In this document: piece after piece, positions 1-64,000 of the stretch
Layout of the letters: every line of letters begins with the position of its first letter
Numbering within the stretch: position 1 is the first letter of the stretch
Assembly: GCA_021790385.1 (NCBI GenBank)
Contig: JAJYDW010000002.1
Coordinates: 71,551-135,550 of the forward strand
Direction: 5' to 3'
Length of the DNA stretch: 64,000 nucleotides
DNA from: Planctomycetota bacterium
Lineage (GTDB): Bacteria > Planctomycetota > Phycisphaerae > WQYP01
Translations under genes and position numbers: made by a program
Notes under the pieces: generated by a model
The model's input: the letters and a program-made list of their open reading frames with translations, nothing else
Told to the model about the DNA's origin: nothing
Database searches by the model: none

Positions 1-441
1 GACAGCATTCTCTGGTATGTCGGACGTTACGGGCTTGATGCCAATAACTTCTTGTCCCGCCATGTCCGCAAGGCTCTGGGGTCCAAACGGCGTATATTTC
101 TGGAAAAGCATTTTCAGAAGCATGGCAATTTAACCTTATTTGTGGGTCGATTCATTCCCGGAATACGGGCTTTGGTTTTCGCGTTATGTGGCATTTCAAA
201 AATGCGTTATGTGCGCTTTGTAATTGTCGATGGCTTGGCGGCGCTGGTCAGTGTGCCGACATTTATCTTCATCGGCTATCATTTTGCAGCGGAGTTTCAC
301 AAAGTCATTCTGGAGGTAGCCAGAATTAAACATATTGTCGTGCTGATCGGCATTGCGGCAGTCGGCGTGGCAATAGTCGCTTATGTGATCCACCGCCGGA
401 ATCAGGCCCGCGCGGATAAAATTCAAAAACCGCTTCCCTGA
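1..441 (+). CDS. DedA-family membrane protein, C-terminal part (5' end outside window)
   Basis: The reading frame is open from base 1 and gives 146 residues to the stop, so the gene is cut by the window edge. It matches the second half of a DedA / SNARE-associated (VTT) inner-membrane protein. An internal segment carries the conserved VGRFIPGIRA motif, followed by hydrophobic membrane segments around residues 70-95 and 110-135 and a short basic cytoplasmic tail. DedA proteins are thought to act in membrane-lipid (undecaprenyl-phosphate or phospholipid) translocation and membrane homeostasis; the substrate here cannot be read from the sequence. It converges on the beta-mannosidase gene with about 80 bases between them. 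A TTG at 52 is an internal codon, not the start. Confidence 0.8.
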   Translation, partial: DSILWYVGRYGLDANNFLSRHVRKALGSKRRIFLEKHFQKHGNLTLFVGRFIPGIRALVFALCGISKMRYVRFVIVDGLAALVSVPTFIFIGYHFAAEFHKVILEVARIKHIVVLIGIAAVGVAIVAYVIHRRNQARADKIQKPLP

Positions 442-519
442 GCACCAGCCAGCGATTTCTCGCCTCAATTACCTTCAGTTTTTATTTTGGGGGGCAAGTG
501 ATCAGGCGTCCTACCCGCC

Positions 520-3021
520 TCACGATGGATGCATGAGGTCATTGCCGATACGCAAAACCCGCGGTGTTCCAAGTTGCGATGGCCATGGTAATACCGTGGG
601 AATACCGGGGAAAACATCGAAAAAGTTGTCCGGCCAGGATTTTTCTCCATCTAAATCCAGGCACACTCGCCAGACAAAAGTGCTGCTTTGAAAAATGGCC
701 TGCCCCTGGCGTAGCCTCACCTGAAGCCGGGTCCGCGGCCAACGCATATCTTTAAAGGGGACCAGTAGTAACCTGTCGCGTGCTATCTCGTGGCCCGCGT
801 CATCCATCAGCAGGGCAAAACCGGCTTGCGTGGTTTTGCCGAGCTTTTCCCACTGACGGGCACTAAACTCCGCCAGCTCGGTGCTGGCATTGGATGGCAA
901 CATGACAGTTTGCGTGTGGTCCTGCGGATACCCGCCCGCCAGTGCCAGCAGACCGTAGCGCAAGGTGCCGCGGAAAGCCGGGCCGTCATTGACGCCAAAG
1001 ATTTTGACTTTATCTTCCTGGCGAACCAGCACAATGGTGAGCTTGGCCATTGCCCGCCGTACCGGCCAGAAAGCCGGTGTACGCCGGAGGTAATAGTCTA
1101 CAATGGTCCAACTTCGCGTTACAGGCCAACAATCGTTGTACATCCAGAAAATTGCAGCGGATGAGTCAAACATACGCCGCCGGAAATTTTTGATGTATTC
1201 GCTCAAGCCTTCGCCCTGCACCACGCCGCCCCAGTAGACATAATCCTCCAGGGTCATCTTGGCCAGCGGCTTGCCCAGCCAATGCTGGAGCATCAGGTCT
1301 GGATAAGGCTTTCCGTCACCCCACGAGGCAATAGCGTTGTCATGAATTTCCCAGGCGAACGATCCTGGGTGCTGCGTGCCCGGCTCCAGACAGGCTTTGA
1401 CCGTAGGCAGAGCCGGCGGGCCGAGAATACCGCCTTCATTTGGAAAACGGCAAACCATATTGCGATAGCCGTAGAACTCGATGTTCTGAAAGCCGATGGA
1501 CCACGGATGCTGATCTCCCGTGATGTCGGACGTTGGTGAAACCCCTCCCGGTGAAAATGGAGAACTCGGTTGATAGTAACGTCCGGGATCTTCCGTTTGC
1601 AACAATCGGGGCAATTCGAGGTGAAATAGAGCATAGTCTGGAAAGGCTTGGCCACGCTCATAGCCCCATTCCCACGCGCCCTGCTCCATTTCGTTGTTGC
1701 CGCACCAGGCGATCAGGCTGGGGTGATGGGCCAGCCGCCGCACCTGATAAGCAGCTTCCTCCTTTATATCGGCCAGTAATTTCTCATCCGTGGTTGGATA
1801 CTTGGCGCAGGCAAAGATAAATTCCTGCCAGACCAGAATGCCCCGGGCATCGCACAGGTCATAGAAATAGTCATGTTCGTAAATGCCGCCGCCCCACACA
1901 CGCAGGAAATTAAAATTAGCCTCCAGCGCCCGGGCCACCAGGGTGTCATAGCGACGTCGATCAATACGTGCCAGAATAATATCCGCGGGCACAAAGTTGG
2001 CGCCCTTGCAGAAAATCGGTTTGCCGTTGATCTCGAGGATAAAATAGGTTCCCGCGGTCGGATGCTTTTCCTGATTTACGCGTACATAGCGAAAGCCGAT
2101 CTGCCGGGTAGTCCGGGCGATGCTTTTCCCCTTGATTTCCAGACTGGCCGTGACGGTGTACCTTGCCTGGTTGCCATGGCCTACGGGCCACCATAATTTT
2201 GGAGAAACCACTGTGGCACGGACCTCAAGCCGGTTCAGACCAGGCTTAATCTGCACCGTCGTGCGAATCCGCTGTCCGGTTTCGTGCACGTGCAGACTTA
2301 ACACGCCGCCAAGTGGCGCGTTTTGCAATCCCGTGACCGATACGTTTGCGGTGATGGTGCCCGTTTGCAGATCAGCCGATAGATCGCCACGCAGAGCAAA
2401 TTGCCGCACTCGCGCCGCACGAACTATTTCCAACCGGACGGGGCCATGAATCCCGACATTCAGCAGTCGGGGCGACCAATCCCACCCGTGTGAAAACTGC
2501 GGCTTGCGCAGCCAGGGCCGCTTGGTCAATTGATTGTCAACGCTTATGCCCAGGCCATCGACACAGCGATCTCTGGCATGAAACAGGCCGCTTTCAATAT
2601 CAACAATCAAAATGTTCTCCCCCGCCACCAGATGTTCGGTGACATCCACCTGGCATGGATAAAACGAATTTTCATGCCGGGCCACGGCATGGCCATTGAT
2701 ATAAATGCTGGCCGCCAGGTCCAGCCCTTCCAGCACCAGCCAGGCTCGATCATCAGCGGCCAATTTCGGTACATGAAAGGTCCGGCGGTAGTGCCACATT
2801 GTTTCTTCGACCCACCGGGCCGCCAAGACGTTCAGCCCAAGTGTCGGCTCGCGAAGCAGTCCGGTTTTGCATAAGTCCAGATGCACCGCACCGGGAACCG
2901 TGGCATCCCAAGCCCGACTTAAATCGACGTCCGGGCGCAGCAGTCGCGGCAGACGATCTCCGCGCTGTCCGTCATCCCAACGCAATTTCCAGGTTCCGTT
3001 TAGATCAATAATTTTTGCCAT
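520..3021 (-). CDS. Beta-mannosidase, glycoside hydrolase family 2
   Basis: This 833-residue GH2 enzyme removes terminal beta-linked mannose from mannan or N-glycan-type oligosaccharides. The N-terminal jelly-roll sugar-binding domain (about 1-200) contains the RKPQFSHGWDWSPRL segment typical of beta-mannosidases. An immunoglobulin-like domain (about 200-310) and a TIM barrel (about 320-620) follow. The acid/base Glu is in WCGNNEMEQG (about E444). The likely nucleophile is E529 in CRFPNEGG, an atypical local sequence compared with the usual SEYG. There is no signal peptide, so it is probably cytoplasmic and acts on imported oligosaccharides. It lies 69 bases downstream of the PAP2 gene on the same strand. 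The assignment to beta-mannosidase rather than another GH2 activity rests on the WDW and CGNNE motifs. Confidence 0.88.
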   Translation of the reverse strand: MAKIIDLNGTWKLRWDDGQRGDRLPRLLRPDVDLSRAWDATVPGAVHLDLCKTGLLREPTLGLNVLAARWVEETMWHYRRTFHVPKLAADDRAWLVLEGLDLAASIYINGHAVARHENSFYPCQVDVTEHLVAGENILIVDIESGLFHARDRCVDGLGISVDNQLTKRPWLRKPQFSHGWDWSPRLLNVGIHGPVRLEIVRAARVRQFALRGDLSADLQTGTITANVSVTGLQNAPLGGVLSLHVHETGQRIRTTVQIKPGLNRLEVRATVVSPKLWWPVGHGNQARYTVTASLEIKGKSIARTTRQIGFRYVRVNQEKHPTAGTYFILEINGKPIFCKGANFVPADIILARIDRRRYDTLVARALEANFNFLRVWGGGIYEHDYFYDLCDARGILVWQEFIFACAKYPTTDEKLLADIKEEAAYQVRRLAHHPSLIAWCGNNEMEQGAWEWGYERGQAFPDYALFHLELPRLLQTEDPGRYYQPSSPFSPGGVSPTSDITGDQHPWSIGFQNIEFYGYRNMVCRFPNEGGILGPPALPTVKACLEPGTQHPGSFAWEIHDNAIASWGDGKPYPDLMLQHWLGKPLAKMTLEDYVYWGGVVQGEGLSEYIKNFRRRMFDSSAAIFWMYNDCWPVTRSWTIVDYYLRRTPAFWPVRRAMAKLTIVLVRQEDKVKIFGVNDGPAFRGTLRYGLLALAGGYPQDHTQTVMLPSNASTELAEFSARQWEKLGKTTQAGFALLMDDAGHEIARDRLLLVPFKDMRWPRTRLQVRLRQGQAIFQSSTFVWRVCLDLDGEKSWPDNFFDVFPGIPTVLPWPSQLGTPRVLRIGNDLMHPS

Positions 3022-3090
3022 AACGACTTACTTCTCATTGATATTAGAGAATCTCCGTACGCCGCCGCCAATATCTTTGGGCCAGGGAGC

Positions 3091-3831
3091 TTATCTGGCC
3101 GTCTCCGTCGGGACATCAGCGTTGGGGGCCATATACCATTTTTGCCATTTCAGCGGTAAGACATGAATGATTTTGCCCGGCACGCCGTTGTATAACACAC
3201 TGCGCACGACCACGATCGCCAAGATCATACCGGCAATCGTATCCGACGGAAAATGCGCGTGTTCTAAAACCCGCTGAAATGCCACATCCAGAGCCAGGGC
3301 GTAAAACAGCGCCCTGCCACGTGGATAAAACCAGCTTAAGCCCGCGCTTAAGGCAAAGGAGCCGGTGGTATGAGCACTGGGAAATGACTGGTACTTGGCA
3401 TTGGTGAATCCATATGCCGGTCCCATGAACGACCAGTCTCCATTGTGGTAAGCCCACGGCCGGGTGCGGCCGAACATTCCTTTGAGCAGGTAACACACCA
3501 GAACCGTTGCCAGGCAGCCCAGGGCAATGGCCAGCGCCTTTTTGCGGCCCTGTTTATCCAGCATACCCACTGCCAGGATCACCAGAATGGAACAGGTCCA
3601 CTGGCCGTATTGGCCCAGCATGGTCATTTCCAGATTGAGATCGGATTTTAAGTGCAGGTGCGTGTGAAACGCCCATACAGCGGCGTTATGATCGATTAGA
3701 AAACTCAATGCAAAAATAAGCAGAGCTATCGCCAACTTGAGCCAGCGGGGCCAGGCGGAATCAAAATGAATGGGCGCTCCCTGATACCAGATTGGAGGGA
3801 GTGCTTCCTCCTGGTCGCTGGATGTTGTCAT
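3091..3831 (-). CDS. PAP2-family membrane phosphatase
   Basis: This is an integral-membrane phosphatase of the PAP2 / acid phosphatase superfamily. The three signature motifs are present: KGMFGRTRP (about 117-125), SFPSAHT (about 149-155) and R-x5-H-x3-D (R187, H193, D197). About five or six hydrophobic helices surround them. Family members dephosphorylate phosphatidic acid, phosphatidylglycerophosphate or undecaprenyl pyrophosphate; the substrate is not defined here. A start nine codons further upstream exists, but the ATG at 3831 is preferred because GGAG lies six bases before it. A TTGACA/TATAAG promoter stands about 55 bases upstream. It is divergent from an ArnT/PMT-like glycosyltransferase, an undecaprenyl-linked enzyme class, which makes a lipid-carrier role plausible but unproven. 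Confidence 0.85.
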   Translation of the reverse strand: MTTSSDQEEALPPIWYQGAPIHFDSAWPRWLKLAIALLIFALSFLIDHNAAVWAFHTHLHLKSDLNLEMTMLGQYGQWTCSILVILAVGMLDKQGRKKALAIALGCLATVLVCYLLKGMFGRTRPWAYHNGDWSFMGPAYGFTNAKYQSFPSAHTTGSFALSAGLSWFYPRGRALFYALALDVAFQRVLEHAHFPSDTIAGMILAIVVVRSVLYNGVPGKIIHVLPLKWQKWYMAPNADVPTETAR

Positions 3832-3884
3832 ACAGAACTCCGAAGTAACCGGCCGCATTACGCTGGCTCTTGATGCCCAAAACT

Positions 3885-3914
3885 CTTATAGTTGACCAAC
3901 CTCCAATGTGTCAA
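3885..3914 (-). promoter_or_regulatory. Sigma-70-like promoter for the PAP2 gene
   Basis: On the minus strand a perfect -35 box TTGACA (3914-3909) is followed after 18 bases by TATAAG (3890-3885). Transcription would begin near 3878, leaving a leader of about 47 bases before the ATG at 3831. Confidence 0.55.
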
Positions 3915-3940
3915 GGTAAGGTAAAGGTGGAAAATAACGG

Positions 3941-5869
3941 ATGCTTGAAGCCAGAATAAAAGATGCCCGGCAATGGTGGAGCTGGGAGGATGTGCTGCTG
4001 ATTATATTTTTTGGAGCGGCTCTTTTTCTACCTGGGTTGCACCACATTCCACTTTTTGATCGGGATGAGCCGCGTTTTGCCGAGGCCGCGCATGAAATGC
4101 TGCGTTCCGGCAATTTCATAGTGCCGCGATTCGACGGCGTATTGCGGCCGGATAAACCTCCCGTCATTTACTGGCTGATGGATCTGGCCTACCGCATTTT
4201 CGGGGTCAATGGCATGGCGGCGCGCCTCCCCAGCGCAGTATTTGCCATTCTGACACTTCTGACCACGTATTGGATGGCCGGAGAACGCTTTGGCCGAATT
4301 ACCGGGCTGCTGTCCTCGCTGATCCTGGGTACGGCTGTGCTGTTTGTGGTGGAATCGCGGCTGGCGACGGCGGACTCGGTGCTGATTTTTTTTACGACCT
4401 TGGCGATGCTGGTAGCGTGGCGGGCATGGGATTATTCGCGTATCAGCGCCGGCTGCGCCGATGGTGTAAATTTGCGTATTGCCTCCATTCGTCCGCTGCA
4501 GGCTGGTGAATTTTTAAATCAAGCTCAACTGGTTCCGGCGAAATCAGTATCCCTGGTGATGGTCCTGGTTTTCTGGATCAGCATGGGATTGGGGGTATTG
4601 ACCAAGGGTGTTACACCCATTTTTGTCCTGGCGACCATGGCGACGCTTTCCATCGCCAAAGGCGGTCTTGGCAAGGCCTGGCAAAACTGGAAACCGCTTC
4701 CTCTGCATACAAAAATTATTGAGTTTCCGAATCTTATGTTAAGTGCAGTACGGCGGGCGAACTGGCGACTCTGGCGTCCCCTTCGCCCCCTGCTGGGCAT
4801 TCCGTTGATGCTGCTGGTTATTGTGCCCTGGTTTGCAGCGGCCTGGATTCAAACCAACGGGTTGCTCATTCAAAAAATGCTCATGCAAAATGTGGTGGAG
4901 AGGACCACCTCGGGCCTGCAAAGCCACGGCTTCCCACCGGGCTTTTATCTGCTGATTATCTGGGCCACATTCTGGCCGTGGAGCGTGCTGCTTATTCCGG
5001 CCGCCTATCACGTGGTGCGGCGGGTGCGACGGCGCGGGCCTATTGCCATCGATCCTGGACCTTATGAATTCCTGCTGGCTTGGGTGGTTCCCTCCTGGAT
5101 AATCTTTGAATTGATTGTTACCAAAATGGTGCAGTATGTTCTCCCTTTATATATTCCTCTGGCTATAATCTGTGCCGATGTGCTGGTACAAAGCTGGCAC
5201 CGGACGACGGACGTACTGGCGGCGAAGTGGTTTGCTACGGCCCGCTGGACCTGGATGATCATCTGGCTGGTATTGGCCGGCCTGACCATTTTCGCAATGA
5301 AGTATCTGCAACCTGAGGATCAACATAATATATTTCGCTGGAGTATTCTTCTGGCTGCATCCTTGGCCGCTGTCGGCGTGGCTGGTGCCGTCAGTTGGAG
5401 CCGTCCATCCTGGCCGTATGTTACGGCTTTTTCATTTATGATCAGCATCACCATATTGATGACCACCGTTTTACCGGGTATTAAGGCGTTGCAGATCAGT
5501 CGGCAGGCCGGCCATTTCATGGCCCGCTTTGAAAGACATGGGTACAAACTTGCCGCAGCAGGCTATATTGAACCGTCGCTGGTGTTCTACAGCGGTGGCA
5601 GGATACAACTTTGTTCCGGGACGCGGCAATTGTCCCAGGTGGTGAGATTTCCAACCATCGGCCAGACTCCACCAGTCCGTGCCCCCAAGTATTGCGTGTT
5701 GGTAGACCGACGAGTGCTTAAAAAGCTGGAGTCTCTACATCTTAAATTTTGGATTCAGGGCCAATACCGCGGCATCAAAGTGGCCAAGGGCCGGCTCACA
5801 CACCTGACGGTCTTGACTAATGTCGCACCGGCCTGGTTTGGCGGCACCAAGTACGCTTCCAAAAAATAG
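3941..5869 (+). CDS. ArnT/PMT-like membrane glycosyltransferase (GT39/GT83 type)
   Basis: This 642-residue polytopic protein resembles ArnT and protein O-mannosyltransferases, which move a sugar from a polyprenyl-phosphate donor to lipid A, protein or another acceptor at the outer face of the inner membrane. The first periplasmic loop has the acidic signature LFDRDEPRFAEAA (D40, D42, E43) followed by the RPDKPPVIYWL segment characteristic of the family. About ten to twelve hydrophobic helices follow, then a soluble C-terminal domain of about 130 residues. The start ATG follows a GGTGG-like sequence. The acceptor and sugar cannot be inferred. LPS-synthesis genes lie elsewhere in the window, so lipid A modification is one possibility. 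Confidence 0.82.
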   Translation: MLEARIKDARQWWSWEDVLLIIFFGAALFLPGLHHIPLFDRDEPRFAEAAHEMLRSGNFIVPRFDGVLRPDKPPVIYWLMDLAYRIFGVNGMAARLPSAVFAILTLLTTYWMAGERFGRITGLLSSLILGTAVLFVVESRLATADSVLIFFTTLAMLVAWRAWDYSRISAGCADGVNLRIASIRPLQAGEFLNQAQLVPAKSVSLVMVLVFWISMGLGVLTKGVTPIFVLATMATLSIAKGGLGKAWQNWKPLPLHTKIIEFPNLMLSAVRRANWRLWRPLRPLLGIPLMLLVIVPWFAAAWIQTNGLLIQKMLMQNVVERTTSGLQSHGFPPGFYLLIIWATFWPWSVLLIPAAYHVVRRVRRRGPIAIDPGPYEFLLAWVVPSWIIFELIVTKMVQYVLPLYIPLAIICADVLVQSWHRTTDVLAAKWFATARWTWMIIWLVLAGLTIFAMKYLQPEDQHNIFRWSILLAASLAAVGVAGAVSWSRPSWPYVTAFSFMISITILMTTVLPGIKALQISRQAGHFMARFERHGYKLAAAGYIEPSLVFYSGGRIQLCSGTRQLSQVVRFPTIGQTPPVRAPKYCVLVDRRVLKKLESLHLKFWIQGQYRGIKVAKGRLTHLTVLTNVAPAWFGGTKYASKK

Positions 5870-6199
5870 CGACAACACGATTCTGCCAAGGTGGCAGGAA
5901 TACCCAACCGCGGCTTGCCGAAAACTGCTTTTGGTGGTCTTGTGGAAGCTGACACGATAAATTTATTGCGCGATATAAGTCTAATCTAAAAATAGATTTA
6001 TGATTAACTTCTTGGCCATATTGGCCGTACGGCACGGTGCTTGCTTAACGTGCTACCAAGCCCTCTAACACCAGTAGGTGTGGGCACACCGGCGACGAGA
6101 CGAAAGCGGTGACCGGCGACTAAAATGTAACTGCGGGATCAATGCGGGTTAAAGTTAGCCTGGATTCGACCGAGAAACCACAAAAAAGGAATGATGCAC
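5870..6199. other. Noncoding leader region upstream of dnaK
   Basis: I see no convincing gene in these 330 bases. A marginal promoter, CTGACA (5949-5954) with 19 bases to TATAAG (5974-5979), could serve dnaK. A 6-bp hairpin AATCTA-AAAA-TAGATT spans 5983-5998. A direct repeat CCGGCGAC occurs twice near 6090-6120. No CIRCE inverted repeat (HrcA operator) is visible, so control of dnaK here does not appear to be of the HrcA type. The leader before the start codon would be about 210 bases long. Confidence 0.4.
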
Positions 6200-8125
6200 A
6201 TGGCAAAGGTTATTGGAATTGATCTTGGAACAACCAATTCAGTTGTGGCCGTCATGGAAGGCTCGCAGCCAAAAGTGTTAATTAACTCACAGGGCTCGCG
6301 GCTCACACCGTCCGTCGTAGGATTTACAGACAAGGGAGAGCGGCTGGTAGGTCTGCCGGCCAAGCACCAGCAGGTTACCAACCCGCAAAATACAGTGTTT
6401 TCCATCAAGCGATTCATGGGTCGGCGGCATTCCGAAGTTACCGGGGAAGAAAAACTTGTTCCATATAAGATCGTGGGGGGACCGGAAGAATTGGTAAAGG
6501 TTGAAGTTCGCGGTAAAGATTACACGCCACCTGAAGTTTCCGCCATGATTTTGCAGGATCTTAAAAAAACTGCGGAAGATTACTTGGGCCAGAAAGTTAC
6601 CGACGCCATTATTACCGTCCCGGCCTATTTTAATGATTCCCAGCGTCTGGCCACCAAAGAAGCCGGTGAAATCGCAGGCTTAAACGTGAAACGGGTTCTG
6701 CCTGAACCTACTGCTGCGGCACTGGCCTACGGCATGGACAAGAAAAAGGGTGGCAAAATCGCCGTGTTCGACCTGGGCGGTGGCACATTTGACGTATCCG
6801 TACTGGATGTGGGTGACGGTGTTTTCGAAGTGCTTTCCATCAATGGCGATACCCATCTGGGCGGAGACGATTATGATCAGGTGATCAGCGATTACATCGC
6901 GGAAGAATTCCGCAAACAGCAAGGTATTGATCTGCGGAAAGATCCCATGGCTCTGCAACGCTTACGAGAGGCCGCCGAAAAGGCCAAAATTGAGCTTTCC
7001 AATAATATGGAAACCAGTGTCAATCTTCCGTTTATCACCGCTGATGCCAGCGGGCCTAAGCACTTGCAGATGACCATCACACGCAGCAAGTTTGAAGCGC
7101 TGACCAATCATCTTACCGAGCGCTGCCGCCAACCTGTGCTCAAAGCGTTGCAGGACGCCAAAATCTCGGCCAAAGATGTCGATGAAGTGCTGCTGGTGGG
7201 CGGTTCAACGCGTATTCCGCGTGTGCAGCAACTGGTGAAAGAAATGTTCGGCAAGGAAGGCAATAAAAGCGTCAACCCGGATGAAGCCGTTGCACTGGGA
7301 GCGGCTGTTCAGGGAGGCATTACCACCGGTGAAGTCAAAGATATCCTGGTGCTGGATGTTACACCGTTGTCCCTGGGAGTGGAAACCCTTGGCGGCGTGA
7401 TGACGGTCCTAATTCCGCGTAACACCACCATTCCCAGCAGCAAGAGTGAAGTGTTCAGCACGGCCGCCGACAGCCAGACCAGTGTCGAAATTCACGTGCT
7501 GCAGGGTGAGCGCGAATTTGCCCGTGACAACCGTACTCTGGGCCGGTTCCAGCTTACTGGCATTCCGCCGGCGGCCCGTGGGACACCGCAGATTGAGGTT
7601 GCGTTTGATATTGATGTCAATGGGATTTTGAATGTCCGGGCCAAGGACAAAGCTACCGGCAAGGAAAACAAGGTGGAAATCAAAGGCCATAGCGGTCTTT
7701 CCAAGGATGAAATCGAACGCATGAAAAAAGATGCGGAGGCTCATGCCGATGAAGACAAAGCCCGGCGTGAATTAGTGGATCTTAAAAATCAGGCTGACGG
7801 AGCCGTGTTCCAGGTTGAAAAAGAACTTCAGGAGCATGGCGGCAAAGTAGGCCCGCAGGAACGCGGCGATATTGAAAGTGCCGTCACCCGCGTGAAAGAA
7901 GCACTCAAAGGTGAAGATAAAGCGGCCCTTCAGCGGGCCTTGGATGATCTCAACAAAGCACGTATGAAACTGGGTGAAGCCATGTACAAGGCCTCGTCCA
8001 CTGCGCAAGCGGGCGGCTCGCCCGCCCCGGAAGGCGAGGCTGGTGCCCCAGCCGGTGCTGGTGCGGCGGAACCTAATAAAAAAGGCCCCGATGATGTCAT
8101 CGATGCCGAGTATGAAGTCAAATAA
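6200..8125 (+). CDS. dnaK: Molecular chaperone DnaK (Hsp70)
   Basis: The 641-residue protein is a full-length DnaK that binds exposed hydrophobic segments of unfolded proteins in an ATP-controlled cycle with DnaJ and GrpE. It starts [14 protein letters not shown], the canonical nucleotide-binding N-terminus. It has the phosphate-2 loop [14 protein letters not shown], the interdomain linker region [10 protein letters not shown], a substrate-binding beta domain, a helical lid, and the conserved C-terminal [11 protein letters not shown] after a Gly/Ala/Pro-rich linker. Two in-frame ATGs lie at 6191 and 6194. The ATG at 6200 is chosen because AAGGA sits nine bases before it and the family N-terminus begins there. 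No grpE or dnaJ gene is adjacent; a DUF971 gene follows after three bases. Confidence 0.98.
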
Positions 8126-8128
8126 GCA

Positions 8129-8470
8129 ATGGACAACAATCCGCTGATGCCGACTGCGATTCGGCTCCGCAAATCGGAGCGCTTGGAGATCACTTGGCCC
8201 GATCAAACCATGTCCATTATATCGCTGCGTGTACTGCGGAAGTTTTGTCCGTGCGCCGGTTGCCAGGGGGAACGTGACCTGCTTGGCCGCCAGTTGCTGC
8301 CGGTGGTGCGCACAACCTATGACGGCCCCATTACCGCACTTGGGGCGGAGCTTGTCGGCAATTACGCCATGCGCATACTCTGGTCCGATCAACACTCTAC
8401 CGGTATCTACAGTTTTGCGTACCTCCGGCAACTCGCCGTCCAACACCATGAATCCGCTGATCTGGCTTAA
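8129..8470 (+). CDS. DUF971-domain protein
   Basis: This small protein (113 residues) matches the DUF971 family, also known as the N-terminal domain of gamma-butyrobetaine hydroxylase. Supporting segments are the IRLRKSERLEITWPD beta-hairpin, the FCPCAGCQGER cysteine cluster near the middle, and the C-terminal STGIYSFAYLRQLA. The cysteines and the frequent association of this family with Mrp/ApbC iron-sulfur carriers suggest metal or Fe-S handling, but no biochemical function can be stated. It starts three bases after the dnaK stop with no clear ribosome-binding site, which suggests translational coupling to dnaK. Confidence 0.75.
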   Translation: MDNNPLMPTAIRLRKSERLEITWPDQTMSIISLRVLRKFCPCAGCQGERDLLGRQLLPVVRTTYDGPITALGAELVGNYAMRILWSDQHSTGIYSFAYLRQLAVQHHESADLA

Positions 8471-8529
8471 TCACAATAGGCCCGGCTGATTCTACGATTT
8501 TCTCTGATGATGGTTGTAGTGAATTATCC

Positions 8530-8601
8530 TATATAAGTCCCGGTGAATTCCCGATGGTGAGGCATTTCGCACCGGGATACACTCCAATGAGTGGCTTGGA
8601 G
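8530..8601 (+). promoter_or_regulatory. Candidate promoter and operator-like inverted repeats upstream of the hyp-hox operon
   Basis: A -10-like TATATAAG (8530-8537) is followed directly by a perfect 8-bp inverted repeat, TCCCGGTG (8538-8545) and CACCGGGA (8570-8577), separated by 24 bases. A second perfect 6-bp inverted repeat, CTCCAA (8582-8587) and TTGGAG (8596-8601), follows. No good -35 box is visible. The arms would straddle or lie just after a transcription start near 8544, as a regulator site or an mRNA stem would. The function is inferred only. Confidence 0.3.
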
Positions 8602-8673
8602 GCCTGCAATGGATTGTTATTGTAAGATGGCAATTCATTGGGCGGGCATCACCAACGGGAAGGTGTGGCCGTT

Positions 8674-11067
8674 ATGCCGATGTCGGAAGCAATCAACTTA
8701 AAACCTCATCTGGAGCGTCGCCGCTGGGCCATTGGCGGACAGGTGCAGGGGGTTGGGTTTCGGCCGTTTGTGTACCGGCTGGCCACACAATTGCACCTGA
8801 CAGGATGGGTGGCCAATAACAGCACCGGCGTTGTGATTGAAGCCCAGGGACGCCCCGAAAATATCGCCCGATTCGCCCAGGCCTTGCGACATGAAGCTCC
8901 GCCAATGGCCAGGATTGACCTCTTGGCTGATCAGGCACTGGCAGTACATGCGCAAGAAGCTGGATTTGCAATATTGGCCAGTGATGAGCACGGTCCTGCC
9001 ACTGCCGCGATTACCCCGGATACCGCCCTTTGCCCGCACTGCCGCCAGGAATTATTCGATATCCGCAATCGCCGTTTCAGACACGCCTTAATCACCTGCA
9101 CCAATTGCGGGCCGCGTTACAGCATCATCGTTCACATTCCCTATGACCGCCCCGCCACCACCATGGCGGATTTTGCCATGTGCCCGACCTGCGGGAATGA
9201 ATACCGAAATCCGCTGAATCGGCGGTTTCATGCCCAGCCCATTGCCTGTATGGATTGCGGCCCAAGACTGGCACTGGTCAACTCCGCCGGGGAACCCATG
9301 GACGGCGATCCCATCGCCAAGGCTGCGGATTTGCTTCGCAACGGTAACATTGTGGCTGTTAAAGGCCTGGGTGGATTTCACCTGGCCGTACGTGCGGATG
9401 ATGCCAAGGGAGTAGTACGGCTGCGTCGGCTTAAGCATCGAGATGCCAAGCCATTTGCCCTGATGTGCTCCTCGGTGGAGGCGGCGGGTCGGTATGTAAC
9501 GCTTAGTCCGGCTGCAGCTAAGGCGCTGGCTTCCCCGGTCGCTCCAATTATTCTGGCACGGCGGGTCGCCGGCACCGCCGTTGCTTCCCAGGTAGCACCC
9601 TTTAATGCCCGCTTGGGAATAATGTTAGCCTACACGCCCATCCAGCACTTACTCATGGCCGAATTGAATTTGCCAGAAGCTGTATTAGTGATGACCAGTG
9701 GCAACAGCAGCGATGAGCCATTGGTAATTGACAATACCGAGGCTGTACGGCGATTAGGATCGCTCTGCGATGCCATACTCTTGCATGACAGGCCCATTGC
9801 CCGCTGCGTGGATGATTCAGTCTTACTGGATATGGGCGATAACGAAGAGCTTTTACCAATTCGGCGATCGCGTGGCTTTGTTCCCACTGCCATTCCTCTG
9901 GTCGGTGTCGAAGGTGCCGCGGGGCTGGCTCTTGGCGGTGAATTAAAAAACACCGTGACATTGGTAACACCCTCCGGGGCCATCGTCAGCCAGCACCTGG
10001 GAGATATCCGCAATCCGCTGGCCTTTGATTATTTCCGACGGGCTATTGATGATTGGTGCAGCCTTTACCAGGTCCATCCGCAATTTATCGCCTGCGATAT
10101 GCATCCTTTGTACGTCAGTACAGGGTATGCGGCTGCTCTGGCCAGAAAGTTCAACGCCACACTGTATCCGGTTCAACATCATTTTGCGCATGCTGCGGCG
10201 GTGCTGGCGGAACATAGCCATACGGATCGGGCCCTGGCTCTGATAGCCGATGGTTCTGGCTTAGGTACAGATGGCACTGGTTGGGGCGGAGAACTGCTTT
10301 CGGTATCGCCGGTGGATTTTACACGACTGGCAAGTTTGCAACCGTTGCGGCTGCCGGGCGGAGACATCGCCGCCAAGGAAATTCGTCGCAGCGCGGTGGC
10401 ACTGTTGTGGCAGGTATTCGGCGATGCCGGAGAAAATCATCCGCTGGCCGGCACCGTTATGCCGGATCGGCATCTTCGCCAGGCCATGTTTCTGATGATG
10501 CGACGTAACTGGCAATGCGTAACATCCAGCAGCACGGGGCGATTATTTGACGGCCTGGCTGCATTGCTGAATTTATGCACGTATAACCGGTACGAAGGCG
10601 AAGCGGCCATGACCCTGGAAACGGTTGCTCTGGAAGCGGCAGATGCTGTGGCTGAAATGGGCGTGCTCTGGCAGATACACACGGATGAAGACGGCATCGA
10701 GAGGTTGGATCTTACGCCGTTATGGAGGTTTCTGTTGCAGCAGCATCTACGCGGAACGGCGGCGGCAACCATCTCCGCGCTGTTCCATCACTATTTAGCC
10801 GCGGCATGGGATGCAGTGGTGGCCGAACATGCTGATAAAAGCGGCGTGAAAGTGGTAGCGTTGTCGGGCGGTGTATTGACCAATCAGGTTTTCGCTGAGG
10901 CCTTAACCCAACGACTTGCCCGAAGGGGCTTGCGCGTATTGCGCCATCATCGGGTACCACCCACCGATGGAGGATTATCTTTGGGGCAAGCGTTCATTGC
11001 CGCGAGTCTTATGACCCGGCATGGGCTGAAAACCCGTGAACCAAAGGAGTGCAAACTGTGTGTTTAG
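8674..11067 (+). CDS. hypF: Carbamoyltransferase HypF, [NiFe]-hydrogenase maturation
   Basis: HypF uses carbamoyl phosphate and ATP to make a carbamoyl group and hands it to the C-terminal Cys of HypE, the source of the CN ligands of the NiFe site. The 797 residues show an acylphosphatase domain with VQGVGFRPFVYRLA (24-37), two zinc fingers (C120/C123/C142/C145 and C170/C173/C192/C195), a YrdC-like domain (about 205-385) and a Kae1-like carbamoyltransferase domain with HHFAHAAAVLAEH. An in-frame start at 8638 exists, but the ATG at 8674 has GGGAAGG eight bases upstream and gives the normal N-terminus. It is the first gene of the 16-kb hydrogenase run and overlaps hypC by 10 bases. Confidence 0.96.
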   Translation: MPMSEAINLKPHLERRRWAIGGQVQGVGFRPFVYRLATQLHLTGWVANNSTGVVIEAQGRPENIARFAQALRHEAPPMARIDLLADQALAVHAQEAGFAILASDEHGPATAAITPDTALCPHCRQELFDIRNRRFRHALITCTNCGPRYSIIVHIPYDRPATTMADFAMCPTCGNEYRNPLNRRFHAQPIACMDCGPRLALVNSAGEPMDGDPIAKAADLLRNGNIVAVKGLGGFHLAVRADDAKGVVRLRRLKHRDAKPFALMCSSVEAAGRYVTLSPAAAKALASPVAPIILARRVAGTAVASQVAPFNARLGIMLAYTPIQHLLMAELNLPEAVLVMTSGNSSDEPLVIDNTEAVRRLGSLCDAILLHDRPIARCVDDSVLLDMGDNEELLPIRRSRGFVPTAIPLVGVEGAAGLALGGELKNTVTLVTPSGAIVSQHLGDIRNPLAFDYFRRAIDDWCSLYQVHPQFIACDMHPLYVSTGYAAALARKFNATLYPVQHHFAHAAAVLAEHSHTDRALALIADGSGLGTDGTGWGGELLSVSPVDFTRLASLQPLRLPGGDIAAKEIRRSAVALLWQVFGDAGENHPLAGTVMPDRHLRQAMFLMMRRNWQCVTSSSTGRLFDGLAALLNLCTYNRYEGEAAMTLETVALEAADAVAEMGVLWQIHTDEDGIERLDLTPLWRFLLQQHLRGTAAATISALFHHYLAAAWDAVVAEHADKSGVKVVALSGGVLTNQVFAEALTQRLARRGLRVLRHHRVPPTDGGLSLGQAFIAASLMTRHGLKTREPKECKLCV

Positions 11068-11345
11068 CCGTACCTGCAAAATTAATAACGCACAACGGCC
11101 TGGAGGGTGTGGTGGATTTGCACGGCAACCGTTTGCCGGTGAACATCATGTTAACGCCGGACGCCCAGCCCGGGGATTGGCTGCTTATTCACGCGGGCTT
11201 TGCCATAGAAAAACTGGATCCGAAACAGGCTGGCGAAACGTGGGCCTTGCTGCGTGATGTGGCTCAGGCCGCCGCTAATTCTCCGGCCGGTTCAGAAGCT
11301 GATGCATCAGCGCATTCATCCACAGGCAAAGGAGATCGGCGATGA
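11058..11345 (+). CDS. hypC: Hydrogenase assembly chaperone HypC/HupF
   Basis: HypC carries the Fe(CN)2CO unit with HypD and delivers it to the large-subunit precursor. Its function needs a Cys immediately after the initiator Met. The GTG at 11058 gives MCLAVPAKL with Cys2 in place, and AAGGAG lies eight bases upstream. A GTG nine bases earlier would bury that Cys and is rejected. The first 75 residues fit the small beta-barrel family, including the LPVNIM and GDWLLIHAGFAIEKLD segments. The last 20 or so residues are a poorly conserved polar tail. The gene overlaps hypF by 10 bases and hypD by 4. Confidence 0.95.
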   Translation: MCLAVPAKLITHNGLEGVVDLHGNRLPVNIMLTPDAQPGDWLLIHAGFAIEKLDPKQAGETWALLRDVAQAAANSPAGSEADASAHSSTGKGDRR

Positions 11346-12478
11346 ATATTGGTGCCCGTCCAAGCGAGGAATTACTTCGTGCACTGCATGCTTCCGCTGC
11401 CGACATTGGCCGATCCATAGCATTTATGGAGGTTTGCGGTACGCATACGACCAGTGCTTTTCGCTGTGGTTTGCACAGCGTGATGCCGAAAAATGTGCGT
11501 TTAATCAGCGGTCCGGGTTGCCCGGTGTGTGTCACTGCCCAGGCGGATATTGATGAGCTTATTGATCTGGGCAGCCGCCGTGAGATAACTCTATGCACCT
11601 ACGGCGACATGTTGCGGGTGCCTGGAAAACACGGCAGCCTGGAAAAGGCCCGTGGGGATGGAGCTAACATTGAAGTAGTGTACAGCAGTTTAGATGCGGT
11701 GCGGATGGCACAAACCCACCCGGATCGACAGGTGGTATTTGCGGCGGTCGGCTTTGAAACCACAGCCCCGGCCACGGCGGCGGCGATCTGCGCAGCCCAG
11801 GAGCTTGGGCTGGATAACTTCACCGTATTGGCCAGCCATAAATTGATTCTTCCTGCCATGCGGGCGTTGCTTTCGGCTGCGGACCGGCCGATGATCGACG
11901 GATTTTTGTGCCCTGGTCACGTGTCGGTCATCATTGGATCAGATGCCTACCGGTGTATTGTGGAGGAATTTAACACCCCGTGTGTGATCGGCGGGTTTGA
12001 GCCTGGTCTTTTGCTATCCTCGCTGCTGTGCCTGACGGAGATGATAGCCGCCGGGCGTGTGGCGTTGGTCAATCAATATCCTCAGGCAGTTCGCCCGACC
12101 GGTAACGCGCACGCCCAAGCCTTGCTGCAGAAGGTCTTTGAAACGGGTAACGCCCACTGGCGCGGCCTGGGTCTGATACCGCAGAGCGGATTATTTCTGC
12201 GCCAGGGCTATGCACGTTTTAATGCTGCACAAAGATTCAGCCTGAAACCTGTGGAGGATCGTGAACCGGCTGGCTGTATCTGTGGACGGATCATCAGTGG
12301 TTTGGCCTTGCCGCCGGAATGCAAGCTCTTTGGTCGCGCGTGCACCCCGGTGCAACCGATTGGACCGTGCATGGTCAGTTCCGAAGGCACCTGTGCAGCC
12401 TGGTTTAAATATGGACCACACCGCGCCGAGAGCCATGGTGTCGCTCCGGCTCAACAACTTCAAGAGGTGCTGCCATGA
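11342..12478 (+). CDS. hypD: Hydrogenase maturation Fe-S scaffold HypD
   Basis: HypD is the redox-active scaffold on which Fe(CN)2CO is assembled together with HypC. The 378-residue protein has all the family landmarks: the CGTHT motif with C32, GPGCPVCVT with C60 and C63, FAAVGFETTAPATA, PGHVSVI and CVIGGFEP. The C-terminal cysteine-rich region, with CICGRIISG and CKLFGRACTP, binds a [4Fe-4S] cluster. It overlaps hypC and hypE by four bases at both ends, as expected for translational coupling. Nothing is missing or truncated. Confidence 0.97.
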   Translation: MNIGARPSEELLRALHASAADIGRSIAFMEVCGTHTTSAFRCGLHSVMPKNVRLISGPGCPVCVTAQADIDELIDLGSRREITLCTYGDMLRVPGKHGSLEKARGDGANIEVVYSSLDAVRMAQTHPDRQVVFAAVGFETTAPATAAAICAAQELGLDNFTVLASHKLILPAMRALLSAADRPMIDGFLCPGHVSVIIGSDAYRCIVEEFNTPCVIGGFEPGLLLSSLLCLTEMIAAGRVALVNQYPQAVRPTGNAHAQALLQKVFETGNAHWRGLGLIPQSGLFLRQGYARFNAAQRFSLKPVEDREPAGCICGRIISGLALPPECKLFGRACTPVQPIGPCMVSSEGTCAAWFKYGPHRAESHGVAPAQQLQEVLP

Positions 12479-13533
12479 CCATCCAGAAATCGGCCTTATC
12501 TTCGATGTCAACATCGATTCAGCCACCGGCAACCTTCCAGTGTGTAGTGCTGGGACATGGCGGAGGTGGCCAGCTCACGGATGTATTGATCAACCAGTTG
12601 GTATTGCCGCGATTGGGCAATCCCGCACTGACCGATCTGCTGGATTCTGGCATGCTCGACGATGGCCGCCTGGCCCTGACCATTGATAGCTACGTGGTGC
12701 AGCCGCTATTTTTCCCGGGTGGTGATATTGGCCGACTGGCCGTCAGTGGAACCGTCAACGATCTGGCGGTCAGCGGAGCTGTACCCATGGGGCTGGCGCT
12801 GTCGATGATTCTAGCGGAAGGTCTGCCACGGCAAATTCTTGAGCGTGTGCTGGATTCCGCAGCCGCCACCGCTGCTGAAGCCGGTGTGCGGGTTATCACC
12901 GGCGATACCAAAGTGGTTGGCCGAGGTCAGGCGGATGGCATTTACCTCACCACTGCGGGCGTTGGCAAAATGGAACCCAGTCCGCAGCCGCATCCGGCTC
13001 GCGTTCAACCCGGAGATATCTTGATCATCAACGGCCCGATTGGTGAGCACGGCCTGGCGGTCATGCTGGCCCGCGAAATGCCGGAAGTGCAAAGTGTTTT
13101 GCGCAGTGATGCCGCCCCGCTCAACGGCCTGATTGGTCAACTCCGGACGTGTGTACCAGGCGTGGTGTTCATGCGCGATCCAACCCGCGGCGGACTGGCC
13201 GGTGTGGCCGCGGATCTGGCGGCGAGAACCGGCTATCGGATTATTCTTGAAGAAATGCAAATTCCAATCCGCCCCGAAGCCCGCCACGCGGCCGACATGC
13301 TGGGATTGGATCCTCTGGACATCGCCAATGAAGGCAAGGTGCTTATGGCGGTGCGCCCCGCCGAGGCCCAGGCCGCGTTAAATTTAATTCAGTCGCATCC
13401 CCTGGGACACCAGGCCGCAATCATCGGCCATGTATCTACTGAAATTGATGGATTATGCGTGCTGCGGACGGAAATCGGCGGGCAGCGCATCGTACAAAAG
13501 CCTTACGGAGAACAATTGCCGCGCATTTGCTGA
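12475..13533 (+). CDS. hypE: Carbamoyl dehydratase HypE
   Basis: HypE receives the carbamoyl group from HypF on its C-terminal Cys and dehydrates it with ATP to a thiocyanate, the cyanide donor for the active-site iron. The protein (352 residues) is a PurM/AIR-synthase-like ATPase with the N-terminal LGHGGGGQLTD, the DSYVVQPLFFPGGDIGRL and SGTVNDLAVSGA segments, GDTKVVGRG, and RDPTRGGLA. It ends in the diagnostic PRIC, with C352 as the last residue. Its start overlaps the hypD stop as ATGA. Thirty bases separate it from hoxE, which is where the structural genes begin. Confidence 0.97.
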   Translation: MTIQKSALSSMSTSIQPPATFQCVVLGHGGGGQLTDVLINQLVLPRLGNPALTDLLDSGMLDDGRLALTIDSYVVQPLFFPGGDIGRLAVSGTVNDLAVSGAVPMGLALSMILAEGLPRQILERVLDSAAATAAEAGVRVITGDTKVVGRGQADGIYLTTAGVGKMEPSPQPHPARVQPGDILIINGPIGEHGLAVMLAREMPEVQSVLRSDAAPLNGLIGQLRTCVPGVVFMRDPTRGGLAGVAADLAARTGYRIILEEMQIPIRPEARHAADMLGLDPLDIANEGKVLMAVRPAEAQAALNLIQSHPLGHQAAIIGHVSTEIDGLCVLRTEIGGQRIVQKPYGEQLPRIC

Positions 13534-13563
13534 CGCGGTGGAATCAGCACAGGAGTCACTTAC

Positions 13564-14076
13564 ATGACACAAGCCGCATCCATGCCACAACCTCCCACGG
13601 ATGATAAACGCTGGAAAATCGTGGAAACCACGATGCGCCGCAATAATTTTCATGCGGACGCCCTGATTGAGAGTTTGCACAGTGTGCAGCAGGCTTTCGG
13701 CTTTTTGGATAAGTCCTCAATGCTCTGGGTGGCGGCAGCGTTGCACGTGCCGCTGTCCAAGGTCTACGGCGTAGCCACTTTTTATCATTTTTTCACGCTT
13801 AAACCGCAGGGGAAACACGTATGTGTGGTTTGCATGGGAACCGCCTGTTACATCAAAGGCGGTCAAAAGCTGCTCGACGAAGTGCAACAGCGTTACAGTA
13901 TTAAAGAAAACCAGACCACCAAAGACGGCCAACTGTCGCTGGTGGTGGCACGCTGCATCGGGGCCTGCGGGCTGGCCCCCACCGCCGTGATTGACGGGCA
14001 GGTATTCGGCAAACGCACACCAACGGAGTTGCTGGACTCGCTGGATGCCACATTGAAAAGAAAGGTCAATGTATGA
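13564..14076 (+). CDS. hoxE: HoxE, NuoE-like [2Fe-2S] subunit of the bidirectional hydrogenase diaphorase
   Basis: This 170-residue thioredoxin-fold protein carries one [2Fe-2S] cluster with ligands C90, C95, C131 and C135, in [11 protein letters not shown] and [11 protein letters not shown]. HoxE is the accessory diaphorase subunit found in HoxEFUYH complexes; in cyanobacteria it is associated with membrane or ferredoxin contacts. The ATG has CAGGAG nine bases upstream. The gene overlaps hoxF by four bases. NuoE of complex I is the alternative name, but its position before hoxF-hoxU-hoxY-hoxH settles the assignment. Confidence 0.92.
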
Positions 14077-15719
14077 AACCGGAAGAATTAACAGCCATGG
14101 CGGAAAAGGTCCGGAAGCAGGATGCTCATTTTTCCCATCATATTCACGTCTGTACGGAATCGGGATGTGTAAGCTCACAGAGCGATGTTCTTCTGAAAAA
14201 CATCACCGACGAAGTGCAGCAGCGCGGGCTTAAGGGCAAGGTGTGCGTTAAAGGCGTAGGGTGCATGGGCCTGTGCTGCAATGGTCCTCTGCTCAAGGCC
14301 GACGATACCATGTATCAGTTCGTCAAGCCTGAAGATGCGGGTGCCATTGTGGATAGTCTGACCAGTACACCGGTGGTGGAGTTGGTTTGCGACACGAAGC
14401 AGCCATTTTTTGCCCGACAAAAATTAATCGTGCGTGAAAATGCCGGACACATTGATCCGGAAAGTATCGCTGACTGTGTGGCTCATGGTGCATATCGAGC
14501 GCTTCTTAAAGTGCTTACCAGTATGACGCCACAACAGGTTATTGCCGAGGTATCTGAATCGGGCCTGCGCGGACGCGGCGGAGCCGGCTTTCCCACTGGT
14601 CTGAAATGGTCAACGGTTTCCAAAGCGGGAGGCAAAACCAAATATGTCATCTGCAACGGCGATGAAGGCGATCCCGGAGCCTTCATGGATCGAAGTGTCA
14701 TGGAAGGTGATCCGCACCGCGTGCTGGAAGGAATGGCTATCGGGGCCTATGCCGTTGGTGCCGGGCAGGGAATTATTTATGTTCGGGCGGAATATCCATT
14801 GGCAGTTAAGCGTCTCACGCGGGCCATCAATCAGGCCCGGCGCGAAGGTCTGCTGGGCCATGGACTGTTTGGTTCAAATTTTGATTTTAACGTGGAAATT
14901 CGCCTGGGCGCTGGAGCGTTTGTCTGCGGCGAAGAAACCGCCCTCATTGCCAGCGTGGAGGGCAAACGCGGCATGCCACGTCCGCGACCACCGTATCCGG
15001 CTAACTCCGGTCTGCACGGCTGCCCGACGCTGATCAACAATGTGGAGACCTTTGCCAATATCCCGGCCATCATGGAGCGCGGCGGAAAATGGTTCGCCAC
15101 CATCGGCACGGAAAAGAGTAAGGGTACAAAAATATTCGCCCTTACCGGAAAAATCAAAAACACCGGCCTGATTGAAGTACCCATGGGCATACCGCTGCGG
15201 GAAATTATTTACGATATCGCCGGCGGAATTCCCGACGGCAAAGCTTTCAAGGCCGTGCAAACCGGCGGGCCTTCCGGCGGCTGTATTCCAGCAGAACATC
15301 TGGACATTACCGTCGATTACGAATCCTTGACGAAACTCGGTTCCATCATGGGTTCCGGCGGCATGATTGTCATGGATGAAACCAGCAATATGGTGGATGT
15401 TGCGCGGTTTTTCATGGAATTCTGTATGACCGAAAGCTGCGGCAAATGTGTGCCCTGCCGCGTGGGTACTTACGAAATGCACGAACTGCTGGATCGAATC
15501 TGTAAACGTCAGGCCACCATGGCCGATCTGAATCTGCTCAAAGAACTCTGCGATATGGTCAAGCAGACCAGCCTTTGTGGTCTGGGCCAGTCCGCACCTA
15601 ACCCGGTGCTTAGCACTCTGCGCTATTTTGAAAATGAATATCTGAAACTTATCCAAAGCTCCCCCGCCAGTCACGCTGGAGATGGGGACCATCATGTTGC
15701 CCTGGAGGTGCTCTCATGA
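14073..15719 (+). CDS. hoxF: HoxF, NAD-binding flavoprotein subunit of the bidirectional hydrogenase
   Basis: HoxF oxidises or reduces NAD(H) at an FMN and passes electrons to HoxU. The 548 residues comprise an N-terminal thioredoxin-like [2Fe-2S] domain (C27, C32, C64, C68), the FMN/NADH domain with [16 protein letters not shown] and [13 protein letters not shown], an SLBB-type domain, and a C-terminal [4Fe-4S] domain with ligands C456, C459, C462 and C502 (SCGKCVPCR and SLCGLGQ). This is the fused NuoE-like plus NuoF arrangement of hydrogenase HoxF. It overlaps hoxE and hoxU by four bases. The complex is expected in the cytoplasm. Confidence 0.95.
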
Positions 15720-16447
15720 ATACGCCTGTCGATATTGCAACAGAATCCATCACGCTGCGGATTGATGATAAAGATGTCAGTTGCCGCAAGGGGGAAACCG
15801 TTCTCCAGGTGGCGCGCGAAAACGGCATTGATATCCCAACGCTTTGTTATATGGAAGGTCTTACGGTGTGGGGCGGATGTCGGCTGTGCATGGTGGAAAT
15901 TGCCGGCTCTCCCAAGTTGCAGGCTGCTTGCGCTACGGTTTGTACGGAAGGGATGATCATCAGCACTCAGTCTCCTCGGCTGGAGAACTATCGCCGCATG
16001 ATTGTGGAATTGCTCTTTGCCGAGCGCAACCATGTGTGCTCGGTCTGCGTAAGCAATGGCCACTGCGAGTTACAGACCATGGCCGTAAAATTGGGTATCG
16101 ACCATGTGCGATTTGCATATCGTTTTCCACATCTGGAGGTGGATAACTCGCATGACCGCATGCGCATGGACCACAACCGCTGCATTTTATGCACCCGATG
16201 CGTGCGTGTATGTGCCGAAATCGAGGGTGCCCACACCAAAGATATCAAAGGTCGCGGCGTGCTCGCTGCCATCATCCACGATCTGGACCAGAACTGGGGT
16301 GAAAGCTCCACCTGCACCAGTTGCGGAAAATGCGTCAATATCTGCCCCACCGGAGCCTTAACCCATCGCGGTACCGCTGTGGGCGAAATGACCAAAAAGA
16401 CTACGTTCCTGCCTTATTTAACCCTCATGCGGGAGGCCCAACCATGA
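15716..16447 (+). CDS. hoxU: HoxU, Fe-S electron-transfer subunit of the bidirectional hydrogenase
   Basis: HoxU links HoxF to the hydrogenase module. The 243-residue protein corresponds to the N-terminal Fe-S part of NuoG. It has a plant-ferredoxin-like [2Fe-2S] site (C44, C55, C58, C72), a His/Cys [4Fe-4S] site in [16 protein letters not shown] (H106, C108, C111, C117), and two C-terminal [4Fe-4S] motifs, [11 protein letters not shown] and [14 protein letters not shown]. The short H-x-C spacing at the His site is typical of HoxU. It lacks the long molybdopterin-like domain of NuoG, which argues against complex I. It overlaps hoxF and hoxY by four bases. Confidence 0.95.
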
Positions 16448-17010
16448 CTACGCCAACAGCAAAACCTACCGTAGCCACCGTCTGGCTGGACGGCTGTTCC
16501 GGATGCCACATGAGTTTTCTCGACCTTGATGAGCGGCTCATCACCCTGGCAGGGCTGGTGGATGTGCTCCATTCTCCGGTGGTGGACCAAAAGCAGTTTC
16601 CACAGCAGGTCGACCTTACTCTTGTCGAAGGTGCCGTCAGCAGCGAAGAAGATCTGCACAAAGCCTTGATTATTCGGGCCCGCAGCAAACTGGTGGTGGC
16701 GCTCGGCGATTGCGCTGTTACCGGCAATGTGCCGGCCATGCGCAACTATTTCGATCGCAGCGACCTGTTTGCCCGGGCGTATGTGGAAAATGCCCAGGAA
16801 CCAACGACCCCGGAAGAACGGCGGGTGGTGCTGCCGGTGCTGGGCGTGCCGCCCCTTCGCCCGCACGCCACCGCTCTCCACGAGGTCATCAAGGTGGATA
16901 TGTTTTTACCGGGCTGCCCGCCACCTGCCGATGCCATTTGGTACCTTTTAACCGAGATTCTAGCCGGACGTACACCAGCCACAACCACTGTATCGCGATT
17001 CGGCAAGTAG
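16444..17010 (+). CDS. hoxY: HoxY, [NiFe]-hydrogenase small subunit
   Basis: HoxY is the small electron-transferring subunit that docks on HoxH. The 188 residues carry the four ligands of the proximal [4Fe-4S] cluster: C18 and C21 in [10 protein letters not shown]90 in LGDCAVTGN, and C158 in [10 protein letters not shown]. The protein lacks the medial and distal cluster domain of longer small subunits and has no twin-arginine signal, as expected for cytoplasmic group 3 enzymes. The ATG overlaps the hoxU stop and has GGGAGG seven bases before it; a longer upstream reading frame is not the real start. Forty-two bases follow before hoxH. Confidence 0.95.
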
Positions 17011-17052
17011 TGAGTGCCGCGATGGCGCGGCCGCGTAGCAAAGGATTTCACC

Positions 17053-18477
17053 ATGAATAAAACCATTACCATCGAAGGCGTAACGCGGATCGAAGGCCAT
17101 GCCCGCATCACCATTGAACTCGATGAGAGTGGCAAGGTTTCAGATGCCCATTTTCACGTTACACAATTCCGCGGCTTTGAAAAATTTGTCCAAGGCCGTC
17201 CTCTCACTGAAATGCCCGGTATCATGGCCCGAATCTGCGGTATATGCCCGGTGAGCCATTTGATGGCCTCGGCCAAAGCCTGCGACGATTTATTGGCCGT
17301 GGACATCCCCCCCACCGCCAATAAACTGCGGCGGATCATGAATCTGGCCCAGATTGTGCAAAGCCACGCGCTGTCATTTTTTCATCTTTCCAGTCCGGAT
17401 CTGCTTTTTGGCATGGATGGTGATCCGGCGAGCCGCAACATTTTTGGTCTCATCCGCGATCATCCGGAATTCGCCCGCGACGGAATTCTCCTGCGTAAGT
17501 TCGGACAGGACATCATCGCCCTGCTGGGCGAGAAGAAAATTCATCCCGCCTGGGTTGTGCCCGGCGGGGTCAATGCTCCGCTTACCGCTCAGCACCGCGA
17601 CCTGATCCTCGCCGAAATTCCCGCCGCTCTTTCCCGCGCCGCCCGGGCGCTGGAGTATTTCCATACAGTCCGCGACCGCTACCCGGCCGAGGTTGATGCT
17701 TTTGCCAATTTCCCCACGCTTTTTGCCGGCCTGATTTCACCAGCCGGACTCATTGAACACTACGATGGTGCTTTGCGGTTTGTGGATGAAAACGCGGCAC
17801 CCGTGGCTGATCTGACCGACCCACACCAGTATCCATCGATGATCGGCGAAGCGGTCGAAAAACATTCCTATCTAAAATCACCCTATTTCCGGCCGCGCGG
17901 CTATCCCGAAGGAATTTATCGTGTCGGGCCGCTGGCCCGCATTATTCTCGCCGAACGGTGCGGCACACCGCGTGCTGACGCTGAATTGGGCATCTTCCGA
18001 ACGCGGTTGGGCCGATCACCCCAAAGCAGCTTCCATTATCACTGGGCCAGACTGATAGAAATTCTCTATGGCATTGAAATGATTCAACGTCTGCTGGAAT
18101 ACCCGGACATTCTCAATACCCATGTGCGCTCGCGAGCCAGGCCGAATCGGTTTGAAGGTGTCGGAATTTCCGAAGCCCCGCGCGGCACGCTTATTCATCA
18201 TTACCGGATTGATGAAAACGCCCGCATGGTCTGGGCCAATCTCATCATTGCCACCGGCAATAACAATCTGGCTATGAATCGTGGTGTGCTGCAGGTGGCA
18301 CAACGCTTTGTTGATGGCACGCACCTGGAAGAAGGCATGTTAAACCGCGTGGAGGCGGTGATCCGATGTTTTGATCCATGCCTGAGTTGTTCTACTCACG
18401 CCTTGGGACAAATGCCCCTTTGTATTGAATTGCGCAACTCCACTGGAGAATTATGTGATGTTCTGCAACGCGACTGA
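17053..18477 (+). CDS. hoxH: HoxH, [NiFe]-hydrogenase large (catalytic) subunit
   Basis: HoxH holds the NiFe active site that interconverts H2 with protons and electrons. In the 474-residue precursor the Ni ligands are C62 and C65 in [14 protein letters not shown] and C443 and C446 in [11 protein letters not shown]-terminal extension of 25 residues follows H449 and should be removed by the maturation protease encoded next. The motifs and the HoxEFUY partners place it in group 3d (bidirectional NAD-linked). The start at 17053 ([17 protein letters not shown]) is preferred over an in-frame start at 17014 because AAAGGA lies seven bases upstream and the family N-terminus matches. Confidence 0.97.
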
Positions 18478-18997
18478 TCCTGAACAGGCAGCTATTAATA
18501 CACTGCTCATAGGCTATGGCAACGCCCTGCGCTCTGACGATGGTGTGGGACCCACCGTGGTGGAACTTATCCGTCAGAGCCTTGGCCCGGCTTTTGCCGC
18601 AAGCGTGGCCTGCCGAACTGAACTGCAGCTTACCCCGGAACTCGCACCTTGGATTGCCTCTGCCCGTCGCGTTATCTTCGTTGATGCCAGTGTTGCTGTC
18701 CCGGCAGGTCGTGTTACAATTCGCCGCATCGCAGCTCAGCCAACGGCAGCCTGCCTGGGTCATCAGTTTTCGCCTCCGCAGATACTGGAACTGGCTCGCC
18801 TGGCTTTTGGATGTGTCCCCCAGGCTTGGATTGTGGCCGTGGGTGTGCAATCATTGGCTGTTGGCCAAGGCTTAACTCCAGCGGTGGAGGATACCGCAAG
18901 ACGGCTGGCCGGACATCTGCGATACCACCTGCTGCCAATCGACAAACCATCGTTCCACTGGACATCCCGGAACACTCGATTGATCAATGAAGGATGA
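18458..18997 (+). CDS. hoxW: Hydrogenase maturation endopeptidase (HoxW type)
   Basis: This nickel-checking protease cuts the C-terminal extension from HoxH after Ni insertion. The protein (about 179 residues) has the family signature GYGNALRSDDGVGP near the N-terminus, including the conserved Asp, and a second acidic region FVDAS. The C-terminal 40 residues are a less conserved extension. The start is ATG at 18458 (or GTG at 18455), with GGAG just upstream. The gene overlaps the end of hoxH by 20 bases, so the protease and its substrate are translationally linked. The name hoxW is assigned by context. Confidence 0.87.
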   Translation: MFCNATDPEQAAINTLLIGYGNALRSDDGVGPTVVELIRQSLGPAFAASVACRTELQLTPELAPWIASARRVIFVDASVAVPAGRVTIRRIAAQPTAACLGHQFSPPQILELARLAFGCVPQAWIVAVGVQSLAVGQGLTPAVEDTARRLAGHLRYHLLPIDKPSFHWTSRNTRLINEG

Positions 18998-19041
18998 TGT
19001 TCAGTGGCGAGAGCGTTAAGCAAAATTTGAAAGGATGTTGC

Positions 19042-22000
19042 ATGTCTGTTGTTAAGCGTATCACTGTGGATGGCAACGAAGCCGCAACCAGCGTGGCTTA
19101 TCGCACCAGCGAAACCGCCATTCTTTATCCGATCACCCCTGCCAGCACCATGGGCGAACTCGCCGATGAATGGGCCGCCGCCCGCCAACTGAATATATGG
19201 GGTAATGTTCCACAAATCATCGAAATGCAAAGCGAAGCCGGGGCCATCGGTGCCGTCCACGGAGCTTTGCAGGCCGGGTCACTCTGTACGACCTTCACCG
19301 CCTCCCAGGGATTGCTGCTGATGATCCCGACGATGTACAAAATTGCCGGCGAATTAACCAGCTTTGTCATCCATGTGGCCGCCAGATCTTTGGCCACCCA
19401 TGCCCTTTCCATCTTCGGTGATCACTCGGATGTCATGGCCTGCCGCGGCACGGGCTTTGCCATGCTGGCTTCTGCTAGTGTTCAGGAAGCCCACGATCTG
19501 GCCGCGATCGCCACGGCCTCCACGCTGGCCGCACGTATTCCCTTCATACATTTTTTTGACGGCTTTCGTACATCCCATGAAATCAACTGCATTGACGCTA
19601 TCAACGACGAGCAACTGCGCGAGCTGATTCGCCCCGAATGGATCGCCGCCCATCGCCAACGCGCCCTTACGCCCGATGCCCCCGTGCTCCGCGGCACCGC
19701 TCAAAATCCTGATGTGTTTTTCCAGGCGCGCGAGGCATGCAATCCGTTTTACCAGACACTGCCCGGCATTGTTCAGGAACAAATGCAGCACTTCGCTACA
19801 GTCACCGGCCGCAACTATCGCCCCTATGAATACGTTGGCGATCCGCAGGCGCAGCATGTGGTGGTGGCCATGGGGTCTGGCGCACAGACGGTGGCCCAGA
19901 CCGTTCAATACCTTAACACCCGTGGAGCCAGGCTGGGCTGCGTTATTGTCCGGCTTTATCGTCCCTTTGCCGCCGAGCTTTTCACGGCTGTTCTGCCGCC
20001 CCAGGTCCGGCGCATCGCGGTATTGGACAGAACCAAAGAACCCGGTGCCATGGGCGAGCCGCTCTACCAGGATGTTCTCACCGCCCTCATGGAAGATTGG
20101 ACCGCCCCCCTGCCGCTGGTCATCGGCGGACGCTACGGCTTGTCCAGCAAGGAATTTACACCGGCGATGGTGAAGGCTATCTTTGACCATCTGACGTTGC
20201 CGAAGCCCCAGCGGCATTTCACCGTGGGTATTGTCGATGATGTAACAAGACTTTCCCTGCCCATCGGGGATGATCTGGACATTCAACCCACTGATACCAT
20301 ACAGGCAATATTCTTCGGCCTGGGGTCGGATGGAACTGTGGGTGCCAATAAAAATTCGATCAAGATTATCGCCGGCGAAACCGGCCTGAATGCCCAGGGT
20401 TATTTTGTCTACGATTCGCGGAAATCCGGTTCCATGACCGTGTCCCATCTGCGCTTCGGCCAAAGCCCTATTCGGGCAGCCTATCTGATTCATCAGGCTG
20501 GCTTTGTCGCCTGCCATCAGTTTGAATTTGTGGAAAAGCTTGACATTTTGGAAGCTGCCGCACCCGGCGCTGTGGTTCTTTTTAATGCTCCGTTTGCACA
20601 CGACCAGCTTTGGCGCAACCTGCCGCGGGAAATCCAGGAAGTTATCATTGCCAAAAAACTTCGCGTGTATACGATCAATGCCGATGCGGTAGCCCACGAT
20701 GTCGGCATGGGCCGACGCATCAACACCATCATGCAGACCTGCTTTTTTGCCATATCCGGCGTGGTGGAACAAAACGAAGCTATCGCCGCCATCAAGCGAT
20801 CGATTCGTAAAACCTATGCCAAACGGGGCGAAGAGGTGGTACGACGCAATTTTGAAGCCGTCGATAAAACTCTTGAAAATCTTCACCCCGTTACCATTCC
20901 CGCCGTGGCTGATTCCGCCATTCATCAGACCGGCTTCTTCCATGAGCGGATGCCCGAATTCACCCGGCGTGTGCAGGCCGTGATGCTTGCCGGAAAAGGG
21001 GACAGCCTGCCCGTGAGTGCATTTCCGGTGGATGGAACCTGGCCCACCGGCACCACCCAATGGGAAAAACGCAACATTGCCGCCGATATTCCAATATGGG
21101 AGCCGGGAATTTGCATTCAGTGTAACAAGTGCGCCTTTGTCTGCCCGCATGCCGCAATTCGTGCCAAGGTGGCCTCCGAGACTGATTTGGCCGGAGCTCC
21201 ATCCATGTTCCATAGCGTGGCCTACAAAGCTCCGGACTTCAAGGGGATGCAATACATTCTGCAGGTAGCTCCGGAAGACTGCACCGGCTGCGGTCTGTGC
21301 GTTCAGGTATGCCCCTCCAGGGATAAATCCAATCCCAAACACAAGGCCATCAATATGACTCCGCGTCTGGCTGTGCGCGACGCCCAGAAGGCCAACTATG
21401 ATTTCTTCCTCCATATTCCCGAACTGGATCGTAGCCGTATCAGCCGCCTGGACGCTAAATCCAGTCAATTTATGCTCCCGCTTTTTGAATATTCCGGAGC
21501 CTGCGCCGGCTGCGGTGAAACGCCTTATCTCAAACTGCTTTCGCAGCTCTTCGGCGATCGCCTTATCATCGCCAATGCCACCGGCTGTTCCTCCATTTAC
21601 GGCGGCAATCTGCCCACCACACCCTACACCAAAGATGCCAACGGCCGTGGACCGGCGTGGAATAATTCCCTTTTTGAAAACAATGCCGAATTCGGCTTGG
21701 GAATCGCCCTGGGAGTGGCCAAACACGAACAGGAGGCCAGCCGATTGGTCAAGCAGTTGGCCCCGGCCATTGGCGAAATCCTGGCCGATGGCTTGCTGAT
21801 GACCGATCAGAGTACTGAATACGGCATTGCCCAGCAGCGCCGACATGTTGCAGCCCTGCGCCAAACCCTGCAACGTCTTACCACCCCGGAGGCTGCCACG
21901 CTTCGCCAACTTGCCGATTATCTCGTTCGCAAAAGCATCTGGATTGTCGGTGGTGACGGCTGGGCGTATGACATCGGCTATGGCGGGCTTGACCACGTGC

Positions 22001-22647
22001 TTAGCATGCCGTACGACATCAACGTACTGGTTCTTGATACCGAGGTTTATTCCAACACCGGCGGTCAGGCCTCCAAGAGCACGCCCATCGGCGCGGCCGC
22101 CAAGTTTGCCTCCGCCGGCAAAGACACCCAGAAAAAAGACCTGGGCCTCATGGCTATGAGCTATCGCCACGCCTACGTGGCCAGCGTGGCCTTTGGTTCC
22201 AACGACAATCAAACAGTGAAAGCCTTCAGTGAGGCGGCGGCCTATCCCGGACCGTCGATGGTTATCGCCTATTCCCATTGCATTGCCCATGGTTACGACC
22301 TGAGCTTTGGCTGTGAACAGCAGAAACTGGCTGTAGACAGTGGAATCTGGCCGCTGTACCGCTACGATCCACGGCTGATCCAGCAGGGCAAACCACCGTT
22401 GCAAATTGACGCAACCACCGTACGCGCTGATGTCCACGCTTATTTACGCAACGAAACCCGCTTCGCCATGGTTGAAAAAATTGATCCGGAGCGATTCCGG
22501 CATCTTTCGCAAGCCCGGGTACGCAATACCGCCGATCGGCTCGCCTTGTACCGTGAACTGGGCCAAATCGCTTATCCCTACGCGCAGCCGGAAGCTGCCG
22601 CTGCAACAACTACGGAAACCTCCGCGAAAGGAACGGTGCCATCATGA
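19042..22647 (+). CDS. nifJ: Pyruvate:ferredoxin (flavodoxin) oxidoreductase, single-chain homodimer type
   Basis: The enzyme oxidises pyruvate and CoA to acetyl-CoA and CO2, reducing ferredoxin or flavodoxin. The 1201-residue chain contains all domains of the fused type: an N-terminal pyrimidine-binding domain with ILYPITPASTMGE, a middle CoA/transketolase-like region, the gamma domain, two ferredoxin-like [4Fe-4S] motifs (CIQCNKCAFVCP and CTGCGLCVQVCP), and a TPP-binding C-terminal domain with CAGCGETPY and GGDGWAYDIGYGG. The ATG at 19042 has AAAGGA upstream and gives the usual N-terminus. It lies 44 bases after the HoxH protease gene and overlaps the DHOD-like gene by four bases, so it belongs to the hydrogenase run. 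Confidence 0.97.
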   Translation: MSVVKRITVDGNEAATSVAYRTSETAILYPITPASTMGELADEWAAARQLNIWGNVPQIIEMQSEAGAIGAVHGALQAGSLCTTFTASQGLLLMIPTMYKIAGELTSFVIHVAARSLATHALSIFGDHSDVMACRGTGFAMLASASVQEAHDLAAIATASTLAARIPFIHFFDGFRTSHEINCIDAINDEQLRELIRPEWIAAHRQRALTPDAPVLRGTAQNPDVFFQAREACNPFYQTLPGIVQEQMQHFATVTGRNYRPYEYVGDPQAQHVVVAMGSGAQTVAQTVQYLNTRGARLGCVIVRLYRPFAAELFTAVLPPQVRRIAVLDRTKEPGAMGEPLYQDVLTALMEDWTAPLPLVIGGRYGLSSKEFTPAMVKAIFDHLTLPKPQRHFTVGIVDDVTRLSLPIGDDLDIQPTDTIQAIFFGLGSDGTVGANKNSIKIIAGETGLNAQGYFVYDSRKSGSMTVSHLRFGQSPIRAAYLIHQAGFVACHQFEFVEKLDILEAAAPGAVVLFNAPFAHDQLWRNLPREIQEVIIAKKLRVYTINADAVAHDVGMGRRINTIMQTCFFAISGVVEQNEAIAAIKRSIRKTYAKRGEEVVRRNFEAVDKTLENLHPVTIPAVADSAIHQTGFFHERMPEFTRRVQAVMLAGKGDSLPVSAFPVDGTWPTGTTQWEKRNIAADIPIWEPGICIQCNKCAFVCPHAAIRAKVASETDLAGAPSMFHSVAYKAPDFKGMQYILQVAPEDCTGCGLCVQVCPSRDKSNPKHKAINMTPRLAVRDAQKANYDFFLHIPELDRSRISRLDAKSSQFMLPLFEYSGACAGCGETPYLKLLSQLFGDRLIIANATGCSSIYGGNLPTTPYTKDANGRGPAWNNSLFENNAEFGLGIALGVAKHEQEASRLVKQLAPAIGEILADGLLMTDQSTEYGIAQQRRHVAALRQTLQRLTTPEAATLRQLADYLVRKSIWIVGGDGWAYDIGYGGLDHVLSMPYDINVLVLDTEVYSNTGGQASKSTPIGAAAKFASAGKDTQKKDLGLMAMSYRHAYVASVAFGSNDNQTVKAFSEAAAYPGPSMVIAYSHCIAHGYDLSFGCEQQKLAVDSGIWPLYRYDPRLIQQGKPPLQIDATTVRADVHAYLRNETRFAMVEKIDPERFRHLSQARVRNTADRLALYRELGQIAYPYAQPEAAAATTTETSAKGTVPS

Positions 22648-23666
22648 ATCTTTCCACCACCTATATGGGATTTCAACTACCGCACCCGCTCATTCCCGGA
22701 GCTTCTCCCATGTCGGACGACCTGGATACGGTCCGTCGGCTGGAAGATGCCGGTGCTCCCATGATCATCATGCACTCTATTTTTGAAGAACAACTGGTCC
22801 AGGAGCAGCTTTACGTCAACTGGGCTATCGAGCAGGCCGAAGAGAGCTATGGTGAAGCCGCCAGCTACCTGCCCAAGCCCGGAGAATTTAGCCTCGGTTC
22901 GGAAGCCTATCTCAAACAAGTGGCCAAAATCAAGGCGGCCGTGGCGGTGCCCGTCATCGCTTCACTCAATGGCCGTACCAAGGGCGGATGGATTTCCTAT
23001 GCCCAGGAGTTGCAGCAGGCCGGGGCCGATGGCATCGAACTCAATATTTATGAGATGTCGCTTTCCAAATCACGCAGTTCCGCCGATATCGAACGGGAAG
23101 CCCTGGCAGTCATTGCCGCCGTGCGCAGCGCGGTTAAGCTTCCCCTGGCGGTGAAATTATCCCCCTTTTATACCTCGCCCATTCACTTTGCCGCGCAAGC
23201 CACCGAGGCCGGTGCCGGAAGTATCGTGATCTTCAATCGGTTTTATCAGGGCGATATTGATATCGAAAACCTTACCGTGCGGCGCTCACTGAAACTTTCC
23301 ACATCTGATGAACTGCTGCTGCGTCTGCGTTGGGCCGCGGCGATGTATGGCCGCATCGACGGTGGACTGGCCATTACCGGAGGTGTGCAGACATGCCGGG
23401 ATATCATCAAATGCATCATGGTTGGCGCCGATGTGGTGCAATTGGTTTCGGCTCTGCTGGAATCCGGCCCGGAACATCTGGCGGTTCTACGCCAGGGCCT
23501 TATGGACTGGATGGAGCAGCATGAGTACACTTCCCTAAGCCAGATGAAAGGCTCGATGAGTTTGCCCCATTCCCCCGAACCTGAACTTTTCGAACGGGGC
23601 AATTACATGCGTATCTTGCAAAGCTGGACCGTCTCAGAGACCACCCAGGACGGATTCTGGAGCTAG
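22644..23666 (+). CDS. Dihydroorotate dehydrogenase-like FMN protein
   Basis: This 340-residue TIM-barrel protein belongs to the dihydroorotate dehydrogenase superfamily but is a separate 'DHOD-like' branch. Visible pieces include the N-terminal YMGFQLPHPLIPGASP, VPVIASLNG, the LPLAVKLSPFYT strand with the Lys that contacts FMN in the superfamily, and the phosphate-binding ITGGVQTCRDIIKCIMVGAD. It overlaps nifJ by four bases and precedes hypA by two, which points to a redox role connected with PFOR or hydrogenase rather than pyrimidine synthesis; no other pyr gene is present. The substrate and electron partner are unknown. Confidence 0.8.
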   Translation: MNLSTTYMGFQLPHPLIPGASPMSDDLDTVRRLEDAGAPMIIMHSIFEEQLVQEQLYVNWAIEQAEESYGEAASYLPKPGEFSLGSEAYLKQVAKIKAAVAVPVIASLNGRTKGGWISYAQELQQAGADGIELNIYEMSLSKSRSSADIEREALAVIAAVRSAVKLPLAVKLSPFYTSPIHFAAQATEAGAGSIVIFNRFYQGDIDIENLTVRRSLKLSTSDELLLRLRWAAAMYGRIDGGLAITGGVQTCRDIIKCIMVGADVVQLVSALLESGPEHLAVLRQGLMDWMEQHEYTSLSQMKGSMSLPHSPEPELFERGNYMRILQSWTVSETTQDGFWS

Positions 23667-23668
23667 CC

Positions 23669-24055
23669 ATGCATGAAATGTCCATTGCCATGGAACTGCT
23701 CTCGCTTATCGAACGTCGCATGCCCCCCCACGCGATGTTGGAGGCCGCGCAGGTGCGTATCGGCCCCATGCACGGTGTAGTGGCCGAGGCCTTGCAATGG
23801 GCCTGGCAGACAGTGGTAAGCGAAAAGGGTTGGCCGCAGGCTCGCCTTCTCATCGACACTCCGCCCTGGCAATTGCAATGTCCGGCCTGCCGGCGGCAAT
23901 GGCAGCCGCAGAACATCGATGAACTCTGTACCTGCGGGCACATCGAGGCCAGACTCGTCGGCGGGGATGAATTTCTGCTGCTTTCCATTGATGTGGTGCT
24001 GCCTCCAGAGAACCCGGTACAACAATCAGCTATGTCCAGTACAGGTGTATTATGA
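23669..24055 (+). CDS. hypA: Hydrogenase nickel-insertion protein HypA
   Basis: HypA delivers nickel to the large subunit together with HypB. The 128-residue protein starts MHEMSIAMEL, with the N-terminal His2 that forms the Ni site, and has a zinc domain with CPAC (C71, C74) and a second pair in ELCTCGH (C87, C89). The second pair is C-x-C instead of the usual C-x2-C, a local oddity confirmed in the DNA. The C-terminal 25 or so residues extend past the usual family end. It lies two bases after the DHOD-like gene and overlaps hypB by four. Confidence 0.93.
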   Translation: MHEMSIAMELLSLIERRMPPHAMLEAAQVRIGPMHGVVAEALQWAWQTVVSEKGWPQARLLIDTPPWQLQCPACRRQWQPQNIDELCTCGHIEARLVGGDEFLLLSIDVVLPPENPVQQSAMSSTGVL

Positions 24056-24723
24056 GTATTACAGTACCCGTGGTCGAAAATGTCTTGAAAGTCAATGATG
24101 AAATCGCCCTGCTTAACCGCCGGAACTTCCATGATGCCCACGTGTTTGTGATTGATCTGATCGGTGCTCCTGGGGCCGGTAAAACCTCGCTGCTTGAGCT
24201 GACTCTGGATCAGCTTGCCGGAATCGTCCGGGTCGGCGTAGTGGTGGGTGATCCAGCCACCTCCCGTGACGGTCAAAGGCTGGCCCGCTTCACCCGCCAT
24301 GTTGTGCAGGTCAATACCGGCCATGGCTGCCACCTGGATGCTAATCAAGTTCGCCAGGCCATCACCAAATTGCCGCTGGCTGAACTTGATATTTTAGTGA
24401 TTGAAAATGTCGGTAATCTGATATGCCCGGTCGGTTTTGACCTGGGTCAACATGCCAAAGTTGGATTATTTTCCGTCAGCGAAGGGGATGATAAAGCCGC
24501 TAAACATCCGCACCTGGTTTTAACCGCCAATGTGCTTATCTTAAATAAAATTGATCTGCTGCCCTACGTACCTTTCAATCTGCCCCGATTCCGCGAAGAT
24601 GTGCGGCACCTGAACCAGGTGGCTCCCTTGATGGAAGTGTCGGTGGCCCGCCGTCAAATCGATCCGTGGACCCAATGGCTGCTGGCCCAGGCTGCCAAGC
24701 CGCAATCCGGCGCCACTTCATAA
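24052..24723 (+). CDS. hypB: Hydrogenase nickel-incorporation GTPase HypB
   Basis: HypB is the GTPase that drives nickel transfer to the hydrogenase large subunit. The protein (223 residues) has the P-loop GAPGAGKTS (39-47), the metal-binding NTGHGCHLDA (C93, H94), IENVGNLICP with a third ligand (C125), and the guanine-specificity motif LNKIDLLP. It lacks the N-terminal CxxCGC site and the His-rich stretch found in some HypB proteins, so it probably does not store nickel. It is the last gene of the hyp-hox run. Thirty-six bases separate its stop from that of the convergent sigma-54 activator. Confidence 0.96.
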   Translation: MSITVPVVENVLKVNDEIALLNRRNFHDAHVFVIDLIGAPGAGKTSLLELTLDQLAGIVRVGVVVGDPATSRDGQRLARFTRHVVQVNTGHGCHLDANQVRQAITKLPLAELDILVIENVGNLICPVGFDLGQHAKVGLFSVSEGDDKAAKHPHLVLTANVLILNKIDLLPYVPFNLPRFREDVRHLNQVAPLMEVSVARRQIDPWTQWLLAQAAKPQSGATS

Positions 24724-24759
24724 ATTGCCACAGCGACTCCCGGAGAACGCCCGTTTTGT

Positions 24760-26436
24760 CTACTGTGCTGGAAGAGTCGGCTGCGGCGGCTCCTGTGGCG
24801 TCGGCTCCTCAGATTCCAATCCCAGTTCCCGCACTTTTTTATTGAGCGTGTTACGGTTGATTCCCAGAAAATCTGCGGCCTTGATCTTCACCCCGTCGCA
24901 ATGCTTCAGGGCCTGGCCGATCAACCCCTTTTCCACCTGGTGGATGACCAGATCATAGATATGCCCTTCTTTCAGGGCGTATGTGGCCAGAGACTCCTCC
25001 ACCAGATGCTCCACCAGATCATGGACATCTTCGCCGGCAAGGGCATTTTTGCCCTGCTGGGCAAAAGCCCGAATCGCCGTAGGCAGCAATTCTTCCGTGA
25101 GGGTATCCCCCCGGCTCAATACCACGGCCCGCTCAATGGCATTTTCCAGTTCACGCACGTTGCCCGGCCAGCCATAGCGTACCAATACGTTGAGTAATTC
25201 GCGGCTGATTTTGCTCAATTCCTTTCCGTTTTCGGCATTAAATTTATCCCGAAAAAAATCAATCAGCCGGGGAATGTCTTCACGCCGACTGCGTAGCGGC
25301 GGCAGGGCAATGGTGACCACATTGAGCCGATAAAACAAATCTTCACGGAATCGCCCCTTGGCTACTTCATCCTGTAAATTCAGGTTGGTGGCGGCGATAA
25401 TACGTACATCCACGCGAATGGTTTTATTGTCTCCTACCCGTTCGAGTTCGCGTTCCTGCAGCACCCGCAACAGCTTCACCTGCAGCCCGATATCCATGGT
25501 GCCTATTTCATCCAGAAACAGCGTACCGCCGTGGGCCGCCTCAAACCTTCCGACTTTGTCGCGAATGGCCCCGGTAAAACTGCCCTTCACATGGCCGAAT
25601 AGTTCCGATTCCAGCAGTGTACCGCTAAGCGCCCCGCAATTCACACGTATAAACGGTCTTTCCGCCCGGGTCGAATTGAAATGAATGGCCTTGGCGATCA
25701 GTTCCTTGCCGGTGCCCGTTTCGCCCAGCAACAGCACGGTGGCCCGGCTCGAGGCTACCTGGGCAATGGTGTCAAACACCTCCAGCATTGCCGGGGAGCT
25801 GCCGATGATGTTGTCAAACTTGTATTTGCTCTGCAGGGTATCACGCAACTGGCGGCGCTCTTCCTGCCATTGTTCGCGTTCCTCCGCGACAATGCTGTTA
25901 ATTTTGATAGCTTGCGCAATAAAGGCCGCCACAATTTCCAGCAGCCGCTGATCATCCGAAAGCGTATGCTCGTCGAGAAACTGCTTGTCTACTGACAAGG
26001 CTCCCACCGTGCGGCCATCGACTGAAATCGGTACGCAAATAAAACTGACGACTTTTCCGTTATTGCCGGCCCGCGCTCCGGTGCGGTTCAAAAATCGTGT
26101 TTCTTTACTGATGTCCGCCACCACCAGCGGCGATCCGCTGGCCACCACCTGCCCCGTAATGCCTTCTCCGACCACGTAACGGCCCCGTTGTATTTCTTCC
26201 GGCGTCAGGCCCAAAGCCGCTTCAATCTGCAGCCGGCCCGTGGCGTCATTCAACAGTACCATCGAGCCGCGCTCCATGCCCAACCGATCGGCGAGCACGC
26301 GCATCGTCTGTGCAAAGGCCGCGTGCAGATCCAGACCGGAGGAAAGCACCCGCCCCATTTCCCGCAGCAGCGTTAATTCCAGTTCAGCTCGTTCCATACT
26401 ATCCATGATAACTGAGCTATCAGCCCAAGCCACCAT
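24760..26436 (-). CDS. Sigma-54-dependent transcriptional activator (GAF-AAA+-Fis HTH, NifA-like)
   Basis: This is an enhancer-binding activator for RNA polymerase with sigma-54. Counted from a possible TTG start at 26463, residues 45-190 form a GAF sensor domain. Residues 215-440 form the AAA+ domain with Walker A GETGTGKE (247-254) and the sigma-54 contact loop GSFTGA (294-299, a GAFTGA variant). Residues 515-550 form a Fis-type helix-turn-helix. The architecture is that of NifA and NorR, not of response regulators; there is no receiver domain. The start is uncertain: ATG at 26436 is used, and ATGs at 26406 and 26397 are also possible. It points towards the end of the hydrogenase/PFOR run and may regulate it, but no target site is evident. 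Confidence 0.9.
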
Positions 26437-26947
26437 CCTTAAAACATCCGTCGACCTCTTCAAGTCAGGATCATTCTACCCTGGAATCATCCTATGCACG
26501 TTTAGTTAGCAAATTCCATGCTAGATGGCACCATCACCATTTCGCCCAGGTAAACATACCGATAAAAAGATTTTGATCGCCTTTACAATAGCTTTTTTTC
26601 AAACGCTGGCTTAATACTCGCAAAAACATCATAAGTCATTTTATTTATTTGCGATACATAAATATTGCAGAGTCGATATTGAGACTGTTCCCGGCTTCGA
26701 TTTTCGGTTGTAGTTTTGTCTGTGAGAGGTCATCCGCGTCATAGTTGGTTACAGCAATTCGTCCAACCGCTTGCCTGTTTTTTAGGCTAATGCCTAGACT
26801 TTGCACAATTCTGCAGCCGCCATGGCATTGCGCCTCACCCCAAGGCCAGAATCGTGTAGTATGGATTTTTCCTCCGATAATTCCCCAGAATCCGGCCGGT
26901 GCATCGGCGGGAATTTAACCCCTGCAGCTACCTCGATACATGTGACA
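26437..26947. other. Intergenic region with no recognised gene
   Basis: About 510 AT-richer bases hold no supported gene. The region should contain the promoter of the sigma-54 activator, but I see no clear -35/-10 pair or -24/-12 element. A 5-bp hairpin TAGGC-TAAT-GCCTA lies at 26783-26796 with a T run before it on the plus strand, which is the wrong side for a terminator on either strand. Confidence 0.4.
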
Positions 26948-27655
26948 TCAGCGCAAGATTCGCCAAGCCACCAACGGAAGCTTGTGGGTCATTTTTTTTC
27001 TGGAGGCAAGAATGGCAGGTGTTACTTTTAAGATGATGTGCTGGACATAAACAACCTCGGCTACCGGCTCGCCGATCTTGCCTTCCAGATGTTTGGAAAG
27101 CAGCAAATTGTATCGGTGCCGGCGAGTTCGCACGAACAACGGGGCCACCACAGTACCGGTAATTTTTTCACCATGCAAAAGGGTGATGGTGTACGCGAAG
27201 CGAAACCATGGCTGGGTTTTACCTGAATACACCTTAATATCACTGCCGTTTTGCAGATAACGCCATTGCCGAATCTCGCGCTGAGCCAATATTTGCACGT
27301 CCATCCGGCGAATGCGCATCAATGGAATATCGCGATAACGCTTGATGGATGAAAACCATATCCGAAAGGGTGTGTCCACGGTTGTCGAAATTTCTCCCCT
27401 TAGCACGCGACCATTACTTAAGATCACTTTCCCCTGGCGATGGTTAAACTGTTCACGCGACTGAATGACCTTCAGCGGATTAAACCCCGGTTGTGTATCC
27501 GGAGTCAATTTTGATTGCGGGGCTTGTGTGGTCGGGGCATTGTTGAGCAACTGACTTAAGCTTTGTCCAAACAGCCTTGGCCCATGCGCACAAAGCGCCA
27601 CCAGCACGACCAGGGCCGCTGGCGCACAAGACTTGTACCGGGCAGCTTCAAACAT
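26948..27655 (-). CDS. Secreted protein of unknown function with two LSm/SH3-like segments
   Basis: I do not recognise a named family. From ATG 27655 the 235-residue product begins with a signal-peptide-like stretch (a few charged residues, then AALVVLVALCAH). The reading frame extends to 27793, but that longer N-terminus has no signal character. After a Gln/Pro/Thr-rich linker come two related beta-rich segments, each with a G-x2-[LI]-x-G-x-[IV] motif: SNGRVLRGEI and LHGEKITGTV. This resembles small SH3- or LSm-like barrels. It is divergent from tilS. The function is unknown; export is likely but not certain because no ribosome-binding site fixes the start. Confidence 0.6.
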   Translation of the reverse strand: MFEAARYKSCAPAALVVLVALCAHGPRLFGQSLSQLLNNAPTTQAPQSKLTPDTQPGFNPLKVIQSREQFNHRQGKVILSNGRVLRGEISTTVDTPFRIWFSSIKRYRDIPLMRIRRMDVQILAQREIRQWRYLQNGSDIKVYSGKTQPWFRFAYTITLLHGEKITGTVVAPLFVRTRRHRYNLLLSKHLEGKIGEPVAEVVYVQHIILKVTPAILASRKKMTHKLPLVAWRILR

Positions 27656-27803
27656 TTTTAACTGGACGCGGCCCGTAGTAACGCAGGTGGGTGCGGAGCC
27701 TGCCCTCTCCACGCTTGATACCTGCCGGAAAAATCGCGCCGGTCCGCCTGTTCCATCCGTGCACCCGAGGTTAAGATAACGTTTGAACATCATGGAAGCT
27801 ATT

Positions 27804-28838
27804 ATGTCCGAACCACGTGGTCTTTTGCAACAGTTTGATCAAATGCTTCATCACCGAAGCATGCTGCCCCGCAAGGCTCGCGTGCTGGTGGGTTGTTCCG
27901 GCGGTGCCGACAGCGTGGCGCTATTGCGACTGCTGCATGGAGTCAACCAAGGAGCCTTCTGGCAATGGCAATTGATTGTAGCTCATGTGAACCACAACCT
28001 GCGCGGGCCTGAAAGTAATGCGGACCATGCGTTTACCCGGCAATTGGCCAAACAATTGCGCTTGCCTTTTCGGGTTAAAAGTCTGCGTCTGGAATCTACG
28101 CCCGGTTCCCAAGTCAGTGAAAATTCCGCCCGTAAGGCCCGTTTGGCGGCCTTGGCACGCATGGCCGCCACCAACCGCTGCTCCTGTATCGCTGTGGCCC
28201 ATCACGCCGACGATCAGGCCGAAACTGTTTTAATGCGGCTCATTCGCGGCACCGGCGTACGAGGAATAGCCGGCATGGCCACTTCGCGCCCGCTGGGAGC
28301 CGCACGCCTGGTCCGGCCACTGCTTGGTTTTACCCGTCAAAGTTTGCGCGATTATCTCCAAGCCATCGGGCAGCCGTGGCAAACCGACCTTAGTAATTCG
28401 AATCGCCAATTTTTGCGCAATCGTATACGCCATGAACTTCTTCCCCTCCTGGCCGGCTATCAACCCAATATCCGCCGCACACTTGTGCGTCTGGCGGAAA
28501 ACGCCCGCTTCGCCGATCGGGCCATTACCAAAGAAGCTAAGCTCTTGATCGCCCTGATTACCTCCAGCCAGCACCCGGGCGAATACCACCTGCCCATTCC
28601 CGCGCTGCGCAGTGCTTCCTCCGCCGCCGTGGCCATGGCCCTTCGCCATCTGATCGTCGCCGCCGGTGGCCGGAACGATCAAATTCACCATAGCCAGCTC
28701 ATGGCGGCCGTGCGGGCTGTTCGCCGCCGCAGTGCCAAACCGTCGCTGCAGTTTTCACGCGGCGTGGTGCTGACCATCCACCGCGATCAGGTGACGGTTC
28801 AGCGGCCTGCAGTTGCACGTGGTCGGCCAGGACGATAA
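27804..28838 (+). CDS. tilS: tRNA(Ile)-lysidine synthase TilS
   Basis: TilS attaches lysine to C34 of tRNA-Ile2 (anticodon CAU) using ATP, which changes its amino-acid identity and its codon reading from AUG to AUA. The 344-residue protein has the PP-loop motif VGCSGGADSVALL (29-41), VAHHADDQAETVLMRLIRGTG, and the NxRNRIRHELLPLL segment. A C-terminal substrate-binding region of about 100 residues follows. The ATG at 27804 has GGAAG five bases upstream; ATGs at 27783 and 27792 are less well placed. It is divergent from a secreted unknown protein. Confidence 0.93.
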   Translation: MSEPRGLLQQFDQMLHHRSMLPRKARVLVGCSGGADSVALLRLLHGVNQGAFWQWQLIVAHVNHNLRGPESNADHAFTRQLAKQLRLPFRVKSLRLESTPGSQVSENSARKARLAALARMAATNRCSCIAVAHHADDQAETVLMRLIRGTGVRGIAGMATSRPLGAARLVRPLLGFTRQSLRDYLQAIGQPWQTDLSNSNRQFLRNRIRHELLPLLAGYQPNIRRTLVRLAENARFADRAITKEAKLLIALITSSQHPGEYHLPIPALRSASSAAVAMALRHLIVAAGGRNDQIHHSQLMAAVRAVRRRSAKPSLQFSRGVVLTIHRDQVTVQRPAVARGRPGR

Positions 28839-29050
28839 TGCAATCTCAATGCCAGCATGGTTGATAAACGGCGTCTCATTTCAAACAATAATTTCTTTAT
28901 GCGAATAATGGAAAACGGCGGCTTTTTCGCTTGCTTTGTCACCTCAATTTAAGGATAATACAACCCAATCAAGGATGATTCGGTCTAATTAAGTTCTCAC
29001 TGGCAACACGGAAGTCGCCGCATTGACTAACCACTGCTGGAGTGAACCTG

Positions 29051-29740
29051 ATGAAGCATCGTCGTCACCGATACCGCAAGCCCTTATCCAAGGGAGAATT
29101 GGCCGCTTTGCTTGGACTTTTAATGCTGGTCCTCGGTGCCATGTCGATGTTTTTGCGCCCCCAAGAGGTCCCGCACTTGTTAGCGGACGCGGTTTCTGGA
29201 ACGACAGTTCAACCGTCCGTTAATATAGCACAGGCGATGGTTCCGGCACAGCCATCGGCCACCGGAATTTTCAGCGTCGTCATGCCTATTCATACCCGCC
29301 CCACCACCGCCCCCGGTCTGGGTTATGCCTCGGCATTATCACGCGTAATTGTCGGCCATGCGGTTGCAACTCAACACCCAACCGCGTTCTGGTTCCACGG
29401 ACGTAAGTATGTGTACTGGAAGACGCTGCTCATGCGCGTTACCAGTTACGCCCCAGACCGTCGTTGCTGCTGGCCTTTCGCGGGAACCACCACCGCATCC
29501 GGAGCCAGTGTGCATACCAACGACGGTCATCTGGTGGCCGCCGATACGCAAATTATTCCCTTTCATTGTCTGGTCAGTGTGCCCGGCTACGACAACAGCC
29601 GGCCCGTTCCAGTGCTTGATCGCGGCGGAGCCATTCGCGGATATCGGCTGGATGTGCTTCAATCCACTTTTCAGCGTGCCAGCAATTGGGGCAGCCGCCT
29701 GCTTTATGTGCGCGTGTTCCGACCAGTTGCTGAAAACTGA
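29051..29740 (+). CDS. 3D-domain protein, membrane-anchored or secreted
   Basis: This 229-residue protein has a basic N-terminus followed by a single hydrophobic segment (about residues 18-36, KGELAALLGLLMLVLGAM), then a low-complexity linker. The C-terminal 3D domain is named for three conserved aspartates, seen here in VAADTQIIP, PVLDRGGAI and YRLDVLQ. The 3D fold is the double-psi barrel shared with MltA-type lytic transglycosylases and YuiC/Sps muralytic enzymes, so a peptidoglycan-related role in the envelope is likely. The ATG at 29051 has GGAG eight bases upstream; a GTG at 29042 is less likely. Twenty-two bases separate it from the hpnK-like gene. Confidence 0.8.
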   Translation: MKHRRHRYRKPLSKGELAALLGLLMLVLGAMSMFLRPQEVPHLLADAVSGTTVQPSVNIAQAMVPAQPSATGIFSVVMPIHTRPTTAPGLGYASALSRVIVGHAVATQHPTAFWFHGRKYVYWKTLLMRVTSYAPDRRCCWPFAGTTTASGASVHTNDGHLVAADTQIIPFHCLVSVPGYDNSRPVPVLDRGGAIRGYRLDVLQSTFQRASNWGSRLLYVRVFRPVAEN

Positions 29741-29762
29741 TTCTACCTTCATATTATCTTCT

Positions 29763-30623
29763 GTGACTACCTCTTTAATCATCAATGCCGATGATTTCGG
29801 CTTTTCCACCGGCATTACTGATGGCATCATTGCCGCCCATCGTCATGGCATATTAACCAGCACCACACTGATGACCAATATGCCCGACGCCCCGCGGGCT
29901 ATCGCCCTGGCCCGGGAAAATCCAGACTTGGGCGTGGGAATTCATCTGGGACTGACGCAGGGACGCCCGCTGGCACCTGACCTGCGCAGCCTGGTGGACG
30001 AACAGGGCAATTTTTGCCGCTCCTTACCAACCCTCCTGGCCAAAGTAAGCCTATCCCGCCGCGCTCGCTACGAAGTACAAAAAGAATGGACCGCGCAAAT
30101 TGAATTTGCCTTCGACCATAAACTTATTCCCACACATCTTGATTCGCACAAACATATTCACCATTGGCCGCCACTGGCTGAAATTGCCATTGCTCTCTCC
30201 CGCTATTACAACATCCGTTTCATCCGTTGCGCCCGCGAAATTCCCATACCCGGTTACAAAACCACACCCGCCTATACCATCCTGGCCCGCATGGCTGCTC
30301 GTCTACAGCCGAAAATTCTCGCTGCCGGCTGCTGCACTACTGATTGGTTTTTTGGATTAAGCGCCACCGGCAATATGTCTATCCAAACGTGGCACTCGCT
30401 GTTGCATCATTTACCGCCAGGCACCGGAGAGGTGATGGTTCACCCCGGAAACCCGGTTGCACTGACGCGCCAGGACACCCGCTTACTTGTCGAGCGCTCG
30501 CTGGAACAAGACGCCCTGGTGGATGCCGCGGTAAAAGCACAATGTACTATCTTGGGAGTGAAGCTCATTCATTACGGCAACTGCGAAGGTGCGGCCAAGC
30601 ACTCTCTTACAAATGTTGAATAA
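29763..30623 (+). CDS. hpnK: ChbG/HpnK-family deacetylase
   Basis: This 286-residue protein is a YdjC/ChbG/HpnK-fold enzyme, metal-dependent deacetylases acting on N-acetylated sugars. The metal and catalytic motifs INADDFGFS (D10, D11) and HLDSHKHIHHWPP are present. HpnK is the version linked to hopanoid biosynthesis, and hpnH and hpnG lie 8-10 kb away, so the hopanoid assignment is favoured. ChbG (chitooligosaccharide deacetylase) remains possible. The GTG at 29763 is the only start that places NADD at the correct distance, although there is no clear ribosome-binding site. Its 3' end overlaps the convergent coiled-coil gene by 17 bases. Confidence 0.75.
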   Translation: MTTSLIINADDFGFSTGITDGIIAAHRHGILTSTTLMTNMPDAPRAIALARENPDLGVGIHLGLTQGRPLAPDLRSLVDEQGNFCRSLPTLLAKVSLSRRARYEVQKEWTAQIEFAFDHKLIPTHLDSHKHIHHWPPLAEIAIALSRYYNIRFIRCAREIPIPGYKTTPAYTILARMAARLQPKILAAGCCTTDWFFGLSATGNMSIQTWHSLLHHLPPGTGEVMVHPGNPVALTRQDTRLLVERSLEQDALVDAAVKAQCTILGVKLIHYGNCEGAAKHSLTNVE

Positions 30624-31359
30624 GCACGAACACGGCAATAAGAAATGCGATCAGGGCCATGGCAAAAGCACCGTTGAGCATCCAGGTGCCACGCACCCGT
30701 GATTTTTCCACCCATTCATGCATCTGCATGGCTGAAATAGCACAACTGTCACGAACCTGGCTTAAACATTCCACCGCGTGATGATTGGCCGCCTGCAGCC
30801 GATCTATCATAATCGAAAAACGGTTGAAAGATTCCACCAGTTGTCGGTCAATTTCATTGCCGGTTTCAATTTGTTCCCGAATCGTCCGCAACATTTCACT
30901 GTGGTCTTTTGTAGTTCCCGCAAGTCCGGCCGATAGTTCTGCGATCCGCCGCTGGCGATCCGAGTGCATGGCCAACTGATCATTGATTACCTGCAGCATT
31001 TCCGCCTGCATTTTGCTCGTTTGGGGCAGCGTTTCCACCGCATGTGGCAGCGTGCCCAGCCGTGAAAGCATCTCTTCCTGTCGCTGGCGCTGGCCGTCCA
31101 GGGCAGCGCGCAGCTCCTGTACCGTCTGCAAAAGAGAATCGTAACTTTGCTGTAGTTTGTAATGATTTGGTTCGGAAAACGCCGCCCCTGGCCCAACCCG
31201 TCTAAGTACCGCCGGATTTGGCCCATCTGTACCCGTGGCAGCATATTCCGCCGCACCTGCCGATGGCTCATTTCCCGCATATTGGGGATAGGCTTCGTAA
31301 TCCACCACTTCCGGGCCACTGGTCCGAAAAAACCGCTTTAATTGCAAAAAAACACCCAT
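30607..31359 (-). CDS. Coiled-coil protein with a C-terminal membrane anchor, unknown function
   Basis: No named family is recognised. The 250-residue product has a polar, probably disordered N-terminal third (rich in Ala, Gly, Pro and Tyr). A long heptad-type coiled-coil region follows (about residues 70-220, rich in Gln, Glu, Leu and Arg). One hydrophobic helix at the very C-terminus (MALIAFLIAVFVLI) leaves almost nothing after it, as in a tail-anchored protein. It would sit with the coiled coil in the cytoplasm. The ATG at 31359 has GGAG six bases upstream. Its end overlaps that of hpnK. The architecture suggests a structural or scaffold role, but nothing more can be claimed. Confidence 0.65.
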   Translation of the reverse strand: MGVFLQLKRFFRTSGPEVVDYEAYPQYAGNEPSAGAAEYAATGTDGPNPAVLRRVGPGAAFSEPNHYKLQQSYDSLLQTVQELRAALDGQRQRQEEMLSRLGTLPHAVETLPQTSKMQAEMLQVINDQLAMHSDRQRRIAELSAGLAGTTKDHSEMLRTIREQIETGNEIDRQLVESFNRFSIMIDRLQAANHHAVECLSQVRDSCAISAMQMHEWVEKSRVRGTWMLNGAFAMALIAFLIAVFVLIQHL

Positions 31360-31534
31360 GGCACACTCCACCAAAATCTACAATTAATTATAGCAACGTC
31401 CATCGTCAAAACCTAATGCCACCAACCCCATCCCGCCAACTCCACTGCTGGACCGAACCCTAAAATCTCCAATTTCAAATCCGTCCCCATATCCACCTGC
31501 TGAACACTGCCCACTGGACCCTCGTCCCAAACGA

Positions 31535-31557
31535 GCCGCTGGGGTTATCCCAGCGGC
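31535..31557. repeat. Perfect 9-bp stem-loop
   Basis: GCCGCTGGG (31535-31543), a 5-base loop GTTAT, then CCCAGCGGC (31549-31557) form a perfect hairpin. It is preceded by a smaller one, CTCGT-CCCAA-ACGAG (31521-31535). There is no following T run, so it is not a typical terminator. Confidence 0.6.
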
Positions 31558-32000
31558 CATCCTCATCATCCAAATCAAAATAATGCTTTTTCGGGTTACA
31601 CCATAATTGCTTGTTACCAAAAGTTCCTTGATCTCAACTGTTCCACTGTTCCCTCTTCTAAGTAAGTCAAGTGTGCGAAAACAGGGGGATGCTATGGCCA
31701 CTATCCAAGCAGCGAGACGCCGTTTCCACCTTGAGGTTCCATCCGCCGCAACCCACTGGCCATACTATCTTCCGAAACCATGATCATAATCCCATGTTAC
31801 CCCACCCCCGCCCAACCGCAAACCAAATCCACTCTCACCAATTCCGCCAATCCCTATGAAATTAAGAAATTTTCAAATCTCCTATCTGAAATCCAAGGTC
31901 TGCAATTTCATATTCGTTTATTCCCCGCCATCCTCCGCATTTTTCTGCGTGCTCCGCGGTGCAAAGCTCTCTTCCCTCTCCGCAGGCATCAAATCGCGGC

Positions 32001-32052
32001 CCCGCAGCCAAAAGGACCAGCCGGCATGTGTGAATTATTTTTGCTTGGCACC
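32001..32052 (+). repeat. Dispersed intergenic repeat, right half-copy
   Basis: This segment matches 60610-60662 at about 45 of 53 aligned positions with one gap. The shared core is CCGCAGCCAAAAG, then ACCAG, then GTGTGAA and TTATTTTTG. Only the right half of the element is present; the left half seen near 60.5 kb is missing here. Confidence 0.6.
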
Positions 32053-32081
32053 TTCGGTACCACACAGCGTTGGTGCATCCC

Positions 32082-32110
32082 TTGACAGGCTGGTGCCAGC
32101 GCGTTAGCGT
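32082..32110 (+). promoter_or_regulatory. Candidate promoter of the secreted HEAT-like protein gene
   Basis: A perfect TTGACA (32082-32087) is followed after 17 bases by TAGCGT (32105-32110), a weak -10. The spacer contains a small dyad, GCTGG-TG-CCAGC (32089-32100), placed where an operator could sit. Confidence 0.35.
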
Positions 32111-32171
32111 CTAAATCTGGTGGAGGTAAGCGTTTATCGCGTCTTTGGGGCGCAATCGATTGGAGATCAAC

Positions 32172-33218
32172 ATGCAATTCTGGCGGCGGCAACCTGTTTT
32201 GCTTTTAATGGTTATATCAGCCATGGCACTGCACGCCGGTAAATCTCTAGATGCCGCGGTTCCGGTGATGCCCAACCCCGACTCCAACTCAATCGGGGCG
32301 ACGGAACAGCAAACCATTCAAACGTATGTGGCCTTCTACAGTCAAAAAATGGCCGCCGCCGGGAATTCCAGACAGATGGCTCGTGCCCGTGAACATGTCC
32401 TGCAAATCTTGCACGAAGCGGCGCATCCCGCATCCGCCATCTTCCTCAACAGCTATGGTGGCATGGTGGGACAGGATTTTTCACCACTTCTCAGCAATCC
32501 AAAAACCGCCCTTAATGCGGTTATCACCATAGCCAAAATTAATGATATCAGCACTCAGACCGCTCTCGAAAACGGCTTGGACAACGCCAGCCCTGCCGTT
32601 CGCTATTGGGCCGCCCTCGGATTGGGAGAAATTCTCCCGCAGCTTGCCGCTATTCCCCCCGCGTTTCACCAGGCCCTGCGCAAGTTGGAAGGGGATTTGA
32701 AAGTTGAAAAAGACCCCATCGTGGAAATGAACCTGTGTCATGCACTTGTGCAGGCTTCACCCGGCGTGCCGAATTTGTTTTCCACGATCTTGCATGTGCT
32801 TACCCGGCTTACCTCCACCTATGCCCAGCAACCGCCTGACACTCTTCCGGTGTGCCAGCGGATTGTACGTGACCTTGCCACATTGGCCGCGCATGGTGGA
32901 GCACTCCCCCGGAAACTGCAAGTGGCAACCTTGACCAAACTGGCCCAAATCATGAGTTTTATCGCACAATACAATCAGGCAGACCTGCTTTCACGTGATC
33001 AGAAACTCGCAGCCTTTGACGCCATCTCCGCCTGCGGCCATGCCATGGATCAGGTGGCTCGCACCGAGGATTTTTCCATGACGCAATTCACCAATCAAAG
33101 CGATCCCGCGGCTATTCTCCTGCACGTCAACCACCTCACCGGCTCACAAAATCAACCCGGAAAACTTCAGGCCTTGTTTGCCAGGCTCCCCATCCCCGCG
33201 CGGATACCTTCCAGGTAA
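32172..33218 (+). CDS. Exported helical-repeat (HEAT-like) protein, unknown function
   Basis: No named family is recognised. The 348-residue product has an N-terminal signal peptide (basic MQFWRRQ, hydrophobic VLLLMVISAMALHA) and is otherwise mostly alpha-helical. Pairs of helices such as SPAVRYWAALGLGEI and KDPIVEMNLCHAL look like degenerate HEAT repeats around residues 120-230. It is expected outside the cytoplasm, where such proteins usually act as binding scaffolds. The ATG at 32172 follows GGAG by six bases; the longer reading frame from 32145 hides the signal peptide. A candidate promoter with a dyad lies 60-90 bases upstream. aroA follows after 43 bases on the same strand. Confidence 0.65.
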   Translation: MQFWRRQPVLLLMVISAMALHAGKSLDAAVPVMPNPDSNSIGATEQQTIQTYVAFYSQKMAAAGNSRQMARAREHVLQILHEAAHPASAIFLNSYGGMVGQDFSPLLSNPKTALNAVITIAKINDISTQTALENGLDNASPAVRYWAALGLGEILPQLAAIPPAFHQALRKLEGDLKVEKDPIVEMNLCHALVQASPGVPNLFSTILHVLTRLTSTYAQQPPDTLPVCQRIVRDLATLAAHGGALPRKLQVATLTKLAQIMSFIAQYNQADLLSRDQKLAAFDAISACGHAMDQVARTEDFSMTQFTNQSDPAAILLHVNHLTGSQNQPGKLQALFARLPIPARIPSR

Positions 33219-33261
33219 AGTGCCTCGCTGACATACTCACCTTCATCGGACGGGCGAAAAT

Positions 33262-34584
33262 ATGGATCCATCTGTTCCATCGCAAGCCCATGTCATCACC
33301 ATTCAGCCCGTTCTCCAACCCTTTGATGCTGTGGTACGCATACCCGGCAGCAAAAGCATAACCAATCGCGCATTGCCCATGGCCGCCATGGCAGACGGGG
33401 CTTCCACCCTTACCGGAGTCCTGTTCTCCGATGACACCTGCCGCATGATTGAATCACTGCAACTTCTAGGTTTTGTATTGCACGTGGAAGAGTCTGCGCA
33501 TAAAGTCCGGGTGGTCGGCCAGGGTGGCCGAATTCCCGCAGGCCAGTCCAGTCTTTTCTGTGGCAATTCCGGCACCACCATGCGCTTTCTAACCGCCTTA
33601 TGCGCCGCCTCGTCGGGGCGGCATTGCCTCCATGGTGTGCCGCGGATGCACCAGCGGCCCATGGGGGAATTGATTACGGCATTAGCCGCAATCGGCGGGC
33701 AGCTTGAATATAAAGGTACACCGGGTTTTCCGCCGGTATGCACAATCGGTACCGGCCTTGCCGGCGGCACTTGCCGTTTTTCCGCCAGCCAAAGCAGCCA
33801 GTATATTTCCGCCGTTTTGCTGGCCGCGCCGCTGGCCAGACAGGCGGTATGCATCAGCCTGGATGGCCCCATCACCAGTGAACCTTATATTGAAATGACA
33901 CTGAATATGATGGATCAATTCGGCATCACCTTTGAACAGAAACCCACCGCCACCGGACGAAACATCATCATCGCTCCCAACCAGCATTACCATTCCCGCG
34001 GTTACGCCATCGAACCTGATGCCAGCAATGCCAGTTATTTTCTGGCTGCCGCGGCATTAATTCCCGGAGCCAGGGTACGCATCGCTGGCCTGGGCAACAA
34101 ATCGTTGCAGGGCGATGTGGCTTTTGCGGAAGTACTTAAGCAGGTTGGGGCGGCGGTGGAAATCCTCGAAGATCAGATCGTGTTGCGCGGCACAGGCCAA
34201 TTGCGCGGTATTGACATTAACATGAACAACATTCCGGACATGGTGCAGACGCTGGCGGTGGTGGCTCTTTTTGCCAAAGGCCCCACACACGTCACGGGCG
34301 TGGGCAATCTGCGTCTCAAGGAAACGGATCGCCTCGCCGCCCTGCAAACCGAATTAACCCGGCTGGGTGCGCACGTGCGAACCACCGTGGACTCCATTAC
34401 CATTGAACCGCCGGCGGTGGCCCAGTCGGCACGCATTCACACGTATGATGATCATCGCATGGCGATGGCATTTGCCGTGGCCGGCCTGCGGCAATCCGGC
34501 ATCCAAATTGAAGACCCCGGATGTTGTGCCAAAACCTATCCTGGCTTCTTCTCCGATCTGGCCGCCATGGTTACCGCAAGTTAA
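33262..34584 (+). CDS. aroA: 3-phosphoshikimate 1-carboxyvinyltransferase (EPSP synthase)
   Basis: AroA joins phosphoenolpyruvate to shikimate-3-phosphate, the sixth step of the shikimate pathway to aromatic amino acids. The 440 residues show both inverse alpha/beta barrel halves. PGSKSITNRAL binds shikimate-3-phosphate, GNSGTTMRFL replaces the usual GNAGTAMR, RMHQRPMGEL and RLKETDRLAAL are present, and DDHRMAMAFAVAGL is near the C-terminus. The catalytic Lys, Arg, Asp and Glu positions are kept. The ATG has only a weak upstream ribosome-binding site. The gene stands alone among unrelated functions; trpE in the same window uses the downstream product chorismate. Confidence 0.95.
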   Translation: MDPSVPSQAHVITIQPVLQPFDAVVRIPGSKSITNRALPMAAMADGASTLTGVLFSDDTCRMIESLQLLGFVLHVEESAHKVRVVGQGGRIPAGQSSLFCGNSGTTMRFLTALCAASSGRHCLHGVPRMHQRPMGELITALAAIGGQLEYKGTPGFPPVCTIGTGLAGGTCRFSASQSSQYISAVLLAAPLARQAVCISLDGPITSEPYIEMTLNMMDQFGITFEQKPTATGRNIIIAPNQHYHSRGYAIEPDASNASYFLAAAALIPGARVRIAGLGNKSLQGDVAFAEVLKQVGAAVEILEDQIVLRGTGQLRGIDINMNNIPDMVQTLAVVALFAKGPTHVTGVGNLRLKETDRLAALQTELTRLGAHVRTTVDSITIEPPAVAQSARIHTYDDHRMAMAFAVAGLRQSGIQIEDPGCCAKTYPGFFSDLAAMVTAS

Positions 34585-34788
34585 AACCCATGCCAGTTAG
34601 CGCCAGCCAGATTGGCCGCTATCACTACAGAACCTGACTTATCTCTCTGCGTTCCGTGGATGGCTCACGGTCGGCCTTCCTGCCCCATGAGAAACTTCGC
34701 CGGACCTGGCCGCTGACCGAACATAGCGCATCGCACCGACAAACCCGGTATACTTACTCAGGTACAGGCCGTTTTTTCAGGAGTAGCT

Positions 34789-37464
34789 GTGCCCGTATCC
34801 TTGTCCGAACAAATCATCAGCGTGCTCGCTGCCGAAGATGGTGGACCGATGGCGGTCGCGGAGATTTCCCGTCGCCTGCATATTGACGAGAGTAACCGTA
34901 TGGCCTTTCGCGCAGCTCTGGAAGAGCTAATTCGAGTGGGCCGGATAATTCCCCGGGATATTGGCGAGGCCGTGGCCTTCCCGGACGAAAAAGACCAGGT
35001 TGTCGGCATGTTCCACGCAACCAGCCGTGGCTTTGGATTTGTCAGCCCGCTCAAACCCACCGGGCGTGATGATATTTTTATTCCCGCCCAGGACACTTCA
35101 GATGCCCTGGGTGGAGATCTGGTGCTGGTTAAAATTGTTGTGGCGGACAAACGCAATGCCCGCGGCAAAAGCGCACCCGGCCGTGTTATCGATATTTTAC
35201 GCCGAGCCAGTACGCGCTGCGTAGGAACCTTGAAAAAACAGGTCAGCAACTGGGTGGTAGTACCGGACGGCGCGGTGTTCAAAGCCCCCATCCAGGTGCA
35301 GGACGCAGGAGCCAAAAATGCCTCCAACGGCGACAAAGTGGTGGTCGAACTGGTGCGTTTTGCCCGCGGAGCTGAACCGGCCCAGGGAGTGATTACCGAA
35401 GTGCTCGGCCCCCATGGCGAGCCGGAGGTGGAATTAGCCTCAGTCATGCGACAATTTGATTTACCGCAGGAATATCCCGCGGAAGCTCTGGAGCAGGCCC
35501 GTCGGGCGGCGACGGAATTTGATCCTGGCTCGATCACGGGACGCGAAGACCTTTCCCAGCAGACCATCGTTACCATCGACCCCGATGACGCCCGCGATTT
35601 TGATGATGCCATCAGCCTGCGTGTGCTGACCTCGTCCGAGGCCGACCAAACCCACCAGCAGATCGAAGCATTGCTCGGACCGGACGAACTGGATCGGCCT
35701 GGCCCCGCAGCCTATGAACTCGGCGTGCATATCGCCGATGTTGCCCATTTTGTGCCGGTTGAATCCGCCCTGGATATTGAAGCCCGCCAGCGCGGCAACA
35801 GCATCTATTTTCCGAGATTCGTTATCCCCATGCTGCCGGAGCTGCTTTCCAATGGTGTTTGTTCGCTCCAGCAGGATCAACCCCGACTTACCAAAAGTGC
35901 CTTTATCCGCTACGACGAACGCGGCCGGGTGATTTCAACGCGATTTGCCAATACCATCATCCGATCGCGAAAACGCCTCACTTACCAGCAGGCGCAGGCT
36001 ATTATTGACGACGCCCGCGGTCAGGCACAGCCTTATTCCAAGGGCCTTTTGGATTCCCCGCCCAACCCGTACGTCCCGGATGTGGAACCACCAGTACGCC
36101 AACTGCTTGCCGACATGGATCGCTTGGCCCGCGCCATCCAAACCCGCCGGCTGCGACAAGGGATGATCGTTCTCGATTTGCCCGAAGTCGAACTGGTCAT
36201 GGATGAAACCGGGCGGGTCATTGATGCCCGTCCGGAAGATGATGCCTTCACCCATAAGATTATTGAAATGTTTATGGTGGAAGCCAACGAAGCCGTCGCC
36301 CGATTTCTAACCCGGCGCGGCCTGACAGTGCTGCGGCGAATTCATCCCGAACCCGATAGTGAATCCGCCGAACAGGTACGGCAATTCGTGGCGATAACAG
36401 GTCGACGCCTGCCCCGCGAACTGGACCGCAGCGTCATTCAAGGCCTGTTGGACAGTGTGCGTGGCACGCCCATTGCATATGCCGTGCATTTATCTGTCCT
36501 TAAAACCTTCAGCACCGCCGAATACTCCCCTCTGCCCATGGGCCATTACGCTTTGGCCAGCGAGAATTACGCGCATTTCACCTCCCCGATTCGCCGCTAT
36601 GCCGATTTAGTCATTCACCGCTGCCTGGATTCCATTATCGGTCAAGCAGCACCAACCCAAGGCAGACGGACACCCGCGATGGAAAAACGCAGTTCGCCGC
36701 GACGTAAAGCCGCCATGGCTGGCCAGCATACCGTGCCACCCCAGGATAGCCGCACACCGCAAAAAGTCACCGGACCAGCCGGCACTGGTAATTTCAACTT
36801 GCTCATGCCGTTGAGTCTTGGCAATGTACCCGATGAAAAAACACTCCTGCGATTGTCACGACATCTCTCGTTTACCGAGCGCCGGGCGCAAAATGCCGAA
36901 CGAGAACTGCGCGCAGTCAAGGTACTAAGCCTGCTCTCTGAACATATTGGCGATGTGATTGATGGCGTGGTGACGGGTGTTAACAATTTCGGCATTTTTA
37001 TTCAGTCCACCAGGTTTCTGGTGGAAGGACTTATCCGCATCAGCGATCTGCCCCCCGATTACTGGTTCTTCGACGAACGCACCGCATCGCTGCGCGGCCA
37101 ACGGACCGGACGGCGCATTTCGCTCGGTGATCCGGTGCGTGTGCAAATCGTGGCGGTTCATTTGTCCACCAGGCAAATGGACCTGCTTCTATTGGAGCTT
37201 GGTTCAAGTGCCGGCGGCAAAGCCACATTGCGGCAGGTGCAGCCGCGGCAACAGCCTAAAGCTCTGCATCGCCGCGGACCGCGCGAAGACCGCAACAAGG
37301 ATTCCCGCTCGCGGCAGCATGCCTATACTGACAGGAGAGACGGCTCGGCTCGGACCGGGGGTAGACATACCGGTCAAAGGCCGGGGCTGCTTACCCGCGA
37401 ATCCGGGAAACACGGATATAAGCCGGCTCGCGAGAACCGAAATAGGCGGCGATCCCGTCGTTAG
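34789..37464 (+). CDS. rnr: Ribonuclease R
   Basis: RNase R degrades structured RNA 3' to 5'. The 891-residue protein has an N-terminal winged-helix segment, cold-shock domains with GFGFVSP (about 81-87), the RNB catalytic domain with IDPDDARDFDDAI (263-275, the Mg-binding aspartates), HFTSPIRRYADLVIHR, and a C-terminal S1 domain (GVVTGVNNFGIFIQ). Two features stand out. A basic Pro/Arg/Lys-rich linker of about 45 residues (620-664) is inserted between the RNB and S1 regions, and an arginine-rich tail of about 70 residues ends RRRSRR. The start is GTG with AGGAG five bases before it. The basic tail probably helps RNA or ribosome binding. Confidence 0.94.
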   Translation: MPVSLSEQIISVLAAEDGGPMAVAEISRRLHIDESNRMAFRAALEELIRVGRIIPRDIGEAVAFPDEKDQVVGMFHATSRGFGFVSPLKPTGRDDIFIPAQDTSDALGGDLVLVKIVVADKRNARGKSAPGRVIDILRRASTRCVGTLKKQVSNWVVVPDGAVFKAPIQVQDAGAKNASNGDKVVVELVRFARGAEPAQGVITEVLGPHGEPEVELASVMRQFDLPQEYPAEALEQARRAATEFDPGSITGREDLSQQTIVTIDPDDARDFDDAISLRVLTSSEADQTHQQIEALLGPDELDRPGPAAYELGVHIADVAHFVPVESALDIEARQRGNSIYFPRFVIPMLPELLSNGVCSLQQDQPRLTKSAFIRYDERGRVISTRFANTIIRSRKRLTYQQAQAIIDDARGQAQPYSKGLLDSPPNPYVPDVEPPVRQLLADMDRLARAIQTRRLRQGMIVLDLPEVELVMDETGRVIDARPEDDAFTHKIIEMFMVEANEAVARFLTRRGLTVLRRIHPEPDSESAEQVRQFVAITGRRLPRELDRSVIQGLLDSVRGTPIAYAVHLSVLKTFSTAEYSPLPMGHYALASENYAHFTSPIRRYADLVIHRCLDSIIGQAAPTQGRRTPAMEKRSSPRRKAAMAGQHTVPPQDSRTPQKVTGPAGTGNFNLLMPLSLGNVPDEKTLLRLSRHLSFTERRAQNAERELRAVKVLSLLSEHIGDVIDGVVTGVNNFGIFIQSTRFLVEGLIRISDLPPDYWFFDERTASLRGQRTGRRISLGDPVRVQIVAVHLSTRQMDLLLLELGSSAGGKATLRQVQPRQQPKALHRRGPREDRNKDSRSRQHAYTDRRDGSARTGGRHTGQRPGLLTRESGKHGYKPARENRNRRRSRR

Positions 37465-37487
37465 TCATTCCTTTACACGCGTGCGCT

Positions 37488-37802
37488 ATGTATTCTCAAT
37501 ACCCAGGCAGACAAGTACTTTTTGGCGGCCAGCGTGCGCGGTGGCTGATGGCTCTAGCACTATTGACGGGCACGGTGCTCGCTCTTTCGAGCCTGGATGG
37601 ATGCGAAACCAGGGTGATTAAAGACAACAGCGTCGACGCCCGGCTCAGTCGCAGCATGCCCGCGGGAAATCTGCAAAATGGCCGCGGCGAGACCTATCAG
37701 GCACAGCATGTCAACGGCCAATCTGTGCCCCCGGGCTATATCCCCAATGCGGCTGCGCCAGGTAACTGGACCCACGGCTTTGCCCCACCCACCGGACCGT
37801 AA
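37488..37802 (+). CDS. Small exported protein, possible lipoprotein
   Basis: No family is recognised. The 104-residue product has a basic N-terminus (residues 1-18), a hydrophobic stretch WLMALALLTGTVLALSSL, and then DGCETR. The Cys follows Asp-Gly, so the lipobox is imperfect but possible; otherwise it is a simple signal peptide. The mature part is short, polar and rich in Asn, Gly and Pro, ending GFAPPTGP, and is probably unstructured. It begins 23 bases after the RNase R stop. A T run follows its stop at 37809-37816 without a clear hairpin. It is kept as a probable gene because of its signal-like N-terminus. Confidence 0.5.
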   Translation: MYSQYPGRQVLFGGQRARWLMALALLTGTVLALSSLDGCETRVIKDNSVDARLSRSMPAGNLQNGRGETYQAQHVNGQSVPPGYIPNAAAPGNWTHGFAPPTGP

Positions 37803-37849
37803 TCGCCTGTTTTTTATCTTGTGGACTGTCAGGAAATAAAGTGTATTAC

Positions 37850-37907
37850 TACGGCGCAGACATTTTGCCGGCCGGCGAGGCGTGAGCGACACGCATACCC
37901 CACCAAT
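37850..37907 (+). repeat. Dispersed intergenic repeat, left half-copy
   Basis: Ungapped alignment with 60526-60583 gives 48 identical positions out of 58. The shared core is TACGGCGCAG, then TTTTG, then GGCGTGAGCGAC and CGCATACCC, ending CCAAT. Only the left half of the element is present. Confidence 0.65.
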
Positions 37908-37938
37908 CGCCGCCGACCGCTGCCGCCGGCAATGACGA

Positions 37939-38367
37939 TCAGAGTTCTTCCGGATCAATGCGAATATTGGTTTCGCCGGCGGCTTTTTTTTCCTGATATT
38001 TTTTCAGCCAGGTCTGAAAACTTTTGCCCGCTGCCGCGTCTCGGCCTGAAAATTCCAGCCTGGTAATAGCGCTGTAAGCAACCCGAACTTTCTCCGTGCT
38101 GCCCTTCGGATACAGCCGCACGTAGCTATTTTCCAGACCACGACCATGGCCACCGCGATCAAAGATGTAGCCTTCAATTATTTGCCCCTGGCGGGTATGA
38201 ATGGTCACATCCCCACGATAACTAAACGCCATTTCCAGCGCCTCGACGATATCTTCCGGCGAAGCCAACGGAGGAATCCAGCCTTCCAGATTCTCAGGCT
38301 CCTTCCGCGCGGTAACATGATCAGCAGTGTCCGACAGCGAAGCGTGGGATTTTGTTTCTTGCGGCAA
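37939..38367 (-). CDS. Protein of unknown function with an LSm/SH3-like core, downstream of hpnH
   Basis: No named family is recognised. The 142-residue product has a polar N-terminal part (1-45), then a predicted beta-barrel core (about 50-110) with TRQGQIIEGYIFDR and VRVAYSAITRLEFSGRD. A helical basic tail contains TWLKKYQEKKAAG. The G-x2-I-x-G-x-I pattern resembles the one in the secreted protein at 26.9-27.7 kb. The start is TTG with GGAG eight bases upstream. It lies 47 bases after hpnH on the same strand and is probably cotranscribed, so a link to hopanoid or radical SAM function is possible. No signal peptide is seen. Confidence 0.65.
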   Translation of the reverse strand: MPQETKSHASLSDTADHVTARKEPENLEGWIPPLASPEDIVEALEMAFSYRGDVTIHTRQGQIIEGYIFDRGGHGRGLENSYVRLYPKGSTEKVRVAYSAITRLEFSGRDAAAGKSFQTWLKKYQEKKAAGETNIRIDPEEL

Positions 38368-38414
38368 AAGAGCATCTCCAATGGTCAGCTTGAAAACTGC
38401 GGCGGCTGTTTCGT

Positions 38415-39572
38415 TTACGATTGAGGCGAGGACATATCTTGTGCATCGGCTGTTTCACGCGGGACGCGCCGCGTGGCTGTAACCTTTAATTCCACAAGCC
38501 TTCCCGGCCGGGACTCCACCGGCTGCTCCAATGCTTCCAGGGCTGAGGCGTTGGCATAAGTCCCGCCAAAAACGGTGGCTCGCACCGTCGCCAGAAAGCC
38601 CCGCAATGAACCAAAGGTATCGTCCACCGCACTGGCCTCGTAGCCGCTGTGAACCATGCAGTTGGCGCACTTTGAATTACCCGATTCTGCACCATACTTT
38701 TCCCATTGCGTCTCGGACAGCAGTTCGGAAAACGTATCGGCATATCCATCTTGCAGCAGGTAGCAGGGCTTTTGCCAGCCAAAGACATTATACGTGGGCA
38801 TTCCCCAGGGCGTGCACACATAGGATCGCCGCCCCATCAGAAACTCCAGAAACAGCGGGCTTTGATTAAACCGCCACTTCTTATTGCGATTGCTCAAAAT
38901 AGTGCCGAAGAGCGTGCGGGTTTTGGCCCGACCCAAAAAGTGTTCCTGGTCGGGGGCTTTTTCGTAACTGTAGCCCGGCGACAGCATCATCCCTTCCACC
39001 CCGACCTCCATCATCTGGTCAAAAAATCGGCGCACACTCACCGGATCAGTTCCGTCAAACAGCGTGGTGTTGGTGGTAACACGGAAGCCCCGCTTCACTG
39101 CCTCTTTAATCCCTTCCAGCGCAATGTCAAATCCGCCTTCCCGGCATACCGAAAAATCATGGTGCTCTTTTTCGCCATCCAGATGCACACTAAACGTAAG
39201 ATACTTTGACGGCTTAAAGAGATCAATTTTTTCTTTCAAAAGCAGTGCATTGGTGCACAAATAAATATACTTGCGCCGGGCTACCAAGCCTTCCACAATT
39301 TCCTTGATCTGCGGGTGCAGCAGCGGTTCGCCCCCGGGAATGCTCACCATCGGAGCACCGCATTCCTCCACGGCGGAAAAGCATTGCTCAGGCGTGAGAT
39401 TTTGCTTGAGGATATGGGCAGGATATTGAATTTTTCCACAACCGGCGCAAGCCAGATTGCACCGAAACAGCGGTTCCAGCATCAGCACCAGCGGATAGCG
39501 TTTTTTGCCCTTGAGTTTCTGGGTAAGAACGTATCGGGCTACCGTCCACATCTGCGAAATTGGAACACCCAT
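38415..39572 (-). CDS. hpnH: Adenosyl-hopene transferase HpnH (radical SAM)
   Basis: HpnH adds a 5'-deoxyadenosyl group to diploptene to give adenosylhopane, the first step in making extended C35 hopanoids. The 385-residue protein has the radical SAM cluster motif CNLACAGC near residue 38, the family-specific [24 protein letters not shown], and C-terminal cysteines ([19 protein letters not shown]). These features closely fit HpnH rather than other B12-independent radical SAM proteins. The start ATG follows AAAGG. It is divergent from hpnG by about 300 bases, and an unknown 142-residue protein follows it. Confidence 0.93.
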
Positions 39573-39868
39573 TGGACCCTTTCTTCAACACAACTAAACG
39601 TCAGCCAGAATCAGGCCCGGAAACCATGCCCCCTGTACCGTCTTGCCGCGCCAGCCAGTGCTTTCAATGATACCATACTCTCCGCCAACCGTAAAATCGA
39701 CCGATACACCGCAGGAGCGGTCCGGTCCATCGGGATTGCCCCATAGATGCCCGCGGGCCCAGGTGGCCGCTGGACGGCGTTATGAACCTGCGGAAAGTTG
39801 CATGTTATAGGAACAGACCGTATGTTTTTCCGATGTTGATGGTGGGTATGGACCGATAGAATAAGGCG
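39573..39868. other. Divergent intergenic region between hpnH and hpnG
   Basis: About 296 bases separate two divergent hopanoid genes and probably hold promoters for both. I see a TTGATG (39836-39841) and TAGAAT (39857-39862) with a short 15-base spacer directly before the hpnG start. Nothing else is convincing, and no gene is supported here. Confidence 0.35.
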
Positions 39869-40600
39869 ATGGATACTCAAACGGCTTGTGAAACCCGAAC
39901 ATTATTAATCCTGACCGCCTTAAAAGCGGAGTATCAGGTGGCACTTGCTGTGGCCAAACAATGGCAGCGGGATACCCCCACTGCCATACGGTCCAACGCG
40001 TACGAAAATATTGTTGTGGAACAGATAGGCATGGGTGGCCGGTTCCTGAAAGAGGTTCTTCCCCGCTATTACCACAGCCAGGTTGCGGGGGTGGTAACCG
40101 CCGGTCTTGCGGGAGCCTGCAGTCCGGATCTGGCCGTGGGCGACTTGGTAATAGACAATAACTCTCACGAGGCCTTGCGGGTAGAGGAGATCATCAACGC
40201 CATGTCCAACGGACAACGCTGTTTTATAGGTCCGATTCACACCAGCAAGCACATGGTTGGAGATACCGCCGAAAAAAAGGAACTTTTTGTTAAAGGCAAA
40301 TTTATTGCCGTTGATATGGAAAACAAGGCGACCTTCCAATTCGCCCAGCGACGCAATGTGCCTTGGATCGGTATTCGCACCATCAGCGATACCGCTATGG
40401 ATTCTCTGCCCAGCCAGATTGGCCATTTCATTGATCCTTCCGGCAGTGTTCGACCATTGGCTTTGACCATTACACTGGTATCAAATCCCGGCATCATCGG
40501 CAATTTGATGCGGCTGGGTAAATCTTCCAGCCTTGCATCGCGCAAACTTGCCGACGCCATCGGTGCTATTATTCGCTCCGGCTGGCCATTCCAGGCGTAA
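39869..40600 (+). CDS. hpnG: Hopanoid-associated phosphorylase HpnG (adenosylhopane nucleosidase)
   Basis: HpnG removes adenine from adenosylhopane, leading to ribosylhopane and then bacteriohopanetetrol. The 243-residue protein belongs to the nucleoside phosphorylase (PNP/UDP) superfamily. It has an N-terminal LLILTALKAEYQVAL strand-helix, GMGGRFLKEVLP, the TAGLAGACSPDLAVGDLVI core, VDMENKA (the usual VDMES/VDMEG position), and IRTISDTA with the catalytic Asp. Its place opposite hpnH supports HpnG over MTA/SAH nucleosidase. The ATG at 39869 has AAGG close upstream. It converges on the 2-hydroxyacid dehydrogenase gene; a 10-bp palindrome CACAATTGTG (40610-40619) lies between them. Confidence 0.85.
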   Translation: MDTQTACETRTLLILTALKAEYQVALAVAKQWQRDTPTAIRSNAYENIVVEQIGMGGRFLKEVLPRYYHSQVAGVVTAGLAGACSPDLAVGDLVIDNNSHEALRVEEIINAMSNGQRCFIGPIHTSKHMVGDTAEKKELFVKGKFIAVDMENKATFQFAQRRNVPWIGIRTISDTAMDSLPSQIGHFIDPSGSVRPLALTITLVSNPGIIGNLMRLGKSSSLASRKLADAIGAIIRSGWPFQA

Positions 40601-40649
40601 AGTAATACCCACAATTGTGTTCTCTGGCCAAACCAGCTACCATCTATAT

Positions 40650-41618
40650 TTACGTCCATCGCTCCGGATTGACCGGGTGTACTGGACGCCTTCCTGAGGT
40701 CATGGCCAGAAGATCCTCCGCGGCCATCACTGCCATCTGTCCGCGCGTTGACACCGTCGCACTGCCGATATGTGGCAACAATACCACATTTTGCAAGGTC
40801 GCAAGACCCGGATTCAATGCAGGCTCCCGCTCAAAAACATCCAAACCCGCTGCGAAAATCCGATTTTTCCGTAAAGCGTCAACCAGAGCCTGTTCATCCA
40901 CCAGCGGTCCACGTGCAGTGTTAATTAAAATGGCCGTGGGTTTCATCATAGCCAGTTGTTTTGCGCCGATGATATGCCGGGTTTGATCCGTCAGCGGGGC
41001 ATGCAACGAAACAAAATCGGCTTGTTTCAGCAGCGACTCCATATCTACACGTACTGCTCCGATCTGATCATATTCCGGATGCGGGTTGCGGGAATAATAT
41101 AGCACACGCATATCAAATCCGGCAGCCATTCTGGCCACCCGCAAGCCGATACGCCCCGCACCGATGATACCCAGCACTTTTCCCACCATGTCCATCCCAA
41201 GATAATCCAGCGGTGCCCAGCCCCGCCATTGCCCCGCCCGCACAACTCCATCCACTTCCACCACGCGCCGGGCGCAGGCCAGCATCAACGCCAAGGCGAT
41301 TTCCGCCGTGGCATTGGTCAACACATCCGGCGTGTTACTTACTCCAATGCCCCGCCGCGTACATGCGGCCACATCGATATTGTTAAACCCGACGGCGTAG
41401 TTGCTGACGGCTTTCACCTGCGGACACCGATCCAGAAATGCCGCATCAATGCGATCCGTCAGCATGGAAAGAACACCGTCGCAATCGGCGGCGGCCATGA
41501 CCAGTTCATCGGCAGTCATAGGCCGATCATGTGGATTCACCTTGACCGATCCGCCGCTTGCCAGACGATCCAGACCGGCTGCAGGTATGTTTCGCGTTAC
41601 CAGAAATGAATATGCCAT
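40650..41618 (-). CDS. 2-hydroxyacid dehydrogenase (glyoxylate/hydroxypyruvate reductase type)
   Basis: This 322-residue NAD(P)-dependent D-isomer-specific 2-hydroxyacid dehydrogenase interconverts glyoxylate/glycolate or hydroxypyruvate/glycerate. It has the nucleotide-binding GIIGAGRIGLRVARMA and the catalytic triad: Arg in NTARGPLVDE, Glu in DVFEREP, and His in LLPHIGSAT. An N-terminal substrate-binding region with SNYAVGFNNIDV precedes these. It resembles GyaR-type glyoxylate reductases more than SerA, because it lacks the C-terminal ACT domain. It starts 10 bases after the alanine racemase stop and ends the pgk-to-here run. Confidence 0.9.
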   Translation of the reverse strand: MAYSFLVTRNIPAAGLDRLASGGSVKVNPHDRPMTADELVMAAADCDGVLSMLTDRIDAAFLDRCPQVKAVSNYAVGFNNIDVAACTRRGIGVSNTPDVLTNATAEIALALMLACARRVVEVDGVVRAGQWRGWAPLDYLGMDMVGKVLGIIGAGRIGLRVARMAAGFDMRVLYYSRNPHPEYDQIGAVRVDMESLLKQADFVSLHAPLTDQTRHIIGAKQLAMMKPTAILINTARGPLVDEQALVDALRKNRIFAAGLDVFEREPALNPGLATLQNVVLLPHIGSATVSTRGQMAVMAAEDLLAMTSGRRPVHPVNPERWT

Positions 41619-41628
41619 GCAGGTTTTC

Positions 41629-42771
41629 CTACCCTGTTACCACGCGGTGCAGCCGTGCGCCCAATCGCGTTGCCAATTCATAGCCAATCGTTCGGCATTG
41701 CTCCGCCAGGCGATCCATGCCATAACTCACTGTTGACTGATCACTGATCATAGTTACTTCATCGCCAACGGTGGCCGCCACATCTGTAATATCGAGAATG
41801 GTTTGATCCATGCTGATTCGCCCCACGACCGGAACTTCACGATTCAGCACGCCGGCCACCGCCCGGCCAGACAATTCCCGCGGGTAACCATCGGCGTACC
41901 CCACCGGCACAACAGCCAGGCGGCTGGGGTGGCTTGTGCGAAAGCTGTGCCCATAACCCACGCCCGTGCCTGCCGGTCTTTCATGCACCGCGGTAATTGG
42001 AGCTACCAGCCTGGCCACTGGTTTTAAATCGGGAATCATGTGGTTTAACGAAGGTTGCAAACCATACATGGCAATGCCTGGTCGCACCATATCCAATCCA
42101 ATATCGCCTTCATGCCACGTGCCGCCGGAATTTTGGGCATGCAGCATCACGTGCGGATGCTGTGACTTGATCGGATCTGCAATCCGACGGAACATCGCCA
42201 GTTGCGCGGCCGTGGCCGGGCTGCTCGGCTCATCACCATGCGAAAGGTGCATATAAATGCCTTCCAATGTCAGTTCCGGCAGCGCAAGAATTTGTTCGCA
42301 AAGACGCGGAGCCGCGGCTACGTCCACCCCCTGCCGCGTAAGGCCGGTGTCAATTTGCACATGCACCGACACGCGGTTGGACGGGTGGTGCTTGCGAACG
42401 GCTGCGGCCAAAGCCAACGCCGAAATCGAATCGGTAAGCGTGAGGCGAAGGCGGCCGCCCTCTAAACACTTCCACACGGAAGCAGCAATATCGACGAGTC
42501 CCCGGCTAGCAACCAGCGGGGCAAGCACCAGCACCGGCCCATCCCATCCTGATGCCACCACCTGCAACGCTTCCTCCAGCGAATACACACACACCCAGTC
42601 CACGCCAATTTGCCGCAGTAGCGGAATCACCACAGCCAACCCATGGCCGTATGCGTTGGCCTTGACTGTTGCACACTGCAGGGTGTGGCGGCCTGCGCGT
42701 TGCCGTAACAGCCGGAGATTGCCGCGTAATGCCGCTTCGCTGATCAATAATGTCCCGTGCTGCGCCATCAT
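41629..42771 (-). CDS. alr: Alanine racemase
   Basis: Alanine racemase makes D-alanine for peptidoglycan with a pyridoxal phosphate cofactor. The 380 residues fit fold type III. The PLP lysine is K37 in VKANAYGHG, HLSHGDEP lies in the barrel, VRPGIAMYG is the conserved phosphate region, and the catalytic Tyr is in GVGYGHSF. The C-terminal beta domain contains GRISMDQTILDI. The ATG at 42771 overlaps the upstream stop as ATGA and has GGAG eight bases before it; a longer frame to 42822 would overlap tsaC by 55 bases and is rejected. Presence of alr implies a peptidoglycan-containing wall. Confidence 0.95.
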   Translation of the reverse strand: MMAQHGTLLISEAALRGNLRLLRQRAGRHTLQCATVKANAYGHGLAVVIPLLRQIGVDWVCVYSLEEALQVVASGWDGPVLVLAPLVASRGLVDIAASVWKCLEGGRLRLTLTDSISALALAAAVRKHHPSNRVSVHVQIDTGLTRQGVDVAAAPRLCEQILALPELTLEGIYMHLSHGDEPSSPATAAQLAMFRRIADPIKSQHPHVMLHAQNSGGTWHEGDIGLDMVRPGIAMYGLQPSLNHMIPDLKPVARLVAPITAVHERPAGTGVGYGHSFRTSHPSRLAVVPVGYADGYPRELSGRAVAGVLNREVPVVGRISMDQTILDITDVAATVGDEVTMISDQSTVSYGMDRLAEQCRTIGYELATRLGARLHRVVTG

Positions 42772-43790
42772 GGCGGCCACTCCTGCGATGCACGCCTGAT
42801 CCGATCTCGAATGGCCGTCCATACATGACCCCGATCCGGCGGCATTTCAACCAAGATCAAATCATAACCGCGGCTGTCGGCTGTGCGCAGATTTTTATAC
42901 AAGTGCCGCGCGCACTGCTCCCCCTTCGCAGACAGGTGAATCAGCACCTCCTGACCGCCCACCGCTCCAGACTTTTCACAGCTTAAGCGCACAACTCGCG
43001 CTCTGGGCCGATACCGATTCAGCCACGCCCGCACCTGATGCCACTCTCCCCGAAGATACCGGTAAGTCGGCGTAACCGGCGCGTAATGCCGCTTCGACAT
43101 GCCTGGGCTTTTGGCTACAGCATTGCCGCTCATGGAGGTTGTCCCGATGGCCTCGACCCTGGTGCCGAGTTTTCTACGCAGGGCCGCATGAATCATTTCC
43201 ACCGTCACGCTGCCCGGCCGAAGCACCACCGGCGGGTCAACCGTCAGATCAATCACCGTCGATTCCACACCCACCCGGCACGGTCCACCATCCAGAATAA
43301 GCGGTATGCGTCCCTCAAGTTCCGCCAGCACATCCGCGGCCGTCGTCGGTGAAACATGACCGGATAAATTCGCACTCGGTGCGGCAATGGGGCGTCCTAA
43401 GGCCGCGAGTAAACGCTGTGCGGCCTTGTGGGCCGGGCAGCGCACTGCCATGGTCGGCAGACCCGCTGAAACCTCCGCCGGTATTTTTTCTCCACGACCC
43501 ACCACCATGGTTAAAGGCCCCGGCCAAAAGCGCCTGGCCAGAATCCGCGCCACGTCGTCAAAGCCCACCGCGTAATCTTCCGCCTGCCGCTGGTTCAGGA
43601 CATGCACAATCAGCGGGTTGTCAGCGGGCCGCCGCTTCACCTTATAAATCCGGCGAACGGCCGCCGCCTGAGTAGCATCCGCCCCCAGGCCATACACAGT
43701 TTCGGTGGCAAATGCGACCAGTTGACCAGCGCGCAACAAAGCTGCGGCGTCTGCAATTCCCTCGCCTGCCGCTCTAACCAGTGTTTTCAC
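42768..43790 (-). CDS. tsaC: L-threonylcarbamoyladenylate synthase (Sua5 type)
   Basis: The enzyme makes threonylcarbamoyl-AMP from threonine, bicarbonate and ATP for the t6A37 modification of tRNAs that read ANN codons. The 340-residue protein has an N-terminal YrdC domain (FATETVYGLGADA, KRRPADNPLIVH, APSANLSG, STVIDL, LRPGSVT) and a C-terminal Sua5 domain (about 230-340) beginning after SPGMSKRHYAP. That makes it the longer Sua5 form rather than the short TsaC. The start is GTG at 43790, one base after the fabI stop; frames extending to 43913 would run through fabI. Its stop overlaps alr. Confidence 0.92.
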   Translation of the reverse strand: MKTLVRAAGEGIADAAALLRAGQLVAFATETVYGLGADATQAAAVRRIYKVKRRPADNPLIVHVLNQRQAEDYAVGFDDVARILARRFWPGPLTMVVGRGEKIPAEVSAGLPTMAVRCPAHKAAQRLLAALGRPIAAPSANLSGHVSPTTAADVLAELEGRIPLILDGGPCRVGVESTVIDLTVDPPVVLRPGSVTVEMIHAALRRKLGTRVEAIGTTSMSGNAVAKSPGMSKRHYAPVTPTYRYLRGEWHQVRAWLNRYRPRARVVRLSCEKSGAVGGQEVLIHLSAKGEQCARHLYKNLRTADSRGYDLILVEMPPDRGHVWTAIRDRIRRASQEWPP

Positions 43791-43791
43791 T

Positions 43792-44574
43792 TTACCAGCC
43801 AACGATGTTGTAGCCGCCATCCACATAAATGGTTTCGCCGGTAACACCGCTTGAAAGATCACTGCACAGGTAAAGAGCGGTCTTGCCGACATGCACTGCC
43901 GCCGTATCGCCATTCCAGGGCAATGGCGATTTTTCCGTGTAGTGAGCCATCATTTTATCGATGTCACCTATGCCTCGGGCGGCCATAGTTTTAATGGCAC
44001 CGGCACTGATCGCATTGACGCGCACATGCTTTTCATGCCGGCCCAGCTCCGCCGCCAGATAACGCACGGAACATTCCAGCGCCGCCTTGGCTACCGCCAT
44101 GACATTATACATGGGGATAAATTTCTCGGCCCCCAGATAACTCATCGTCACAATGCTGCCATCAACATTCATCAGCGGCACCGCCGCGCGGGACAGCGCC
44201 ACCAGCGAATAGGCGCTGATATCCAGCGCCGTTCGCCACGCTTCCCGACTGGTCTGAAGAAACGGATTGTGCAGGGCCTCCCCCGGGGCAAAGGCCAGCG
44301 AATGAATCAGAATATCAAAGCTGCCAAACTTTTCCGAGGTCATCGCAAACGCCCGCCCGATATCCTCATCCTTGCTGACATCGCACGGAACCAGGAACTT
44401 TGGCCCAAAAGGTTCCACCGCTTTCACTACGCGGCGTTCGATTTTCTCTCCAGGTAAAAAAGAGAATGCCAGCTCACAACCATGGTGATGCAATTGCTCC
44501 GCAATATGCCACCCGATTGAATATTCATTCAATACGCCAAATACAAGTGCCTTTTTACCCGCCAATAGCGCCAT
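43792..44574 (-). CDS. fabI: Enoyl-[acyl-carrier-protein] reductase FabI
   Basis: FabI carries out the last reductive step of each fatty-acid elongation cycle using NAD(P)H. The 260-residue short-chain dehydrogenase has the FabI-type N-terminus LAGKKALVFGVLNEYSIGW, LIHSLAFAPGEAL, and the Y-x6-K catalytic pair in YNVMAVAKAALE. It also has RVNAISAGAIKTMAARGI, the substrate-loop region. The ATG has AAGGGG upstream. It lies 57 bases after rpe in the pgk run and is followed at once by tsaC/sua5. Confidence 0.95.
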   Translation of the reverse strand: MALLAGKKALVFGVLNEYSIGWHIAEQLHHHGCELAFSFLPGEKIERRVVKAVEPFGPKFLVPCDVSKDEDIGRAFAMTSEKFGSFDILIHSLAFAPGEALHNPFLQTSREAWRTALDISAYSLVALSRAAVPLMNVDGSIVTMSYLGAEKFIPMYNVMAVAKAALECSVRYLAAELGRHEKHVRVNAISAGAIKTMAARGIGDIDKMMAHYTEKSPLPWNGDTAAVHVGKTALYLCSDLSSGVTGETIYVDGGYNIVGW

Positions 44575-44631
44575 ACAAATGTTCCCCTTGTTAAAATTTA
44601 CCCAGCCTGCAGGGTATCACCGAGAATCGCC

Positions 44632-45324
44632 TTAACGCGGATAATCACCGCGCAGCATTCTTATCGCCGACACCCTGTCTTCACCGTGAAACACCGCCGC
44701 TCCCGCCACCAGCACATCCGCTCCGGCTTCCAGTGCATCGTGCGCCGTGCGGATCCCGATGCCCCCGTCAATGGACAACCGTTGGTGCGGCCCCAGCCGA
44801 TGCCGCAGCCAGCGCACTTTTTCCAGTGTCAGCGGAATAAAATTCTGCCCCGTAAAACCAGGATGCACACTCATCACCAGCACCAGATCCACCATCGACA
44901 GAACACCCTCCAGCATTTTCGCCGGCGTTTCCGGATTTAAGGATATACCCGCGGTAAGACCATGGTCGTGAATGCGTTTGATGACCTCCATGGCACCAAA
45001 CGATTTCAACCCCGGTGCTTCAATGTGAAACGTAATGCTGCCGGCCCCCGCATCCACAAACGGCTTGATAAAGTCCTGTGGATCGGTCACCATCAGGTGC
45101 ACATCCTGCATCAGCCGACAGGAGCGAGCCAAGGCCAAAGCTACATCCGGCCCCATGGTCAAATTGGGTACAAAGTGGCCGTCCATTACATCCACGTGAA
45201 TAAGGTCCGCACCGGCGCGCTCCACATCCGCCGCTTCCTCCCCCAGACGGGCGAAATCCGCGGCCAGAATAGATGGTGCAATCAACGGCAAATGTGGCGG
45301 ACGGACAAAAATATTATTCATCAT
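44632..45324 (-). CDS. rpe: Ribulose-phosphate 3-epimerase
   Basis: Rpe interconverts D-ribulose 5-phosphate and D-xylulose 5-phosphate in the pentose phosphate pathway. The protein (about 230 residues) is a TIM barrel with the N-terminal [31 protein letters not shown] (a metal His and a catalytic Asp), [20 protein letters not shown], and SIDGGIG. The start is set at ATG 45324 ([11 protein letters not shown]), downstream of the pgk stop; an in-frame start at 45366 would overlap pgk and adds a non-family N-terminus. It lies 38 bases after pgk. Confidence 0.94.
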
Positions 45325-45362
45325 GCAGCCATCCATCAGCCGCCATCGCGGCCTTGCGCGTT

Positions 45363-46556
45363 TCACACATTATCGAGAATATCAATACACGCAAACCCAC
45401 GACCTTCCATAAACTCCAGGCTCGCTCCGCCACCGGTGGATACATGCGACACCTTATCCGCAAGGCCGAACTTCTCAATGGCCGCCGCCGAATCGCCGCC
45501 CCCGATGATCGTCACCGCATGACTGTTGGTGGAAATTTTTGCCAACATGTTGGCAATCGCCCGTGTACCGGCTTGAAACGGCTTTTTCTCAAATACGCCC
45601 ATCGGTCCATTCCATACCACTGTCCGCGCGGACTGGAGTATCTTTTCATAAAGCTGAATGGTTTTCGGCCCGATATCGAAACCTTCCATTCCATCTGGAA
45701 TATCACCTTCCACAACACGGGTAGCAGCATTATCCGTCATTTCCGAGGCAATCACATTATCCACCGGCAAAATCAATTTCCGACCAGCAGATTCCAGTAG
45801 TTTCCGGGCCAGTTCAACCTTGTCTTTCTCGCACAAGGATTTCCCGATTTTCTTCCCCTGCGCCAGAAAAAAGGTGTAAGCCATGGCCCCACCGATAAGC
45901 ACGGAATCCGCTTTGCCAAGCAAATTTTCTATCACCGCGATTTTATCGGAAACTTTTGCCCCACCCAGAATGGCCACGAATGGCCGCTGTGGATGTTCCA
46001 AGGCGTCGCCCAGAAATTTCAGCTCCTTTTCAATCAAGAAGCCGATGGCCCGTTTGCCAGCACCAATTTTCTCCGCGACGCCGTAGGTGGAAGCATGTTG
46101 TCGATGCGCTGTGCCAAAGGCATCATTCACATAGCATTGGCCCAGCGCCGCCAACTCGGCCGCCAGAACGGGATCATTTTTTTCTTCGCCCTTGTGAAAA
46201 CGCGTATTTTCCAGCAGTACCACGTCGCCATTTTTCATGCCGTTGACAAGTACCGCCACCGTCGGGCCGATGCAATCCGAGGCCATGGCCACTTTTCGCT
46301 TGAGCAATTCACCTAGCCGCACCGCCACCGGCCGCAGCGAGAATTTAGGGTCCGGCCCGCCCTTGGGACGCCCTAAATGACTCATGAGTACCGCACGACC
46401 GCCTCGCTCAACAATACTGCTGATGGTCGGTAAAGCGGCCACAATCCGCCGGTCATCGGTGATGCAGCCCGCATCATCCAGCGGCACATTAAAATCCACT
46501 CGTACCAAAACCTTTTGATCACGAACATCTAATTGCGCTACCGTTTTCTTGGCCAT
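45363..46556 (-). CDS. pgk: Phosphoglycerate kinase
   Basis: Pgk transfers phosphate between 1,3-bisphosphoglycerate and ADP in glycolysis and gluconeogenesis. The 397-residue two-domain protein has [12 protein letters not shown] at the N-terminus, [10 protein letters not shown], the ATP-domain [21 protein letters not shown], and [13 protein letters not shown] near the C-terminus. It is complete and of normal length. It heads a minus-strand run with rpe, fabI, tsaC/sua5, alr and a hydroxyacid dehydrogenase, and is divergent from uvrA. A plausible promoter lies about 85-110 bases upstream. Confidence 0.97.
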
Positions 46557-46639
46557 TGACGTTTATATTCCCCATTCGTTCCATGTTCTCCGCACTTATG
46601 TCATCACTCTGATGAAACATCGCGAAAAACCACAACGCC

Positions 46640-46668
46640 ATGCTATGGATTCTTGGCCCATCGGTCAA
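46640..46668 (-). promoter_or_regulatory. Candidate promoter for pgk
   Basis: On the minus strand TTGACC (46668-46663) is followed after 17 bases by TAGCAT (46645-46640). The leader to the pgk ATG would be about 77 bases. Confidence 0.4.
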
Positions 46669-46711
46669 GAAGCCCCGGAGGAAAGGAGAAAATGCCGGTT
46701 ATTGATTGCTT

Positions 46712-46740
46712 TTGGCAGTTTTTTTGTCGGGCACTATAAT
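46712..46740 (+). promoter_or_regulatory. Sigma-70-like promoter for uvrA
   Basis: TTGGCA (46712-46717), a 17-base spacer containing a T run, and a perfect TATAAT (46735-46740) form the best promoter match seen in this window. Transcription should begin near 46747, about 45 bases before the uvrA start. No LexA-type operator was recognised. Confidence 0.6.
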
Positions 46741-46791
46741 CAATAGTTCGGTTGGGGCAGTCTTAACACCACCCCGATAGTGGAGAATTGT

Positions 46792-49626
46792 GTGGCTCTT
46801 AAGTGCATCAGAATTGTTGGAGCCAGGGAACATAATCTCAAGAGCGTAAGTCTGGATATTCCACGCGACCAGCTTGTCGTCATCACCGGCCTGTCCGGCT
46901 CCGGAAAAAGCTCTCTCGCGTTTGATACCATTTATGCGGAAGGACAGCGGAAATATGTAGAATCGCTTTCCGCCTACGCCCGGCAATTTCTGGAACAGAT
47001 GCAAAAACCGGATTGCGACGAAATCGAAGGCCTGCCACCCACCATCGCCATTGAACAGCGCAGCGGCAGCACCAACCCCCGTTCCACCGTTGCCACTACC
47101 ACAGAAATTTACGACTATTTGCGACTTCTTTTTGCCCGCGTGGGCCAGCCCCATTGCTGGACCTGCGGCAAACCCATCGCCTCGCAAAGCCCCTCCCAAA
47201 TTGTGGACAACGTACTCGCCTGGCCTGAAGGCTCTAAAATCATGGTGCTTTCGCCGCTCGTGCGCGGACAAAAGGGCACCCACCGTGAGGTGCTGGAAGC
47301 TATGACCCGCCAGGGCTTCATTCGTTGCCGCATTGACGGCACTTTTACCGAGATCAAGGCCGCAGCCGCCCTTGATAAAAAACTTGCCCACACCTTGGAG
47401 GCCGTCGTAGACCGGCTGGTTATCAAACCCGAAATCCGTACGCGGCTGGCGGATTCCATCGAGCTTGCGCTCAAGCTGGCTGATGGTCTAGTGATCATCG
47501 CCCGCGACGAAGGTGGCACCTGGGTAGACATCACTTATTCGGCGCGTTGGGCCTGTCCGGATCATCCGGGCAATTCGCTGGAAGAGCTTTCGCCGCGACT
47601 GTTTTCCTTCAATAGCCCGTATGGAGCATGCACAAAATGCGACGGGCTGGGAACGATTCTGGAATTTGATCCGGATCTGATTGTCGCCGACCCGACGCTT
47701 TCCCTTTCTCAGGGGGCCATCGAAGCTTTCCGCCGCAACGGCAAACGTATGAACATCTACTACAACCGGCTCCTGGCCCGCTTCTGTCAGGATTTTGACG
47801 TGCCGGCCGACCAGCCCTTCAAGGACCTTCCCAAAAAGGCCCGCGATTTAATCATGTACGGCTCGAAAGCCAAAGACACCTCGCGAATGGGCCAAACCTT
47901 TGAAGGCGTCATCCCGAACCTGCAGCGTCGCTGGGAAAATACCGAGAGCGAATTTGTCAAAACACGGCTCCATCATTATCTGAGCGAACAACCCTGTGAA
48001 ACCTGCCACGGAGACCGCCTTAAGCCACAGGCTCTGGCGGTGCGCATCGCGGATCGCAATATTCGTGATATTGTGCGCCTTACCGTCACACAAGCCCTGA
48101 GCTTTTTCGACCGGTTGGAGCTTGCCGGCGAACAACTGCTTATCGCCGCCCCCATCCTTAAAGAAATAAAATCCCGCCTGGGGTTTATGAATGATGTCGG
48201 CCTGGAATACCTCACGCTGGACCGCCAAACCGGTACGCTTTCCGGCGGCGAAGCACAACGTATTCGCCTGGCCACCCAGGTAGGATCAGGTCTGGTCGGT
48301 GTGTGCTACGTACTTGATGAACCGACCATCGGGCTGCATCAACGGGATAACGACCGGCTTATCCGCACCCTGCGGCATCTGACCAACATCGGCAACACCG
48401 TGATTGTTGTGGAACACGATGAAGATACCATCCGCGCCGCCGACTGGCTCATTGATGTTGGACCAGCCGCGGGTTCCCATGGCGGGCGCATCATCGCCCA
48501 GGGGACCGTGCCCCAGGTGCTGCAATCCAAAGACAGCATCACCGCCCGCTACCTCACCGGCGAATACCAGATTCCCCTGCCCAGCCGGCGGCGGACTGTC
48601 AATATGAAGCACTTTGTCGAAGTCATTGGAGCACGTGAAAATAATTTACGCGGCATCAATGTCAAGTTTCCGCTGGGAGCCATGATCTGCGTTACCGGGG
48701 TTTCCGGCTCGGGCAAATCCTCGCTGGTCAATCGCATTCTGCTCGCCGGCCTCAAGCGATCGTTATATGGCAGCAAGGAACGCCCCGGCCTCCATACCCG
48801 CATCCAGGGAATGGATCAGATTGATAAGGTCATCGAAATTGACCAGTCTCCCATCGGGCGCACCCCGCGCAGCAACCCGGCAACCTACACCGGGGTCTTT
48901 GATCTGATCCGCCAGCTTTACGCCAAAACCCGCGAGGCCCGTATGCGTGGCTATCAACTCGGCCGTTTCAGCTTCAACGTGAAGGGCGGCCGCTGCGAAG
49001 CATGCCAGGGCCAGGGCACCAAACGCATTGAAATGCACTTTCTGCCCGATGTGTTTGTTACCTGCGAAGAATGCAAGGGCACCCGCTACAACCGCGAGAC
49101 GCTGGAAGTCAAATACCGCGGCAAGTCCATCGCCGATGTGCTGGCCATGCGCATTGAAGAATCCTTGCAATTTTTTGAAAGTTTTTCCGCCATCAAGGCC
49201 CTGCTGCAGGCCCTCAACGACGTTGGATTAGCCTACCTGGAACTTGGCCAGTCCAGTACCACTCTTTCCGGCGGAGAGGCTCAACGTGTCAAGCTGGCTT
49301 CAGAACTGGGCAAACCCGGCACTGGCCACACCCTTTACGTATTGGACGAACCCACCACGGGGCTGCATTTTGCGGACATCCACAATCTTTTAGGCGTTCT
49401 CAACCGCCTCACCGACCATGGCAACACCGTGGTGGTTATTGAACACAATCTGGATGTCATCAAATGTGCCGACTGGATTATTGATTTAGGCCCCGAAGGC
49501 GGTGCGGGTGGCGGCCAGGTGGTGGCCGTTGGCACACCCGAGCAAGTAGCCGAAATGCCCGCAAGCCATACGGGCCGTTACCTTCAGCAGAAGTTACAGC
49601 CGGTAATGGAAAGGGCCGTTGGTTAA
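46792..49626 (+). CDS. uvrA: Excinuclease ABC subunit A
   Basis: UvrA is the damage-recognition ATPase of nucleotide excision repair, working with UvrB. The 944-residue protein has two ABC modules: Walker A motifs GLSGSGKSS and GVSGSGKSS, and LSGGEAQR signatures in both halves. Zinc sites include HCWTCGKPI near the N-terminus, the second module near CEACQGQGT, and VTCEECKGTRYN. UvrA-specific insertions are present. The GTG at 46792 is preferred because GGAG lies six bases before it; the GTG at 46780 is upstream of that site. It has its own promoter and is followed by the NAD(P)H-hydrate epimerase gene after 42 bases. Confidence 0.96.
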   Translation: MALKCIRIVGAREHNLKSVSLDIPRDQLVVITGLSGSGKSSLAFDTIYAEGQRKYVESLSAYARQFLEQMQKPDCDEIEGLPPTIAIEQRSGSTNPRSTVATTTEIYDYLRLLFARVGQPHCWTCGKPIASQSPSQIVDNVLAWPEGSKIMVLSPLVRGQKGTHREVLEAMTRQGFIRCRIDGTFTEIKAAAALDKKLAHTLEAVVDRLVIKPEIRTRLADSIELALKLADGLVIIARDEGGTWVDITYSARWACPDHPGNSLEELSPRLFSFNSPYGACTKCDGLGTILEFDPDLIVADPTLSLSQGAIEAFRRNGKRMNIYYNRLLARFCQDFDVPADQPFKDLPKKARDLIMYGSKAKDTSRMGQTFEGVIPNLQRRWENTESEFVKTRLHHYLSEQPCETCHGDRLKPQALAVRIADRNIRDIVRLTVTQALSFFDRLELAGEQLLIAAPILKEIKSRLGFMNDVGLEYLTLDRQTGTLSGGEAQRIRLATQVGSGLVGVCYVLDEPTIGLHQRDNDRLIRTLRHLTNIGNTVIVVEHDEDTIRAADWLIDVGPAAGSHGGRIIAQGTVPQVLQSKDSITARYLTGEYQIPLPSRRRTVNMKHFVEVIGARENNLRGINVKFPLGAMICVTGVSGSGKSSLVNRILLAGLKRSLYGSKERPGLHTRIQGMDQIDKVIEIDQSPIGRTPRSNPATYTGVFDLIRQLYAKTREARMRGYQLGRFSFNVKGGRCEACQGQGTKRIEMHFLPDVFVTCEECKGTRYNRETLEVKYRGKSIADVLAMRIEESLQFFESFSAIKALLQALNDVGLAYLELGQSSTTLSGGEAQRVKLASELGKPGTGHTLYVLDEPTTGLHFADIHNLLGVLNRLTDHGNTVVVIEHNLDVIKCADWIIDLGPEGGAGGGQVVAVGTPEQVAEMPASHTGRYLQQKLQPVMERAVG

Positions 49627-49668
49627 AGCCCTCGCCCTCAGATCTTGCGCTCTCCAGGAGATTTCACC

Positions 49669-50376
49669 ATGTCTGCATTTTCCCACGCCACCCTGTGGTT
49701 TGATCGCCGCTGTCTCCAGGAAATAGACCGCCGCTGTGAAGAGCAGTTTCATCTGCCCGTAACTGCCTTGATGGAAAATGCCGGCACCGGAGTTGCACAT
49801 ATTGTTACACGCTATACCACTCTTGGCGAATCGATTCTGGTTCTCTGCGGTGCGGGCAATAACGGCGGTGACGCCCTGGTGGCGGCGCGGCACCTGGCCA
49901 ATCGCGGCTATCAAGTTCATGTTATGCTCACCTCCTCTGCTGAAAAGTTTCGCCTCGCCGCCGCCGGACAACTGGCCACCATTGCTGCCATGGCTATTCC
50001 CATTACCGATATTTCCGCCGGCGATGCGCCATTCGCCCGCTGGCTGGCCGCCACCGGCGAGAGCGCCAGCATCGTCGACGGTATGTTTGGTACCGGACTG
50101 TCCCGCCCCATTCAAGGGTCTGCGCTGGCCCTGGTGGCGGCGGTCAATGCGGCCCAGCGACTGGTCATCAGTGTAGATATTCCGTCCGGACTTGATTGTG
50201 ACTCCGGAGAGCCGTTGGGATTGGCCGTACGTGCCGGCCACACCGTAAGCTTCTGTGGCATGAAAATCGGTTTTGCCCAAGCTGGTGCCGCCAGCTATAC
50301 CGGGCAGATATCCATTGCCGATATTGGTGCCCCAGCCGCCTTGCTGCGCGATCTGGCCCTTCCCGCTCCCATTTAA
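49669..50376 (+). CDS. nnrE: NAD(P)H-hydrate epimerase (YjeF N-terminal domain protein)
   Basis: The enzyme epimerises damaged NAD(P)HX so that a dehydratase can repair it. The 235-residue protein contains only the YjeF_N epimerase domain: LMENAGTGVAH, VLCGAGNNGGDALVAARHL, IVDGMFGTGLSRP with the catalytic Asp, and SVDIPSGLD. The C-terminal ADP-dependent dehydratase (NnrD) found fused in many bacteria is missing, so a separate nnrD must exist elsewhere if the pathway is complete. The ATG at 49669 has AGGAG eight bases upstream; the frame from 49645 is longer than the real gene. Confidence 0.92.
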   Translation: MSAFSHATLWFDRRCLQEIDRRCEEQFHLPVTALMENAGTGVAHIVTRYTTLGESILVLCGAGNNGGDALVAARHLANRGYQVHVMLTSSAEKFRLAAAGQLATIAAMAIPITDISAGDAPFARWLAATGESASIVDGMFGTGLSRPIQGSALALVAAVNAAQRLVISVDIPSGLDCDSGEPLGLAVRAGHTVSFCGMKIGFAQAGAASYTGQISIADIGAPAALLRDLALPAPI

Positions 50377-50532
50377 CAAAGCACTACCACTTGACTGGAC
50401 AGCATGGCCTGTCCAGCCCACATGCAGGGAAGCCGGCAACTCCACTCCCGGCCAACCAGATCGAATCAAGTGCCGGAGGAAACACCAAGCCTATGAATAA
50501 CAGCGTACTTTCTTATCATCGGCGCGACCAGG

Positions 50533-51129
50533 CTATATCTCCTGGTGCAGTTTCATCAGGCGCGGGCTGGTCAGCAACATCAACTGCACGCGCTCAAAAT
50601 GGGTCAGCCACTCGGCGATATTGGCGGCCAGCAAATCCTGCGGCGGAGCCAACAGGCCGGTGGGGCAACTGGCCCCGTGCAGGTTGGCCGCCTTATGCCG
50701 ATAGGTAGCCAGTGTGCGTTCGCCAAAGCGTTCACATTCACACCAATCCTCTGATAAAAACAGCAATACCGGCACGCGCGGAGCACCACATATTGAAAGC
50801 TCATTGGCTACCAGCGTATCCGGATCACCAGCCGCCGGATCAAACTTCTGTGCGCGGTTGATAAAACGCAGGTCAATCATGGGCGAAGCTGCGGCAAAAT
50901 GCTGAAAAATCGGGCCGGCGTTGACACAGTCGCCGCACCATGGCCCTGCCATGCACAACACGTGCATTTTGCGGCGAAAACCGGCGAGCAGGGCTTTTTG
51001 TTCCGGCAGAAGTGTTACCTTATCGTACAGGGCCTGCCAGCGGTTTCGATGTTCCGCGGTACCATGCAATTGCAGGAACTGCTGGTAGGGCAGCGCCCGT
51101 TGAAAACAGGACTGAGAGTCAAAGGCCAT
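50533..51129 (-). CDS. Thioredoxin-family protein
   Basis: This 198-residue protein has a thioredoxin-like fold with the redox pair in AGPWCGDCVNAGP (CGDC in place of the classical CGPC) and the cis-Pro region in GAPRVPVLLFL. This matches the Thioredoxin_9 type. An N-terminal helical extension of about 60 residues precedes the fold. There is no signal peptide, so it should be cytoplasmic. The partner is unknown. The ATG at 51129 has AGGAG eight bases upstream; the frame reaching 51219 overlaps the upstream gene and is rejected. It is the last gene of the minus-strand run that begins at trpE. Confidence 0.82.
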   Translation of the reverse strand: MAFDSQSCFQRALPYQQFLQLHGTAEHRNRWQALYDKVTLLPEQKALLAGFRRKMHVLCMAGPWCGDCVNAGPIFQHFAAASPMIDLRFINRAQKFDPAAGDPDTLVANELSICGAPRVPVLLFLSEDWCECERFGERTLATYRHKAANLHGASCPTGLLAPPQDLLAANIAEWLTHFERVQLMLLTSPRLMKLHQEI

Positions 51130-51187
51130 CACCGACGCTCCTATTTCACATAACACCGTGAAGATTATAGCCGAATATTGCCGGAAA

Positions 51188-51925
51188 TCAGTGTTTGTAG
51201 CTTTGCCTCGCGGCATCAATCAAAGCCTGAAACAGCTTCATCTGCGGATCTCCAGGCATACGTTCCGGATGCCATTGCACACCCATCCAAAAGGCCAATG
51301 TGGGGTCTTCGATCGCCTCCACCAGGCCATCTGCCGCGCAGGCCGATGGAACAAGGCCGCGGCCCAGGTGGTCCACACCCTGGCGATGCGTTGAATTCAC
51401 CATCAGCAATCCGGAGCCAAACAACGCCGCCAGCCGGGTGCCAGCGGCAGGCTGCACCGCGTGGCGCGCGTCATACCGCAGCAATTGATCCGGATCGGCG
51501 GCATGGTTCACGCGCACCGTTCCCGCCACATCCGGCAGATATTGCACCAAGGTTCCGTGGCGCTGCACATTCATGATCTGAAAGCCCAAACAAATTCCCA
51601 GCGTGGGTAAATTCCGCCCCTCCGCCAACGCCAACATGGCCAGGTCAAAACTCTGCCGACGTTCATCCATCAAATGGGTTCTAGCATGAGGTGATTGCCC
51701 ATACAACGCGGGGTTCACATCATCACCGCCGGGAATGAGCAGTCCATCCAGAACATCCAGCATGTGCCGCCTAACGGTATCGTCCGCCGCGTGCGGCAAC
51801 AGCAGCGGAACGCCGCCGGCATCCAGCACGCACCGGGTATATGTGTCGGTGAGTTCATAGATCACCGGCACTGCCGCGGACTCACGGGTGTCCATGGAAA
51901 TTCCAATCAGCGGACGGCTGGGCAT
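51188..51925 (-). CDS. Class I glutamine amidotransferase-like hydrolase (PuuD/peptidase C26 type)
   Basis: This 245-residue protein belongs to the gamma-glutamyl-gamma-aminobutyrate hydrolase (peptidase C26) family. The nucleophile Cys is in TLGICLGFQIMNV, the His/Glu pair in VQWHPER, and GLLIPGGDDVNP forms the oxyanion-side loop. Family members hydrolyse gamma-glutamyl amides such as gamma-glutamyl-GABA from putrescine breakdown. No other put or puu gene is nearby, so the true substrate is open. The ATG at 51925 has AGGA five bases upstream; a GTG at 51946 is an alternative start. Confidence 0.87.
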   Translation of the reverse strand: MPSRPLIGISMDTRESAAVPVIYELTDTYTRCVLDAGGVPLLLPHAADDTVRRHMLDVLDGLLIPGGDDVNPALYGQSPHARTHLMDERRQSFDLAMLALAEGRNLPTLGICLGFQIMNVQRHGTLVQYLPDVAGTVRVNHAADPDQLLRYDARHAVQPAAGTRLAALFGSGLLMVNSTHRQGVDHLGRGLVPSACAADGLVEAIEDPTLAFWMGVQWHPERMPGDPQMKLFQALIDAARQSYKH

Positions 51926-51952
51926 GGCATTCCTGGTAAACAGCACAATATC

Positions 51953-53026
51953 CTAGTCATGGCGATGCAAAAGGTACATGCCAAGTACGGCAACCTGGAA
52001 TACCAGAGCTGCCAGTAGCCATTCCAGCGCACCCAACTGTGCGCTGGTTCTGTCAAACCACCAGCTTTTATCCGTGGTTTGCAGGTAAGTGCCCGCAGCC
52101 AGACCATTCCACAGCGCCATGGCCAGAAATAAAACCACCATCATCTGCACAATCATGGCTACCAGCGACCAAAACGAAAAATCAGCGGGCTGCGTGCGGC
52201 GTTGTAACTGCCGGACCTGCCTGGCGATGTCCTCCAGAAGCATGTGGCTGGCGACAGGAGCCGCAGATGCGGTACCGGGTCCGGGCGCATCAGCCGGCGG
52301 CAACGAATGGATCGGCGGCGGGCTGGTTGCAGATACAACTACTTCGGCCAGTGGAGATACCGCAACCTCTAAGACATCAGCGGCAGGCGACTCCGGAGCG
52401 GCCTTTACCGCCTGAGAGGCAACGGATTGCCTGTTCACATGGGATCCTTCGCGAACAATAATACGCGCCGCGTCCGCCAGTGATTTCACCACAAAATCCG
52501 GTTTGGCCTGCGTCCCATCCGACGGCATGGATGAGGAGCCACCGGCATTCACCGAGGAATCACGCAGAAGAATCGTCCGGCAACCCACGGCTGCACCCGC
52601 AGCGATATCCCGCGGCTGATCGCCAATGAGCCAGCATTGCGACAGATCCAGGTTAAAATCCGCAGCCGCCTGCTTTAACATTCCCGGCCGAGGCTTGCGC
52701 CATTCGTGATCACCGCGATAGGACGGCACCACGCCCTCCGGATGAAACGGACAAAAATAATTGGCATCGATATGGGCACCGGCCTGCCGGCGCAACTGCC
52801 GTCCCATTTCCTCATTAACCGCCTCGACATCGGCCGGCCCAAAAAGACCGCGCGCGACTCCACTTTGATTGCTCACTACAATTATGCGATAGCCGATCCG
52901 GCGTAATGATGCCAGCGTAACGCCTGCGCCCGGCATTAACTTCACCATGGCCGGATCACCCAAATAGCCGTCATTGGCGATAATGGTGTTATCACGATCC
53001 AAAAATACCGCGCGTTCCTGCATCAT
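51953..53026 (-). CDS. gmhB: HAD-IIIA phosphatase (GmhB-like) fused to a C-terminal membrane domain
   Basis: The first 190 or so of 357 residues match D-glycero-D-manno-heptose-1,7-bisphosphate 7-phosphatase. Visible motifs are HAD motif I FLDRDNTII (D10, D12), motif II VVSNQSG, and a zinc-loop start FCPFHPEG, then WRKPRPGM and LIGDQPRDI. The second pair of zinc ligands (the CxC of GmhB) is replaced by DHEW. After an Ala/Pro/Ser-rich linker (about 190-270) come a short coiled segment and two hydrophobic helices (LVAMIVQMMVVLFLAMAL and LLAALVFQVAVLGMYLL). The phosphatase would thus be tethered to the inner membrane. hldE lies just upstream, which supports the heptose pathway role. Confidence 0.8.
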   Translation of the reverse strand: MMQERAVFLDRDNTIIANDGYLGDPAMVKLMPGAGVTLASLRRIGYRIIVVSNQSGVARGLFGPADVEAVNEEMGRQLRRQAGAHIDANYFCPFHPEGVVPSYRGDHEWRKPRPGMLKQAAADFNLDLSQCWLIGDQPRDIAAGAAVGCRTILLRDSSVNAGGSSSMPSDGTQAKPDFVVKSLADAARIIVREGSHVNRQSVASQAVKAAPESPAADVLEVAVSPLAEVVVSATSPPPIHSLPPADAPGPGTASAAPVASHMLLEDIARQVRQLQRRTQPADFSFWSLVAMIVQMMVVLFLAMALWNGLAAGTYLQTTDKSWWFDRTSAQLGALEWLLAALVFQVAVLGMYLLHRHD

Positions 53027-53138
53027 TTATATTCCGCAAAATCTGACGCTACTTCGCGTAACCGACAGCAACACGTCCCATGCCGCCTTTCGCCTGTTCA
53101 CCACCATACTTTGCCGCACCGCAGCCAGCCCGTCCCCA

Positions 53139-54665
53139 CTATCGGGCCAGTTTTTCCAGGATCGCAGTGGTCGAGTGACCGGCTAAAAACGGTGCCAGAA
53201 CCACAACTCCGCCACGGGACTCCACCAAGTCCCGGCCAACCACTTCCTTGTCGGCATAATCCTCCCCCTTCACCAATACATCCGGGGCCACGGTCCGCAC
53301 GAGTTCCAAGGGGGTATCGCTGCCAAAATCCACCACAAAATCCACGCACGCCAGCGCTGCCAACACAGTCATGCGGTCCATCATGGGATTCACGGGCCGG
53401 TCTTTCCCTTTGAGCCGTCGGACCGAAGCATCGGAATTCACCCCCACCACCAGCACATCACCGTGACTGCGGGCAAATTGCAGGTATCGTACGTGACCGG
53501 CATGGAGAATATCAAATACTCCATTGGTAAAAACAATGCGTTTGCCCGCTGCCCGCAACATACCCAGTTCGACGCTTAATGCGGCGAGACTACACACTTT
53601 TTCTTCGGTTGCTTCGGCCGGCAATAATTCCGCCATCACCTCCTTGCGCCGCAACGGCACACAACCAAAGCGCTCTACTTCCAATCCCCCCGCTACGTTG
53701 CCCAGATCCACCGCCTGACTCCACGTGGCACCGGCACTGATGGCCATCGCCAGCATAGCCAGCACCATGTCTCCGGCACCAGTAACATCGTAAACGGTAC
53801 GCGGCCTGGTAGGATGCAGTGTACCGCTTTCCGGTCCATCCAGCAGATACATCCCGTGTTTATCCAGGGTGATCACACACGCATCCAGCTCCAGACGGGC
53901 ATAAAGTTCCCGTGCCAGCTCGGCCGCACCCAAGGGTAAAGCCTCCATGCGCCGGCCCGTGGCCAGCTCGGCTTCCGTCCGATTCGGAGTAATGACCGAC
54001 GCCCGTCGATATCGGCTGTAATCCGCCACGGCCGCCGGATCCACCAATATCGGCACACCCAGATCGCGGGCCATATCGATGGCAGCCGGGCACAGAGACT
54101 GGCTCAGAAGGCCCTTATTATAATCTTCAATACACAGGGCCGCGGAACCCGCCAGACATTGACGCAAATGCTCCCGCAGAATTTTTTCATGCTCCGCACC
54201 GATCGGGGAAAGAGCTTCACGGTCCAACCGCAGCATCTGTTGCGGATGGCGATGCTGCGCCAACCCGACCAGCCTGGTCTTGGTGCAGGTTGGCCGGTCT
54301 GCAATGGCCAGCAGGTGTGACACCTCCACACCGGCATCGCGGAGATTGGCACGCAGCAGTTGCCCCTGGTCATCCTGCCCGCACACGCCGATCAAGTCCA
54401 CCTTGGCCCCTAAGGCAGCCAGAAATACGGCCACATTGCCGGCCCCTCCGCAGCGATGCTGCCGGTAACGCTCCTGCACCACCGCTACCGGAGCCTCCGG
54501 CGAAAGTCGCTCCGCATCGCCGTAAATATATTCATCCAACATCAAGTCGCCTAAAACAACGATACGTGGCTCGCCGAAGCGCTCCACAATACCCGCAAGT
54601 TCAGAGCTTAAATGTTGCATAAACTGTTCACATCTTCGTCTTGAGACCGCACCATTATTCGCCAT
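53139..54665 (-). CDS. hldE: Bifunctional heptose 7-phosphate kinase / heptose 1-phosphate adenylyltransferase HldE
   Basis: HldE performs two steps in making ADP-heptose for the LPS inner core. Residues 30-345 form a PfkB-type kinase with VLGDLMLDEYIYGD, GGAGNVAVFLAALG, ITPNRTEAE, and TGAGDMVLAMLA. Residues 370-508 form a nucleotidyltransferase with TNGVFDILHAGHVRYL and VKGEDYADKEVVGRD. At 508 residues it is slightly longer than the family norm, mostly at the N-terminus. The start at 54665 is five bases after the lpxK stop and lacks a clear ribosome-binding site; an ATG at 54620 is possible. The intermediate phosphatase, GmhB, is the next gene. Confidence 0.95.
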   Translation of the reverse strand: MANNGAVSRRRCEQFMQHLSSELAGIVERFGEPRIVVLGDLMLDEYIYGDAERLSPEAPVAVVQERYRQHRCGGAGNVAVFLAALGAKVDLIGVCGQDDQGQLLRANLRDAGVEVSHLLAIADRPTCTKTRLVGLAQHRHPQQMLRLDREALSPIGAEHEKILREHLRQCLAGSAALCIEDYNKGLLSQSLCPAAIDMARDLGVPILVDPAAVADYSRYRRASVITPNRTEAELATGRRMEALPLGAAELARELYARLELDACVITLDKHGMYLLDGPESGTLHPTRPRTVYDVTGAGDMVLAMLAMAISAGATWSQAVDLGNVAGGLEVERFGCVPLRRKEVMAELLPAEATEEKVCSLAALSVELGMLRAAGKRIVFTNGVFDILHAGHVRYLQFARSHGDVLVVGVNSDASVRRLKGKDRPVNPMMDRMTVLAALACVDFVVDFGSDTPLELVRTVAPDVLVKGEDYADKEVVGRDLVESRGGVVVLAPFLAGHSTTAILEKLAR

Positions 54666-54670
54666 CTATT

Positions 54671-55714
54671 TTATCGTCCGGCTAGGGCCGCGGCCAGCAC
54701 CCCATGCCACAGCGAAGACTGCACACCTTCAATCCGGCTTTCAATCCGCACATGCCAGACCGGCACCGGCGATTTGAAATCTTTTATTTTCACCCAATCT
54801 TTGACCGTCGTCACCCAGGCATCCAGCGAACGGGCGGCGGTTATTTCACGCATCTGCTCAAAATCCAGGTCTATCTGATAATGGTGGTGATCGTCAAACC
54901 AGCAACCGCTCGATGGAATCAGTCCGGTCGATCGTACCGTGTTTAAAAAACCTTCCGGATTCCCCACTCCGGCAAATACCAAAACATGCCGGCCGTCGGC
55001 CGCCACCGGCCGCCCCGCCGCATCAAACACCCCGATCACCCGCGTGCGCTGTTCAAAAATATTCCGCGGCTTGACCCATTGGGCCAGCAGACCCGCCGCC
55101 AGCTCCACCAATTCGGGTGTTACCTGCTCACAGCGGGTCAACATAATGTGGGTGGCCCGGGTCAGGCCTCGCGGATATTCCCGCCAACTGCCGCGTGGAA
55201 TGATGCCTGGAATGCCCATGGGGTTGGTGGCATCCACCAGTACTATATTCACATCCCGATAAAGCCGGCGGTGTTGAAAGCCGTCATCCAGTACCAGAAC
55301 ATCCGCTCCGAATTTGCCGATGGCTTCCTGTCCACCGGCGACCCGATCGGCGTTCACCACCACCGGCACACCGGGGCATTCCTGCTGAATCACCTGCACT
55401 TCATCCGCCACCATTCCTCCGGCAGCACCATAACCGCGCGTCAAGACCGCGGGCTTGCGGCCCATGGCCACCAGATCGCGCACAATCATGATAACGGTCG
55501 GCGTTTTACCTGTGCCGCCCGTAGTCATATTGCCCACCGATATCACGGGCACTGGCAGACGCACCACCTGGATGCGCCCGACATCGTAGGCCCAGTTGCG
55601 AACACGTATGGCCAAGCCGTACGGCCACGATAATAGGGTCAAGACCGCCCGCGCCACCACGGGGATCAAACCCGCCGTTTCACCCGTCATTGTGCGTTTA
55701 TACCATTGTTCCAT
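54671..55714 (-). CDS. lpxK: Tetraacyldisaccharide 4'-kinase LpxK
   Basis: LpxK phosphorylates the 4' position of the lipid A disaccharide at the inner membrane. The 347-residue protein has an N-terminal hydrophobic helix (VLTLLSWPYGLAI), the Walker A variant SVGNMTTGGTGKTP, TRGYG, and the LDDGFQHR motif typical of the family. A C-terminal domain with VFAGVGNPEGF follows. With hldE and gmhB downstream it indicates that the organism makes lipid A and a heptose-containing core. The ATG at 55714 is the first in frame; an ATG at 55690 is an alternative. Confidence 0.95.
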   Translation of the reverse strand: MEQWYKRTMTGETAGLIPVVARAVLTLLSWPYGLAIRVRNWAYDVGRIQVVRLPVPVISVGNMTTGGTGKTPTVIMIVRDLVAMGRKPAVLTRGYGAAGGMVADEVQVIQQECPGVPVVVNADRVAGGQEAIGKFGADVLVLDDGFQHRRLYRDVNIVLVDATNPMGIPGIIPRGSWREYPRGLTRATHIMLTRCEQVTPELVELAAGLLAQWVKPRNIFEQRTRVIGVFDAAGRPVAADGRHVLVFAGVGNPEGFLNTVRSTGLIPSSGCWFDDHHHYQIDLDFEQMREITAARSLDAWVTTVKDWVKIKDFKSPVPVWHVRIESRIEGVQSSLWHGVLAAALAGR

Positions 55715-55769
55715 GCGGGATCAAGCTCATTTCATCCGGGCCGGTCTCGCCGCACCGGCGCAACTGGCT

Positions 55770-58769
55770 TCACACCACCAGGCTGACCATGCGACCTTTC
55801 ACATATATCTTTTTCTTTAAATTCCGACCCGCCAGCTTTTCCTGAATTTCCGTATCGGCTAGCACGCTTTGCAACACGTGTTCTTCCGCAGCGTCGGCCG
55901 GCACGCTCACGCGCCCGGAAAGTTTACCGTTGATCTGCACCGGTATGTCACACCGGGCTTCCACACACAGGGCCTCATCATACACCGGCCAGGGAATGCG
56001 GCTCACCGACCCCAGTGCTGCGGCACCGCTGATCTGCTGATATATTTCCTCGGCGATATGCGGTGCATACGGTTCGAGCAGCCGCACCAGCGTCAGCACG
56101 GCTGCACACGGTATTACCTCCAGCCGCGTCAGCAGGTTGTTAAATTCCATCATGGCACTGATCGCCGTGTTGAATGAAAGCCGTTCTATATCCTGCGTTA
56201 CCTTGCGGATAAGCCGGTGCATGGGACGCAACAGCTCATCCGCAGCCGCCTGCGATTTGCGCTGCTGGTCCGCCGTAAGCCCGCCACCATCCAGCGCCCG
56301 CCAACTGGATCCATCTTGGACCACAACGCGCTGCCGATGGTCCTCTTCCGTTCCGAATACATTGCGCCACAACCGGTGCAGAAAGCGATACACCCCTTCC
56401 ACACCCGCAGTGCTCCAGGGCTTGACCTGCTCCAGCGGCCCCATGAACATTTCAAAAAGCCGCAGGGAATCCGCGCCATACTTGGCGATGGCATCATCCG
56501 GGTTAATCACATTACCGCGGGATTTGCTCATTTTATACGAACGGGCATCTACCTCTATGTCGGGGCGGCTTTTAAGTACGTATTGGTTGCCGCGTTTTTC
56601 GATATCACCGGCAGCCTGTCCCCGCCCCACCAGGGGTTCGCCGGTACGTCTGTGGCGCGAGATAATTTCCGGTCGACCGTCAGAACCGGCACGGGTGGAA
56701 AGGTCCGGGTCCACTTCGCCCCACGAGACCCATTCACCCGCAGCCGTGGAATATGCGGTGTATTCCGCCTCCCCCAGAATCAAGCCCTGATTGACCAATT
56801 TTCTAAACGGTTCCTGCGAACTTACGTATCCACGGTCAAAAAGCACCTTGTGCCAGAATCGTGAATACAAAAGATGCAAAACAGCATGTTCCACCCCGCC
56901 GATGTAGAGGTCCACACCCGGGGGCTGCTCCATCCAATAGCGTTCTGTATCCCGTTGGCAAAACACCTGGTCGTTTCGCGGGTCTAAGTACCGCAGGTAA
57001 TACCAGCACGAACCCGCCCATTGCGGCATGGTGTTAAGCTCGCGCCGCGCTGGCACGCTGCCCGGTGTGCCCGGCGGCACCACCCGGGCCACGGCTGTCG
57101 CCGGCGAACCTTCCAGCAGCACCCGGACATTGGCCCAGTCCCCGGCCTTGGATAGCGGCGGAGCCATAGTCCCAGTCGGTTTAAAATCCGCCAAATCGGG
57201 CAGACGCAACGGCAGCTCTTCCGGGGCCAGCGGTGCCGTGGTACCATCTTCCAGGTGTACCAATGGAAACGGCTCTCCCCAGTATCGTTGCCGCGAGAAC
57301 AGCCAGTCTCTTATCTTGTAATGGGTACGGCCCAAGCCCATCTGGCGATTCTCAAGCTGCCCAATCATCGCCGGTTTAGCCTGCTCGGTTGCCATACCGT
57401 CAATCCATGGGGAATTCACCGCATAGCCTGCTTCTTCCAGCGGCAGTTCGCCCGCCTCCAACAGATCTTTTCGGGCGCTGACCACCCGCTTGATCGACAA
57501 TCCAAACTGCCGGGCAAAGTCAAAGTCGCGACGGTCATGCGCGGGCACCGCCATAATCGCCCCGGTGCCGTAACCCATCATCACATAATCGGAAACAAAT
57601 ATGGGCACTCGCTGCTGGTTGACCGGGTTGACAGCGTACGTACCTGTGAATACACCGGTCTTGGATACATCTTCCTGCCGTTGGCGTTCCGAGCGCCCGG
57701 CCACCCATTTTTGGTAGGCCATCACCGACGACGCGGGGATCTCCTCACTGCCTGCGAACTTCCATGCGGCTGGTGTGGACTCCGGCCAGGCCGCCGGAAC
57801 GATGCAGTCTTTCTGCCCTATATGCACCATGGGATGTTCTGGTGCCAGCACCATATAGCTCACGCCATACAGGGTATCGGGGCGAGTGGTAAACACGTCC
57901 AGAATTTCCGGCCGGTCGGCGACCTGAAAATGCACCAGCGCCCCTTCTGACCGACCAATCCAATTACGCTGCATCATTTTCAGGGATTCGGACCATTCCA
58001 GGGAATCAAGTCCCTCAAGCAGCCGCTTGGCATAGGCAGTGATGCGCAGCATCCATTGCCGCATTGGCCGACGCTCCACCGGATAGCCACCCACTTCGCT
58101 CTTGCCGTCTATCACTTCTTCATTGGCCAGCACTGTCCCCAAACCGGGGCACCAATTTACCGCCACGTCCGCCTGATAGGCCAGCCTGAACCCCGCCAGT
58201 ACTTCCCTTTGACGCCGACCATCCAGTTCGCACCATGCCTGCTTGCATCCCGGAACAGCCCGTCGGCCGGAGGCAAATTCCGCCTCCAATTCGGATATGG
58301 GCCGGCCCTGGCTGCGTGATTCATCAAACCAGGTGTCATACAGTTTAAGAAATATCCACTGCGTCCAGCGGTAGTATTCAGGATCCGTGGTGTTGATTTC
58401 GCGATCCCAATCGTAGGAAAAACCCAGCGATTGCAGTTGGCCCCGAAACCGGCTGACGTTTTTCCGGGTGGTAGCGGCTGGGTGCGTGTCGGTTTTAATC
58501 GCATATTGCTCGGCCGGCAGGCCGAAAGCATCCCACCCCATGGGGTGCATGACCGAAAAACCGCGGGCGCGTTTGTAGCGGGCCACTATATCACTGGCCG
58601 TATAGCCTTCCGGATGGCCTACATGCAGCCCTTCACCGGAAGGATATGGAAACATATCCAGCACGTAGAATTTGGGCTTGGCGGTGTCCACGTGCGAGGC
58701 GAACACTTTGTTTTGCAGCCAGATTTGTTGCCATTTTTCTTCAATGCTTCGAGGGTTATATTGCGGCAT
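55770..58769 (-). CDS. leuS: Leucyl-tRNA synthetase
   Basis: LeuS charges tRNA-Leu with leucine. The 999-residue protein has the class I HIGH equivalent in PSGEGLHVGHPEGYT, the CP1 editing domain with VFTTRPDTLYGVSYM, and the KMSKS motif in SYKMSKSRGNVINPDD (about residue 745). Anticodon-binding and C-terminal domains follow. It is about 120 residues longer than E. coli LeuS. The extra length lies near residues 155-215 and in a basic insertion just before KMSKS (about 680-740), a pattern I associate with Planctomycetes and Bacteroidetes but have not verified. It begins 25 bases after trpE. Confidence 0.96.
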   Translation of the reverse strand: MPQYNPRSIEEKWQQIWLQNKVFASHVDTAKPKFYVLDMFPYPSGEGLHVGHPEGYTASDIVARYKRARGFSVMHPMGWDAFGLPAEQYAIKTDTHPAATTRKNVSRFRGQLQSLGFSYDWDREINTTDPEYYRWTQWIFLKLYDTWFDESRSQGRPISELEAEFASGRRAVPGCKQAWCELDGRRQREVLAGFRLAYQADVAVNWCPGLGTVLANEEVIDGKSEVGGYPVERRPMRQWMLRITAYAKRLLEGLDSLEWSESLKMMQRNWIGRSEGALVHFQVADRPEILDVFTTRPDTLYGVSYMVLAPEHPMVHIGQKDCIVPAAWPESTPAAWKFAGSEEIPASSVMAYQKWVAGRSERQRQEDVSKTGVFTGTYAVNPVNQQRVPIFVSDYVMMGYGTGAIMAVPAHDRRDFDFARQFGLSIKRVVSARKDLLEAGELPLEEAGYAVNSPWIDGMATEQAKPAMIGQLENRQMGLGRTHYKIRDWLFSRQRYWGEPFPLVHLEDGTTAPLAPEELPLRLPDLADFKPTGTMAPPLSKAGDWANVRVLLEGSPATAVARVVPPGTPGSVPARRELNTMPQWAGSCWYYLRYLDPRNDQVFCQRDTERYWMEQPPGVDLYIGGVEHAVLHLLYSRFWHKVLFDRGYVSSQEPFRKLVNQGLILGEAEYTAYSTAAGEWVSWGEVDPDLSTRAGSDGRPEIISRHRRTGEPLVGRGQAAGDIEKRGNQYVLKSRPDIEVDARSYKMSKSRGNVINPDDAIAKYGADSLRLFEMFMGPLEQVKPWSTAGVEGVYRFLHRLWRNVFGTEEDHRQRVVVQDGSSWRALDGGGLTADQQRKSQAAADELLRPMHRLIRKVTQDIERLSFNTAISAMMEFNNLLTRLEVIPCAAVLTLVRLLEPYAPHIAEEIYQQISGAAALGSVSRIPWPVYDEALCVEARCDIPVQINGKLSGRVSVPADAAEEHVLQSVLADTEIQEKLAGRNLKKKIYVKGRMVSLVV

Positions 58770-58794
58770 GGTGATTGAATCCTTTATTTTATGG

Positions 58795-60360
58795 TCAGGA
58801 AAGGCCCAGCTCGGCCAGCCCTACCGCCTTGAGCAGGCCCGCGGCTTTGTTGAGCGTTTCTTGATATTCGTTGGCGGGTACAGAATCAGCCACCAGGCCA
58901 CACCCGCTCTGGATAAACACGGTGGTGATCCGGTCGGCCTGGTCTTGATTCGGCGTATCGCTTTTCGGCGGCAGCACCACCATCGTCCGCAGTGCAATGC
59001 AGGTATCCATATTCCCCGAATAATCCATATAGCCTACCGCCCCACCATAAGGGCCGCGACGGCTGGGTTCCAACTGGTCAATGATCTGCATGGCCCGAAT
59101 TTTTGGAGCGCCGCTGACAGTGCCCACCGGCAAGGTGGCACGCAATGCATCGAAACAGGTTTTTCCTGCCGCCAGTTCGCCATTTACGTTGCTGGTAATG
59201 TGCATGACATGACTGTAACGCTCTACGCTCATCACGTCGTCGGTTTTCACGCTTCCGGGTACTGCCACCCTGCCCACATCGTTGCGCCCCAGGTCCACCA
59301 GCATGATGTGTTCCGCACGTTCTTTAGGATCAGCCAGTAATTCTTTTTCCAATGCCGCATCTTCCTCCGCAGTTTGCCCGCGCCGACGTGTGCCCGCCAG
59401 CGGCCGGCTGGTGATCACTCCATTTTGCACCCGACACATTATTTCCGGCGACGACCCCACCAGCGTACATTCCGGTGCCGTCAGATAAAACATGAACGGT
59501 GATGGATTAACCACCCGCAGCGCCCGGTAGATATCAAACGAATGGGCCGGCGTTTTTACCGTGAAACATTGCGAGAGCACCACCTGAAAGATATCCCCCG
59601 CCTTAATAAACTCCTTGGCCGCTTCCACCGCCGTTTCAAAACCAGCCTGGGTAAAATTGCTCTCGGCTTTTGGCCGATGCCCCTGCTTCAAATTGATCAC
59701 TTCCAACTCACCGTGTACAGGCTCTCGAAGGGCCTCCACCATGGCATTGATACGCGCGGCGGCATCCTGATAAAGTTGATCATGTGGCCGGCCGTCAATA
59801 TGGGCATCCGCCACCACCAATATGGTTTTTTGAACATGATCAAAAATCACCAGATCGTCATACAAGCCGAAGATAACATCCGGCAGATGCCGCAAGTCCG
59901 GAGGAGGCGATGCCAATTTTTCCGGCTCCAGGTACCGCACCGTGTCATATCCCGCATAGCCCACCGCCCCACCTGAAAATGCCGGCAATTCCGGCAGTCG
60001 CACCGCGGTTATACCGGACACAAGGGCCTGTAATTCATGCAGTGGATCTGCGGAGGTAAAGGTCTTATCCTTCTGTTCCCGCGACTTGGGAAACGACAAC
60101 GTAACCCGGTGACCGAAGGCCTTAATCACCGTCCGAGGACCAGCACCCAGAAACGAATACCGTGCGATACGCTCACCCCCTACCACCGATTCGAGCAGAA
60201 AGGAATAGGGAGATCGCTTGGCAAGACGTTCGTAAGCAGTCACCGGTGTGAGATGATCGCCCAGGAGAGTTACAAACACCGGAACAGCAACCCCCGGCTT
60301 GGCCAAGGCGCAAAATTGCTCAAAGGAAAGTGTTGGGGTTATGCTATTTTTCGTCGGCAA
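58795..60360 (-). CDS. trpE: Anthranilate synthase component I
   Basis: TrpE makes anthranilate from chorismate with the glutamine amidotransferase TrpG. The 521-residue protein has the tryptophan-sensing LLES motif near residue 55, PLAGTRRRG, DLGRNDVGRVA, the VNGELAAGKTCFDALRATLP segment, and TVSGAPKIRAMQIID. The catalytic region is complete. The start is TTG at 60360 with AGGAG six bases upstream. No trpG or other trp gene is adjacent; leuS follows after 25 bases, an unusual pairing. No leader peptide rich in Trp codons is seen upstream. PabB is the alternative, but the length and LLES motif favour TrpE. Confidence 0.92.
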   Translation of the reverse strand: MPTKNSITPTLSFEQFCALAKPGVAVPVFVTLLGDHLTPVTAYERLAKRSPYSFLLESVVGGERIARYSFLGAGPRTVIKAFGHRVTLSFPKSREQKDKTFTSADPLHELQALVSGITAVRLPELPAFSGGAVGYAGYDTVRYLEPEKLASPPPDLRHLPDVIFGLYDDLVIFDHVQKTILVVADAHIDGRPHDQLYQDAAARINAMVEALREPVHGELEVINLKQGHRPKAESNFTQAGFETAVEAAKEFIKAGDIFQVVLSQCFTVKTPAHSFDIYRALRVVNPSPFMFYLTAPECTLVGSSPEIMCRVQNGVITSRPLAGTRRRGQTAEEDAALEKELLADPKERAEHIMLVDLGRNDVGRVAVPGSVKTDDVMSVERYSHVMHITSNVNGELAAGKTCFDALRATLPVGTVSGAPKIRAMQIIDQLEPSRRGPYGGAVGYMDYSGNMDTCIALRTMVVLPPKSDTPNQDQADRITTVFIQSGCGLVADSVPANEYQETLNKAAGLLKAVGLAELGLS

Positions 60361-60856
60361 ACAACGCTCCTGTCGAAGTTCAACGGTTTAATTTTAACCG
60401 CCATCGTCCAAACGTTGTAGTCCGCGATTAACGTGAGTTCCCGCGGAAGCGGACCCGGCAGCCGGGCCACGGCGTTTGCCCGGTGTTTGCCGGGTATGGG
60501 GCCGCACAAAAATAAATTCATGTTTTACGGCGCAGGAGTTTTGGCCGCCGGCATGGCGTGAGCGACGCGCATACCCTGCCAATGGGTCTGTAAGAAGCGA
60601 CCAGCGACGCCCGCAGCCAAAAGAACCAGTCGGAAAGTGTGAAGTTATTTTTGCGCGGCTCCTAACCTCTCCTGCACCATGCCACCTCACCCACAACGCC
60701 GGTCACCCGGCATGAACCTGGCCGCCGATCTCTCAACTGCTGTCAATTAGCTTACTATTGCCACACTTTTCAATGTATACTTGCGTCTGTCGGACATTGA
60801 GGCTCCGGTGTTGTTCTCAGCGACTGTTCCGACATACCGCCGACACAGGAGTTGGT
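60361..60856. other. Divergent intergenic region between trpE and the sulfatase maturase, with a repeat
   Basis: About 496 bases contain no supported gene. The right part holds the full copy of a dispersed repeat (60526-60662). The left part is GC-rich with a small dyad CCCGG-CAG-CCGGG near 60465 and no Trp-rich leader. TATACT at 60776-60781 could be a -10 for the maturase, but no good -35 pairs with it. Confidence 0.45.
60526..60662 (+). repeat. Dispersed intergenic repeat, full copy
   Basis: The left part (60526-60583) aligns without gaps to 37850-37907 (48 of 58 identical). The right part (60610-60662) aligns to 32001-32052 (about 45 of 53 identical, one gap). The two halves are separated here by 26 bases. 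All three sites are intergenic. The copies have no protein-like coding pattern. Confidence 0.65.
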
Positions 60857-62206
60857 ATGACCACAGCGAATTCCACATCCGCTACCACGGCAAACGTATC
60901 CGCGTTTCACGTGATGAGTAAGCCGATCGGACCCATCTGCAATCTGGACTGTCATTACTGTTTTTATCTTGAAAAAGAAAAACTTTATAAACCCGGCGAA
61001 AGCTGGAAGATGTCCGACGCGGTGCTGGATACCTATGTTCGAGATTACATTCAGTCGCAAGACACTCCAGAAATTAACTTTGCCTGGCAGGGTGGCGAGC
61101 CTACGCTGTTGGGAGTTGAATTCTTTGAGAAGGTTGTGGATTTACAGACCCGGTACGCCAACGGGAAAATAATCCATAACGCCCTGCAAACCAATGGCAC
61201 CCTCCTGGATGACCGATGGTGTGCATTTCTCAAGCAGCATGCGTTTCTGGTCGGCATCAGTATTGACGGCCCGCGCGATCTGCACGATGCCTTCCGCGTT
61301 GACAAAAAACAGCAACCCACATTTGACTCTGTGTTCCGAGGCATCAAGCTGCTGCACACCCATAAGGTAGAGTTTAATACGCTCACCGTTGTGAATCGTA
61401 AAAACTCCCAGCGGCCGCTGGATGTTTATCGCTTTCTAAAAAGTATTGGATCCGGCTACATTCAGTTTATTCCGCTGGTCGAACGCACAGCCCCCCCACA
61501 ATCCTTCGCCCTGCCGATGCTGGATTTGGCCTCCCCACCGGTTCCAGGCGAAGCAATTCCGGACCTGCCGGTAACACCATGGAGCGTAGAGGCCCGTCAA
61601 TACGGACAATTTCTAGTCGAGATTTTTGAAGACTGGGTTCGTCATGATGTCGGTAAAATATTCGTACAGACTTTTGATGTCGCCTTAAGCAACTGGCTGG
61701 GGGCCGGACCCGGCCTATGCGTGTTTGCCGAGAAATGCGGGACCGCCATGGCGATTGAACACAATGGTGATGTTTATTCGTGCGATCATTACGTTTACCC
61801 GGATTACAAACTGGGTAACATTTTAAATGAATCCCTGGGAGCGATGGTAAATTCTGATTTTCAGAAGAAATTTGGATCAGACAAACTTGATACGCTGCCC
61901 GATTATTGTCGCCGCTGCGAAGTACGTTTTGCGTGTAATGGCGAATGTCCCAAGCACCGGTTTATCCGCACTCCCGATGGAGATCCAGGATTGAATTACC
62001 TGTGCCCCGCTTACAAGCGTTTCTTCAAGCACGTGGATCCATATATGAAACAGATGACTGCATTATTGCGACAACACCGCCCGGCCGCGGAAATTATGCG
62101 TATGCAGGCGGCTCAAAGCCGATCCGGCGTTTCACCGGATCGCAACGATCCATGCCTTTGCGGCAGCGGAAAAAAATTCAAAAAATGCTGTGGATCCAGG
62201 TTATGA
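60857..62206 (+). CDS. Anaerobic sulfatase-maturating enzyme (radical SAM/SPASM) with C-terminal SEC-C motif
   Basis: The enzyme converts the active-site Cys of sulfatases into formylglycine using SAM and Fe-S clusters, without oxygen. The 449-residue protein has the radical SAM motif CNLDCHYC (C28, C32, C35), NFAWQGGEPTLLG, and a SPASM-type cysteine set (CGTAMAIEHNGDVYSCDH, CRRCEVRFACNGECPKHR). A C-terminal SEC-C zinc motif, DPCLCGSGKKFKKCCG, follows. The ATG at 60857 has AGGAG five bases upstream; the frame from 60758 is too long. Its stop overlaps the start of a Cys-type sulfatase, its obvious client. The SEC-C tail may help binding to the nascent sulfatase or ribosome (inference). Confidence 0.94.
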   Translation: MTTANSTSATTANVSAFHVMSKPIGPICNLDCHYCFYLEKEKLYKPGESWKMSDAVLDTYVRDYIQSQDTPEINFAWQGGEPTLLGVEFFEKVVDLQTRYANGKIIHNALQTNGTLLDDRWCAFLKQHAFLVGISIDGPRDLHDAFRVDKKQQPTFDSVFRGIKLLHTHKVEFNTLTVVNRKNSQRPLDVYRFLKSIGSGYIQFIPLVERTAPPQSFALPMLDLASPPVPGEAIPDLPVTPWSVEARQYGQFLVEIFEDWVRHDVGKIFVQTFDVALSNWLGAGPGLCVFAEKCGTAMAIEHNGDVYSCDHYVYPDYKLGNILNESLGAMVNSDFQKKFGSDKLDTLPDYCRRCEVRFACNGECPKHRFIRTPDGDPGLNYLCPAYKRFFKHVDPYMKQMTALLRQHRPAAEIMRMQAAQSRSGVSPDRNDPCLCGSGKKFKKCCGSRL

Positions 62207-63636
62207 CGATTAACGATGCCTCGGATATTGCGCCCGATATTATTTTTATCCTGATCGATGATCTGGGCTGGAGAGACCTGACCTGCTACGGCAGCACTTT
62301 TTATGAAACGCCGCACATTGATCAGTTAGCCGCCCAAGGTGCGATGCTCACGGATGCCTACGCCGCCGCACCTGTTTGCTCTCCCACGCGGGCCAGTCTT
62401 CTAACGGGAAAATATCCAGCCACACTCGGCATCACCGATTGGATTGGTGCCCGCAGCCAAGGCCGCTTGATGGCTGTACCCTATCTCGATCATCTGCCTC
62501 GGCATGAGACCACCATTGCCACAGCACTTCGGCACGCGGGTTACCGCACATGGCATATTGGAAAATGGCACCTGGGCGATACGGATACATGGCCCATACA
62601 GCATGGTTTTGACCTCAATATTGGAGGGTGCGGATGGGGCTATCCGCGGCAGGGGCACTTCGCTCCCTGGGGCCTTCCCAACTTATCAGAGGGCGAGCCT
62701 GGCAGCTATCTGGCGGATCGACTTACCGACGAAGCGATTCGCCTCCTGCAAACACCGCATACGCAGCCCTTCTTTTTGAATCTTTGTTACTATGCCGTGC
62801 ATACCCCTATTCAGGCACCGCAGGATTTAATCGAAAAATACCGAAAAAAGGCGCACGCCATGGGGCTGGACACTTTGCCCACCTTCCAGGATGGCGAGTA
62901 TTTTCCGTGCGATCATAAAGCAGATCAACGGGTTCGACGACGCCTGTTGCAGTCTGACCCTATTTATGCGGCGATGATTGAAAATCTCGACGGGAATATC
63001 GGCCGCCTGCTGCACGCTCTGGCCGGCAGCAAACGGGCCAACAACACCCTGGTTATTTTCACCTCCGACAACGGCGGCCTTTCCACTGCCGAAGGCTCAC
63101 CCACGTGCAACTCTCCTCTGGCGCAGGGCAAAGGCTGGATGTATGAAGGAGGAACCCGCGTGCCGTTTATCTTGCGTTGGCCAAAAATGATTGCGCCCGG
63201 TATCCGCGTGTCCCAGCCTGTATCCAGCCCGGATGTTTTTCCAACGCTCTTGGATGCAGCGACCGGATCTACGCATACCTCATCGAAGATTGAAGGCCTT
63301 AGTCTGATGCCCCTGCTTTTAAATCAGCCATGGTCGGACCGATCACTATTCTGGCACTATCCGCATTACGGCAATCAGGGCGGCACTCCGGCCTGTTCCA
63401 TCCGCCGGGGAGACTGGAAGCTTATTGAATTCTTTGAAACCCAAGTTCTGGAACTCTACCACCTGCGTGAAGATATTGGAGAAAACCGCAATGTAGCCGC
63501 GAAACACCCGGCCATGACACTGGAACTCCACGACTTGCTCAAAGCGTGGCGTACCACCAGCGGAGCGGTTATCCCACAACCCAATGGCGCATGGCATCCA
63601 CCCCGTCGACTTCATCTCGATGACCCGGAGGTTTAG
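62203..63636 (+). CDS. Sulfatase, Cys-type (formylglycine-dependent)
   Basis: This 477-residue alkaline-phosphatase-fold sulfatase hydrolyses sulfate esters of sugars or aryl compounds. Metal ligands are in FILIDDLGW (D19, D20). The active-site motif VCSPTRASLLTGKYP has C59 as the formylglycine precursor (CxPxR), and GKWHLGD and FTSDNGG complete the site. It overlaps the maturase by four bases, so the two are translationally coupled. The N-terminus MTINDASDIAPDIIFI has no signal peptide, which is unusual for a sulfatase in this group and suggests a cytoplasmic enzyme. A longer frame back to 61945 lies inside the maturase gene and is rejected. The natural substrate is unknown. Confidence 0.92.
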   Translation: MTINDASDIAPDIIFILIDDLGWRDLTCYGSTFYETPHIDQLAAQGAMLTDAYAAAPVCSPTRASLLTGKYPATLGITDWIGARSQGRLMAVPYLDHLPRHETTIATALRHAGYRTWHIGKWHLGDTDTWPIQHGFDLNIGGCGWGYPRQGHFAPWGLPNLSEGEPGSYLADRLTDEAIRLLQTPHTQPFFLNLCYYAVHTPIQAPQDLIEKYRKKAHAMGLDTLPTFQDGEYFPCDHKADQRVRRRLLQSDPIYAAMIENLDGNIGRLLHALAGSKRANNTLVIFTSDNGGLSTAEGSPTCNSPLAQGKGWMYEGGTRVPFILRWPKMIAPGIRVSQPVSSPDVFPTLLDAATGSTHTSSKIEGLSLMPLLLNQPWSDRSLFWHYPHYGNQGGTPACSIRRGDWKLIEFFETQVLELYHLREDIGENRNVAAKHPAMTLELHDLLKAWRTTSGAVIPQPNGAWHPPRRLHLDDPEV

Positions 63637-63747
63637 CCCGCATGCCAATGCCTTTCAACATACGGTGTCCCGCCCACAGATTATGGTTCTCCCACCAACG
63701 GAAAACGCCGCCGCCTGCGCCGCCACTTTTCTACAGGATTGCCAACC

Positions 63748-64000
63748 CTACACAAACGTGATTTTGCGGGCGGCTACGCCGCACATGCGGATCAACAGCA
63801 ATCCGTGGCGATACCGCGATATATTGGTGCTGCCATACGTACGTTGTTTATAGTGAACCGGTACATCCATAATCTTGAGATTCAACCGCGCCGCCCCGAA
63901 CAACAAGTCGAAGTCCCCAAACGGATCAAAATCGCCGAAGTAATCGCGATTGGCGGCAATTTTCAGATAATTCCCGCGTGTCAGCACCTTGGTGCCGCAC
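63748..64000 (-). CDS. Glycosyltransferase family 2 (DPM-like), C-terminal end only
   Basis: The minus-strand frame is open to the window edge, so only the last 83 residues are present. The fragment has CGTKVLTRGNY, DPFGDFDLLFGAARL, VPVHYKQRTYGSTN and a final VAARKITFV. These match the C-terminal part of polyprenyl-phosphate or dolichol-phosphate-mannose-synthase-like GT2 enzymes, where DFDLLFGA lies in the acceptor region. The N-terminal catalytic GT-A domain is outside the window. It converges on the sulfatase gene with 111 bases between. The GTG at 63987 is internal, not the start. Confidence 0.75.
   Translation of the reverse strand, partial: CGTKVLTRGNYLKIAANRDYFGDFDPFGDFDLLFGAARLNLKIMDVPVHYKQRTYGSTNISRYRHGLLLIRMCGVAARKITFV

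Follow-up and report, generated by a model that had tools for sequence, protein, structure and literature searches.

BOX elements of Streptococcus pneumoniae are modular repeats in which constant ends enclose a variable interior, and the eukaryotic Tourist MITEs of the PIF/Harbinger group combine a 3-bp TTA/TAA duplication with G-rich inverted ends, as does the element described here. For the PIF/Harbinger superfamily as a whole, PMC2213677 gives a 3-bp duplication. The RUP of S. pneumoniae is a MITE of IS630-Spn1 that is short, gene-less, intergenic and present in many copies, with ends resembling those of its presumed helper IS (PMC2229807), and the Correia/NEMIS elements of Neisseria are short inverted-repeat elements of variable internal length, with both filled and empty sites known (PMC2229807). 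Insertion sequences of the ISAzo13 family make 3-bp duplications (PMC10045372).

We analyzed an intergenic repeat in a 64,000-nucleotide stretch (hereafter, the window) of the draft genome (3.6 Mb, 106 contigs) of an uncultured planctomycete. Compared by description, RUP, which is tied to IS630, has TA as its insertion target, whereas our element duplicates TTA or TAA and appears linked to ISAzo13. The Correia/NEMIS elements, also compared by description, differ in having TA-type termini, no known ISAzo13 link, and a different host. BOX multiplies its middle module in tandem, whereas here interiors are replaced. The Tourist transposase is IS5-related, and that type was not found with the element's ends here. 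ISAzo13 insertion sequences (PF07592/NF033519) share with the element inverted ends of the form GG...AAATAA, 3-bp TTA/TAA duplications, and occurrence in the same taxonomic family; unlike the 165-bp element, which encodes no transposase and has no conserved reading frame as judged from the alignment of its copies, they measure ~1.3-1.4 kb and encode a transposase of ~400 aa.

The limits of the repeat, taken from an alignment of all copies, define a unit of 165 bp that starts with GGGGCCGCAC and finishes with GCGCGGCTCC (Table 1). The first-pass annotation had described a modular repeat at 60526-60662, with its two halves occurring separately elsewhere in the window. The repeat is real, but those limits were too narrow, the true left edge lying 28 bp further out. 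Its left-half match (60526-60583 vs 37850-37907) is exactly 48/58, as claimed, and shuffled copies reached at most 34/58 anywhere in the window (mean, 30.9); this half is genuine too, but begins at 37822 and includes the outer end. The right-half match to ~32001-32052 was likewise recovered, with two 1-bp gaps and a local score of 38 over ~60 columns (ungapped, 36/52 vs at most 31/52 in shuffles). The window copy is located between two divergent genes, namely a minus-strand gene (58795-60360) whose product has domains of anthranilate-synthase component I on one side and, on the other, a radical SAM/SPASM protein gene followed by a sulfatase gene with 94% identity to its counterpart on JAJZNX010000174.1 (a Planctomycetota MAG).

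Table 1. Features of the repeat and its partial copies in the window
Feature	Position	Strand	Remarks
Full-length MITE-like element, end type B on both sides	60498..60662	+	Alignment with full copies (this genome and relatives); stretch missing in two congeners
Left terminal inverted repeat GGGGCCGCACAAAAATAA	60498..60515	+	Pairs with 60645-60662; helix 1, compensatory changes in 9/18 pairs
Right terminal inverted repeat, TTATTTTTGCGCGGCTCC on the + strand	60645..60662	-	
Left flank of 3-bp target duplication, TAT	60495..60497	.	2/3 bases agree with right flank TAA
Right flank of 3-bp target duplication, TAA	60663..60665	.	
Inner stem, left arm TTTTGGCCGCCG	60539..60550	+	Helix 3, 12 pairs with alignment columns 117-129
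Inner stem, right arm	60611..60622	-	Helix 3
Conserved apical core with small stem-loop (CATACCC...GGGTCTG)	60562..60598	+	Helices 4 and 5; within query 30-138, where conservation between genera is highest
One-ended copy, left half, end type A	37822..37907	+	Outer end present, no right half
One-ended copy, right half, end type B	32001..32052	+	
Empty target site TTA	37461..37463	.	G004 has a full type-A copy there, TTA on both sides; G002 and G003 empty too

As checks, the annotation had proposed a genome-wide search, a test for compensatory changes and a search for flanking duplications, and all three came out positive. BLAST of this genome returned 46 matches with the window copy as the query and 65 with a type-A consensus, which rules out a lack of additional copies, the result that the annotation had named as refuting. 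Sorted by hand, and therefore approximate, the copies in this genome fall into ~27 that have the standard core between two ends, 9 in which the two ends flank another interior, and ~25 that are one-ended, including both halves listed in Table 1. Most ends in this genome are of type A (GGGGCTGTCAGGAAATAA) or type B (GGGGCCGCGCAAAAATAA), and further types occur in relatives (e.g., GGGGCCGTCAAGAAATAA and GGGACCGGGCAAAAATAA). End types are mostly symmetric within a copy, and a few copies are mixed, with type A on one side and type B on the other. The term "modular" therefore fits in part: two end types on one core, the mixed copies, and the nine copies with another interior agree with it, but the normal unit is the whole 165 bp, and most one-ended copies look truncated or interior-replaced.

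The family is present in 12 of the 41 genomes searched (i.e., 5/5 of the genus, 7/20 of the other family members, and 0/16 outside the family), and the plasmids and phages that we searched contained no copies. In five loci (L010, L011, L012, L013, and L015), the copies have both flanks in common: the element lies within a different repeat, and the two were amplified together. At G014:C40:71313-71350, two element ends lie back to back to form an almost perfect palindrome of 38 bp in total without an interior. Loci L262, L263, L265, and L267-L270 of G011 and G018 carry same-type ends (GGGGCCGTCARGAAATAACCTTTACATTTCGG) around a different interior, and are apparently another MITE family with related ends.

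Among 46 copies with well-preserved ends, the 3-bp flanks are identical in 29 (shuffles: mean, 11.5; maximum, 21), whereas agreement of 4-bp flanks is at chance level. In most cases, TTA or TAA is the triplet duplicated. The duplication of the window copy itself is imperfect (TAT/TAA), and its length was taken from the whole family. The site of this copy is empty in the congener G004 (very likely the genome of JAJZNX010000174.1), in which the flanks are joined (94-95% identity), and the copy is also missing from G002. Since the exact junction in G004 is slightly different (TTTGCCCCCAACC), the window copy alone is no proof of a clean duplication. The reverse case at ~37461, where G004 is filled and this genome is empty, is a cleaner case of mobility. 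We also searched for the joined flanks of 14 other copies of this genome, retaining one copy of the 3-bp flank in each. In G004, a 95%-identical congener, 6 of the 14 sites were continuous (empty; one of these calls is based on a 74%-identical match), 5 were interrupted (filled), and 3 gave no call, and ~10 of the 14 were continuous (empty) in G002.

The repeat is a mobile element. It is short and non-coding, has many interspersed copies, and displays terminal inverted repeats, a duplication of fixed length and insertion polymorphism, the features by which MITEs are recognized. Of the three roles that the annotation had left open, "relic of a mobile element" is the fitting one, although many copies are no relics but complete and recently moved.

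Surviving copies are mostly intergenic or at stop codons. Of the 39 insertion sites with usable flanks, 13 fall on the stop of a frame that is 100 codons or longer (9.4% for random TTA/TAA sites), and 16 lie within open frames of 150 codons or more (79% for random TTA/TAA sites). When sites within the latter frames are set aside, roughly 13/23 are at stop codons vs ~45% at random; the distribution is thus mainly a sign that insertions within genes are avoided or lost.

The left half at 37822-37907 occurs in this genome and in G004 and is missing from G002 and G003; the sequence that follows it is degraded and differs between this genome and G004. It looks like an older insertion whose interior and right end were lost or exchanged. 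The right half at 32001-32052 is also found in G004, where the match runs through it, and homology to G002 restarts at 32054, just beyond its outer end. Elsewhere in this genome, a left-half copy (C97:38707) directly adjoins a transposase gene split over two frames (G000:C97 ~37300-38600, L036), which we take to be ISNCY-like. We considered this gene as the interior of that copy and rejected it; because no right end was found beyond the gene, we regard it as an unrelated insertion. Several interior-replaced copies have a second interior in common (CGTCGTAGCCGGCTGGGTCCCTCCAGCCG ... GCTGAAAGCTGATCGCTGACC), and interior exchange is therefore non-random. We infer that half copies arise from full copies by deletion or interior replacement.

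Upstream of the right half, window positions 31525-31833 include dispersed repeats of other kinds, which match several further places in this genome, and most of the upstream stretch (31434-31805) has no match at the corresponding place in G004. Beside the G004 counterpart of window position 37912, the sequence (G004:C179, L194) is a mosaic of other repeats that includes ~3 copies of a tandem unit of ~50 bp (TTGAGCCATGGATGGCGAAATCCCGATGCGTTAGGG...), absent at the corresponding place here.

The helper was sought through the ends of the element. A scan of viral contigs gave one match to the type-A end and none to type-B ends. In this match (L271, a single fragment), TTA is followed by GGGGCTGTCAGGAAATAA, an exact type-A end over 18 bases, just upstream of the N-terminus of a protein recognized as ISAzo13 transposase (NF033519, E = 1.4e-25). 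The ISAzo13 transposase domain PF07592 is found in 21 of the 28 family genomes. We searched for ISAzo13 ends de novo around intact copies, without using the element sequence, and recovered inverted ends with TTA/TAA duplications at L272 (same genus), L273, L276, and L279; several ISAzo13 loci carry paired ends resembling those of the element. ISAzo13 ends from the same taxonomic family match the element ends at 20-26 of 36 bases, the closest of them still differing at 10-16 positions. As a control, 429 TTA/TAA+G sites in the same ISAzo13 loci gave mostly 9-19/36; at least 20/36 was reached by 28 control positions, about equal in number to the ISAzo13 ends, which the control set includes. Given this match of the ends, the common TTA/TAA duplication, and the 3-bp duplication known from the literature, we class the element as a MITE with ISAzo13-type ends.

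An intact ISAzo13 with the exact ends of the element was not found in this genome, a draft of 106 contigs in which repeats are often lost, and the search there yielded only a weak ISAzo13 remnant. In G014 and G024, many contig ends bear short C-terminal ISAzo13 matches, which suggests that multicopy ISAzo13 collapsed in assembly. Lone ends in relatives were considered as edges of long autonomous copies, but in 20 such regions no transposase was recognized among the listed frames between the ends; in long left-to-right segments on C105 of this genome, considered in the same way, none was recognized among the listed frames either.

Judging from these sequence comparisons, the element is very probably a MITE moved in trans by an ISAzo13 transposase made elsewhere, inserting at TTA/TAA. 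An ISAzo13-family transposase would bind the inverted ends (GGGGCYG...AAATAA), excise or copy the element, and insert it at TTA or TAA with duplication of those 3 bp. The TTA/TAA pattern had at first suggested another helper, namely a transposase of a different kind that makes such duplications, chiefly of the IS5/IS1031 type (the bacterial side of PIF/Harbinger), and such elements can indeed make 3-bp duplications. We consider this quite unlikely, since PF13359 occurs in just 1 of the 28 family genomes, 30 PF01609 loci examined in the genus all lack paired ends like those of the element (several ISAzo13 loci have them), and the ISAzo13 match of the ends argues against it; candidate IS5-type helpers (PF01609, PF13359) were rejected because no transposase was flanked by the element's ends. 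It is more improbable still that the repeat is truly modular, with two independent half-elements assembled into full copies. Although one-ended copies are about as numerous as full ones and mixed A/B copies occur, the insertion polymorphisms between congeners involve whole elements with one 3-bp duplication, and we saw no filled/empty sites for lone half elements with duplications of their own. In addition, the right half is absent near C97:38707, which adjoins an unrelated insertion sequence, and the left half in the window has different, degraded interiors in two species.

The palindromic organization of the element raises a further alternative, i.e., that it spread as a mobile element but that its core is now, or always was, a selected structure such as a small RNA, an mRNA-end hairpin or a protein-binding site. 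Inside the terminal inverted repeats (18 bp, 88% of cells paired, 9 pairs changed on both sides) lies a second stem of the type TTTTGGCCGCC / GGCGGCCAAAA, which encloses the conserved apical part with its small stem-loop. Across 36 diverse copies, 89.3% of the paired cells hold standard pairs vs 84.6% in shuffles, and 18 pairs, in inner and outer stems, are changed on both sides vs 11.7 (0/500 shuffles as high). The covariation score is 0.190 (shuffled, 0.113). No shuffle attained any of these three values, and sliding the partners by 1-3 columns lowers pairing to 38-49%. Because relatedness alone, with no constraint acting, can carry sequences above such shuffles, the covariation supports a conserved palindrome and is not proof of an RNA. 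End recognition alone does not explain the compensatory changes of the inner stem, which count against a pure MITE reading, and a selected structure would also fit a core more conserved than the ends across genera and the one third of usable insertions that fall on stop codons of long open frames. We nevertheless hold it to be unlikely: inverted ends would covary anyway through transposase recognition or arm-to-arm conversion, the copies are recent and vary in presence between congeners, nine copies lack the core yet retain both ends, and avoidance of gene interiors accounts for most of the excess at stop codons. Nor does the element belong to an Rfam family, with no match at the gathering score and one sub-threshold match (E = 0.24) mostly over the flank, and a tRNA search found none.

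In the literature that we searched, which leaves out most subscription journals, we found no description of ISAzo13-derived MITEs, and ISAzo13 and MITEs were named together there only in unrelated contexts. The element seems to be a new family among the known bacterial MITEs, and such elements seem to be undescribed in this group. With it, the group gains a MITE family that has many copies and was active recently; its likely parent family is ISAzo13, and its 3-bp target is defined. In these genomes, the element accounts for part of the repeat-rich intergenic DNA, and several copies near contig ends make it a possible source of assembly breaks. Of particular interest is the conserved core, which is seen with several end types. 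There is a small chance that one palindromic core, selected for itself and maintaining its inner stem through compensatory changes, is carried by several sets of ISAzo13-type ends (A, B, and others); if so, end-swapping would allow a switch between ISAzo13 transposases. A common core with exchangeable ends offers a testable case of a non-autonomous element switching its helper.
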